Assembly: GCA_030248295.1 (NCBI GenBank)
Contig: JASANH010000647.1
Coordinates: 372,001-436,000, forward strand
DNA length: 64,000 nt
Direction: 5' to 3'
Source of the DNA: Mesodorylaimus sp. YZB2_4
Lineage: Eukaryota > Nematoda > Enoplea > Dorylaimida > Dorylaimidae
A program made the position numbers and the translations under genes. The notes below the pieces were generated by a model. It did no database searches and was not told the DNA's origin. It saw nothing but the letters and a program-made list of their open reading frames with translations. This document shows, one piece after another, positions 1 through 64,000 of this stretch. Numbering within the stretch: the stretch's first letter is position 1; every line of letters begins with the position of its first letter.

Positions 1-1542
1 TACACATAAGACAATAGAGTTCGGCCAAAGGGCCCATCTGCTTTCAGTCACTAGCATCGAGAACTGGCAACTGTTTTGAGTTTCAATTTGCCTTGCTCGA
101 AATTCCGAGATCGTTTGTCTTTCAGTGTGAACATATGTCAATTTGTTAGGCGGCTGGCTTGAAAGCGATGTCGGGATGAAATTCGAGGCGGCGTAAATGG
201 AATAGTTCCCTTGGCTCCGTCCGTTCATTGGTGTCGGTTCCTAGTGCCAGTTATGCCAGCCACACCCGAAATCGAGTTACAAGCACAAACATCCCAAATT
301 GACCATAGTCGCCTTGATAATGCCACACGTTGGATTTGGTAGCGCCAACAGAAAATGAACAAGAAAAGTGGGGCCTGCTCCAAAACTTTACTGCTGCGTA
401 TTCTATAGGTGCAAAGTTCAACACGCACTCGTATTTGGCCAAAGAGCTGTGCTGCTTTTGAAATTCGTCCTCGGACAAGGAAACTATTTTTGTGATTGCT
501 CGACCGTAAAAACAAATTAGACAAAAATAAGACAATTAAAGCCTAGGACAAGGGCCAACAATTTGGAATTAGGGGACAGAGATTAAGGACAAGACCGCTC
601 AAAAATATGCGAGCTGCCCAGGGTCAAGGATGAGACGAAATTCACCTCTGAGGCAGGAATGACCAATGAGATCTTTGACGAGACCGATAGCACTTTTTTT
701 CTATTTCTAAACGTGCTGCATGTCGTGAGTCCACAATACTTTCTTCCAGGTTTTCTGGGCCTTATTAGAGCCATCTATCCCGGCTCGATCTTTAAATTTT
801 GGATCTCGCGCCATTTTTTGCAACCTACCTATCACAAACATTCTCCTAGCTCAAACGAACGTGGTTGGTTCTTCGGCGTTGGCTATCCAACCATTGATGG
901 GCGAGGGCGTGCAAGGGCTTTCGGTATTGGACGGCAATATTTCCGCGTATCCAATCGTCCGCTGGACCTGACTCGCGTTCCGATTCGTCCGTGTTTTCAA
1001 TTGGCGATTACCGGTTGGCTAGCCTATCAAATTCAACCGATTTGCCGCTCAGACTCGTAAGTATGACGTCTTGTTGATATGTTCAGCGACGCTAAAGTAG
1101 GTAAGACATAAGAAAGGAAACGACCGAATGAGCAATGACAGAGCCATAACGTTCGAAAAAACTAGCTTTATACTTACACGAAGCGATATGTTGTTCAAAA
1201 ATCTATCGAAAACTGTTTTTTGCGCGAAGGCAGGAAGCCGAAGCTCTTTTGTGCAGACTAAACTTGGCCTAATTTAGGCAAAGAAACTGTTGGTGGCTCA
1301 GCCAGCCATCTTTAGGTATCTAGAATTAAAATTTAACTTATGTCAGTGTGCCAACAAAAACTGTTTTTATTGTAATCTGATTCGTTCCATCTCGGACCAT
1401 TGAGTGGAACTGTTAGTGACATGCTAGGAAGCACGGTGGTGCTTCCTAGCATGTCATTAAAATCCTTAATACTGGTTAACTAGCAAGGCTCGCTTATTAT
1501 TTTTTCAGTCATAACAAGAATTTTCTGCTTCATTTTAGACTA
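1..1542. other. 5' flank of NF-YB, possible 5'UTR exon and hairpin
   Basis: I see no convincing protein-coding gene here. A reading frame at 659-1060 (+) ends at a strong donor (GTAAGTATG, about 1059), and a 3' splice consensus (TTTTAG at about 1538) lies 4 bp before the NF-YB start codon. A 5'UTR exon spliced across 1059-1538 is therefore possible, but this is inference. A perfect 18-bp inverted repeat with a 4-base loop lies at 1417-1456. Confidence 0.4.
1417..1456. repeat. Perfect 18-bp inverted repeat (hairpin)
   Basis: The arms 1417-1434 and 1439-1456 are perfectly complementary around the loop GGTG. It lies 87 bp upstream of the NF-YB start codon, just before the predicted 3' splice site. 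If transcribed it would form a stable stem in the leader or its intron. It could also be a small fold-back element. Confidence 0.85.
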
Positions 1543-2822
1543 ATGGCAGCAAAACGGCAAAGCGATCCAATACAGCAAAGCAGTGCTGTGAAGAGGCGAC
1601 TGCAATTCGCGACCGACGAAATTCCAGAAACGGTTCATATACATGCTGGACATGTCGAGCATGCTTCCAGTGACGAAGTGCAAGGTGGAGATGGAATGCA
1701 AGGTTACGATAGTGTAACCGATTACGGTCCAATGGAATCGTCGTCCACTGGACATCATCAGCAACACGAGTCTATGATACGAGAACAAGACCGATTCCTG
1801 CCTATAGGTAAGCACGCTATGAGATATTTGCATCTGACTTACAAATGATGCTAGCTACAACAATTGGACTTTTTCTAGCTAACGTATCAAGAATCATGAA
1901 ACGTGTTTTGCCAGAGTCTGGAAAAGTGGCAAAAGAAGCGAAAGAATGTGTGCAAGAATGCGTGTCCGAGTTTATCTCCTTTATTACAAGCGAAGCATCC
2001 GAACGATGCATGCACGAGAAACGAAAGACAATTAATGGAGAAGATATTCTTTGGGCCATGCAAACACTCGGCTTCGATCCGTATGTCGAGCCTCTGAAAG
2101 TGTATTTGTCGAAATATCGAGTAGCTGCCAAAGGCGACAAGCATCCGTCGGTCATCAGTAATTCGTCGGTCCCCAGCTATAATCTCATTAGCGTTATGGG
2201 CGATCACGATTCTGGATCAAGCGCCGAGGGCAAACTATCAAGTTCAACAAATCAAGCATCCGCTGCTCCCTTGTATTTGACCCAAGACGACATCGTGCTG
2301 TCGACGGATCAGAGACAAGTGCAATTGGCCACGAACGCCGACGGACAGTTGACCATAATCGAGATGAGAACGGACTCGGATGGCAATGTGGAAGGCGGCG
2401 ATGGGGCAACAACTGCCATCAGCTTGCCAATGCTTTCTGGGGCGTCGAGTGGAGAAAACGGTGCGCACCAATACATTCTCACAGCTTTGGATCAAAGCGG
2501 CATTGGTGGCGCTGGCGTGCAACAGTTCGCGATTCCAGCTGGTGCGCAATTGGCCTTCATACCCGCAAGTGGAGCTAGTGGGTCGGGAGGTGCAACAACT
2601 ACTCAGGGCATACCCGTCATGTTCCTCGATTCGGCAGCTACTAGCAATACGGGCGGTCATCAGCAATCCCAATATATCACCATGAACGCTTCGGGAACGG
2701 GCGGATTGCAGATTATTCACGTAGCTCCTTCGGCTATGGTTGGCGGTGCTACATCAGTGGACGAATCTGATGATGGAAATGATTCTCATTCTGGAACTCT
2801 GATGGGAAAAGAAGGACATTGA
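1543..2822 (+). CDS. nfyb: NF-YB, CCAAT-binding factor beta subunit
   Basis: NF-YB is the histone-fold subunit of the trimeric NF-Y factor, which binds CCAAT boxes in promoters in the nucleus. Exons are 1543-1807 and 1879-2822, with a 71-bp intron that splits an Ala codon in phase 1 (402 aa). The frame after splicing reads [17 protein letters not shown], then [33 protein letters not shown] and [18 protein letters not shown], the near-invariant NF-YB histone fold (about residues 83-175). The N-terminal 80 residues are acidic and His-rich. The C-terminal 225 residues are rich in Gly, Ser, Thr and Gln (for example [14 protein letters not shown]). This tail is far longer than in vertebrate NF-YB (about 207 aa in total) and resembles activation domains usually carried by NF-YA and NF-YC. 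The start has an upstream CTA context and is the first in-frame ATG. Confidence 0.95.
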
Positions 2823-3180
2823 TCATTCATTCTTTGCCCATGTAATGTGTTGGTCGCCTTTGTCGCGAAGTACTTTCAATTATACACTTTTTATGAACTG
2901 TGCTTTACATTTTGATGAAATTTTTGTTTGTGGTCATACTTTGGTCTGTTACTACTGCATGAGGATTTTGTCTGGTGTTTTTTTTAAATTGCCTCCTTTT
3001 TGCTGCTTATTGCAATAGAACCTAAATCTGTGCGCTGTGCCACGTTGTCGGCTTGTGTGGTTTCTGCGGTTTCTCCAGTTTCCTGCTGGGATATTTGGAT
3101 TGAGAGATTTCGATAATCTGTGTGAAGGAATTAGCCTCACAAGGCAGATTTTGGATTTTAGGGGCACTGAAAGATTCAGA

Positions 3181-5801
<2,621 letters not shown>

Positions 5802-6816
5802 AGTAGCCTGAGGTTAGCGGGAGTATGAATATCATAGTCTTCTTTTTTCTTACGCGTGGCCTGAAATATTTGCTGTGACCATCTACATTTATTCCCGGAA
5901 ACTAAAAGAGGGGCTTTTGTTGATTGTGTAAAATTGGGTTTTGACCATGTAAATTGGGAAACTAGTTAGTCTGTTCCAGGGGTTCTCTTTTTCTTCCTGG
6001 CAATTATTGTACTACAGGAGTCACATTTTGACTGGGCTATTCTATTGACCTGTTTTGCTGGAATGAGGTAGCTGGATTTTGGCATGCTTTCGGAACCCAT
6101 CTCGCTGAAGGTTATGATTTGCCCGTACTTGTATATGCTGGTGGAGTTTAGGCAAGAGGCAATGGTGTGCTTTTGACATTCCTGTCGTTGTGTTACTTAT
6201 GCGGTGGTTTGTGCGGCCTCGGGGTTCTGTACAAGTTATAATAAATGGAAGTGCCTAGCTCTATCCTACAGTAGATAGCGTTTGGGTAGAAGGGAGAAGC
6301 AGCAGTCCTGCGAAATGTTTCAAACTAGACGGTGGAAACAGCCCGATCCAGCCGCAGTGCATCAGTATGCGACTGTGGACAAATGGAATGTAGGTGAGGA
6401 CAGGAAAGACGGGTGTGGGAACTTACCACTTAAAATTGAGATCACAAGTTTTCTTGTCTCGGGAAGTGGTAAACGAAGATGTCTGTTAGTCTCATCAGAA
6501 GGCTGGGAATCGAATCAGCTGTGGATGCCTAGAAAACGAAAACCATTGTCGCAGTTGGAAAGTGAAACTGGTTTGCATGTTCTAATAAAAGAAGACGTAT
6601 GGGTTTGTGGCCATGAATGGGGAGGAGGAGTGAGGTTTGGAAAATTGCAAGTACTTTTTCCAGTGAGCGATGCCATGCATGGCTGCGCCAGATGCGCTAT
6701 TTTCGGGATTTAGTCGCCAGCGGGTTGAAAAGTGGTTGCAAAGAATATGTATATAAGGTATGGCGACTTAAAGACGGCTACTCTCGATGCCAAGGTGAAG
6801 TTGGAGAGTGGTGAAA
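5802..6816. other. Intergenic, ARF to cysteine-module gene
   Basis: I see no gene that can be supported. Open frames at 6282-6713 and 6617-6814 lack recognisable motifs and are probably chance. The ARF 3'UTR should occupy the first part. Confidence 0.4.
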
Positions 6817-8400
6817 ATGGACGTGGTTTGGATTGGTGTTGTGGTAGTGGTGACTGTGCAGGTATGTTAGGGTTATGGATAGTGACAGTGATGGGACTGA
6901 GGTGAACATTTCAGCACGCCGTGGTTGGTCTGCCTGTGATCAGTGCAAGTGTGTCGTGTAGCCACGAGTACAATGAAGCTGTGCTCTGTCTCCTGGAGTT
7001 GCAAAACAGCAATGAATTGGAGGTGGTTAGAGAGAAGAGGAAAGGGATTATGGCTGTTTGTGCTCAGGGTTATCCCAGGTAAGACTGGTTTCGAGCAGAC
7101 AGGGCTATCACCTCAGATTTGGGTCTGCTTTGTGGGAGACAGGACCTGTGATTTGGTCTGATGTTAAAGGCCAACTGTTACAATGAGTACTGTTGTCCAG
7201 GATGGTGCGCCAAAAATGACAAGCACCAGAACAGGAAAATATAGTGTGGTAGGCTAGATAGAAAGCTGGTGCCTGCAGACAGCATGCGCATGGCGTCTAG
7301 CTTCGAGCATGAGATGTACGTTCCCTTTGGGGTGCACTAGACATCAGGATAGCACAGTATGTACTGTACGTAGATGGACGGGTGGTTTCCCAAAAAAGCC
7401 CTTTTCGCGAGGCAAGTTTAGCATGGCCTCATACGGTGTGCTTCGTTCCTACCCTCACTGCCAACTCACATCCATTCCTGTCCACTTTCAGAGACTGCAT
7501 CGATGAATTCGAGGCCAAGAAAGCGTGCATTATTTCCACTATTCTAGAGATCAATTCTAAACCAGAATACTTGCGGTCAAGAAACGAGACCTTGGACGCT
7601 GCTGATCAATGTTACGAAAAGGAATTCACATCGACAGGGGATAACTTCAATGACCTCACGATTCCCTATGTCACTTCATTCGACACTAACGCCAATGGTC
7701 ACGGAGAGATAGGGAGTATCTTGTAAGTGGTAGAATAGGCGAGACTGACACAAGACTATACGCCGGGTGACTTTAGGAATCGTCCAGAATGCGAAGAAAC
7801 CGAGAGAGAACTGGATTGTATTCGAAGAGAGCTTCTCAACTTGTACAAGAACGACACCGACTTCTCGTTCTCCATAAATGCATTGTCGGGGAGAAAGGCG
7901 GCGTGTATGCAAAGGTATACCAGTTTTGGCGGCCCTGGCCCTCTACTCCTCATTCTCCTTTATTATTTAGACTGCCTGATCATTGTCAGGTGAAGACACT
8001 GGAACTGCGTCAGTGCTACCTCGATGCATTTGCCAATCTCAGCGTAGTAGCAGCTTCGAAAGCGGATGAATGCTTTCAAAGGTGGAATGGAGTCTTGCCT
8101 AGTGTTTCAGCGAGTGCTGAGCTTCCTGGCACAACAATCAAAAGTCTTGCTGTCACACAAGGGCAAGGAGACGTGTCCGAAACAACGACAGATACTTACG
8201 AGCAGTCGGCGACAACAGCGGATTTTTCTACAAGATCATCAACGGCAAGTCAGACTACACAAGTCCCATCGAATATGAGCAGTCTATCCTCGTCGTCTCA
8301 GTTACCTTCGCTTACAGAGCCGACACCAGTTGCTCCCAAGTTGGATGAGGGAGAAAAAGTGTTGCCTTCACCCATCCTATCGTCTAGTCAAGTGGTGTAA
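6817..8400 (+). CDS. Secreted protein with four cysteine modules
   Basis: I do not recognise the family. Five exons (6817-6861, 6915-7078, 7492-7722, 7777-7914, 7971-8400) give 335 aa. The first exon is only 15 codons (MDVVWIGVVVVVTVQ) and makes a signal peptide core. Four repeats follow, each of the form C-x(8-9)-C-x(18-28)-C: CSHEYNEAVLC, CIDEFEAKKAC, CEETERELDC and CQVKTLELRQC, with their third cysteines downstream. The last three introns all interrupt the codon in phase 2, so the internal exons are symmetric. The C-terminal 100 residues are Ser/Thr-rich, like an O-glycosylated stalk, with no membrane anchor. The three-cysteine module is loosely reminiscent of nematode DUF19-type (T20D4.11-like) secreted domains, but I cannot assign it. 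A very short signal exon makes the gene easy to miss. Confidence 0.75.
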
Positions 8401-10437
8401 TCATAGGTGCCGTGTGCCTGTTCTCCAGGATGTACAGTATGTGCCACCAATGTGGTGTGGGTGGTAGGGAGTCGCAGACAATGTACTAAGGCTCTCTGAT
8501 TGTGAGTTGTCATCGTATGCAGTGTGGAATGCACAGGCCGGATGCCTTCATGCGGCTGGACGTTCCACTCTTGACAATTCTTCTGGGCTTTGTTTCAAGT
8601 TATACCACCTTGCATGTGCAGCTGTAAGCTGTTCTACCAACCTTTGATAGATTCTGCTTCCGACCAAATGTAGGAGTTCCATACAGGCCGTGCAGGAAGC
8701 ATGTGCAGTAATGGTCAACTCTGCCAGGAATTGGAGCTGTATGTCAGGCCCTAGTGAATACTCACGAATCAGAACTCAACCAAGACTGCCGAGGAAAAAA
8801 GCATGTTATGACCAAAAGCAGGAAGCACCAAACTCACTACTTCACAGCTGGCGATCCAGGTAGAGATGTCACTTCTTGTTAGACTTATGTTTGCTTCAAG
8901 AATATCACGTAGTACATGTCTTACGGAACTATCAATTAGAGCTTCATGCTTTCGTATACTGGCGGCCCACACCCGTCAGACAGATATATATGCCATATGG
9001 ACATCATTTCATGAAGGGTGTCCATAGCGTGAGAATAAATGGCCCACTACTTATCGGCAAATGGCCCCTAAGATGTCAAGTCGTTCGGTGGTAGGCCTGA
9101 AGCATCAGCAGATTGTCTATGAGGTCGATTCATAATGCTCATGCTATTTGCGTCGTCCAGCACAGTCATCGACGGCGATTATGCATTTTCTTCATTTGTC
9201 TCGGCCTCCAGAATAGGACGAGGCCGGCTTATTATGCATCGCCCTGGCGCCAGACAGACGGGCCTCGCCTTCCTTCATTTGTTTGTTTAACATTCCAGTC
9301 CAAGTCCAGACGCCACGTTTTCTTCGAAGGCTGATTGCGAGCACCCGCCCGCTTCCACAATTTGGAATGGACTTCTTGTAAATGCATTCGACCAATGAAA
9401 GTACAAGGAGGTGCTGAACTAGGCGACGCGTGAACCAATCATATTGCGCGATGGTGTTGCGCCCAGCTGCTCCGCCTCCCAAACGGCCCGTGACCCACGC
9501 CGCGGCCATCTTGCTCGATCAATTCGACTAAAATTCATTTCGGGGTGTGGCGGCGTAGAGAAGCGATCCGATGGACGAGGATGCGTGCAATTTGAGAACG
9601 GGATTCTGATTGCTGGTCATGAACTCATACATTGATTATTATAATCAAAAGACGGCAGAACTTGGTTTCGTGAGCGAAGTAATGGAAAGAGGAAGGGCCA
9701 TGTTGAGATAAGGTCAAAGCATTTGAAAAGTGTCAGGTGAGTTGTATGTTCCGGTTATTTATTTCGGGCCAATGTTGTAGTCTTTGAAGCTTTATTTATC
9801 TCTGATGAAAGCCTGAAATAAGGAAATGAAAAAGCTAGAACGCGTTGGGTTTTTGCTTTTGCCTGAAACGAAACATTTAGTCGGCCCAGGTGTAGGTAGT
9901 GTGGGCCGCTCATTACAGTACACAAGTTTGGTATTCTCGTTTCTAAATTTTTTCTCAACTGTGGACGCTATTCTGCAGAAGTGATAGCTGCTTTGGCGCA
10001 CATCGAAGCAAGTCGCAAGTCTAGCTCTTTTAGGCTGCTTTAAGACCCCAACCCTCTCCTTGTGCTCCAGATTTGAAGCCAATGCGATGACTAACTGATA
10101 ACTTTATAGACTGAGTCAAGCGCTATTACTGCCGCTCCTTGGTGTTCCTGTTCGGTGGCTAAGAAAGGGCTCATCGCGGCATGGCTAAGATCTGGTAGAT
10201 AAAAGAAAAAGGCAAGTCGTGCCCCAGACGGTTTATATGAGTAGCTAAGTTTTTTAATTTTTATTCAGGAGCTACGCATCACGATTTTTCGATGCCACTT
10301 CCAGTGTCGTCTTGCGCACGTGTGGCGTTACGCTGTTGGTCAGTTAGTACTCGATCAGAACGAGTGCAAAACAGCCAGGTTCGTCGCCAATGACTACTGT
10401 CTCTAGAACCCCTGGACCCCAAGTCCATCTACCTCCT
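8401..10437. other. Intergenic, no gene seen
   Basis: Short open frames exist on both strands but none shows a signal, domain or splice pattern. I see nothing that can be supported as a gene. Confidence 0.4.
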
Positions 10438-11893
10438 TAAAGAGTCCCCCTTCAGCAATACCAATACTCTTATGAGTCCCCCCCTTCAGCAACATCAAAA
10501 ACTCAGACGAGTCCCCCTTCAGCAATACCAATACTCTTATGAGTCCCCCCCTTCAGCAACATCAAAAACTCTTATGAGTCCCCCTTCAGCAATACCAATA
10601 CTCTTATGAGTCCCCCCCTTCAGCAACATAAAAAACTCTTATGAGTCCCCCTTCAGCAATACCAATACTCTTATGAGTCCCCCCTTCAGCAACATCAAAA
10701 ACTCTTATGAGTCCCCCCTTCAGCAACATCAAAAACTCTTATGAGTCCCCCTTCAGCAATACCAATACTCTTATGAGTCCCCCTTCAGCAATACCAATAC
10801 TCTTATGAGTCCCCCTTCAGCAACATCAAAAACTCAGATGAGTCCCACTTCAGCAACATCAAAAACTCTTATGAGTCACCCTTCAGCAATACCAATACTC
10901 TTATGAGTCCCCCCTTCAGCAACATCAAAAACTCAGATGAGTCCCACTTCAGCAACATCAAAAACTCTTATGAGTCCCCCTTCAGCAATACCAATACTGT
11001 TATGAGTCCCCCCCTTCAGCAACATCAAAAACTCTTATGAGGCCCCCTTCAGCAACATCAAAAACTCTTATGAGTCCCCCTTCAGCAATACCAATACTCT
11101 TATGAGTCCCCTTTCAGCAATATCAAAAACTCAGATGAGTCCCCCTTCAGCAATATCAAAAACTCAGATGAGTCCCCCTTCAGCAACATCAAAAACTCTT
11201 ATGAGTCCCCCTTCAGCAATACCAATACTCTTATGAGTCCCCCCCTTCAGCAATATCAAAAACTCAGATGAGTCCCCCTTCAGCAACATCAAAAACTCTT
11301 ATGAGTCCCCCTTCAGCAATACCAATACTCTTATGAGTCCCCCCTTCAGCAATATCAAAAACTCAGATGAGTCCCCCTTCAGCAATATCAAAAACTCGGA
11401 TGAGTCCCCCTTCAGCAACATCAAAAACTCTTATGAGTCCCCCTTCAGCAATACCAATACTCTTATGAGTCCCCCCCTTCAGCAATATCAAAAACTCAGA
11501 TGAGTCCCCCTTCAGCAATACCAATACTCTTATGAGTCCCCCCCTTCAGCAACATCAAAAACTCTTATGAGTCCCCCTTCAGCAATACCAATACTCTTAT
11601 GAGTCCCCCCTTCAGCAACATCAAAAACTCTTATGAGTCCCCCTTCAGCAATACCAATACTCTTATGAGTCCCCCCCTTCAGCAACATCAAAAACTCAGA
11701 TGAGTCCCCCTTCAGCAATACCAATACTCTTATGAGTCCCCCCTTCAGCAATACCAATACTCTTATGAGTCCCCCTTCAGCAATACCAATACTCTTATGA
11801 GTCCCGCTTCAGCAATATCAAAAACTCAGATGAGTCCCCCTTCAGCAATACCAATACTCTTATGAGTCCCCCTTCAGCAATACCAATACTCTA
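10438..11893. repeat. 32-bp minisatellite, about 45 tandem copies
   Basis: The unit is about 32 bp with a core GAGTCCCCCTTCAGCAA followed by one of two variable parts: TACCAATACTCTTAT or CATCAAAAACTC(TTAT or AGAT). The number of Cs in the run varies from 5 to 7, so unit length drifts by 1-2 bp. The two unit types are interleaved rather than blocked, forming a higher-order 64-bp pattern in many places. The reverse strand stays open for 75 codons only because the period is near a multiple of three with drift, so I do not call that frame a gene. Confidence 0.97.
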
Positions 11894-12493
11894 AATGGGT
11901 TCCTTAATGTTGTGATGCCCCGAAGTTATGATGATAATTTTCTGCAGTTATCTGTCAGTTGGCCTTGTTATGTTTGCTGGTGTAATGTGTCGATGGTTGT
12001 TGTGAAGGTGAGATGTTACTGACTGGCCAAGTGTGTCAGGTGGCATCTGGACAGAAGTAGACGAACTGCCGTGTGATCGTAGTGTGTGCCAGTGCGAATC
12101 GATTTTATTTGCTACAGTAACTATACTAAAGTAAATAGTCCGTCTACTGTGAACCATTCTAGACAAGTTCTTGTAATTGCCACTAAAGGGGGGTCGTGGA
12201 TACAGCATTACAGCATCGTGTACTGTATTTGAGCAGAGAGGGCTACCAATGCGTACAGTAAGTCACAGGACATGGCGACAACAAAATTGTGCGTAGATCG
12301 TGTACTGTATGTGCCCTGTAGCTAGAAAGGCGGATGCTTCTCGATTAGACTAAAGCTTCAGTCGGCTGGGAAATGAAAACCTATGGCGTACTTTAATGAG
12401 AATGACCCGTTCTTATCTTCCAAATCAGTATTGGGGTAGACGCTGGCTGCTGTCTTTATGTCCTTTGGGCAGTGACAGCGAGCAAATAGCAGT

Positions 12494-12905
12494 TTGGTGA
12501 GGGCAGCGGTCGCGGTGGTGCACTGGTATACGTCTCTCCGTATTGCTTGGGAGCGAGTGGCTGGACTCGTCCCAGGTTCAATCCCTGATGACGGAGGTCG
12601 GTTTGCGAACCATAATCCCTCGCTGACCTTGCATTCTTGGCCATGGGTGACTCATCCGGTACCATCGAGGTGCTCCGAGTGGAGGTACGGAAGCTAAACA
12701 GCAGACAGTTTGTCGAGCACCGACTGGGTTCACCACCCACCCACCATCGTCCAAGGAAGTCGGTGTCCAGTCCAGGATGCCCCCGTATGGGGGTGCTCCT
12801 AGTGGAGACTCGCAGAGGGACGCTGCTGTGTGTGCTGGTCCCCGCACAGCCTTCCTTACACAAGGTTTGACTGGTGGCCGTCTATAGGCAAAACGGGCTT
12901 CAGTC
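12494..12905 (+). mobile_element. tRNA-derived SINE, full-length-like copy
   Basis: The head resembles a tRNA gene: an A-box-like GGTGGTGCACTGGTATACG and a B-box-like CCCAGGTTCAATCCC about 55 bp later. The tail contains CAGAGGGACGCTGCTGTGTG and CCGTCTATAGGCAAAA. The same sequences recur at 17256-17385 (tail, +), 25556-25895 (nearly full, -), 36885-36975 (head, -) and 57270-57400 (tail, -). Shared head and tail in separate loci, with RNA polymerase III-type boxes, indicate a SINE family. Pieces of frames seen here are not genes. Confidence 0.8.
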
Positions 12906-13199
12906 CACAAGCATTTGTAATAAAAACCATCCCCAAGAGAACAGTGTAGAGTAATGCCCGAAAAGAGACTTGACCCAAGTAAAGCTCTGAAAAGGAGAGC
13001 CTCGCGAACTACGGGTCTGCAATAGTCTCAGCCTCCTTCGAAGTTTAATACTCGAAGTAGGGCTCAATGTCAGTATCCAGGGGTCACTCAGAAGACCTGA
13101 CTGTCCTCTGCTAACTGATCAAGTAACTGATAACTGAGTAACATCAAGTAGCTACTGTGCGCTACCTGTGCTGGAAGATAGTTCTCGCGGTTATACAAA

Positions 13200-13530
13200 A
13201 CTACAGTACTTTACGTTACGAACGAGGTCTATATAGTTCTGGGAAGGTTTTTTCGGCGCCACTCGGGCACCGTTCAACGGATTTTGATGAAATTTGACCC
13301 AAGCACGCAGGACATGGTACCCAAGAACCCTACGATGAGATTTCGCGAAATTTTGATCGGTTCGGGAGATATCGATCAAAAACGACTTCTGAAGTGTGGA
13401 CCCCGTACTGTAAAATATGAGTCCCCAAGTTTGACTAGGGAGGGGCAACCACATACGGCTCCGTGTATAAGGCGGCCAGTTACACTACCTTCTCCGCAGG
13501 CCAAACACACATAATGCAAGGCTCAACCCA
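13200..13530. repeat. Probable transposon remnant
   Basis: The segment at 13478-13515 (ACACTACCTTCTCC followed by GGCCAAACACAC) is repeated at about 19190-19220. The neighbouring stretch has no coding structure of its own. The element type is unknown. Confidence 0.3.
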
Positions 13531-13905
13531 GCAAAAATCAAGACGCACATACTTGTTAGGGGCCATTCGCGATGAGAACCTGCAAACTGCTTATAACACT
13601 GCGGGTCACGTGACTTGTGTGCAACCCACAGACATTGTAAAGTAGACGGGGCCTGCAGCACAGGGCCGCGCGCGACCTCGCACTCGCTTTCGTTGCGGTC
13701 GCAAAACAGTCGCCTGACGCCTTTAGTCGCATGGTGCCCGTCACAAGGTAGGGAATAGAAAAGTGCTGCAGCCATCACTGCAGTGTCGTGGGGTGCGACT
13801 AGTGGCATCGCTTTCGAATGCAGATTTCAAAGAGGTGAGTTTGAGCTCGACCGCAGTTCTTGTCTCTTGAATTTTTGCTCTTAGATAATTGGAAATTGAA
13901 AGAGG

Positions 13906-15401
13906 ATGAGTGAAAATCGAGTGCGTTTGCCGGACGTTGTGGTTCGAAATATATTCGCCTACCTTGGCGGCCGTGATTCATGGGCGGCGTCGCAGACGTG
14001 CTTTGAATGGCGATCGATCGGACTGATGTCTCGAGCGGGGTTGCAGACCCTGCGCGTGTCCGATTTCTACGTGGACTTGGTTGTGGAGGATCGATTCATC
14101 GAGCGTCCCGTATTCCATCGTCGCGAGGACCTGGCCGGGTTGACCTTGTTGAGGACGAATGTGGTCAAGAAGCTGACCGAGTGGCTGGCCGAGATGTACC
14201 CGACTGTGAGTCGCTTGGTATTCCGCAATCACGTCCGACGTGGACGCAGCGAGGGTCGTCTGCCGCACCCGTCTCGACTGCACGTGTTTATTATCAACGA
14301 GTTGATGAGTCACCTGGTGCGTTTGTGGCCCAAAGTGGAGATGTTGGACGTGAGTGGAGAAATCGTGGACGTGCGGGCCCTGCATCAGGTCAAATACTGG
14401 CCCAATTTTATGGAAGTTCGTTTGTCCGGCGCCGACCTGTCCTTCAACATGCTCACCTGGCGATACCGAGTGGCCGACGCCCTCTGCAAGACCTTCTGGG
14501 CCCATCCCCTGGCCGCCCTGCGAATCAGCAATTTGCAATTGAGCTTCGATCTGAAATTCACGAGGATGACGCACTTTAAAGTAAGACGTGGCCTGTGCAT
14601 TTCCCCAGTCATTTTGCCTTTTTTCAGGCCCTGAACAACAAATGGTTGACGACGGGTTGGCTCAACGCCTTCCTCAAGGAGGCCGTCAATCTTCGCTCGC
14701 TCGTGATCGAGTGCCAGTACGTGCACGACGAGAACATCGTTTTGATGGCCAACCTCAGCCAACTGCAGGAACTCGAGCTTCGCAATTGCGTTCACGTCAC
14801 TGATTTTTCGCCGCTTGCTGATTTGACCAGCCTGCGTTCGATCGTACTCGATTTCGGGGACAAGGGCAGCGAGGAGCAGGTCGCTCGGATCGTGCGTGGC
14901 AGCAAGAACTGGCGTCGCATTGTCTTCAACGAACTGGTCGAATCGGTGGGCGACGAGTTCATGTTCTCCTGCGCCCAGCACTTTGGTTTCCATTCGCCTC
15001 CTTTGCTCCACTTGGAACTGAATACGGAAAAGACGCACCCGCCGCTCGGTTATCACAACTGGATTCTGCCGGACATGAGCGTGCCGGCCATCGAGGCTGT
15101 GCTCCGTGCGTGCCCGCTCTTGCGAGTGTTCGGTTTGTGCAGCGAGACCGTCGACGACCAGTGTCTGCTCAGTGTGGCCGAGTACTGCCCTCGCGTCGAC
15201 ACCCTCCACCTCAACGATTCCCGAGTCTCCGACCGCGGCGTGCTCGATTTCCACGCAGCTCTTCGTCGGAAACGGGCCAGTGCCTTCTTCGGAGCGGAGG
15301 GCGGTCGTGTAGTCGTGAATGTGCGCCAGACGGGCTGCACCGAGAACCTGGTCGAAGAAGCGCGCCAGCAGTTTGGTGATGAATTGGTAGTGATTCTGTG
15401 A
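13906..15401 (+). CDS. F-box and leucine-rich-repeat protein
   Basis: Predicted substrate adaptor of an SCF (Skp1-cullin-F-box) ubiquitin ligase. Two exons, 13906-14580 and 14628-15401, are joined in phase 0 across a 47-bp intron (482 aa). An F-box lies at the N-terminus (about residues 5-40: VRLPDVVVRNIFAYLGG, then DSWAASQTCFEWRSI). Irregular leucine-rich repeats follow (LQTLRVSDFYVDL, VEMLDVSG, LRSLVIECQYV, LQELELRNCVHVTDFSPL, LRSIVLDFG, VDTLHLNDSRVSDRG). The gene is clearly more GC-rich than its neighbours and has GC-ending codons throughout, which also opens long shadow frames on both strands. The substrate is unknown. The FBXL-like architecture is clear but the subfamily is not. Confidence 0.85.
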
Positions 15402-16363
15402 GCTACAGTATATAATTTCAAATGAGCTAAGAGGGCTTGCGTTGCCAATAATTTTTACGGAGGAACTGAGATTTTAAAAGATTGGAAGAGATTTTTGCAT
15501 TTGGTTTAGATGAAACGCACAGTATTTTGGTTGGGTTACTATAAGTGAAAATGCAAAGCTTTTTGCTGTTCCCGTCTCGGAACCCATTCGCTCTTTGGCT
15601 CGAACCAACTTGGTTTTTCTTTCTTTTCATTTCGTCTGGTTATATCCCCTTCAATCGCCGGCGAGACTTCCAATCCGTTTCGCTCATAGCCTGGTAGCAG
15701 TCATATTATGATAAGCGAGGTCGTGAGGCGACCAACTCTCCCATTAGGTTCGCTCCAGTACTCGTAAAAGCACCTCCACTGATACTGGGCGAGAAGGTAG
15801 GGACCTTCCCAACTGGTGTTCGAGGACCAGGTTCCTAATTCTCTATTCGTTCCGCGTCCGCCACTTGACAGTACTGGTGTAAGGTGTAGTGTTCTGGCTT
15901 CACCTGGACTCAGCAACTTGATGCCAGTCACTGGTTATCGAAGCACGAGGTAAACAACACGCCAGTTCAAAGTACGACAAACATTCTTGAAGGCCTGGGA
16001 CTGGATCCAATGATAAACGGGTGATATCGGTGATACATGCGAATCGAACTACGTAGTTGGAAGGTACATATCTTTGTTTCAGCCTACTGGAAATCGTCAG
16101 TTGCATAACTACGACAGTCCCACCTATCCAATTTTCAATGCATTGTTCCAGAATCTAGACTTTGCCCTAAGATTGTTGATTTTGGTCAACATGTCCATGG
16201 GATGTCTGCCTTTCTCTTAGTGAGTGTGCTCCTTGTCATCGTCGGTTGCGGGTAGCGATAAACCTGTGCGATTACATTGATTCCCAGCCGGTCTGATCCC
16301 GGTACCAAATGGCACTACGTACGTTGAGAGGGTTACTCGTTCCGCTCAACGATCATCGGTCAC
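15402..16363. other. Intergenic, no gene seen
   Basis: The 3' flank of the F-box gene. No coding or RNA feature can be supported here. Confidence 0.35.
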
Positions 16364-16399
16364 TGTGCTCCACACGTCGATCTTACGTCAGGCCCCCGC

Positions 16400-17170
16400 A
16401 CACCGCCTCACGTCGATCCCGCCCTGGACAACGAAGAAAAACGTCGGCGATCACAAAGAGCCCACAGCACAGACGATTCTAGACCATCGACTTTGGCGAC
16501 AGGCAGCAGCGACTCATTCGAGACCATTGACCCATGGTTCGTCAGCAGATGGACGCACTCGAACAGCAACGAGATGGCGCACGATGGTCGGCACGTCAAG
16601 CTGAACAGCATATGGACGAGGCCATCGCAGAACGAAACAGAGTGGTCGCACGAAATGCAGAACTGCGGCGACAGCAAGAACTGATCGAGTAACGCCTCAA
16701 AGTATTGGACGAAATGGAGCGACGACTTAGTGTGGCAGACAGGAATCAACACTCCATAGAAAAGCGACATGGCGCAGTCGAATCCATGGAACGGCAGCTA
16801 CGGAACCGTGGTAGTGTAGTTCGATGGAAAAACAACTCCGGTCAATTACTAAGATAAAAACGAAACTGGGCACAGTAGAGACCCAATCTCTTAAGATGAC
16901 CATATCTATGTTATCGGGGTCTCAGGAAGCTATCACGCCCGCTTCGGACCATCCCTTCCCATCAAGCTCGGGTTACCCGTCCAGATCGCAGTCTACCCAG
17001 CCAAAGACACCTTCAATAAGTCAATCGACGGTCAACCCCGACCCGTTGGACGGCCCGCCGGAAAAGGAAACGGCCAGTGGTTGGTTCTCCTGGAACCATT
17101 TCGAATGGTTCGATGAAGTCAGTTTTTGGCGAATCCTTTTGTCCGGCGTAGCCTTTGAAGCGCCGCATGA
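16400..17170 (+). pseudogene. Broken coiled-coil reading frame
   Basis: Protein-like sequence on + changes frame at least twice and contains a stop. A Ser/Thr-rich stretch (LDNEEKRRRSQRAHSTDD) breaks near 16530. A helical, Arg/Gln/Glu-rich stretch follows (MVRQQMDALEQQRDGARW, then AELRRQQELIE), is stopped by TAA at about 16690, and continues in the same frame as RLKVLDEMERRLSV and SMERQLRNRG. It then shifts to MEKQLRSITKIKTKL and a Ser/Pro-rich part ending GWFSWNHFEWFDE. A short intron (GTAACG to TTAG, about 42 bp) could remove the stop, but the removed piece itself looks coding. It may be a decayed gene or a transposon gag-like ORF. An exon-like frame at about 17450-17602 (YFEADWDRGPG, LERNFNRLTLKELLPL) could be its 3' end. 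Confidence 0.4.
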
Positions 17171-17255
17171 CGCAGACGAAGCCGATGATGTGGGCAAAAT
17201 CCGGCAATGTGTGCTAGTGGTAGCTCAAGCACGAGGAGGAGTACGAGGAAGTCAG

Positions 17256-17385
17256 TGTGCAGGCCCTCGGGATGCCCTCGTGTGGCGGTGCTCGTAGTGG
17301 ACAAGCAGAGGGACGCTGCTGTGTGTGCTGGTCCCTCACAGCCTAGCTGGTAAGGTTTAATTGCTGACTGGATATAGGCAAAAGA
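17256..17385 (+). mobile_element. SINE tail fragment
   Basis: Matches the tail of the 12494-12905 element: GGGATGCCC, GGTGCTCNTAGTGGA, CAGAGGGACGCTGCTGTGTG, then ATAGGCAAAA in the same order and spacing. The tRNA-like head is absent. Confidence 0.75.
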
Positions 17386-17603
17386 GCAAAAAGTTTGGTG
17401 AGGGCTTGGTGCATCCTGTATACTGTGAATACTGTTGCTGTATCCGTAGTTTATATTTCGAAGCGGATTGGGATCGAGGCCCAGGGTCTGTTCAGTCGAT
17501 GCAAGACTGGCTGGAGCGCAATTTCAATAGACTCACTCTGAAGGAATTGCTTCCTTTGGTTCGCCATTCTTCAAAGTCGGAAGGGCAATGTGTGAGGTAT
17601 TAG

Positions 17604-18275
17604 ATGGCCCTTCATATAGTTTTCTTATGAACAAAAAACTGGACAAGTTAAGACCAAAAAACAACTAGGTCAACCCTCGTACAAATATTTTTATCCTGCC
17701 TGCCTTTTGAGTCTTTAGAACACAGTTTCCAAGAAAAGGAATCTTACAGAGTGAAGGAAAGGTGGCCGTAGTGTATTGACAGATTTCCTCTTTCACGTCA
17801 CGCAAGTTTTGTTTCTGAAAATTGAAAATGAGATATAGCCTTTCGAACAAAAATTCTTTGATTTCCGCATCTGCACAACTTTTTGTAGGCCGCTGTATGT
17901 TTCAATGATTGAGTACCCAGGTGTGACTGTTGGAGCAAAAGATTAGCCGGAATCAGCCCCGCGTGCATACAACTCGGCTTGAGACATCAGCAAAATACTG
18001 AAGATCAGACGAAGAATCGATCGTTACCTGGCTCACGCTGCTTATGTCTCTGTACGACAGAGATAACATACATGCTACCCATATTCTAGCTATATACTGC
18101 GCGAGGTTAACCCTACAGTGCGTTAAGCAGCAGAGAACACACGGTAAACCATGCATAGTTGACCCAATGAGATTCCAATAACAAATCAGTATAAAGCAAA
18201 ATAGAACAGACTACAGTTCAACCTTTCATTTACTCTCACAATCAGTAACACGCCAGTATCAACGCAAATCAACAC
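17604..18275. other. Intergenic, no gene seen
   Basis: AT-rich sequence with no supportable feature. It contains the 3' flank of the DB-module gene on the - strand. Confidence 0.35.
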
Positions 18276-19721
18276 CTATGACTTGCCCTCCGAGTCCTTA
18301 CAAGGCAATGGTGTTGGTATCGAGTATCCCTCCACCCATTCTGGCTCCACTGCCAAGTTGGCTCGATGGCAATCCGAGATGACGTCCAAATAGTCGGTGC
18401 ATTTCAACATATTGACCAAAGTGAACCGCCCTTCTTCGCACAGCGGTGGTGCGATACCGCGACAGAAGATCCTGCACAGAGATGGTACCTTGCCTTTGGC
18501 GCAGCATCGATAATTGTCGTGTCCTTCGGAAGCGCAGTAGAGCAGGATACGCAGCTGATCGTAGCATCCTTTCGTGAAAGCATGGACCAGCTAAAATAGG
18601 GTTTAATGTGCTGGTGGAACAGACCATGATTAATCAGTGGCTATAACCTGTTTTCTTTGCGAATATACGCGCCTGCCGCGTTAAAGAATAGTCCGCGTGT
18701 ACATTCCCAAAGAAAACAGATAGTAGGGACTGCTGCCGAAAGCCGCGGGCCTACTACTGTAGCTTAGGCTATAAATTGAGAAACGTTGCCACTGTATCCC
18801 CGAAAAAGCAGACAAAAACTTCAATGTGACCAGTACCCAACCTTTACGCATCGAAGTTTCACTGCTAAAGTAACTTCGAGATCAGCTCGTCCTCGTAACC
18901 TCAGACCCCAATCGATGCACAGTTGCTGATAAGCGGCCAGAATTTCGATTCTTATGCAATGTATTCCTGCCCTACTTATCCAATCAAGTGATGGTCCTGG
19001 CCGGATAGGGTTTAGAAAAGTAGTGTAGCTGGCGGAATAGCCCTACATTGGAGAAGATACCGCGGGGAGCGGGTGGACTCAAAACCCCTCTACAGGTCAC
19101 CTTGTCGTAGGTGTGCCAGAGACATCAACCCGACGGGTTTCAGCCTCGCCTGGAGGAGCGTATCGAGCGGCCAACGAAGGCAACTGATACACTACCTTCT
19201 CCACGGGCCAAACACACCTACAGTATTACAGCAGGTAGCTCAAATAAGCTGAAGTCTACATCATATACCAAGGTGATTTTGTCGGCTTTACACCAGTCTC
19301 CGCGTCTTTCACGATCGCGGAGTTTAATTTTGATTAGCGCCGGTGTAATTATTGGCCTATATCAAAAATACAAGACTATCAGAGCCCCAACTGCGGGGCA
19401 TTTACAATAACATCTTCGTCGGGGGGGGGGGGGGGGGGGGGGGACACCGATAAAAAGGTATGACCAACTTGACAAAGGGTCACTCACCATTTTAGCTGTC
19501 ACATTTGTGCTGCACACTTGCATGCACTCGGATCGAGCACCTTGAGCCAAGCAACAATTCCGGATGCGATCTTCCAGATTTTGATATTTATCGATCGTCC
19601 AATTCGATGATCTAGTCTGAAGAGAGGCTTCATTTTTGCTCGACGAATCTGATGGAAGAGTGCAGGGAATCAGTAAGACTAGGGCGCAAAATGAAATCGC
19701 AATGGAAAACAGCACCTTCAT
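18276..19721 (-). CDS. Secreted DB-module protein
   Basis: Two exons on the - strand (19721-19488 and 18590-18276) are joined in phase 0 to give 182 aa. Residues 1-24 form a signal peptide (MKVLFSIAISFCALVLLIPC). The mature part carries NCCLAQGARSECMQVCS, then after the junction GCYDQLRILLYCASEGHDN, RCCAKGKVPSLCRIFCRG and a last cysteine-containing stretch (VNMLKCTDYLDVISDC). The double CC-x(6-8)-C-x(3)-C motifs and the CASEGHDN block are the signature of the DB module (Pfam DB), found in ecdysozoan extracellular and Ig/FN3 proteins. It ends shortly after the module (KDSEGKS), so it appears to be a stand-alone DB protein. A donor (GTAAGG) at the PLPC codons could instead extend it. The intron (897 bp) contains a run of 23 Gs and an inverted-repeat element. 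Confidence 0.8.
18648..18719. mobile_element. Short inverted-repeat element (MITE-like), copy 1
   Basis: It begins CTGTTTTCTTTGCGAATATA and ends with the imperfect reverse complement, ACATTCCCAAAGAAAACAG. A second copy with the same ends lies at 31899-31979. Both are followed by ATAGTAG. It is non-coding and sits in the DB-module gene intron. Confidence 0.7.
19421..19443. repeat. Run of 23 guanines
   Basis: A pure G tract on + in the intron of the DB-module gene (a C tract in that transcript). It can form G-quadruplex structures and is prone to length error in sequencing. Confidence 0.95.
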
Positions 19722-20883
19722 CTTCAGAATGGAAAACCGGCCAGACGGTGATGAGATAGATCAGCAAATGAACCAGACGAGATCAAGGGCAGAGTCTGCA
19801 GATGAGACCATCCTCAGAATCCAGTTTAGTTAGAATGCACCAGAGAAAGAATGGGTCGCGCGCTGCTATTAGCAGACATCTCAATAAAATAGCCCTTGAT
19901 AAAAAGTAGTCTTTCTGATGCTATCAACCTGTAAGAGATGAAAGCCAACAAGAGAGCGACCGTCTTTGATTTACTCCTTACCCACACACTGCCGATAGAT
20001 ACGCTTCCTACCAACACTCTCAATCACCAGTAGCTCTTATTTGCATTCCCGACGCCTTACCTTTTCTGTGGTCTATGACGCTCGCGACCTTCTCACATAT
20101 TCTCACACTGGCATTTCTATCCGTGTAACCTTCTCGACTAACATTTAGTACCTATACTACAAACCTTTTCTGCAACAAAATCAAGACTTTTGCATTTTTG
20201 TCCAAAATTGTGTTTGCCCGTGTAGATCCTGGCCGCTGAGTCGCTGAGCGGCCAACGAAATCTTGAACAAGTTCCCGACCAATTTTAGTGCGTTAAGCTT
20301 CATTCGACCAAGCATTTACATTAACGCTCTAAAAGAGGAGCTCACTCCAATTTTCTGTTAATACGAAGATAACTGCCGTTTGAATAAAAAATGCCAATTT
20401 CGATGAAGCCTGATTTGAAATTTTGGAGCTCTGATCCGATCCAGTGAGTACTATAGTATAAAAGAGAAACGCCCACTGGCTCCTTGTCTCTGTGCATACC
20501 CGAGATAGTTGTCCCCTAGTGAAACTCCGTGGGTTCAGTCTCGCTAGCCCGCTCAGTTCAATCATATCACATCGCATTTTGCCTCTTCGCCTCGCGAAAC
20601 GGTGATGTAGTTGTGCATCCGGAACATCAGCTGGTATAGAAGGGCTATATGTACATTGTTTTGTAGGATCATTATTCTCCCGGTAGCGGATTTGTCAAAG
20701 ATGACGTGCTATTGCTAATCGCCTAGAGGGGCGCAGCTTGACAACAAACACGCCTCGTAGGCCCAAAGGCTACAAGTTATCTCCCTTGACAAAAAATTGC
20801 TAGGCAAACTTCAACAAGCTTGGAGCAAGCGAAAAGCTATACGAGTGGATCGGTTCATTTGATACTGGAAGAGCTGTGCGGCA
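19722..20883. other. Intergenic, no gene seen
   Basis: Upstream flank shared by the DB-module gene (-) and the decayed DEG/ENaC copy (+). No supportable gene. Confidence 0.35.
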
Positions 20884-21817
20884 ATGGATGAATCTGCTGG
20901 CCCAAGTGGAGTGATGGAAGCCTTCAGTGAGCCCAGGCTCCTAGTCCGTCTTATTTTCCAAATATTCCTCCTCACGTTCTCTGGCATCTGTCTGCGCTAC
21001 ATGTCCATTAGCATAAGGGAGTGGGCACTGAGTGGCTACGCGGATGAAATCGAGAACTTTGCGGCCGTCGGGTCGATAGCAGCCTCGAACATGACCCTGT
21101 GCACTCACACATCCTTCAATCAGACATGGCTCGAAGAAACAGTCAAGATACCTGCAAGAGTACTTGAGAATTTGAATGAAAGAAATTACTCGGCAAAAGA
21201 ATTTTTCGTCAGTTCTCCATATTTCTCAAATCATCAACTCAGCCTCGCGTTTTTGCTCCCTTCTTGCTAACCTATTTCGTACGTGTCATCTATGCTCATC
21301 CAGTCCCTCAGAACTACTCCTTCTTGGCATTGCACGCAGCATCGTGCCAGAGCCTGTTCAAAAAAAGTGTTGGTTCGATGGACAACAGTTCAATTGTTGC
21401 GAAAGGGCAGTTCTATCAATCGATGATGGCGGAATATGCTATGTGCTGCCAAGTAAGTCCGATAGCAGCACACTCAAGGATGTAGCTTCTTGTAGTTTGA
21501 GCTATGGGACGTAGTCATTTTGCCTGTATCGCGTAGTACAGTAGGTACTCTGGCAACTTCAGCGCCACCCACCCCAAATTTCTACAGCATTTTTTCAGCT
21601 GACCAATGCAATCAATGAATTGGACAATAGCCTCGAAATCTTTTTGTCGGATAAAGCCTGTTGTCCGAGCCACTGCACCTATTGGACCTACACGAGTGCG
21701 ACCAGCTTCTTATACTTGGACGATGTGGTCAGCTTTTTCCACGTCTTCTACTATGTCCTGAGGTACTTGTATTATGCCAGGAAAAGTCGTGGAGGCGCAG
21801 GCAGCGCAGTGGTCTGA
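20884..21817 (+). pseudogene. DEG/ENaC channel pseudogene
   Basis: Close paralogue of the intact gene at 32584-34650. The first 100 codons keep the frame and the first membrane segment (RLIFQIFLLTFSGICLRYM). At about 21210 one base is missing relative to the paralogue and the frame shifts. At about 21360 an A run is two bases longer and shifts it again. The large central exon of the paralogue (525 bp) is missing. The last exon-like part keeps CPSHCTYWTYTSATSF and the end of TM2 (VVSFFHVFYYVLRYLYY) but lacks about 50 codons between them, including the G-x-S selectivity-filter segment. A functional channel is not possible without these parts. Homopolymer sequencing error could explain the A run but not the missing exon and filter. 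Confidence 0.85.
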
Positions 21818-23430
21818 TTCTGTCGATCTTTCTAATTCTCTTTTCGCTCATGTTTTTTGCGCGCCCTGTAATTTTCTGTTCGATGAAGACCTTGCGCAAG
21901 CAGTGCACTTTGTGCTGCTTCAGATATTAACATATTCTAAAAAGAAAATATATGGAGACACGATACACCGTATACGGCATGTGTTGCATACTTGAACTCC
22001 AAAATCGCCATCTTGGATGTTAAAATTAAGAGGGGCAAGTGCAAGGACAGAATAGAAAATAGCCAACTTAACCGGTGTCTGTAGACAGCCACCCTGCTGA
22101 TGAGGAATTCTTCAAGTCGAAGTTACAGTTCAAAGTTAAGAGCGCCATCTAGATTTAGAGCACATCTCACAAGAAATGGTAATACACAGTACAGGCCGCT
22201 AGTCGAACACTCGCCCGAAGCGGTCACCTGTCGTAAGAGGCGGAGACCTAACCCACCAGTGTGTTGGGTGCACCTTCTCTCCTGCGATGTCTTTTCAGTT
22301 GTGGTCGCTGTCGCAACAAGGAATGGAGCAATAGTTCACTGATGCACCGAAGCAGCTGACATCTACGTACTTATGGTAGATAGGTAATGTTTGTGTTCGT
22401 GAGGCTGCACGAAACGCAAGGCATATATCTCGAGGAATCACTAATCTCCGCCTGAATGATTCGATACAACCTAGAGCAACTCCGCACTTGGGCAGGGAAA
22501 AGTATGAGACGCAAAAGTCCCTGAGGTGCATTACCAGCCATCAGACCAGTGGCTTTGATGTTTGAAACAATCAAAGCAACTAGTCCGATGCCTCACTGCT
22601 GAGGAATAGTATCGATCTTCCGACCGCCCAGGGAATGCTGGTTGCACTTGTGTCTTGTGTTTTAATACAAAATGCCCTTGTAGTTCTTATGGGGAATTGT
22701 GAGGGTACTTTTTATGTGGAGGCTTCATGAGGATATTTCCAGCAGACACACACAAATGTTCGTGTGTATGCTGAAAAATTAGGTCGTGATGAAGCTGCGT
22801 CCTTTTTAGTGCGCGCTTCTGTGTATACTGAAAAGATATAAGATCTATTCTTCGGATCAAATCAGGCAATTTTTCATCCTGTAAATCTAATTTTTAATCT
22901 AGTCCTCGAAATCTCTGAAGAGCTCATTGCAATCGGCCACCTAGCGAGCTCTAGCTACGGTAGCTCCAAGAGCGTTACTGACAGTCAAATGAACAGGCTA
23001 ATTTGCTCGGACCTATTCAGATGTGCTGTCCTCCGAGCTGCGTAAGGTCCCTCGCGTCTCCAAGCAGCAACAAGACCGACGTCAATTCCCTCTGTGCTGC
23101 CGTTTGGCTTTCTCGACCCCCTTTTAGACAAGCTTTTAGTCGCCCCTTGTTTCTACATCTTGTTCATCCGCCTTGCACTGTTCTAACATTATTCCTGTGT
23201 TCAGCCGGAAACAAGGGACATGACTTTACTTACGGTCATCTCAAAGTGCTATCATAAGCTTACTTGGCCATCACCATTGTGAGGATCATTTTGTACCTTC
23301 GGGACCTTTTGACAGGGCGTCTTTCTCGCGCAGCATCTCATGGTCCGTTTTTGGTAAGACCTAATTTTTAGTTTGTTTTTATTGACATATCAGCTCCTTT
23401 GGACCCTCTTCAGACCCTATCTGCTGGACT
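21818..23430. other. Intergenic with dispersed repeat
   Basis: No gene seen. The segment 22201-22265 (ACTCGCCCGAAG, GGTCACCTGTCGTAA, CCTAACCCACCAG) resembles 29693-29752, so it is a dispersed repeat of unknown type. Confidence 0.4.
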
Positions 23431-26400
23431 ATGCGGATTGGCTACTTTATACTCGTCTCCTGCATTTTTTTGGGCCTAGCAGCCAAAGGACTAGCGGACG
23501 GTTCAATATTGACCACAGGTATGCGCGGGTTTCTATTTTTAACTTCGTCGCCGAAAATGGACACCCTCGTTTCAGTGTGCCCCACCTCACAAATGGCCAG
23601 TGCAATTGTCAGATCATTGTATCATTATAGCGTGTGCTGGAACAGCCAGCTTGTAAATTGTTCTCATGTCGAGACGGCCTCCATCGGGTTTTCTTACGCG
23701 GGTTTCACTATTCTCTTGCACAATGGGCAAGACTGGAAAAGGGTGGCTGAAGTGGCAAGACGGTTGTCCCTCTGCGCCACTACGTATACACTGGTTGATG
23801 TCACCAGGAAACAAGGATTCGAAAGCACTGCCATAACGTGTTCTCATGGAGCAGCTGCTATTGTCTTGGACTTGAGTGCGAGACGAGGCCATTTTGAGGT
23901 AAGTTACTTGGATAAACTGTGATATGAGGGTTAAAGAGGTCCAATTTTTTAAAAATTTCTATCCATTCCAGCGACTCACTGACCTCCTGGACGACTGCGC
24001 GGCCAGTTACGTGCCGCCCGATCATCCGCTTTCTATGTTCCATCGGGCATGCCCCAATACACTGTGGCTGGCTGGTGATCCGAGTATTCTTTGTGACAAC
24101 AATCAGACTGATGTCAGTTCCGTCACCTTGGTGCATGTCAATGTGCCAGCCGCCAACGCCACAACTTCAGTCAATGGCCGATATCAACCCGATGACAGAT
24201 TCCTGCTACGCGGCAAGGTTCTCAGAGTGGCTACAGTTGGGGTAGGTTCGATTGCTTTATACATATCTCTTATGTTTAATGCATTGGGAGCACTTCTTTT
24301 TCAGTCAGGTCCATTTGTCAGACCTAACCGCACCAACGAGTCTGCTACGGTTTACAAAGGCATTGTTTTCGAACTCCTTGATCGTATAGCAGCTAACCTC
24401 AGTTTTCGGTAAGCCACCATTTCCTCACATTTTGGATCGAACTGCAATAGCTCCGTGTTATATTGCTAGTTACGCAACAGTAGAGCCATCCGATGGTCAG
24501 TATGGGCTCTTAGAAGAAGACGGCACATTTACCGGTCTCATTGGAATGCTGCAACGTCAGGTGCGTCTCTTTCTGCGCTTGTCTCCGCGGTTTTTGGCTC
24601 TCAGCATGGAGGGTCGGCGTAGGATCTAATTTGCCGAGATAGGATTCTAGGGCGACTCATTAGAAGTTCTGTATGTGCGGACATCCGGAACGCACTGGGT
24701 TGAATCTCATCGGGCTCAGTTATGTGACGCATAGGAGGTCTAGCTTGGTCAAATTAAAAAGGCACATGGGTACAATGCGCCTCTGCTTACGATTAGAAAA
24801 GATGTTTTCAATGCCGCAGAATACGGTAGGCAAAAACAAAAACCGAAACTATTCAGAAATAAATAATACTGCTGTTCTAATAACGTGCAATCAAGGTCGG
24901 GTGCGTGATAGATAAATCAGGACCACAAATGTCGAACACACAAGCAGCGATTATATGGCCTTTGTCTCAAAAGGCCCGCATTGAGATGACTTATAATTCT
25001 TCCGATCAGGAGGGTTATTTCAGCCATTGACTTGCAAATCATACGGTCAGAGACTTAATTATAATTGGTTCTTCCCGTCATTTACAGGAGGTCGATGTCG
25101 TAGCTGCCGACTTGACAGTAGCTTACAACCGCAGCCTAGTTATTGACTATGCCACGATCCCGTTTTTCTTCGAGGCTATTGGAATTATGATCACGGAGCC
25201 AGTGAAATCGCAGCCATTGTGGAAATGGACTAGTCCTTTTGAGTATTCTGTTTGGCTGGTCCTGCTCGCAGCTACTGTAATCGTCAGTTCCATGTTGTAC
25301 CTCAACCACATGTTTCAATGCGTCTACGTGGGATGGCGATTCACTCATATCAATGATTGCCTTTGGCATATTGGCACTGGGCTGCTTAGTCAGGGTACGT
25401 ACAAGTTTGCTCATGTCTTTTAAAGTTCGATGGCCTCTGTCGCGCTAAACCGCTTCAAGATGCCTTCTTTGGGTCCTTTAGTCATACTATGCTTGTGCTC
25501 GACTTAATTTTAAAAATATTTTTTGAGACTGCTTGCTTGAGCGGTACGCCCGATTTTGCCTAAAGCCAGCCTGCAGCCAGACCTTGTAAGAGAGGCCTTG
25601 CGGACCAGTCACTCGGGAGCGTCCCTCTCTGTGCCTCCACTAGGAGAACCTCCACATGAGGGCATTTTGTACAGGATACGGTCTTTCTCGGACAAAGAAG
25701 TGTGGGCTGTGAACACTGCTCGGAGCACGACGGTACTTGGTGATGCTCCTACGACTTGGCCTGAAAGGTCAGTGACGGCTTGCTTACAAACACTCCGTCG
25801 CCAGGGACTGAACTCGGGACGAGCCCAGCTGTTCGATTTCGAGCAATACGGATAGCTGGACTACAGCACCACTGTGGTCGCTCCACAACAACAATTTGCT
25901 TATGCCGCGTCACCATGCCATGTCGCAGCCTACACGTCGCCTGAAATACGTGTATGCATATAACAGACACGGAAGATAAGAGCACGTGTTGCCAAAAATA
26001 AATTACCCAATGACACAGATCAGAAACTAAGCCACAAAATGCCAAACTGAAGTGCTTGTCAGAGCTACAGTATTCAGATAGCAAACCATTTCATAAGAAA
26101 CAAGTTTTTTCCCTAAAGAAACAAGTTTTGCTTGTATGGCTTATTCTGGGCTGGTACTGATAATTGATGCACTTATCTTTAGTGCTCGCAAATTTTATGG
26201 AGGAAATCCGACCTACAGATAAATCCTCTGTCACTAAAAGAGTTGTTGAATGTCTACATTTTTCTTCACATTCAGGTCTGGACTTCACTCCCGCCTCGTG
26301 GTGGGGTCAAACATTGCTCTCATTCTGGTGGCTTCTGTGCCTCGCTGTCATAGCAGCCTACAGTGGAAATCTCGTGGCCATGCTGACTACGAACAGTGTC

Positions 26401-27312
26401 ACACTGCCTCTCAACACTTTCGACGATCTGTCCAAGCTGGTAGAAAACGGGCAATATCGAGTTTGTGTACAAAACGGGACTAGTTTTTTTGATGAAGTTA
26501 TGGTACATAGGTCTGCCGCTTTTCTTGTTCTCCTGTTTCGAAATTTTTGCTTATTTCAGAAAGGCACATCACTTTCTTACCTTCCTGTAAGAAAGTTTCT
26601 CCAAGAAAATCCAAAATATGCAGTACCTACTACTGATGCGTGCGTGCAAATGATGGCCAATGACGACAAGCTAGCTCTGGTGCAAGAAGTGAATCAGTTG
26701 GAAGACTATCAAAGAATATGGTGCAAGAATAAGACATTTATAATTTTGAATGATCGATTTTATGCCAGCTATTTCGCCTTCGGCTTTCAAAAAGGATCTC
26801 CTTTTGTGTCAGCTTTTTCTGTTCCGTAAGTTCCGTTGTAGAAGCATTACTGGTTTGACCCCGCCCCAGAACTGCAATAGAAGTAGGCCCCAAGATCCCA
26901 GATGCAAGATCGCATACAGAATCAGTCAGACAAGGCCTTATTCATCTCATGTTTCGTTTTCAGATTACTCGAAGCCGTCGAATCGGGTCTGATCGCTATT
27001 TGGAAACAGGTTTATACAGCACGGGCTGAAATATGCCAGATTGTGCAGCCGAACAGTGCGGTCAAGGCAGCCATGAAAGCACTAGAATTGGGCGACTTCG
27101 TTGGTGTAATTCTAACATTCGGTATTGGTATAACGCTGGGTATATTATTACTGTTGCTGGAATGGGCGCGGCAGCATAAATACATCGATTCGATTTTGCG
27201 ATTTCTCTCACTTAGCCGCCCTGTTCAGGCTGCCACAGCAGATCCAGTCGAGTTATTCAAGACTGATGATGCCATAGCAAAGAAGTTGAACGATGCATTG
27301 CGGGTTACATGA
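23431..27312 (+). CDS. Ionotropic glutamate receptor-like channel
   Basis: A ligand-gated cation channel subunit of the iGluR/IR superfamily. Eight exons (23431-23898, 23972-24241, 24305-24408, 24470-24560, 25088-25394, 26276-26502, 26560-26825, 26964-27312) keep phase throughout and give 693 aa. In order it has a signal peptide (MRIGYFILVSCIFLGLA), a short N-terminal domain (about 240 aa, against about 380 in classical iGluRs), ligand-binding lobe S1 (YKGIVFELLDRIAANLSFRY; LTVAYNRSLVIDY with the ligand-carboxylate Arg), M1 (SVWLVLLAATVIVSSMLYL), the pore loop (HIGTGLLSQG), M3 (AYSGNLVAMLTTN, in place of SYTANLAAFLT), lobe S2 with Glu in ALVQEV, and a final membrane segment (TFGIGITLGILLLLLEW). 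Pore and M3 gate residues are atypical. The short N-terminal domain makes it closer to IR-type or divergent receptors than to AMPA/kainate types. Confidence 0.9.
25556..25895 (-). mobile_element. tRNA-derived SINE, reverse copy, in iGluR intron 5
   Basis: Reading on the - strand it matches the 12494-12905 element: head with CGTATTGCT and CTCGTCCCNNGTTCA, then GGTNCTCNNAGTGGAGG and CAGAGNGACGCT. It lies within the 881-bp intron between exons 5 and 6 of the iGluR-like gene. An open frame across it on + is not a gene. Confidence 0.75.
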
Positions 27313-29981
27313 TCGGGTGGCGTGCTGATTGGCTTATCAGGTGCATGCTGATGCGCGGGTGATTAAGTGCTCGACCTGTTTAGAGTGAAAAATGCGGGCT
27401 TATGCGTTACTCTTATTATAAAGTATAGCTTATTCAAACTGCGATTGTATCTAAGGCCGGTGGCTGGTGTCAAAGCAGGTTAGCTTCGCTGTTCACTGTA
27501 AGATTCCACATTAGCTGCACTGCAACTGTTCACTGTCCACATTGAAACCCTATCGCGCACTGAAATTATGCTTGATTATTGCGTGATATGAATCAAAAGC
27601 AGCTGATAAGGACAGCACTAGCACTGGTACGGAACAAAACAAAACAATTTCACCCCATCCCATCAGACAATTTCAAACTGTTTTGGGAGCTTTAAGAGTC
27701 CCCAGGACCCCGTTACATCAATAGTCAGGGAGAAGTCGCCTTCTAGGAGTACTAGTCGATCAGGCTTCTGATAAGCTCTTGCTTTCTTGTGTTTGGTGGC
27801 GCTCCAAGATGAACTAATGGGCTGAAGGCAAATATGGGCTGAAAGACCAGTTGGGGTGCAGGGTGGCACACGACACCCAACAAATTAAAAACGAGTCAGC
27901 TAGTAACACAAAAATGCAGAGATCCCCAGTAGCAACGGTCTCTTGAAGCTGTTTGTTCGAACATTTGTACTGTATTTGGTTTTACTGCAACCTCCTTTGT
28001 ATTTTGTTCTCAACGCCATATGGGGTGGGGGGGCTTCTGCGCCGCTTTGTCTCAGGTTGTTTTGTAACTGAAGGAATGTGTTTCACACCGCCGTCAAAAA
28101 TCAAAAGCTGTAAAAAGTGAGCCAGCAGACTCTCTAAAGTTTCAGCCTGATCACACCTAGGAACCTCGAATAACTCCGGGTCAATTGCCAACGATGATGA
28201 TAGTCTGGATTTCCATGTCGTTCGTGTTCTTAAAAAATTATTTCTCGAGCTGTCCTAAACTCTTGTAACTTGGAAGGTGGGTACACAGAATTTCAAAGGG
28301 TTCGACTCCGAGGGATAACTTAAGATTTTTAATGTACCTGCATGGTCTCTTTTATGTATGGTATCTTTTGGCGAGAAATGCAACTCGCTCGCTACGTCAG
28401 TGCATAAAGTACGTCCTCCTTGAAGCAGGTCTAGAATGTCCCAGAAAATGCGGCAGAAGACAGGGGCCAGAAAATTTGCTACCTTCTGCGTGCGGCAGTC
28501 AACTTGGCTTACTTGTGCTAACCTTACACCACTAACGATGAGTCTGATAGCAATATGATATATAGGATATTGTTCGTGGATGGACTCCCAGACTGTCGAC
28601 ACACACAAAATACACTTCTGTATACACGTGGAAATAGATGAGAAAAATGTCTTAAAGTGCCCGCGAACATGTATATACACGCGTGTACATATTGTGTAAT
28701 TTAAATGGAATAGATGCGTACAAGTGTATTACATGCGTATAGAAATTTAAAAGACCAAAAGTATCATGAAATCTGACTCATATGTGAAGCAATTTATTTT
28801 CGATACTATTAAATTTTATCAATTATCTTTGTCAGACAGAAATTTGTGTAAAGTTTTCGCATGCTAAGAGTTGAGCCCGAAGCCAACTGACTTCCAGATT
28901 TGTCAAGCAGTTAATGAAAGACGCCTTTGACCGCCACACCACCAGGGCAGACTCAACCATAAGATTTGGCTTGCTCGTGAGTTCTTGTCGCGTAGATTTT
29001 TGGTATACCCTACGCCTGCTGGCAGGCGTGGTTACGGGTAAGCAGCTGGTAAAAAAGCTGGTAAAATCATGGCTTTACTATGTACATAGGTACTTGTGTG
29101 TATACTACACACATTTAATAATATTTCATAGGCGCATATCAAAGGCTACTTTTGGAAAGGGCGGATGTAGCGATCCGCATATTAAAATTTTTCGATATCC
29201 CGATTTTTACTTCCCCTAGATTTCGATCATTTCGTGTATATTGTGTATATTTCGAGCCACTACTTCTGAATTCACATTTTTAAAGCAAGTTGTGATACTG
29301 GAGCACAACTTTGTTACTTGAGGAATACTCGTGGAAATAACAAACACGTGGAAAACAGGCTCTGTGCATGTATATACAAGGTAACCCACGTGGAATTCTA
29401 GTTACACATGGAATACGCAGGGATCTTGTGGATACTGGTGGAAAAGAGGGGCTAAGCGCGTATACTTGTGGTAACCCACGTGGAATTTTTACTTACTCGT
29501 GGAATACAGTAGATGTTCATGGATACACGAGGAAAAACACTGTGTAGTGGCGTGGAACTGTAGCCTGGGCTGAGAAATTGATGGTGCAAAAGGGTTGGCA
29601 CGATGGGCTGTTACTGTTTCACCACATCACCCACCAAACGCTTATCATGGGGAAGGGTCACATTACAAAGGATTGATTTGCGGGGCCACGAGTCGATTAC
29701 TCGCTCGTAACTGCTCACCTGGCGTGACAGGCATACGTCTAACCCAACAGGCCACGAGTTCAGACTAGAATCCCAGAAGAGCGTGTTTCAGTCCAAGTTG
29801 TTGCAGTATCTTTAAATTGGTGGGTGTAAGGACCCGCCAGCGGTATTGTAAAGGGGCTGATGAAGACTGGTAATTTACGCTTCATGCTCCTAACAAGTGC
29901 GTACGGCAGAGCAGTGTACAGAACGCTCGCTGTCAATAGTCATCTGTTCGGTCAGTGCATTGCATCTCGATCTCTCCAACA
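27313..29981. other. Intergenic with a ~90-bp tandem duplication
   Basis: No gene seen in 2.7 kb. At 29381-29460 and 29470-29545 two related units occur, both starting GGTAACCCACGTGGAAT and containing TGGAATAC and GTGGATAC-like motifs. A degenerate dispersed repeat lies at 29693-29752. Several CACGTG and GTGTACA-rich stretches occur at 28630-28700. Confidence 0.45.
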
Positions 29982-31135
29982 ATGGACTGGCCGATCATCG
30001 CCGCCGGTGATCTCATCGCCAACAAATGGCGCGTAATTCGACCACGAGATTTCTCCTCCTTCTCCTGGTGGTTCGAGGTCAGGAACGTCGAAACCGGCGT
30101 TCGTGGCTTGTGTGAGGTACGCAATGTCTTTGGTCGCCGCAACACGAAAGTATTGATTTCTGCTTTGCAGATCGAGCGTCCAACTGAAGAAAGTCTGCTT
30201 CGTTTTAACAAATGTGTTGTCAAAGAGCTGTCATCTTATCTTGGTTTGAGCTCCATTCCGAAATTCCTCGATGCTGGCTTGACTCGACACGGTCTCGTAG
30301 ACTATTCTTACATGTGCACTGAAGCCGTTGGCCCATCGTTGTCCTGGTTAAGCCATTTCTTGCCAGCAGAAAATCAGCGGCACTTTTCATTGGGAACGTG
30401 CTTGTACATCGCTCGCCATTCGCTACTGGCACTGAAAGAATTTCATGACGCTGGGTAAGATCGTGAGGCGTACAGTAAGTTCTTTTGAAGTTTTGCAAAG
30501 CATGAACATCCTTGTAGATATATCCACCGCAACGTGCAGCCGCTGATGTTCTGTTTGAAATATAAAGCGCCAAAAGAGAATTTTGTGATTCGTGTGGATC
30601 TGTTACGGCGATGGCGACAGTTTTGTGGCACCAAAGCGCTTCCAGCGCGAGACGTGGCACCATTTCGTGGGACGCAACGGTACGCCTCGATCGATGCGCG
30701 CATCCGCAAGGACCAATGCCGGATCGACGACCTTTGGTCTTGGTTCTACATGATCGTAGAACTAACAGTAGGTTTGCCCTGGTCGTCGATGACGCTTGTG
30801 AGTTGAATCAAATATTGTACACGTTTCTGGTGGTGGGTAAATGTCTGTTTTAGCCTCATGTACTCACGCATGTGCTCGGCCATCTCAGAATTGTCCAAAC
30901 CGCTCATAAAATCCCATGGCTGTGGTTGTGGTCGGCTCCCAGGCAGTATAGGAATATCTTCGACTACCTTTCTTCAGCATCTCGCGAAGAAGAGCCTAAT
31001 TACAGCCAACTGTTACACTTGATCGATCAAGCATCTCGAGAAGCTAAGGCAATTAACGGAGAGTTTGTGTTGGATTGGGAGCCTGGTGGTCTGTATTACG
31101 ATAGTTTGCGCCATGCTTTTGACGAAGAGGACTAG
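29982..31135 (+). CDS. TTBK/CK1-family pseudokinase
   Basis: Four exons (29982-30116, 30171-30454, 30518-30797, 30854-31135) give 326 aa with consistent phases. The CK1/TTBK fold is recognisable: GLCEIERP at the VAIK position, LHEFHDAG-like ALKEFHDAGYIHRNVQP at the catalytic loop, PFRGTQRYASIDARI at the CK1 activation region, DDLWSWFYMIVEL, LPWSSMT and a final FVLDWE (TTBK FDWE block). Key residues are lost: the ATP-binding Lys is Glu, HRD is HRN, and the DFG position reads VDL. It should not catalyse phosphotransfer in the usual way. TTBK/CK1-like kinases are strongly expanded in nematodes, often in germline, and inactive members are known. The first intron is 54 nt without a stop, so retention would add 18 residues. 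A poly(A) signal AATAAA lies at 31326. Confidence 0.88.
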
Positions 31136-31325
31136 TACCAACTCGCTTATTGTTGACATTCGATCGAGATATATGAACTTCTGCATTATGTCGAAGCGGC
31201 ATTTCTATGTGAGGAACTACAGGTAGATTAAAGCTGCTCTGTATAGTCAAGTGCCGCGCAGTGACGTGCGCTCCTGCACGTTATCGCATGAAGTATCCTT
31301 GGTAGATATGGCTGCGATTATGCGA

Positions 31326-31331
31326 AATAAA
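31326..31331 (+). terminator. Poly(A) signal AATAAA of the TTBK-like gene
   Basis: Canonical hexamer 190 bp after the stop codon of the pseudokinase gene. Confidence 0.55.
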
Positions 31332-31439
31332 ACAGAGATGGCAGGGTCAAGAAACTGATGCGGCCGGCACCATTCAAGGCGTTTTTTATTTCCCGCTTGA
31401 CCCTAGTACTCGTGCACATGGATCGACTAAATGCAAATT

Positions 31440-31710
31440 GTCCTTCTGTTATTACAGAATGAACTGAGTCATGATCCACTTACCGCTTGTTACTATGGTG
31501 TCATCTAGTCCCCCCCCTCGTGGCATCTGCCAATCCTTGGCTGCCGACCCTACACGTCTCTCAGGTTGGCACATTCTAGTGGCTCCCTCTCGGCTTCCTT
31601 CTTATTGCTTCGAGATACAAAACGATCTGTGCGGTGCGAACTCGAAGTCGTACAACTGAATATGTGGGCATAGTATTTTCTTGAAAGCTCCATGAGAAAA
31701 ACTATGTACA
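31440..31710 (+). repeat. Direct repeat flanking the DEG/ENaC gene, left copy
   Basis: Shares CTTCTGTTATTACAGAATGA, CTCTCAGGTTGGCACATTCT and GAAAGCTCCAT in the same order with 35312-35590. The two copies are 3.9 kb apart in the same orientation and enclose the DEG/ENaC gene. Confidence 0.8.
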
Positions 31711-31898
31711 AGTCTGCACCTACTAACATACTGTATTGCCCATGCGTGTCACGTTGTTTCTTTCCTACGATTTATACGGAACGTTGTGGTATGCCTGTAG
31801 AAGGGAGCCTGTGAACGTGAATCCGTGAACGTGAACAAGAAAAAAAAACCTATAGAGATAGACAAACGAAGGTCTAAAGCTTCTTTTAGAGCACGATG

Positions 31899-31979
31899 GG
31901 TTTTCTTCGCGAATATACACGCCCTTCGCGCGACGCATGGTGCCGCGTGTACATTCCCATTGAAAACAGATAGTAGCCC
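31899..31979. mobile_element. Short inverted-repeat element (MITE-like), copy 2
   Basis: Ends match copy 1 at 18648-18719 (TTTTCTTCGCGAATATACACG ends are imperfect complements of CGCGTGTACATTCCC and GAAAACAG). The central part is different, so the ends define the family. Confidence 0.65.
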
Positions 31980-32583
31980 TCTCACGATCAGAGCGGCCTT
32001 CGAAGGAAAGCAAACATTACCGTTATTCTCCCATCGGATTGAACAAGGTATATTTGGATCTATGTACACGTAATCGGCTGTCGGCTCAAAGTCGGCACAT
32101 TAGCTTGATGAGCAAAGCCCCTAAGCGCAGGAAGTGTTTAACCATCGTAATAAGAACTCACAATGTTTAACTATATTAACCGTGCCTTCGCTGAACCAGC
32201 AAGCCAGTTGATCCCCTGAGCGCAGGTAGTGACAGGTTTGACTAGCCCACGTTTTAAAATCCTTGTAGTGGAGGTCCGTCTTCAAGGGATTTGAATATGA
32301 ACTTAACGACCATTAGCACCAGGATGGCCCTCTAGGTCTGCACCTAAGCACCTAAGCGCCGGCTGCACCTAAGCGCCGAAAGGTACGCGCCAAACAAGAA
32401 AGGTCGTAACCGTTCAGACACCTCGAAAACGGAATATTAATCTCTAGTTATGTAGGCCGTAAGCGCCGTGAGCTCCAACATTAACAAATCTGCTGGGCAA
32501 GTAGCAGAGCATCCTCAACGGATCGTTGACTCAACATTACCTTATATTCTTTCATTGTACTAGATAGATTGAGCGGTGTGGCA

Positions 32584-34650
32584 ATGGACGAAACTCCTGC
32601 CCCGAGAGGAGTGACCAAGGCAAACCTCATGACAGAAAATAAGAAAAACCCTGTTGCAAAAGCTCACGAAGATCTTGTTGAAAGAGTGAGCGTAGCCGGC
32701 TGGAAAGAGGCCTTCATTGAGCCCATTCTCTTGATCCGTCTCACTTTCCAAATATTCCTCTTAACGTTCTCTGGCTTCTGTCTGCACTACATGTCCATGA
32801 GCATAAGGGAGTGGACCATGAGTGGCTACGCGGATGAAATCGAGGACTTTGTGGCCGTTGGATCAATAGCAGCCTCGAACGTGACTCTGTGCACTCACAC
32901 ATCCTTCAATCAGACATGGCTCGAAGAAACAGTCAAGATACCTCCAAGAGTACTTGAGAATCTGAAAAAAAGAAATTACTCGTCAAAAGAATTCATCCGT
33001 CAATTCTCCATATTTCTGAAACCATCAACTCAGCCTCGCGTTTTTGCTCCTTTTCTGCTGGCCTATTTCTCAACTGTCGTCCATGCTCATCCACATCTTT
33101 ACAACTACTCATTTTTGGAGTCGCACGCACCATCGTGCCAGAACCTGTTCAAAAAGTGTTGGTTCGATGGACAAGAGTTCGATTGTTGCGAAAGAGCAGT
33201 TCGCTCAATCGATGATGGTGGAATATGCTATGTGCTGGCGGTAAGTCCGATAGCGGCATACTCGAAGGTGTAGCCTCCTTTCAGTTTGAGCTATGGGACG
33301 TGGTCCTTTTGTCAATTGCGTTTCGTCAATATTCTGGCAACGTCAGTGCCGCGTAGTTTTCATGCCAAGAAAGGAGTATCAGTCAAAAAACTGGTGTATG
33401 GTGGAGAGCAAAGAAGAGCGAATTTTAAAAGTTATCGTTTTAGTCTGTCATCAATCAGACAGAGAAACTTATGTTGACTTTGATTTTTTTGTAGTCACGA
33501 AGTGGCAGTCCTGGAACCTATTGAAAATTCGTTCATTTTGCATGGAAGCACCCTGAACCTTTTGTGCTCACTGTCACTTTACACTCCCCCTTCTTCAACT
33601 TGGCATGAGTAAATTGTAGCAGTACAAAAAGCTGTCCGCTTTTTCTGGTGTGGGACCCCGTGATAATTTCAAGAGATTACTAGCCATATTTTAGCTCAAC
33701 CAGGACAGAGACAACGCAATGCCTTCCGAATCGACGATGCGTCAAAGCAGACCAGGTCCAAGTGGAGGACTGGTCGTCGAAGCCTCGCTGTCACTGCGCG
33801 ACTTCCCGATCTTGGAGGACGATGTAGATCATGGTTTCATGGTCACAGTTGCTCCAGTCCCTTTCAGCATCACATCATCCCCAGTCGCTGCGCCAGACAA
33901 AACCGAGACATATATTAGAGTCGTCCCCCAAAAACGAAAGATGATGGCCAGTTGCGCGGGGCCCAATCAGCTCCAGATGGAAGGGACAGGGTCCCTGTAC
34001 TATGACCCTGAAGGAATGAGCTGCCTAGTCCAAACACTTTTCACAGTTGTCAGGAAGTACACTTCGTGCGAGCCTTGCATATACTTCAGACGGCCGAGCG
34101 AGAAGGACCTGTGCAGTCCAGCACATCTATTCGCCGCCTCATCGATATTTGCCAGTGAAAGTTTAGAAAAAATGTCCTCTGACTTGACAGCACCGCTACT
34201 CGGCGTTACTGGCAATAAAGTAAGTCGTATTTTGCAACGCTGCTTATAGAAAATAATTTTCCAGCATCGTTTTAGTCTTCCAGTCTCCTCAGTGACATTA
34301 ACGATGGTATAAAACTTGTTCTGTCGGATAAAGCCCGATGTCCGAACCACTGCACTTATTGGACCTACTCGAGCACGGCCAGCTTCTGCTACTTGGACGA
34401 TGACGATGGTTCTGCAAGCGAGAGCGTGTACAGTAAGATCTATGTCTACTATGCCGAGCTCGACTATCGACAGCACAGCCAAGTCAAAGAGAAGACTATT
34501 TATTTCTTATTTTGCGAGCTGGGCAATATTGTGGGCTTGTACTGGGGTATGTCTGTGATAAGCTTTTTCCATGTGACTTTCTATGTTTCCCAATACTGTT
34601 ATTATGTGAGAAAATATAGGGGCGGCAAGGTAGGCAGTGCAACGGTCTGA
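32584..34650 (+). CDS. DEG/ENaC-family sodium channel subunit
   Basis: Plasma-membrane trimeric channel subunit of the degenerin/epithelial sodium channel family. Three exons, 32584-33240, 33695-34219 and 34276-34650, all phase 0, give 518 aa, a usual length. TM1 is LIRLTFQIFLLTFSGFCLHY near residue 48. The extracellular loop has paired cysteines (KCWFDGQEFDCCERAV; CEPCIYF; CPNHCTYWTYSSTASFCYLD). TM2 is preceded by YFLFCELGNIVGLYWG and contains G-M-S at the selectivity-filter position, then VISFFHVTFYV, followed by a short tail with RKYRGGK. The classical N-terminal His-Gly gating motif is not apparent. A decayed paralogue lies 11.7 kb upstream. Ligand and ion preference cannot be inferred. 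Confidence 0.85.
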
Positions 34651-35311
34651 TTTTATTTGTATTTCGTTGATGTTCATAAGATTTTTGTATTTGCTCGCAT
34701 ATCTGTTGCACGATCAAAGACCTGCAAGGCAATTCGACTACGCACACAAGTGAATGGATCTCTTGGAAACATATCGGATTCTGACGTTCTGCTTTCTGAC
34801 TCTCGCCCAATGTCACATCAGGCCATAAACACTGCATTAGGCGAAGAGGTTTTCGAAGTTTGCTAACTTGCAGTGAAGAAAAACGTCAAAAAACTTACGT
34901 GATCGTTTCATGTCATCGTTACCTTATAACTACAATAGAGAAGTACAGCATTTTAAAAAATTTTTTCTTCACAGCGTGGACAAGCATGTGAGGTCATCTT
35001 TGATTATCTGTACCTTATCAGCTGGTCGTTCCAGGGCGGGGTCGATATTCGACCCCCGGTTTCCGCGACTCGCAGTTGTAGCGAGAGGGGCGATATGGAA
35101 GCTTTGAGGAAGCTCTGTGTCGTCCTTGCAGGAGAGAAAAAGGAAGACCGATTGTTCAGCTTGAAAGGCAGGAAGTACAGAGAGCAAATAATATCAAACA
35201 TCTGAAACATCGACCAGCTGAACAGGTCCAAATAATCATGGATGACCTCGCACGCTTGCCCACGCTGCGAGGAACAAATTTTTAATGTTGTGCCTCTCTA
35301 ATGTAATTATA

Positions 35312-35590
35312 ATGTTCTTCTGTTATTACAGAATGAGTAGATTCATGATCCATTTGCCCCTTATCACCCTTGCCTCTTGCCACTATGGGGTCATCTAGTC
35401 CCTTTCTTGGCATTTGACCCTAAACGTCTCTCAGGTTGGCACATTCTAGTGGCCCCTCTCGACTTCCTTTCTCAATTGCTTCGACATTCAAAACAGTCTA
35501 TGCAGTGCGAACACGAAGTCGCACAAGTGAATATGAGGTATAGTATTTTCTTACTTGAAAGCTCCATCAGAAAAACGATGTACGAGTCTC
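35312..35590 (+). repeat. Direct repeat flanking the DEG/ENaC gene, right copy
   Basis: See 31440-31710 for the matching blocks. The copies are roughly 80 percent alike by eye with small gaps, so the duplication is not very recent. Confidence 0.8.
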
Positions 35591-35896
35591 CACTCTCTCT
35601 TTTTTTCTCAGTGGTTTATATGGAAGGATGTAATATACTTGCCTGTGAATGTATCCCATGCAGTGCCAAATGAGAAAAACGTCCTAGTTATGGTTGTCAC
35701 GTGTCTGAAAGACGAGCTGCGTCGACGGCCCTCTCGCTCCTGCAACGCGCAGTAAATGGTAAAGACAGCAGCTCCCCATCAAACACGCACTCGCGACATT
35801 GACTCATATAGTCGCTACTCCAGGATGTCGGTGACCTAAGGGGCTCTCAGCCCGTGCCCATGAGGGAGCCCAGATTTGAGAGCTTCCCCTCCGATT

Positions 35897-35985
35897 GTGC
35901 GTCAGGAGGGCCCGCGCATTGTTTAGAAAAAGTGGGTCAGATAATTACTCGCTCGCTGTCAAGAGGGCCCGCGTGATTTTTTCTC
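35897..35985 (+). repeat. Inverted repeat, left arm
   Basis: Contains AGGGCCCGCGCATTGTTTAG and CTGTCAAGAGGGCCCGCG. The same two blocks occur in reverse orientation at 36632-36718, about 650 bp away. Confidence 0.75.
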
Positions 35986-36631
35986 AGCTGTTTAAGTGCA
36001 ATGCAAAGCTCATGGTGGCGCCATATATGGTAGGTCTTTATCAGGCAAGCACTAAGCAAGGAAGCAAAAACAGAAACTGAAACAAGATGAAGTCATAAAA
36101 CTAAAAATATAAACTTTTCCACAACGATCTGCCTAATGAATTGAATTAGTATCGCCGATTCGCCTACGTTGAACGCGAAGATAATGACGAATGCAAGCTA
36201 TCAAGTGTTCATGCCCATTTCTGTCGAATCGGAGCAATATTTGAGGATCGACATTTCGATTCCAGAATCAAGCAACTGCGTTTAGGAACAGAGCCTTTTC
36301 ATTGGTGATCTGATCATGCAAGTGGGCATAAACTGGATTCATCGGTTTAGGATTTTCTAGATGGGCCCCGTATTCTTGTTGAGCAAAGAATTGTATCCTT
36401 CTGCGTGAATCGTCGTTCTGGGACCACCATTGTCGAAGTGATTCCACCGTGATATTGGAATCTGGTTTCCGTTGATCCAAGTACTGGAGAAGTAAGCCGA
36501 AAAAATTTGCAGGGCTACGAAATCCTCTGGATCTCGCAGTGTATGACGTACGTGGTGCATGTATCATGTATCATTCTCTGTACTGTACATGTAAAACTGA
36601 TCGTGAGTGTGTAGGCGCTTCGCAAAAGAGG

Positions 36632-36718
36632 GATAAGAAACCGCGGGCCCTCTTGACAGCGATCCTTATTTGACCTAACCTTGTTTCTCTAAACAATGCG
36701 CGGGCCCTGTTGGCACGC
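36632..36718 (-). repeat. Inverted repeat, right arm
   Basis: Reverse-oriented match to 35897-35985 (CGCGGGCCCTCTTGACAG and CTAAACAATGCGCGGGCCCT). The enclosed 650 bp has no recognised coding content. Confidence 0.75.
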
Positions 36719-36884
36719 TCCCGAAAAAGACACTCACCGACGGCACTCGCGCGAGAGAACTTTATCTCTTTCTCAGACGGATTGAGTCCAAGACGACAGG
36801 CTCCCTGTCCTGCCAAGGAAACTGTGACAGACGCCTTTGACCGCTGCACAGCCGCAGGTTAGCGTTGATTATTCATAAAAACCC

Positions 36885-36975
36885 GCCTCCGCGCCTGGTA
36901 TTGAACCTGGGACGAAACAGCTGTAAGCCGCTACCACGCAGTGCGGGCTGGTGACTGCAGTGCACCATCGCCTCG
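36885..36975 (-). mobile_element. SINE head (tRNA-like part)
   Basis: On the - strand it reads GGCGATGGTGCACTG, then CGTCCCAGGTTCAATACC, matching the A-box-like and B-box-like parts of the 12494 element with a similar spacing. The SINE tail is not seen next to it. Confidence 0.65.
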
Positions 36976-37229
36976 ACCATTCTAATTTCTAGACCGATGA
37001 TCTTTTTTAAAAAAGTCTGTTGCTCCACCCATCACTAGATGAGTCTCGTCGTATCTTGCTAGTTTTGTTGTCTCAGCGCAAATTCATCTGTTTATATCGC
37101 TGCGTGCGTTCTTGATAATCTATGCCTGACCGCTAAGATTTTAGTCCAGCAAGCTTACACAAATTGTTTATGCGAGAACATAGCACCACATGCCAGCCAT
37201 TACTGAAATCAAAAATATGCTTTCGACTG

Positions 37230-39029
37230 CTACAGTGCAGTCTCTCCGACTTCTTTATCCTCTTGTGTCTCAATTCTTGCTTCTTCGCGCTCTGAGCATT
37301 CTTCTTCGAATTGACCATATGCCTCCTCAGTAAAACAAGGGGGCAGTTCCCATCTGGCGTCTCGCTCCTTTTGAATCGCTACCCTTTCGTGCTCGCGATC
37401 CAGACCTGCTGATTTCCTTCTAGGGTCACAAAAGTGGAGAATGAAGGGGCTTAGGATGATAGCCAAGGCTAAAATCGGTATCACGACAATGAAGGTGGTC
37501 CATGCTGCTGCGCCTAGTTGAGTCGAAGACATAGCCGAAGATGAGAATATACCGTTGATGCCATCAGCGATCCCAGGGTCGGGGCTTGGTGATGAAAAGG
37601 TTGGAAAGATGACAGGGCTACCTTTTGGCTTGGCTAAGTGGACAAAGTGCTGAAAGTGGCCTACAACAAAATGTGGATGGGTCATGTAGTATTATCTTTA
37701 ACTTAGAATCTGCGAACTCCTAGCTGCTCGAATTTTGGTAAAGGACTAATAAAGCATGCTTGCAGTACTTGCGCGTAGGCCGGAGCCAATACGATTTCAC
37801 GGGGCTTGGTGAGGTGAGGTGAGGAGCCATAATTACACGTTCCGTGTACCTGTTTTGCAAAACAGCAGTCACCTGTGAGAACATGGTCCTAGAAGTATGG
37901 GCTTACTAGTGAGGGGACCAACTAGCGTGTAAATCTGGTAGACCCGTGCGAGAAGACAGAACGAAAGCATCTGTGCTCCTGCAATTTAGATTATTATTGT
38001 CGGTCAGTCAAAGAGGTCTGGTTTGATATAAAATGGGTTGAGTAAAGGCTGAACGCTACGGCAGCTGAGACCACAACCTGCATCGACCTCCTCTCATCCA
38101 CAGTGAGCTGATAACATTTCGTTGACAAACTTACATGTCAGATTGGTCGAGCATTCGGCTATGCAAGATCCCACCATTGACACAGGCTTCAGAAAACATA
38201 AGTGGCTGTCACGCACTCGGCAATTATAATAGATTTTCCATGGACGCATGCACGCCATCTCGCACTGCAGTCCATACAAGTCATTGGAACACGTGGTCAT
38301 AGAAGAAATTGTGAGCCTGAGAAGAGTACATGATCTGTGCTGGCTACTGAATTCATTCAAGCTTTTACGAGCTTACGTAGCCAAGAAGGGATCTGCTTTG
38401 CTCGCAAGAAAGATTGGTTTGCTGAACTGGATCAGAGATTTGAAAGGTTCACGTTCAAAGACATAGTAAAATTGGGTGGTCAATGTTGGAAAGCCTTCAA
38501 GTCCATAGGCGACCAGAGTAACTCGAATTGCCATAGAAACCTGAAATAAGTCGAATAACCTGAAAGACCATGTTTTCTTGACTAGTTTTGCAAATTGTAC
38601 AGAACTTATGCACAGGACAATGCCAGAGATAGCAAGAGCTGATTCGAAGGGTTCTACTAGAGACAAGATTGTGAGCTCCCCTTCAGCCGTATGCACTTCC
38701 ATTCTCATCTTCCATACCTTGGTGTCAACTATTTCCACACACAATGCATCTTTCGAACATCCACTAATCAATTTGTCGGCCTTTATCTTTAACGGATAAT
38801 TGGCCTTGTACATGGCACGACCACTTTGTAGACACTCGTTCGATTCTGGGTTAGAATCTTCCAAGAAACAGACGTTCATCATAAAACGGCAATTACTGGT
38901 CCCGTCAGCCGCGCACAAGGCCGTAGATTCATTGAAGATTGTCAAATTGTCAAATCTAACATGCAATATAAATTGAGACGAAGATACGAAATGCACGAAA
39001 CCAAGTAGAACCAATGCGGTGATTATCAT
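37230..39029 (-). CDS. DSL-domain Notch ligand-like protein lacking EGF repeats
   Basis: A putative type I membrane ligand for Notch receptors. Exons on - are 39029-38718, 38540-38377, 38316-38135 and 37660-37230; phases agree and give 362 aa. In order: signal peptide (MIITALVLLGFVHFVSSS), an MNNL-like region (NCRFMMNVCFLEDSN, later AIRVTLVAYGLEG), and a DSL domain with all six cysteines in order (TCSNDLYGLQCEMACM, WKIYYNCRVRDSHLCFL, VGSC). A short Cys-containing linker (IAECSTNLTC) and a Ser/Pro stretch follow, then one membrane span (AAAWTTFIVVIPILALAIIL) and a charged cytoplasmic tail of about 75 residues ending ETAL, a class I PDZ-ligand pattern. Typical Delta/Serrate/LAG-2 ligands have EGF repeats after DSL; none is visible here. 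The 177-bp first intron has no stop in frame, so the unspliced frame is also open. Confidence 0.8.
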
Positions 39030-40365
39030 CTCGGAAAAAATACTTAGGAATGGTTAGACCCCCTGGAAGAGGTGTTGATAGAGCTTAGAAGTTCGTCCGA
39101 CCTTTGAACACACTATCCCGCATTAGTTTCGATACTGCGCAGTCTCGTCTAGGCTAAAACGTTAGCTGGGTACATTCGTCAGCTGCTTCCGATATGCATC
39201 ATGATGTTTTTAATCATTTTTGTGGGGCTGGGGCTGGAAACATAGCATTGAGATAAGGTCAACTGCGTACGCAACAGGGAGATCACGAAACTGGTCAGGT
39301 ACCGGTATGCCAAACCTTATTTCGTGGCCTCACAGTACAGCGAGGCGAATGATGTGCTGCGGGCCGGCCAAATGTTGTGAGTTTAGAAAAGGCGGTACAA
39401 AGGCATTCCGATTATTTTGTCGCAGAACCAAACTGGCCATTTGAGCTACAACCTGATGTTGGCCAGTAGTAAACAAAGTGGACACACAACAGCTCCTTTT
39501 CTGTAGCTAACCAGACAGTGGCTTTCTCAGATGGACTCTGAATGTTCCTGGTGTAAGCCAGCTGAACCTGGCTCTTCACCACTCGCGACATACTGTAGAT
39601 ACACTGTAATGGCTCAGATGACTGTTGGGTGACTCATATGGGTCACCCAACGGCCCGACGTGACAGGTCAGCGATATGTCATAAATTACAAACTGACCAC
39701 TACCGCTGGTGATATAAGCCCAGGACGGGTCGATATGGATAAACACCAAACCACTGCATCACCGAAGATTCTTCGTTGATAAGTCGACTGGCAAGTGGGC
39801 ACAGGAAGCCCTGGCGCGAGAATACCAGGTCGAAGAAACCTTGACACTTTGCTAATCCCTAAATTGGAGAGAATTGACTGCGATCTGTACCTAGTTGCTG
39901 ACTAATATAGTAGAAGCATGGGATTGCAGATCTGATTATAGCTAGCAGAAAGATCTTGATGAAAAATTGGATAAAACATGACCTAATTATCAATAGATAC
40001 GTTTGCATAGTCAGCCATCCATATTTGCATATTGCCGAAATCCTCATATGCTACCCGCTTTAAGTGGAAGACCATTCCTGGTGCAATTTGGCCAACTTGT
40101 AGGACCTCTAATCCACGTTGATGAGACATGTTATTCAGATCAGGTCAAAGGCAGATAAGCACACGGATAGAGTAAACCACACATAACACAATATAAAAAG
40201 AACAAAACCTGTAAAGCAAAAAGTACCTATACCAACAAGACTGCACTTCAAACGCCGTGTCTGGCGAATGCAACATCATCACCTAGATACACTTTTGTCA
40301 CATATCATATGATAGCGCAGTACGTACTGATAACGTAAAATCTGGACGGCATGATACAAGGGATG
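39030..40365. other. Intergenic, no gene seen
   Basis: No supportable gene. An imperfect hairpin with 10-bp arms (GTTGGGTGAC / GTCACCCAAC) lies at about 39625-39652. Confidence 0.4.
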
Positions 40366-41958
40366 TTATTTTTTCCAAAATTGTCCTCTCCTTCGTGATA
40401 AACTAGTCGATTCAGTGGTGTCCCAAAGCTCTCTTACCCGCACAGCGTCCAATATGTACTCGTTTTCCTCATCCACATCCAAAGAATTACTGATACTATA
40501 CGAAGAATAGTAACCCGCATCCGAGTCTTCCATCGAGGCAGTCATTGATAGTTCCTCTCCAGGCGCTTTCCCAAACACGGATGCCAGTTCCTTATCACTG
40601 ACGCAACTGGTCAGTGATAAGGGCACATTGTCCCCTTGAACACTATCTTCTTCGTCGACAATCACTGAGCGATAAAGCAGACGACAATCCGAGAGCAGGA
40701 ATTGCTGTTTCTCACGAATCAATGACGCCACACAAGAATCTAATTCCTGCATTTCCATTTTCACTGATTTCATATCCAATTGCAAACGTTCAAAGTTCGC
40801 GGCCGTCGATTGGCCCAGTCCATAATAAAGAGTTGGACTAAAAATACTGCCATCGCTACCCATCTCTGACAATTTACTCGATGAGCCCATCGATGCCGCC
40901 GCGCTGCGGCGACTGTTCAATCGGGACCATATCGAATGTTCGTCGACGGCAGAGAAATCAAAGGAGAAATCGAAAACAGGCGAGGCAGTGACGGGGGAGA
41001 ATATCGAGTCCCAGAAATACTGTCCACTCTGGGAACTCAGTGAGGAAGACGAGGACGTGCGGGTGTTGCACGCAGAGCAACGAGATGCCCGTGAGCGGCT
41101 TTGTGGCAGCGGGCTCGACCAAAGGCTGCTCTGATGATGGCGCTGCGATGCTGCCAGACTCGAACGAACGGCTTTCGATGCGTATTGTTGAATGGCCTAA
41201 AAGGGAAACAGTGATTGATTGCAGCGACCTGAAGCTTAGCTGTATTTGTCTCATATGACCCCTCAACGGTTGATGATCGCTGGGGCCATATACCATGGTG
41301 ATCACTCCGAATATTGACCATCTGCTCGAGAGCAATCAGTGCATAAAGATTACCACTGAGGTCCCGTCAGCCCAGAAACAAGTGATTCCTGATTTGTCAG
41401 TGTTCTCGCTAATCCAATCCGTATCGGCATAGGCATCATTCAAGCCAGTACGACCACCCATCTACATGACCGCTCATCTCTCACATCATACCTTATCACT
41501 ACGCCGGCCAATGACAATGTCCGAAATGAATTCCACTTCCCGCTGATCCACACTGATCACTCGATTGTCATCCTTCTTCTCCTTATTGTTCACAGCACGC
41601 GATCCAGACCACCAGCGACGAAACCACGAGACCACGTTCGAACTAGCCAAGGCACGCAATGTCGAACGAAGCTGGTAAGCCAAATACGAACCAATGCCGA
41701 GCAAGAATACGTAACCGGAAGTTCGAGCTGAAATTCAAAGACTCTTTCATATTGCTCGATCTCCTTATTGGAGTCCTTTAAAATTTGCTCCCTTATAACA
41801 CTTTTATGAAGCCATCGGCGAACGCAGCCACATGCCTCATTCCCCCCATCATCATCCATACCTGCCCAATGCAACTTATCAGAAGACACGAAGAGGACGG
41901 TCGTAGCATTCTGACTAGGGCGATAGCAAACGAAGTAGAGGCACGTATTGAGACTCAT
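40366..41958 (-). CDS. Membrane-anchored coiled-coil protein, unrecognised
   Basis: Exons on - are 41958-41862, 41727-41492 and 41196-40366, joined with consistent phases (387 aa). I do not recognise the family. The first 30 residues are MSLNTCLYFVCYRPSQN and onward. A membrane segment follows at about 36-52 (YVFLLGIGSYLAYQL), then a basic stretch (RRWWSGSRAVNNKEKK). The rest is Ser-rich with a predicted coiled coil (ANFERLQLDMKSVKMEMQEL) and an acidic, Tyr/Ser-rich region (MEDSDAGYYSSYS; DVDEENEYILDAV), ending RRRGQFWKK. The layout of an N-terminal anchor, basic patch, coiled coil and acidic motif resembles tail-out organelle-surface proteins such as RMDN3 or mitoguardin, but no diagnostic domain is present. 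The start ATG is the first in frame after a stop, in AAAAATGAG context. Confidence 0.6.
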
Positions 41959-42531
41959 TTTTGACTTCCATCCACCATTCACAAACAAGACAGCCCGAAG
42001 CACATTGTCAATCAATGTTTATAATTAGATCAAATGTAGCACTGACGAGGAGGAGCAGGACACGTGGCCCTGTGACTCATAGTGATGAGACAATCTGCCG
42101 TTTGGACCTGTGCCATATTATCCCGACGGCCTCTCATGAACCCGCCATTGTCTCAAAACGTGGATGAGAAGAAAGGACAGCTGACAGACAGGGGCGAGGT
42201 AGTGATCTCTCTGACGTAATGGCGAGGACACGTATGCAACGGCACGCTGTCCTCCTCTGTCTAAAGTCGTAAATTGAGACAAAGAGATGGGGTATACTGT
42301 GAATGAAACGGGGCCTTCCAAAATGACCCACTGAACAGGGATTTCTGCAAGGTACAGGTCAAGCTGCTGCCCATGTGAAATGCAAATCCAGGACACAAGG
42401 ATAGCCCTTGAGCTGAAACCATAAATGCACAAATTGAGGGGATTTTGCAAAAGTGCAGAAAACAGAACCCCGACTTAACCCTTTCTGAATGTATACGGTT
42501 TCTGATCGAATCCACTGCTAGTGGGACCATG

Positions 42532-42912
42532 TTACGAGCGATAGGCCTCATCTTTGACTGATCGCAGGTACTGTACTAGGTACGTGTTCATTTGAGCAGA
42601 TTGGTCAGACGACGTCCAAAGACCAGCTCTCTGCTCACCCTCAGCCAAGGATTTCCCCCAACACTCACCAGCGCAGTTCCATTGCTCCCGAGTATTATCC
42701 AATATCAACACGCCAGCATAGCGAGATAACCGATTTCCAATATGGGGCCGGGCCTCAACCATCAATCCGGCCGTTGATGCCAAATATGGCAGCACATTCC
42801 TCACGGCCGACTGGGCACAAGTCCCAAACGCCCCAATCAAACTGGGATCAATGGTCAGTGAACAGATGGACTTCATCGAGCCGAATGACCACAAAGACAG
42901 ATAGTCAGCCAT
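42532..42912 (-). CDS. Small hypothetical protein (126 aa)
   Basis: A single open frame starting AAGATGG (MADYLSLWSFGSMKSICSLT) with Kozak-like context and ending YLVQYLRSVKDEAYRS. Composition looks protein-like (mixed hydrophobic and charged, amphipathic C-terminus). A GTGAGT donor lies inside at the WNCAG codons, but no acceptor continues the frame downstream, so I prefer the unspliced form. Family unknown. It could be the first exon of something longer. Confidence 0.4.
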   Translation of the reverse strand: MADYLSLWSFGSMKSICSLTIDPSLIGAFGTCAQSAVRNVLPYLASTAGLMVEARPHIGNRLSRYAGVLILDNTREQWNCAGECWGKSLAEGEQRAGLWTSSDQSAQMNTYLVQYLRSVKDEAYRS

Positions 42913-43984
42913 CTTAGAGACCCACTGACTCAAGTGTAAAAGACTTTAAACTGGCAAAACGAAGACAAGAAAATGCTGCCGGCAGACTCGAGCCACATTC
43001 GTCACAGCCATTGCATATGAGGATGGAATGCGCTTGCAAAAGCCATCCTATCTGCTTGCTACTTCAGCTGACGAGTCGAGTCGAATGTCACCGCCCTTCC
43101 TTGTCTCACTCCTGCATAACTCCCTCACACTCGTGAACTATCATGGGAATGACACCTCCCCCCCCCCCCCCAACCTGACGCACCCAATTAGACCAAATGA
43201 CATTGAAACTTCATATTCCCTACTCCAGACCAGACATGGTAACACATAGCTGCCATATAATTTTGATCTGCAACGCCTAGCCGACCAGCAGACATAGCAC
43301 ATCTTTTCAAACCTGGACCATACGACTGATCGATGAGCTCACACTCAAATAATAGCAACCTGCCTAGCATAATTTCGCCTACATGTTGCATAAAAAACTA
43401 AAGCAAGCAAGCGCAGATAAAACGTGCCGCACAAGAGACAGACTAGGGAGCAAAAAAGTCCAATTTTGGCAACACATGAATCGAACACGCCATGCGGAAT
43501 AAGGCAGCGGATAAAACCATCTTCTTACACAAATCCACGAGCCCCATACAATTCCGATCACCGACACACTATCACAAACCAGGTACGCAGCACCACGCTT
43601 ACTTCGCAATCACTATGACTTATCAGTGATCAAATTTGTTCACACGCTTGTGAACGCTAAGCGTGAATACTGCAGCCAAACCTTATCCCCTTGGTCCAAC
43701 TGCATATATGGAAGCAGCGAAGGATAATCAATGTGACCTAACTCTGCACCCCGCCACCCAACCCATTTACAACTAAAATCCACAAGCGTACATAGAATAG
43801 AAACAGTGCTAACAGCAAATATCGCTGTACCCACACTGAGCTCATCCATTCCCTCATCCCACATCACAACGCATTGCTCGCTACTATTCAAAAATGACTA
43901 AAGCGAGCTCGGAGGCATAATTTGCACACTTAGAAATAAGTTTGCATCCAAAGATCTCATTGAAAACCTAATTTGCAAATATTC
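42913..43984. other. Intergenic with a C14 tract
   Basis: No gene seen. A run of 14 cytosines lies at 43158-43171. The 3'UTR of MCU (-) should lie at its right edge. Confidence 0.45.
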
Positions 43985-46900
43985 CTATGTCATCTTCGCA
44001 TTAGAAGGTGCACTGCTCTTGATACCACCCACTGCTTCCTCCTCCACTCTACTACCCGTCGATTTCATGTCTCGAACCACAGTTATCACCTGCTCCATCA
44101 GGGGCGTCTCGTATATGTTCCTGTACGGAGCAAAGGTCGGCAGTCGACGCAAACGATCCAAATCCTTCTCCAATTCGTGCAAACTTTCTTTCGTGCGATT
44201 ATATTTCTCCACATCAAACCCCTTCTTTCGACACAGTTTGTAAAACTTATTCAAGGCCATCCTTTCTTTGGCATCGGGGTATTCGTATTGCTATAAAAGA
44301 CCAAAAGCAGCTTTAACCGAATTCAACTGGCCTAGATTGCGCGCTACATCTTTGCAACAATCCCCTAAGCTAACATTTGCGCCCATAACTCTCATCGCCG
44401 AGCAAGCGCATTCTGGTGACGTGATCACGCACACACCCTAGCCACTCCAACGTTTTATTAGCCGTTTCCGTGCGAGACGGAGAGCGTGAGAAGGCTTACT
44501 TTTCTTATAAGATCCCACACAAAGCTGCAACGAATTCATTTAAGCAGGTGAATGGCTCAGTGCCGGCCTATCTCTCGTGCACTCGTAAATCACCCCTTTC
44601 CAAACCGCTCCCGCTACCCCTATGCATCCAGCACACAGAAGGGGGATCAATTTCTAGCTAGCCCTTATCCATGAAAAGGCTTCGATCTCACACATGTCAA
44701 GTTTAAAAAACTAAATCTCTTGGTTCCTCTTCGTCTGTTCCTGGCGTGTTATTCATTGCTAGCGAGAACCCCCGCCGCTTTACATGGTGAGTCTTAAACA
44801 AAACCCATTTCTATCCTTTGCACCATCCCATTTCCTCAGCAAAAAAGCATCGATTATTTGTGTTCATTATCAACAGAGACAGCCCCCGCACCCGTTGCCA
44901 CCTACCATACTCCCTGGTGAACCGGTCGAGCAAATTAGGCAATCCAGAGCTAGCTCAGCCATAAATCAAATTTCTCTTTCCCTCCTCCCTTTAACTACCG
45001 TTACAAAACCAGGCAGCTGTGCCCTCCATATTTGCACACACGGCCACACAAACTCATCGCCCATTTCACTCTTGCCACTATATCAACGTCAAAAATCTCC
45101 CCTCTCTCCACCCCGTTCGGATTCAGCCCCATTGTACCCAATTGATCGACCTATACCCACCGCACCAAGGCGAAAAAGTTTCAGATCCCATTCTGTTTAG
45201 ATATGAAAACAGAAGAGCACTTACGATTCGCGTTGCGACGAAATACGCATAGCCACCGATGACGGCAGTATATGTCGCGAAATACGTGACCGGCTCCATA
45301 ATATCCCAGCTGTATTCGAACCAAGTTAGCCGAGCAAAAGCTCCCATTTGCACACCCATCAACGCTAATCCAAACCATAATAATCGATTCGTTCTTTTCT
45401 CACTTTCACGAGCAAGCAATTGCTTTTGCTGAAAAAACCAACGCAAAGTCGAGTAAACAGACAGCAAGAAGGCTATCTACAAGCCTCATTATACATCAGC
45501 ATTTGGCAATCCTGCGCTGCTCTGCCCCTAACCAATATTATATAATTAACAAAGCCTAACTTATTCAAAAACCCCGTCTTTTCCCCCGCACTCAACCAAA
45601 GCTTCCCCCACTCGTTTGGACATTTTCGAAAGTAAAAATCGCGTAAAGAGCTTTCGTCTGCTTTATTTACCTTTTCTAATGGCTCCAACGCTTGCCGCAC
45701 GGTTTCCAATTTCGCCACTAGCTCACGTTCGGTTCGCAAACATTGCTCGTCGGCGTTCAACGACGCATGTAAGCTGGCGACAAGAGCTTTGACATCGTTG
45801 AGCTGTTGAATATGCTCTGCAGTCAGCGATGCTAAAATGAATACAAATTTATCCTATTTAACAACAAGACGTGTCAAATACCGCCTTACCATGTTTAGGC
45901 GGACTAGCAAGATATAATCGATCGTTAAGTCGAATATGGAAATCCGACTGCATCAAATGTTCGATAGATGTCGAACCAGCAATTTTTGTTCCGTCTAAAA
46001 CGCAATATCCTTGGTATCTCGACATTACAAAACCTGAAACCTCTTACCAACATTATAGAGCCCGATCGTATCGACCCCTCGGTCCTCTCTTCTGACATAA
46101 TCGCATAAATCGGATACAGTTTCCGTAATCGGCCTGAGTGCGAATTCGCAACGCTCACCACGCGACGGCAATGTCAACGTCAGCACCGGCAGCCCGTGGC
46201 GATATTGAATAGTCACATCTAAAAATCAAAAGGCAAAATCAAACACAATTCCGTTAGATATTTATGAATAAACCCATCTCGCTCCCTATTGCCACCATTC
46301 AGCGGCAAGGGATACCTTTATCACGAAACATACGCCCGAGGGAACTAGTCGCTGCAGGGTATGCGCACATAAGTACACTAGAAACGAATCACTTATTCCT
46401 CTTCAATATTTGGTACGGTTCAACTGCCTGGACTATAGACGACCTTAACTGTTAGCAGCGCACTTTTCCAATACGCGAGGTCTCAAGAGACATTAGCACT
46501 AATGGCATTCTCGTCTTCGTACGCGCATATAGGACCAAGCAATTTCATGAATCGCGTCACCACCTAAGCACAGCGTCAAAGACGGCGAGGCTGGAGCAAT
46601 GTTCAACCGAAAATACGCGGTGTTTCGCTCCCTATTCAATGCCGAGAAAACCCCACTTGGAATCAGCAGCACAAAAAAACCTAATGCCACACACAACGCG
46701 GTAACAGAATTCGTTTCGTCGTCTCCTTCAACGGATGCACAAAAAAGTTGAGCGAAACTGTTGCTTTCCTAGCCTGCACCCAGGCCAGGCAGTGTTTGAT
46801 TGATAAGTGTAGGCCGCGCTCAGACAAGTTTTGAAGAGAAGATGAAAGAGTTAGTTAGCCCTCTGACGCATTACAGCACACAAAGAACTCTGACCCAGAA

Positions 46901-48019
46901 AAGACAGTGAAGAGTCATATATGGAATTAAAGCTGCAATACTTCAAGATGAAGTGTCTTGTTTTTCTACATTTTCTAAATTCTTCTTGGGTCGATGTCAG
47001 AGTAAACAACGCAGCTAGCATGAAGAAAAAGCAGGTGCTGCCAGCCAAAGCGTATCGATTGAAAGAAAAGCAATGCATTTTAAATGCGTTTGCTTCCAAT
47101 TACGGCCTGAACTGTTCTCATTCCGTTCAAACGCTGACTCAGTTGATTTCCGCTCAGGAAACATTATTCTTGCCTTCAAAGAGCGTCTCGTCTCCTGCTG
47201 CTTCCTTTTAGTTTGCGCACACGTGAAAAAGACGGATGAGAGAACCTTACATGCAGCTTTAATCATGAATGTAACTGAATCTTTTATAGATAATGACGGG
47301 TAGCAAAGTGCATTTGTGCGATCACAAGAAAGCGAGGAAAAATTTAGCATTTAAGCCCAGCATATTTGCCTGTGCAAATATTATTGATAATCTCATAAAC
47401 CCTGGCGTTCGCTTTGCCAAGTACCCATATTCTCACTCAACGCACTGCTTGAACCGGAGTGCCTTCTCTTTCCTTTCGCGGCGCTTTTGGCAACGGCTGC
47501 CAGCATACCACTTCCCTTATCAGGAGAAGTGTGACTCAAAACGAAAACCCCGTTCATCAAATGCCGCCCACACCATTGGAGGAGAGGTGAACAATAAAAG
47601 TAAACGTGTGTCATCTTCTTACCTCCTTCGATTACTTGCTGAGATGTAGCCACAGTCGCGAATCCGGCAAATTGCACGTTCCGCAGTCGACAGCTAGCTA
47701 ATGAAATGCATGGACAATGAGCCGGAAACGAGAAAAACTAAAATGATAGGCAGATAATTTAACTGAAATGACGCGATGAAGTGAAATAATTAGGTAGACC
47801 TACCTGCATAGGTGTTTGGTGAGACACACGCAATGACGCATTTCGATCAAAACGGCGAACAAAACTTAGGTTCCGACGATATTGATTAGATGATTTTGAC
47901 GCAAATAAACGCATAGATTTCGAAGCCGAAAGCGCAGTAGAATAAATAAACGTTCCGTTAAAAGCTACTAATCGACAAGCATTCAGTGAGCCCGTCGCCG
48001 AGAAAGCGACAGAGGCCAT
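43985..48019 (-). CDS. mcu: Mitochondrial calcium uniporter pore subunit
   Basis: Pore-forming subunit of the uniporter that imports Ca2+ across the inner mitochondrial membrane. Exons on -: 48019-47804, about 47697-47623, 46218-46048, 45994-45890, 45831-45671, 45428-45225 and 44290-43985. Exon 1 encodes a Ser/Arg-rich, acid-poor presequence (FASKSSNQYRRNLSFVRRF). The N-terminal domain is recognisable (VTIQYRHGLPVLTLTLPSR; EDRGVDTIGLYNVDGTKIAG). Coiled coil 1 is ELVAKLETVRQALEPLEK. TM1 is followed by the filter sequence WDIMEPVTYF (DIME motif) and TM2 (YAYFVATR). Then come EYPDAKERM and coiled coil 2 (VEKYNRTKESLHELEKDLDR). All junctions from exon 3 on are phase-consistent. The exon 1-2 join is not: exon 2 needs one extra base or another donor, so the border in the presequence is uncertain. 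It is divergent from MICU1. Confidence 0.95.
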
Positions 48020-48368
48020 TGTTCTACTGTATGCCTGCCTTCTTATCTTTTATATTAAACGCTGGTAGTGAAATTTTGATGTGGTGAAGGACTTTTACAA
48101 AAAGAAACGGTTCGAAAACCGGACTCCGGAGACCAAATAAAGTGACACAAATCGCACAACGACAACCAACGGCTCAATAGAGGTCTGTGCCACGCAAAAG
48201 CAGACTTCTGCTCTTATTTGATATAAGCAGCAAGAGTTGTCTGCTTCTCCGCGCACGTTTCCGCACGTGCACTCCGACCGTATCGATCGTTTTTCTGCTT
48301 TTGATTCATGATAAGTATGTGAATCGAGATAGCAATTTTGCTCTTTTAAGTTTTTTAACCCCGCAAAA
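48020..48368. promoter_or_regulatory. Shared MCU-MICU1 bidirectional promoter region
   Basis: Only 349 bp separate the two start codons, so both promoters and 5'UTRs must lie here. A symmetric E-box GCACGTGC (CACGTG at 48264-48269) lies 245 bp from the MCU and 99 bp from the MICU1 start codon, with a related GCGCACGT just to its left. TATA-like AT-rich runs flank each start (TTTTATATTAAA at about 48049; AAGTTTTTTAA at about 48348). Shared regulation is inferred. Confidence 0.7.
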
Positions 48369-51300
48369 ATGATCATTCTTTGTCAATCACGTTTATTCCC
48401 CCAAGTAAATCGCCTGCGGGTGGTTTCTGTACCGTTTCTTAAGAATTACTCCGCCGTTATTGGCCCAAACAGAACCTTGGCTGTTCTGTCGCACGGTCTA
48501 GTAAATCATGATTCAATCAATGGAAAACGCGATGGATTATTGGTTCCAGTATCCTCGTCGCAGCACCGGCTGATCATAACTCAACTTACACGCGCTCTGG
48601 CGTCGGGGAAAGGATACACAGATTATGGTCACGAAAGGTTAAAACCTGGTCATCCAATGCATTCGATCTATATCTTCATAATGGGAATGATGGCTGTTTC
48701 GTTGATCTTCTTTTTTGTTACCAACGCGGAACAAGAAGAACAGTATATCCAATTTTTTCTTGCGTTAGGGTGTTGTGAATCGTTTGAGAGCATTTATGTT
48801 GTAGGCGCCCAATGTCAGATAAAGATCCGAAGAAGCCATGGAGCGTTTATGCCGCAACATTGGATCATCGAAGCTCTGGGGCAAAATCGGGCTCGAGTGA
48901 CGACAAGTCGGAAAAAGATCTGGATGAAGGACAAGAACAAGTCGAACCCAAAGAAACGGCGGAGCCTGCGGTACCGAAGAAAAAACGGCGATCTTTTCGC
49001 GACAGAAAAGTAAGACTAGTTTCATTATTATCGCAGTTCATTCTCATTTAAGCACGCATGCGCGTGCGTTCGAGAAAAAACAAATCAATCTAAAAGAGAG
49101 GCCAACAAAAAAAATTTTTAATAAGCGCAGGCAAGAAAATAAGCATAGGCCTACTGTAAATTAAATGACTTTGCCAATAAGAACTCTTTATGTAGCAGGA
49201 TTTTGGGCTATTACATAGAAGGCTAAAACCTTGGCGTTAAACGACACAGTAATTTGATCCACCTAATAATGACTGAAGAATCTTCCATACATGCCGGCAC
49301 CCTATAATAGCCTATAATCATTACAGGCTAACCACCAAAAATTTGAAAAAAGTGGAGGACTGCGCAGTCGCGGCCATGAAAAAAAAACATTATTTCTTTT
49401 TTATTCTGCGTCTTTGAGCAAATTTTGCGCTGTCTGTGCTCCTGTCCATCTGCAATGCCCATTGGTGTCATTCGTTGTGTTATCTTCCAAATTAGATGGA
49501 TAGCGAGAGCATTCAGCTATGGATAGACTAAAAAAATGATACCAACAATCATAACCAATCTGGAGAGCATTGAAGCAAATCCTGATTCTGAGTCTGATGG
49601 AAATGCGAAGGCAGTAGCATCAGGTTACAAGGAGCATTTTTTACTGATTCACGTTTCCACACAACTATGTTATTTCTGAGATGTAGTTTCAGTACTGAAG
49701 CATTACTCTTGGAGTCTACAAAATAGAAAGGCTGTCCTAATAGTCAGGAACACAGCAGAGACTTGCTACTGAATGGGTTGAATCCGATCCAGCCAATCCG
49801 CTTAAAAAAATAAGAGTGATGGTGATGACATCTCTGGCCCTGTTTTCTCGCTGTCAGACTACTCCAAGGGACGCAGGACTCCGAGGACTAACCAGCACCT
49901 AAAGTGGGATTACATGCTGATTTGAGAGAAAAAAACGGCATGTTCTCACCTTAGTATGCCACAAATTATCATTTTCCAGCGGATAAAGCGTGAAAACTTG
50001 AGGTTGCCAATCCTGCCGATCCAGCAGTCGGATCGGATCCACCCCCTGGATCGGGCGATGCTGGTTGCGCACTAAAAACAGCGAAATTTGGTCATTTTAA
50101 GCCATAAGCCAAAAATGTCAAAATTTAGTGATTGCGCACCAAAAATAGCGAAAGTTTAGGGACTGCGCACCAAAAACAGCAAAATTTAAGAGACTGCGCA
50201 TTTACAGGCTAAAGCTCGGACTGTCGGATCATGTATAAGAATTATAGATGCCCAGGAAAGACTGTGTGTATGGGATGTTGACTAGGATTTGGCCGCCGTG
50301 TACATAAATATTCCCTATTCATGTGGACCGAAGCCTCTTATTCTCTGCATCATGGTGAGGTAGGAATCACATGCCTGGGCTTCTTCGACCTCGGATACAG
50401 CGCAAGTCTCGACCGAATGAACTGTGTGAATAGCGAGCGATGCCCAAGTCGCTAATATGGGATAGTGTGGCTAGGACACCCATGAATTATGAAAGACACC
50501 CGTGTGGTCCAGTGAGGTCGAAGGGTTGCATTACGGAGGGCGCAATCTACAGTAATGCAGTATGTTGTCCCGCAAACTCGTGAAATCTGGCACCAACATC
50601 GCATAGGTTCGTATCATTCTTAAAAAGGCCTTTGATGTTTTGACTCCTTTGCTTAGATAATTGAATACGAAAATCGAATTCGTGCTTATTCGACACCGGA
50701 TAAAATATTTCGATATTTCGCCACGTTGAAAGTCTATCCTGAGAACGAAGCGCACCATCCGAATAATTTTGAAATCTTCATGACGCCCGAGGACTTCGTG
50801 AGGTCGATTACGCCTGGTGTCATACAGCCAGAAGGTAGTGCAAGATATAGTACAGCACATTCTAGTTTGTAAAAGCTAGAATACATGTATTTTTCTGAAT
50901 TTAGGTTTACGGTTGGATCAGTTCCGTTCATTCGATCCACACAAAGAAAAATTGAATTTCAATTTGGAACCGGACAGTATTTTTTACAAACTTGGAGAAA
51001 ATGGCTTGATTTCATTTTCCGACTATATATTTTTATTGACTGTACTTTCGAGTAAGTTACAGAATTCAAACCAGTACATTGGGGCATAGGGACTTTGACA
51101 GGAGCTCTATTCATATCGGAAAGTCGGATTTGTTTCATGGGACTGGGATGATGGGATCGTGAGGACAAGTCACACCACCGCTTGCCAGTGCAGGAAAATG
51201 TTCTGACCATGCGTGAGCTTAGTCCAGATGCTAAAGGTAGGGAATAATTCCATACGCAGATTGTCCTGAAAGTTTTTTACTGTTTTGACGAGTAAGCATA

Positions 51301-53264
51301 CTTGTCTAATTTTTTTTACAAAAATCCTTGCGATAGTGGCACCTGCTAGCGATGATTGACACGGTTTTTCTGACTTCATCATATTAGGTAGCAGTGAAGC
51401 AAGCTTTACCATGATATACTAGGGGTTAAGTAGGGGGCCCCTCTACTCTGTTGTGTACATGGGACGGGCACCAAACCCTCAACTTGCTATGCACGGAGGG
51501 TGTGCAACCGTGAGTTGGCGCATTGATAATAGTGCAGGTTCAGGTGCAGTGTAAACTGTACATAGCACACTGTTGAATAGAGCGTCTAATTTTATGGTTC
51601 TGTGGCGGTTTTGATATATCCAGTCCATGTGGTAGCTGATGAATCGCTTTATTCAAAAGTTTGTCATGAAGAATTCCTGGAAATTGAGCATGGACCTGTA
51701 ATTCAATTCGAAAAAACAAAGCTGGCAGAGATCCATAATGAACCCATGACTGTTTGCGGGAAGCTTGCCGCCACACAGAGTCATCTTTGCTCTTTTGCAT
51801 CAGATATCGAGTGACAGCTCGGTGGTCGATGTCAAGGTTTCCAGGCACTTTTCATTGACTAATAAACTTTTGAAGTGAGCCACTCACCAGTACCTCCCAA
51901 TCATAAAAATGGACGCTCTATCCAATGGCGTGCTTCACTTTACCGGCGAAGCCAACTCATTGTCAGACACTTCTCGTATCATGGCACAGATCAGATCTGG
52001 CAGCTCACAGGTCAGCCCTCTGTGTAACGGGCAACTGGGGGGGGGGGCTTCTGTGACACCCACCAGTGCAAGGTTGCTGTTTTATTCTTTTTGTTTTTTT
52101 CAGCTTCTCCTCGTCATTTTGCGTTGGCGTTTAAAATGTTCGATCTGAACGGCGATGGCGAGTTGGATTACCAGGAATTCGAGAAGGTAAATTTGTACTT
52201 TGTCTTTCTGCCCCATCGTCAGCTCACTTGTGTCCTTCAGGTGGAGTCAGTTATTCGAAGTCAGACTAGTGTGGGAGCCAGACATCGAGATCACTCGAGC
52301 ACCGGCGGAATGCTGAGGCGTCACGTTAACTCGGCATTGGCTGCGTATTTCTTTGGAAATGAATTGGATGGAAAATTAACGATCGAAAAATTTTTAGAGT
52401 TTCAAGATCATTTGCAAAGAGATATTCTTCAAATTGAAGTAAGCAGTATTTTTTTCAGATTCTCATCCTGGTTGGTTTAAAAAATTGGGTGCTTTTTAGT
52501 TTAACCGACGTAAACCTAAGGAAGGAAAAATTTCCGAAGTGGCCTTTGCTACGTTGCTATTGCAACATAGCGGGCTTCCAGAAAAGCGCCAACGTCGAAT
52601 GCTTGGCCGCGTGAAGAAACTGTACGGCAAGAAAAGGCGACTCGAAGAAAACAAAGCCGACACAGAGGAGGAACAAGGAACGGTGGAAGACGAGCAAGCT
52701 GAAGTGCCGATTTCGGGTAATATTATCAACTTGAAACCTGGCAAAGATTTGAGTCTTATTCCTCCGAAACCGCGAGGAATCAGTTACGACGAAGTGAAAG
52801 CTTTTTTCGAACTTTTGGATAATATATCGGACGTAGATACGGCATTGACCTTTTATCACATGGCCGGTGCTTCAGTTGACAGATCGACTTTGCAGCACGT
52901 TGCGAAAACTGTGGCCGGGGCGGAAATTAGTGATCACGTGATCGACGTCGTATTCGCATTATTCGATGAGAATCGTAAGTGTTTTGTTGCGTTTTATTGA
53001 TTTTGGTTTGACAAGCCCATAATTGGACAGTTTAACGGGGTGAGGCTGAGGAGGTTTCCGAATGCTGACCTGTTCAAGGATAAGAGTTGCCTGATGTGCA
53101 ATTGTTTTGCAGAGGACGGCGAGTTGAGTAATCGGGAATTCGTGTCGGTGATGAAACGACGTTTGATGCGTGGTCTGGAGCGGCCGAAGGATACGGGACT
53201 GATCCGGTTAGTGGCTGCTTCGTGGCAGTGCGCTTGGGATCGAACGCCAGCCATGTTTGGTTGA
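48369..53264 (+). CDS. micu1: Mitochondrial calcium uptake protein 1
   Basis: EF-hand gatekeeper of the uniporter, acting in the intermembrane space on MCU. Eight exons (48369-48742, 48805-49009, 50657-50834, 50905-51051, 52104-52186, 52241-52438, 52500-52974, 53113-53264) are all phase-consistent and give 603 aa. It has a presequence and a membrane-like segment ([19 protein letters not shown]), then a polybasic stretch and joint [29 protein letters not shown] as in MICU1. [13 protein letters not shown] and [16 protein letters not shown] follow. EF-hand 1 is [12 protein letters not shown] and EF-hand 2 is [12 protein letters not shown], both with complete Ca2+ ligands. The end, [13 protein letters not shown] and ASWQCAWDR, matches the MICU1 C-terminus. 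Length exceeds human MICU1 (476 aa) through a longer N-terminus and a Lys/Glu-rich insert ([17 protein letters not shown]) between the EF-hand lobes. Confidence 0.97.
50065..50210. repeat. Short tandem array in MICU1 intron 2
   Basis: Four imperfect units built on TGCGCACCAAAAACAGCGAAA followed by a TTTAG/TTTGG stretch, the last one truncated. Unit spacing is 35-60 bp. It lies in the 1647-bp intron between exons 2 and 3. Confidence 0.75.
51905..51995. repeat. tRNA-D-arm-like dispersed repeat in MICU1 intron 4
   Basis: Shares GGACGCTCTATCCAATGG and nearby blocks with 4177-4260 in ARF intron 2. A G-rich tract (10 Gs) follows at about 52037. Confidence 0.5.
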
Positions 53265-53624
53265 TTGGTCAGCAAAGATCGTAGTCATGTACAGTGTGTT
53301 GTGGAATGCGTTGATGGACTGTCGTGTTTGAATTCTAGTGGATAGAGTAGTGTTGGAGATTTGGGTGCTGGCTTCAATCCTGATATTGCATACTGATGTG
53401 GGATCGAACGACTTTGGTGTGAGACATGTTTTTGTGTGCACAATTGTAAGACTGATCCAGACACGTAATTAGTAGATTATGGCATATAAGCACAGAAACG
53501 AATGAAAAATGTGATGTGATAAACGAGAAACGGCCGAAGAGGCTTTGTCAACGTAGAGAACGAACGACTTCTGAACATAATGTTACGTGTGTAACAAACT
53601 AGGTACCCATGGAGAGCAAGGGCC

Positions 53625-54156
53625 CTAATAGTTGCACTTCGACGTGGCTTTGGGCGAACAGTCTGAATATTCGAATCGACCCTGTGATTGACGTTCGATC
53701 ACGCATCGGTTGAGATGGTAGTCGCAGAAACAGCCGGTCTCGCTGGAATGGAGAAGAGTATAACTGATTTGACAGATGGTCTTGGGAAGTTAAAGTTTGG
53801 GGTCTGGATTGGGTCAGATGGCTGCAACAGGAGGAGTGTCTTGGATGGCAAAGGATTAGGCCCAGGGGTCGATGGCTAGGCCATACTTACCCATATCTCT
53901 CCCTCAGTTCATTAGTATTGAGTGGACACCACTCGTCCGGCTCCCGTCGATCGTAGCAGTCCGAATGTCCATTGCAGAACTTGGCCGTGCCAGTCGTCTG
54001 CACCCAACTGCCCTTGACTCGATAGAAGCGTCCGAACGGGTGCCACGGGGGGCGGCCATTGAAAATCAGTGGGAATGTCATCAATTCTCCCTCAGCGCTC
54101 TCCAAATTGGGCAGAAGGCAAACGAGTGCCAGAAGGAGAGCACTAGTCGCCATCAT
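53625..54156 (-). CDS. Secreted LDLa-like cysteine peptide precursor
   Basis: Two exons on - (54156-53891 and 53742-53625) are joined in phase 2 (127 aa). The second exon is only 39 codons and was found through the acceptor ATTCCAG. A signal peptide (MMATSALLLALVCLLPNLES) precedes PLIFNGRPPWHPFGRFYRV, then KFCNGHSDCYDRREPDEWC, an LDL-receptor class A-like Cys/Asp pattern. Exon 2 adds GETGCFCDYHLNRCVIE, YSDC and a final C near the stop. Eight cysteines in the mature part and no membrane span indicate a secreted protein. The combination of a proline/aromatic N-terminus and LDLa-like motif recalls insect prohormone/ITG-like precursors, but this is only a resemblance. A TATAAAA box lies about 45 bp before the chosen start, which rules out the in-frame ATG at 54195 as start. 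Confidence 0.75.
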
Positions 54157-54199
54157 AGTCTCCTCGTCTGTCTGATGACGGACAATAGACAGCACTCCG

Positions 54200-54206
54200 T
54201 TTTATA
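54200..54206 (-). promoter_or_regulatory. TATA box of the LDLa-like gene
   Basis: TATAAAA on the - strand, 44 bp upstream of the start codon at 54156. Expected transcription start is near 54175. Confidence 0.7.
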
Positions 54207-55087
54207 CTGTACTGCTTGACCTTTTAAGTTAGAGGCGAATTTAGCTCTTCAATGCGAAAAAATGCAAAACATGACTTTTATCGTTTTGTGTCAGACGAGA
54301 ATTGTTTTTATGCATTGCTCATGACGTAGGCACTTGAGGAATTGAGACGGTAGCAGCAGGGGACAAAAATGAGATCACCCGCTTTCCTGTTTCACCCATT
54401 TTCACTAAACTGTCACTCGAGGTCAGACGAAAACGGTTTCCACTCAATTTGCGGGTAATTGAGGGTGAATGTAGAAAACATTTTAAACAAGTCCTGACAC
54501 AGACATTCGTAATATCAGTCAAAACACGGACACTCTGACACTTGGCCTTGAATAACGTTTTGAGACGAGTTATTTTGAAAATTCTGTCTGCACATTGGTG
54601 GCGTGTCTTGCATTCCTTATTTGGGCGGGATAAGATGTGAGTGACAGCTGCCGACCGCATGTCACTTTGCCCGTGCTGGCAAGTTTAGACATGGCGGACA
54701 GTCATGACTGCATCAGAGTATACATGTCACATGAGGGTAAGTGTCTGCCACTTTTGTGTTAGTTAGTCGAGAACGTCCTACTGTAGCTCGTATGAGTGTG
54801 TATATAAAGTAGGGTAGGTGCAGGAGTGTACATGTACTCGTACTGTAGATGGACAGATATTAAAAGGAAATGGAAAAGTTCGTCACCTTCTACCACTTCT
54901 TTGAAACACTACAATACCTTTTTTCAGTTTGGGTACATAGATCATTCGGCAACTTATACTCTGCTGTTTAGTTTGCAGCAGTCCACTAATAAAATGCGAT
55001 AAAACACAATATGCGTGATCGCATACAAACATATGAAGCTGATGCGAGCAGGTCGTTTTCGTTCTGGCTTACCTCGACAGGCAACCA

Positions 55088-55516
55088 TTACCGAACGGGT
55101 GAATTGGCAATCATGGTGTTGACACCTTGATAACGCTGATACGCGGTTAGCATGGGCAACAAGAACCGACCGTTTCTAAAATTAGGAAGCCCGTAAAGCA
55201 GGAAAGACCTGGACGTATCCGTCTGCAGGGCAGAAAATGGCGAGATAAGTAAGGGCGCCATGTGAGTGAGGTCTGTGTGGGTAACTCCAGAAACAGTCAC
55301 AGTAGTGCAGCCTTACCTCATGGCCTCTTCTGGTGTACGTCCATAAAATACGCGATTAGGCATGTATTTGAGAAGGTGTTTCAACTTAGCGTTCATTCGG
55401 CTGCGTGTCAGGGTTGGATAGGGGCGTTGGGATGTGGCCATAGAACCCACTCCCACTGCCTCGTAAGCTATCAAAAGGCATATGCAGATGGCGATAGAGG
55501 CCATGGCGCGCGTCAT
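55088..55516 (-). CDS. Possible neuropeptide-like secreted precursor
   Basis: Exon 1 (55516-55317) encodes a signal peptide (MTRAMASIAICICLLIAYEA) and a short basic peptide region ending LLKYMPNRVFYGRTPEEAMR. The FYGR tetrad would be a site for amidation and cleavage. A good donor (GTAAGG) follows. The next acceptor (CCCTGCAG) opens exon 2 at 55222. The phase-2 join gives a Cys-containing tail ending at 55147. The other open frame (YGLPNFRNGRFLLPML, stop at 55088) looks more protein-like but does not match the phase. The exon 2 frame is unresolved. Family unknown. Confidence 0.4.
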
Positions 55517-55594
55517 TGCTGCCCTTCCGCAACCTTCAACTGGCCATCGCTCCTTTTGGCGAGGCGGGTTCCACTTCTGCCTCCTTATTAGCAA

Positions 55595-56972
55595 GCTCCT
55601 CCTCGCTCAGAAGCATTGTGCTAAAACCTGTGTCGGAGGGTGATTTCGAAAGGTCGTGTGTGGCCCACAATCATTAGTGAATCAATTGGTCCCCTCGGCG
55701 GGGTGCTGATTAGGAGGCGCCCTGCTATTGTTCAATCGTGTCGTCGCGAGAAAGCAAAACAGCGAAGTCCCTCTATTACCTACGTGATGTTCGTAGTCAG
55801 GGCGTTCTGCTGATCCAGAAAAGGATCAATTGTGCAAGTCACTTCTTATCACTGCTATCAACAAGCGTTGCTAATTGTCTCTCAGCCCATTGTTTCTGTT
55901 TCATAGAGCTCCGCCTTTTCGAATTCTGACAAACTAAGACACTCGCAAAAAATTCTCTCGTCTTCATTCGTGTATCAGAATTGTGCATTTTGATACTCCT
56001 CGCTTATAAAGTGCCGGGGCGCCAGAGCGAAAAGATTGGTTTTTAAAAAGCGACTACGCCAAGGGCAAGGATGTGCATCGGGCCTCGCCTCGAGTTATCT
56101 AACTGGAAGAGAACTAGGAAAAATACTTGGCTACACAAAAATAAGCATGCTATTCGTTTTCTCAAGTTGCCAAAAATGAGTTTCAAAAATGAAAAGCCTA
56201 AGCAGTTGTTGAAGACAAGGAACATAGACTTTTCTTTTCGCCTTTGTTCAGGGCATATTTTGACCTTTCGAAAAATTCGTTCTTGCTAACTTATGCAAAA
56301 TTTAGGAACCTAACCCAAAGCGCTCTGCATAGGATGTAAGAGGAAGGCCATCGTGTGGTTATTTATATGTACCTGACGATATAGTGTCGTCCAGATCTCG
56401 GCGAGGACGGCTGCTGGCTTTTGGACGTCCTGCTCCTCTCCAAGCCGAAGATTGCTGCAAGCAAAAGACACGCTGTAATCGACTTCTACTTCGAAACAGC
56501 CAGCTGACTCGAAAATGTTGGAGGGCTAGGGTTTCGTAAGGTGTTTTCCTCATTTTCCAAGGGGCCCAGTATTTTAAAACGGAAAAGGGAGGAGCGCAAT
56601 GAAGACCATCTCAGCCAGCGCCTAGCCAAAACGACAGCCCTCTTCTAGGCAGTAAACTTGGTTCGACCAAATGGCATTGGTTAGGTAACATCCGCGAAAG
56701 CTTCAGTCTCCCAGGCAAATTTTATGGATGCCGTGAACCTGCCGAAAGGCGTCTAGCCGCCAGTCTCGTGTCTGATTCAATAGCGGCAGTTGGGAAGGAT
56801 ACGCTGTACCTGTAGGTATTATCTCTTAGCCTTATGCTACCCTGAGTAGGAACCGAAAAACGACCTCCAAAATAGAGGATTAGGTGAAAACGAAGTGCCC
56901 ATTTTCAAACAAATATATTCATATGACCTGCTGCGATTTTGACGAAATATTTGTGAATCGCAATTTTTAACA
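55595..56972. other. Intergenic, no gene seen
   Basis: A - strand frame at 56359-56553 (Arg/Ser-rich) has no supporting motif. Nothing else is supportable. Confidence 0.35.
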
Positions 56973-59900
56973 ATGGGTTTGGGAGATTTGCTGAAACGAG
57001 CTACCGATGCCGTCGTTCAAGGCGCTCTTGTTAGTTATTACTTCGTCTATTATTTGGTCAAGTGAGTCTTTCTTGTATGCTCCCACTGAAGTGAACAGGC
57101 GCATATGCATGAGAGCTAAGTGACACTACCACTCCCACTGCCTCGTTGGCTATCAAAAGATGGCGATAAGGGAGCGCCTCAGTGGGTTATGCTCTGCGAG
57201 AACAACATTCTTGTGTGGGAGGTCTGATCTACAGTAGAACCAGATTAAATCTCTTTAGATTTTTTTGTGGATTTGTCCCCATTTGCCCTCGGACAGCCAA
57301 GTCTAGCAAGACTGCGCAGAGACCAGGACGCACGGCAGTGTCCCTCTGTGTTGTCTCCTCTGGGGTATTCCACACGAAGGCACAGGACAGTGGCGGGCTT
57401 TGAACCCCACTTTTGGAGGCCGTATACTCGTTTGCCCTCCACTCATGACAGAGCACCATAGCACCCAGTACAGCCTGGAATGCAATCCAAACGAGGGTTT
57501 ATAGTTTTCCAAACCGATCTCCTTCGCCAAGGATCGAACCCTGAGCGGGCCCAACCGCTCGCTACCAGGTCATTATGGGCATAGGTAGTACTGTACTGTA
57601 TGTGTGGTATGACTTAGTGTAGGGCCAATTTTGTATCATTCTCTTCGATGCATAATGCCCCAGTAATAGCCATTGGGAAATGTTAGCCCGCTGTGTCAAT
57701 TTCTTCTTTGCAATCTGATCTGCGTATAAAAAGGTTTGAACATATGGTTTCGTGTTTACTCTGCGCACCGATGTTCTGAATTTCCAGCAAAATTGTTACA
57801 AAAAAGTTGCCTGCAGCCAAACAGATGCGCTCCCAGAACTAATGCAGTCTGTTTATAGCAAAATGAAATACCTCGATTCTAGTCGCTGCAAACTGGAGTC
57901 ATTCTTATAATGCGAGAGCATCTTGATTAGTCAAACTTGCATCGTTCAATGCCCTGTCACAGAGCGAATGAGATCTGGTTTTTAAAATTCATCAGCCTGA
58001 AATCCCTGGCTCGCCCTACAGTTATCTAGGGCTTGCCACAGGATGGCTCAAGCTACAGGAATGATCCCTCGCAGTCCACAACACCTCGTGATAAGTGTAT
58101 TGTCCGCACCACCAGGGCTTTATAAAGGGGGAGCGGCCGCGCCTGGGACCGAAGTGCTCATGAAGCAGTTCAGGCCACGAACTCAAGGCTGGCTCTCACT
58201 CAATCGATACCTGTAAACAAAACCAGTCACTCGACCTCGATTTTGCGTCTGACCCTGACTCAGGAGAGGCACACTGGTTCCAGAACCACTGAGCTGATAG
58301 GTGCAGATGGGGTACCCGCGCCCATTACACTACTAACAGTCTTGTAGACTAGTGATAAGTACTGGCTGATGACTGGGGACTATGAACATATCGCATGGTG
58401 ACCATGACTGCAATAACACTGAAAGTTGCCTGATTCTGACATTGAGGCAGCTATATCGACTACCGGGGGGGGGATCAAGCTACCAGCACGCTTAAGTTGA
58501 TGTTCCCCCACGACCACCACGTATCAGCACAAAGAGAGTCACCTTGCAAAGAGCTAAGTTCTTGGTGCTCGCCTGAAATTTTCTGTGTTCCAGATTATAT
58601 ATTACCTCCCTCTTTTCAGAGGTCGTGAAAACGAGGAAGCAGCCAATCAGCAGCATCTGTGCATTGATAAGCCAGTGCGGCCCGCTCCCAGTGCTCCAGC
58701 AGTCGGCCCAGCATCCAACGTGTGTTGCTTGCATGGCGTCCAAAGCAAGCCGACCGCGTTCGGTTATTCTCCCCCACCAGCTCCGATCGCGCCTAAACCA
58801 GGAGCTGCGGCTAGCCCAGGTGGTGGATGGCTTTCATGGTTAAATCCAAAAAACTGGCTCGGATCTTCGAAACAAGAAGAGAAGCCTATCGTCCCGCCTC
58901 ATCAGTTTAAGTACGAACACGTGGCCAATGGATCGTCCAGCCCTGCTGGAGGTCATCCAGAGGAACAGAGTCAATCATTGTTTGGGAAATTGTGGAATTA
59001 TGTGCCTTCGCTTGGATCGAAATCTGAACCCGCCGAACAGGAACCTCCGCCATCGCCTATCAGCAGTGGACCACGACGAATCCTGCGAGTGGTAACCATT
59101 CCTGGACCCGGCACCCCTGGCACGTACGAGGAACATAGGCACGTTCAAGAGTTTGCACAGAGCGATAGTAAGGCCGATTTCATTCGGGAATTAAAACACG
59201 CTGTGGAGCCCCATTACCCCGCCACTTTGTCACACGGTCAAGACAACCACCGACCCGGCGCACCTATTCGACCAGTCAGTGAATACATCCCGCCCGCACC
59301 CCCGGTACCGCCCCAAGTCAAAGCCGGACAGGCCAATTTCCAAATTCACGTCAAGCCTAAGCCATTATCTTCAACCGTGAAGCCTGACGACGCTTGGGTC
59401 ACCGCCCCCAGCGGGCCGTCCGAGGTGCAGAGGCAGGTCATATGGTCGCCGTCTAATATCCAACCCCAACCCCACGCCGCTAGCACCATCCAAGTGCAGA
59501 CACAACGTCAACAATTACGCAAGACCACAACCACTGAGGGCAGACAGGTCATCTCACCCAGTTTGTACGAACCAGAAGACAGCCAGAAGAGTGTCCGTGA
59601 AATGAAACGCCAATGGCCTCCTCCCAGCAATGCTACTGGTGTCGAGATAATCAAGGATTTGGTGTTCCCCGCTGGAGCGCCCGGTGACCTCTCTAACGCA
59701 ATCGTAGCCGATGGTGACACGACGTTCAACTACGATGCTTATCGACCTCCATCCAGAGCCGAGACAAGTACCAGTGCGTAAAAGGCACAGAAAACATGTT
59801 TGGGACCGCAACGAAATTGGTTACATTTCAGGAACGTATGAAGAAAGCAGAGTTCGAGACTACTCCGGTGGTCAGGACTCTTGGGAGCCGTCGAGGGATT

Positions 59901-61951
59901 ACGAAAGAAGTGCCACCAGGTAAGTGCATTGTTTGCATGAGTCAGTGTCAAAAAAGTGGATGATTGACATTTTGCAGCCCGGAACGATTTCGTGAACTTT
60001 CTCAAGAGCTGACATCGAAATCATCAGCGGGAAAAGGCGTAGAAATGTTCGTGCGCCGACGTCAGAAAGTGGAGAATTGGATGAATGAAGAAGTGCAGCA
60101 GCCTCGCCCCGCCGTCCTTTCCTCTGTTCAAAGAATGGTGCCCGTAGCAGCGCCGCGTAAACGCGTTTCAGCGAATGAAGTCGTAGGTAAGCTTTGCCTA
60201 AGACCGTGGCAAGATGGAAGCTGACCGTGGTGGGAAGCGAGTGAGGAGCCCTTGAGCTAGGCAACATACTGCAGCATAGAGCACAGCACTTCCGGAGGCA
60301 CGAGTCGACACAGAGCGTCCTAAGATGGTCTAGACTGACGTACCTACGAGTACTGTATGCAGATGAGCGTGCCTTTGAGAGAACTTCCAGTCCGTTTTGA
60401 TTTGCCCGCCAGCACGAGGGGACCAACTCACACGGCAGCTTCCGACTTACCCCTGCCCTAGGGTTGAACCCTTCTCCAGTTCCCCTAAAAGAAGGCGCAG
60501 ATTGGAATATGCACACCCCATTACATGAGCACCTGCTCGTCAGTATTTTGTGCTTGCATCAGCGTCGAGGGAACTACTGTAGTTTACTGACTCGTTTGGC
60601 GTCTTTTCCTCGATGGTCCCCTGAGTCACACAAAGGCTGCCACTGCCTGCCGGAATAGAACTGCAGCGAGTCAGGCGTGCAGGCCCGAAAAATTACGGGA
60701 CGGGCCCTTATCCCAGCCCTTTTTCTAGTTGGCCAAAACGGTCGCTACCCACAGCAGGCTAAGCTAACTTTTGCACTTTCCACAGCTCAAGGCTAGGCAC
60801 TCCTGTGTACTCTAGGATTCAAAAAATCTTATTTCCCACCCCCTTTTATAGAGCTTTTAGTACCTCACCAACGAAAAATTTTGCTGAAATCCATTTACTT
60901 TTAGACCCTTTACTGCGGAGAAAGCCACTTATAAACTGTTCCCGCAAAAGTGCCCGCAGATGCAGAGTCACAGAGGGGTCAGATTAGACCAGGCTGTCAG
61001 AGCTCACCGGACTTTCAAACTGTTAGGATGACAGTCGTGCCAGGGTGCAAGACTTACGATCAGAACCCTCACTGACTGGGAAGAAATCAGGTGCCAGCTT
61101 GACCCTGGACCTCCATCTTGGCAGCCTGACCCTTATCACCTGAGCCACTAGCCAAACACTCATCTGTACATCGACTCACTTTAGATTCCGTCGTTGAAGC
61201 GGCCTCGCGGAAAGAACACCAGTGGCAGTCACCGTTCGAGCCCCCACCAGCACCACCGCCATCGCGGCCAGACGTCTCGTCGCCAGTACGACGAGAACTC
61301 GAGCGGGTCGTATCTCCCACTGCTCCGCCACCCAAATGGCGCCAACACGAACGTCACGAACGCTTTTTCTCACCGCAACCGTTCAGTCAGGGCGGGGGTC
61401 ACGCACCGTCCAGAGAGAGATTGTTCACGCCACCACCACGCATACACGAACCCAAAGTGCAACAGCAAGCTCACCGCAGCATGTCCGTGCTAGGCGATCG
61501 AATGGAACAGAAGGAGTTTATCGACTGGCAGTCCGGTCCAGACAGTAAGTCATGTCAGTCATTTGGGCTCTCCCAAGGCAGGTCGGACTATTTACCCCCC
61601 ATTAAGTAGGTTTGTTGGTCATTCTAGCAGTAATGTAGACATAGTTATTTTTAGCCTTCATTTGGCAGGACTAAGATCTATTGCTGGGTCTATCAACTTT
61701 CTTTGTTACCTCGCCAGGATGGCCCTCCTTGGCAGATTGTCCACTTCCCTCAACTTGTTCCCTCTCATTCCCTGCCCACTCGTTTAGCCACCACGACCGT
61801 AGTCTCGGCCAACACGCCCTCCGCATCGCGCACCATGACAACTTCGACTTATGCGGCCAGTCGAGGCAGCCAGTACACCAAGACCAGCGCCTACAACACT
61901 CTGCCCCGCACTTGGAAGTCCTACTCGGAAGCTTACAATCAAGCGCATTAA
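56973..61951 (+). CDS. Proline-rich synaptopodin/ZASP-like cytoskeletal protein
   Basis: Exons: 56973-57061, 58620-about 59767 (or 59713), 59832-59919, 59978-60186, 61185-61544, 61718-61951. Exon 1 ([20 protein letters not shown], then a Tyr/Val-rich stretch) splices in phase 2 to a long Pro-rich exon ([26 protein letters not shown]). Exon 4 contains [20 protein letters not shown] and [15 protein letters not shown]. This K-G-x-E-x-F-x-(R/K)RR-x-K-x-E-x-W block resembles the conserved motif of synaptopodin-family and related actin/Z-disc proteins. Exon 5 is Pro/Arg-rich ([11 protein letters not shown]). The last exon in its protein-like frame ends [15 protein letters not shown]. The phase at the exon 5-6 join is off by one for that frame; the matching frame gives an unconvincing tail. 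The exon 2 donor is also ambiguous. A muscle or cortical actin role is inferred. A poly(A) signal lies at 62245. Confidence 0.6.
57270..57400 (-). mobile_element. SINE tail fragment, reverse copy
   Basis: On - it reads CAGAGGGACACTGCCGTGCG, matching the SINE tail motif. It lies in intron 1 of the proline-rich gene. Confidence 0.55.
60361..60490 (-). repeat. Degenerate B-box-like repeat
   Basis: On - GGGTTCAACCCTAGG resembles a tRNA B-box, and GAGTTGGTCCCCTC recurs in related form near 37915. It lies in intron 4 of the proline-rich gene. Confidence 0.35.
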
Positions 61952-62244
61952 CTTTTTTATTTTCGTAACCATCATAGCTGTGTTCTTTTCGTGTGAGCGT
62001 GCACCTTGCACATACGTCAGTCAAGTCATATCTCTTAGTGCATTATGCAAGCCGAGTCTAGAATTCTATTCTATGCGCTTTTGTATGCATATTTGATATT
62101 GTATGCTTTGCGTGCGTTCTCTCACGGGCCGTCTTTATTAGACGTATCTATTTTCAGAGTCAATGTAGCCAGTGTTTATGATTAGACCTCTCTAATGAGT
62201 GTATTACTGTCGCATTCCTAGTTTTGCCATAGTGAAATCTTATC

Positions 62245-62250
62245 AATAAA
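62245..62250 (+). terminator. Poly(A) signal AATAAA
   Basis: Canonical hexamer 294 bp after the stop of the proline-rich gene and 167 bp before the 3' end of the convergent VAMP coding region. Confidence 0.6.
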
Positions 62251-62416
62251 TCTCGCATAAATTGAAATGCTTGAATAGGAATGTTAATCAAAGCAGAATC
62301 CACGTTACAAAAAATGGTCCACGCAAGTTGATTCTAATATAAGCTGCTCCACTGCAAAAATATAAACATGGCGCGCAAAGTAAAAAATGCAAATTATTAT
62401 TGCGCCCACGACTTAT

Positions 62417-63435
62417 CTAAGGTCCGGTGGTCGAAGGCGGTGCGTGCGCAGTTGTAGTGGTTGTGACCACAGCCGAGCCACCACCGCCACTATACTTGAA
62501 AGCTCCAGTCTCGTAGAGTATGACGATAATGATTACAGCAATTATGGCCAATACGATACAGGCAATTATACAATTGCACTTGGCGTTACGCCACCACATG
62601 TGACGCTCCACGCGACGTGCCGTGGCTCGGAAACCTGACGAACCAGCTTCCAAATCGGCCGATTTGTCCAACAGATCTTCCAAACGCTCACCTCGCGCCA
62701 GCACACGTTCCACATTGGCTGTCATTATTTCACGGACATCATTAACCTGCAAGCAAGAAGGAACTGATAAGGGAGCTGATTCTGGTCAAATCAGTTTAGC
62801 AGCCACTGATGACGCTACAATGGTTCTTCCGGGAACACACGAACTAAAACAGACCATCTCTAATGCTCACAAACAGGATGATATGGCCCCAGCTTAACTT
62901 CACTCTGCCGTGGGAGGAGTATCGGAACAGTTTCTACTGCAGTAGACCCATGGTTTTATGAGTTGGTTGCGTGGTCGCATGTGACAACTCGCATCAGTCA
63001 AGGATGGCTGAGAAGTGGCCCCAGTTCGACAGACGTTTACACACTACCCTCAACTCCTCGATGGTGTCTCCCCAAGTCAGATTGACCGTTGATAGGCGAG
63101 GCCGCAGGGAGCTTACACTCCGCATAAAACTCACGATCAGAGCAGTAGTCAAAAACCAGTCAACATGACTGGTTGACGTGCCACCGTTTCTCTACGGCTG
63201 CCATCGAAAGACTAATCACCGAGAAACGCTGCTGGCGTAGCCTGTGTTACAGACGGCCTTACCACAACTGCAGTCAGTCTGCCATCCTACTCCGAGGACT
63301 TCAAAGGACTCTAGTACCCCTAATCTGCAAACAACTTCTCACCTGATCGCGTAACTGATTGACTCGATTAATCTGCGGGTTCTCTTCCGCTTGCGTAGGC
63401 GATGCATCTTCCACTCGAACATTCACTGCTGCCAT
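62417..63435 (-). CDS. VAMP/synaptobrevin-family R-SNARE
   Basis: Vesicle-membrane R-SNARE that pairs with Q-SNAREs to drive fusion. Exons on - are 63435-63343 and 62746-62417, joined in phase 0 (140 aa). The SNARE motif runs from QINRVNQLRDQ/VNDVREIM through ANVERVLARGERLEDLLDKS to SSGFRATARRVERHMWWRN. The zero-layer Arg lies in LARGERL, and the WW before the membrane is typical. TM is IIACIVLAIIAVIIIVIL. After the TM there is a tail of about 30 residues (GGGGSAVVTTTTTAHAPP) facing the vesicle lumen. Most VAMPs stop after a few residues there. The short N-terminal region excludes longin types (VAMP7, YKT6). It is closest in layout to VAMP4/8 or synaptobrevin. The intron is 596 bp and includes a 9-bp inverted repeat at about 63152. 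Confidence 0.9.
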
Positions 63436-64000
63436 TGTCTTCGTTGCTCACCTAAACAAGACAGTCACACAGTCCACACCACACCACCTTAGTGATCAGT
63501 GAAGTACAGGGGCTATCACCCAGACACCAACACGAGTCTCCACAGTGTATGCACAGTTTACTCGACTAAGGGGATCATCAAATGCAACCATCAAAACAAT
63601 GACTTCCCTGCTCAACGGAGAACGTACTTAGCAATACACCTGCTCCTTACGTACAAGCCGAGAAAAAGCGAATTCACAAAACTCATCAACGCCATCTATC
63701 ATACTTCGATCACCACAACGTACCACATCATTCATCGGCAACACCACTTGACTCCTACACGTACTCTGCTTACCGATTTACAGTACATAGCTCGAACCTA
63801 CACTAGAATTAAGAGTTTACAAGGAAAGCGTCCCACGGATTAGTTTTTGCATGGTGCTACTGATCGACGCACTACCAGTTGTGGGACCATTGACTTTATA
63901 CTGGATCTGCAAAGAAATATTCGCTCAATCCGATCAGTGCAAGTAGACGTGTCTGACCAAAGGAGCCCAGCAGCAAGCCAAGCCATTTCCTTTTCATTTA
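63436..64000. other. Upstream flank of VAMP, no further gene seen
   Basis: An open frame at 63499-63843 (+) has no recognisable motif. I cannot support it as a gene. Confidence 0.35.

Follow-up and report, generated by a model that had tools for sequence, protein, structure and literature searches.

The genes for the pore MCU and the gatekeeper MICU1 stand head-to-head in this nematode genome, with MCU on the reverse strand (start codon at 48019) and MICU1 on the forward strand (start codon at 48369). Exactly 349 bp (48020..48368) separate the two ATGs, the ends of the gap being set by start codons and not by transcription starts. The MCU-MICU1 neighbourhood was already known, and the nematode pair is a compact instance of it. 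We consider it moderately probable that these divergent orthologues owe their adjacency to an old animal linkage, compacted here to 349 bp, with one region probably serving both. When MICU1 is too scarce relative to MCU, the channel is poorly gated, and for this reason the matching of MCU and MICU1 amounts by cells is a live question. What makes the pair valuable is the chance to test whether co-regulation is the reason why the two genes stay together.

The two genes and their junction

The window analysed is a gap-free stretch of 64,000 nucleotides (positions 372001-436000 of contig C17, without any N) from an assembly of 145 Mb in 1067 contigs. Both genes were rebuilt as spliced models, and both are complete, with an open frame from ATG to stop and GT..AG at all introns. 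The first-pass annotation had placed MCU and MICU1 head-to-head, 349 bp apart; the rebuilt models give the same outer coordinates and the same spacing, and the DIME filter and both EF-hands that it named are located below. Being neighbours on opposite strands with their heads together, the genes form a divergent pair. The 501 bp spanning the junction occur once in the assembly (100% identity). Divergent pairs are common in themselves; the chance adjacency of two named genes among thousands is unlikely.

MCU encodes 413 amino acids in seven coding exons (48019..43985, reverse strand). Exon 1 (47800..48019) carries the start codon and is followed by exon 2 (47623..47697); the junction between them, in the N-terminal part, is modelled (donor end of exon 1, acceptor end of exon 2), and an alternative GT and AG four bases off break the frame. 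Exons 3 (46048..46218) and 4 (45890..45994) lead to exons 5 (45671..45831) and 6 (45225..45428), both matched by the Pfam MCU model, which has no match elsewhere in the assembly. Exon 6 contains both membrane helices and the DIME filter (45294-45305, reverse strand, within WDIMEP); exon 7 (43985..44290) ends in the stop codon. The stretch WDIMEPVTYF is invariant in all seven aligned sequences (the present one and those of six other animals). The protein matches PF04678 at 1.5e-60 (204.7 bits, cut-off 30.8) and, among PDB entries, MCU chains at 3.8e-82. Its relatives among the matches listed are nematodes, vertebrates and arthropods, mixed and with scores alike.

MICU1 encodes 603 amino acids in eight coding exons (48369..53264, forward strand). 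Exon 1 (48369..48742) starts the protein, followed by exons 2 (48805..49009), 3 (50657..50834) and 4 (50905..51051). A 31-bp tandem repeat in three copies (50109-50200) lies inside the long intron before exon 3. Exon 5 (52104..52186) contains EF-hand loop 1 (52142-52177), and exon 6 is located at 52241..52438. Both loops are canonical, 12 residues long, and accompanied by Pfam EF-hand matches. Loop 2 begins in exon 7 (52500..52974) and is completed in exon 8 (53113..53264), which also holds the stop codon; because an intron splits the loop (52965-52974 and 53113-53138), it is contiguous only after splicing. Alignment with PDB chains places about 46 extra residues, rich in K and E, between the two EF-hand lobes (around 52626-52769, exon 7). 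The protein matches MICU1 chains in the PDB at 1.9e-134 (452 bits), the best MICU3 and MICU2 chains reaching 121 and 103 bits. The gene is MICU1, not MICU2 or MICU3, and the product would be predicted to gate MCU in a Ca2+-dependent manner. The closest named relative among the matches listed is from the nematode Plectus sambesii (52% identity).

EMRE has a single match in the assembly, on another contig (C20, 636781-636981), which places the third core uniporter subunit outside the MCU-MICU1 cluster. The flanks were scanned using 126 of the 151 open reading frames of at least 90 amino acids; the excluded frames are 24 in or over MCU and MICU1 and one at 228-542. DNAJB12, P4HA1 and NUDT13, which neighbour the human genes, belong to the Pfam families DnaJ, prolyl 4-hydroxylase and Nudix; none of these families is matched in the 126 frames, a scan that misses short exons. 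The reading frames do match a histone-fold CBF/NF-Y family (1812-2819), an F-box (13900-14631), a ligand-gated ion channel (26164-26826) and an amiloride-sensitive sodium channel (32530-33270), and a DB module is also among the Pfam matches. The nematode protein family Chromadorea_ALT is matched at 53890-54201 on the reverse strand, convergent with MICU1. Together with the DB module and the Plectus relative of MICU1, this match points to a host that is probably a chromadorean nematode. SL1 RNA, a nematode marker, has no match in the assembly, a result of no weight because its control gave no match either. One of the 126 frames matches COX1 (6.1e-5), as a possible nuclear mitochondrial insert or by chance; motif scans and single scans of 30 frames did not locate it. 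Rfam gave no match at gathering score across the window.

The gap between the start codons

The gap (48020..48368) is a putative shared upstream region, delimited by the spliced models and scanned for motifs. A TATAAAA is found on the MCU side only (48048-48054, reverse strand). When the window is cut into 1274 equally long segments, 29 of them have a TATA-like site near the segment end, which makes it rarer than the E-box. It is very close to the MCU ATG and would thus leave almost no leader. A CACGTG E-box is located at 48264-48269, and the CpG content of the gap is moderately high. Both are unremarkable against the window segments (an E-box in 92 of the 1274; equal or higher CpG in 6.6%). 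Overall, no motif stands out in the gap when it is compared with segments of the same length from the window.

Barring unseen leader exons or trans-splicing, both core promoters and both leaders would be located in or near the 349-bp stretch. A single region of open chromatin would then probably serve MCU and MICU1, and pore and gatekeeper would be at least partially co-expressed. Co-regulation of the two genes through this putative shared region is plausible. A fixed ratio of pore to gatekeeper, which the first-pass annotation expected of a shared promoter, is conjecture: a shared promoter does not imply a fixed ratio, since its output can be unequal in the two directions and the two products differ in how they are translated and how stable the proteins are.

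Within one open-access library, surveyed mostly through listings, we found neither a shared MCU-MICU1 promoter nor the nematode pair described. Excerpts of PMC7158096, PMC7889948, PMC7423614, PMC8224590, PMC6506686 and PMC4734683 hold nothing on gene order or promoters of the pair. The pairing had been called undescribed; within that library, this stands for the short-gap form and falls for the adjacency itself, which the human and duck gene lists already show.

Linkage in other animals

The literature is cited here from excerpts of the papers. Table 4 of PMC4256931 lists, for human 10q22, DNAJB12, MICU1, MCU, OIT3, PLA2G12B, P4HA1 and NUDT13 among others. A list for duck chromosome 6 ends with P4ha1, two unnamed loci, Pla2g12b, one unnamed locus, Oit3, Mcu and Micu1 (PMC13255704). 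Each list runs in the reverse order of the other, a hint at map order, although the excerpts of neither paper (PMC4256931, PMC13255704) state the order. Human MCU and MICU1 are described as 'a cluster of genes' at 10q22.1 (PMC10088886), and both, under old symbols, fall inside one 3.5 Mb interval of human chromosome 10 (PMC3129671). The first-pass annotation had regarded the genes as unlinked in the animals in which it knew them. This is contradicted by the human and duck lists, in which MCU and MICU1 stand side by side (PMC4256931, PMC13255704; as a cluster, PMC10088886); in arthropods, six of nine comparable species among the matches listed have both genes on contigs of equal size.

Among the arthropod matches listed, the two genes are on contigs of identical size, to the base, in six of nine comparable species: Ischnura elegans (126002890), Schistocerca gregaria (510884443), Athalia rosae (31322461), Oratosquilla oratoria (136562582), Brassicogethes aeneus (57801713) and Anthonomus grandis (27480715). 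The comparison was made by eye on the best 120 of 1423, 392 and 1120 proteins per search, the size being that of the longest contig bearing the protein. Timema monikensis and Strigamia maritima, present on both sides without contig sizes, were left out. The sizes for MICU1 and MCU differ in Hetaerina americana (45315813 and 16021033), in Palaemon carinicauda (105404600 and 160936739) and in Rhynchophorus ferrugineus (325292 and 43002243, probably two assemblies). A difference is weaker evidence than equality because a single cluster at 90% identity may combine proteins from several assemblies. Identical contig size in the six species places both genes on one chromosome but says nothing about adjacency. 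If the chance in each species is assumed to be 0.10 to 0.25, the binomial probability of at least six in nine is 6e-5 to 1e-2; as the species are related, the count favours conservation and does not represent independent events. Relatives of the MCU-MICU1 pair were absent among 180 and 26 pattern matches in genome and viral contig collections. In Drosophila, MCU and MICU1 are presumably on different chromosomes, and to our knowledge they are not adjacent in C. elegans. We take the human genes to be divergently oriented, with a gap of tens of kilobases.

Origin of the pairing

Judged by the printed gene lists and the contig sizes, the linkage is most likely old, and the nematode pair appears to preserve an ancient arrangement in compact form and not to be a novelty. 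The linkage may be inherited and the 349 bp the result of mere genome compaction, with two independent core promoters and no meaningful co-regulation. According to excerpts of PMC2670823, 31.6% of D. melanogaster genes belong to divergent pairs with a spacing below 1 kb, which makes such pairs common, and distance and level of co-expression are uncorrelated; the lack of an outstanding shared motif in the gap likewise fits mere compaction. Human MCU and MICU1, however, show a strong positive correlation of expression in one tumour type, colon adenocarcinoma (PMC10088886, excerpt), and 349 bp from start to start would leave little room for two insulated promoters. We regard compaction as the whole explanation as somewhat unlikely. 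A stronger form of the favoured reading is doubtful at present: the genes would have been linked since the bilaterian ancestor through selection on co-regulation, the nematode being the extreme case, with a true bidirectional promoter coupling both.

MCU and MICU1 could also have joined independently in the nematode lineage, the likeness to vertebrates being coincidence or convergence. Nematode gene order is much rearranged, which would allow this, and two or three of the nine arthropods, among the matches listed, are without both genes on one contig. Excerpts of PMC2670823 point the same way: only 9 human divergent pairs are fully conserved in C. elegans versus 97 under 'both orthologs' (Table 2), and divergent pairs appear to be of independent origin in insects and vertebrates, which calls for caution on the inheritance of the MCU-MICU1 adjacency. 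The divergent layout as such is ordinary; long-term conservation of such pairs is not. If its gap is tens of kilobases, the human MCU-MICU1 pair would lie outside the counts of PMC2670823. The identical neighbours in the human and duck lists, as excerpted, and the single contig in six of nine arthropods among the matches listed argue against a separate origin, which we consider improbable. Misassembly of the junction, a possibility raised by the first-pass annotation, is rejected as hardly credible, as the junction is unique and gap-free, both genes are complete, the contig extends to at least 436 kb and the human and duck neighbour lists agree with the arrangement.

If an old linkage persists in vertebrates, in some arthropods and in a nematode, selection on co-regulation is indicated, and the 349-bp version would offer a short DNA segment open to experiment. 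If the pairing is incidental, an old gene neighbourhood has still been found in a nematode.

Comparison with known systems

The nematode pair resembles the divergently-paired genes of PMC2670823 (from excerpts) in that the genes are adjacent, lie on opposite strands and start within 1 kb of each other. It differs in that those pairs are defined by transcription starts and the 349 bp by start codons. Unlike divergently-paired genes in general, its partners are the pore and the gatekeeper of one complex. Both products keep the marks of their families: the WDIMEP core motif of the MCU family (PF04678) is retained in nematode MCU and the two EF-hand loops of the MICU1 family in nematode MICU1, the latter carrying its extra residues at a site where human MICU1 has two. 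The vertebrate pair (human 10q22.1, duck chromosome 6) consists of the same two orthologues, neighbouring in the excerpted lists. The human gap is taken to be tens of kilobases, whereas 349 bp lie between the nematode start codons.
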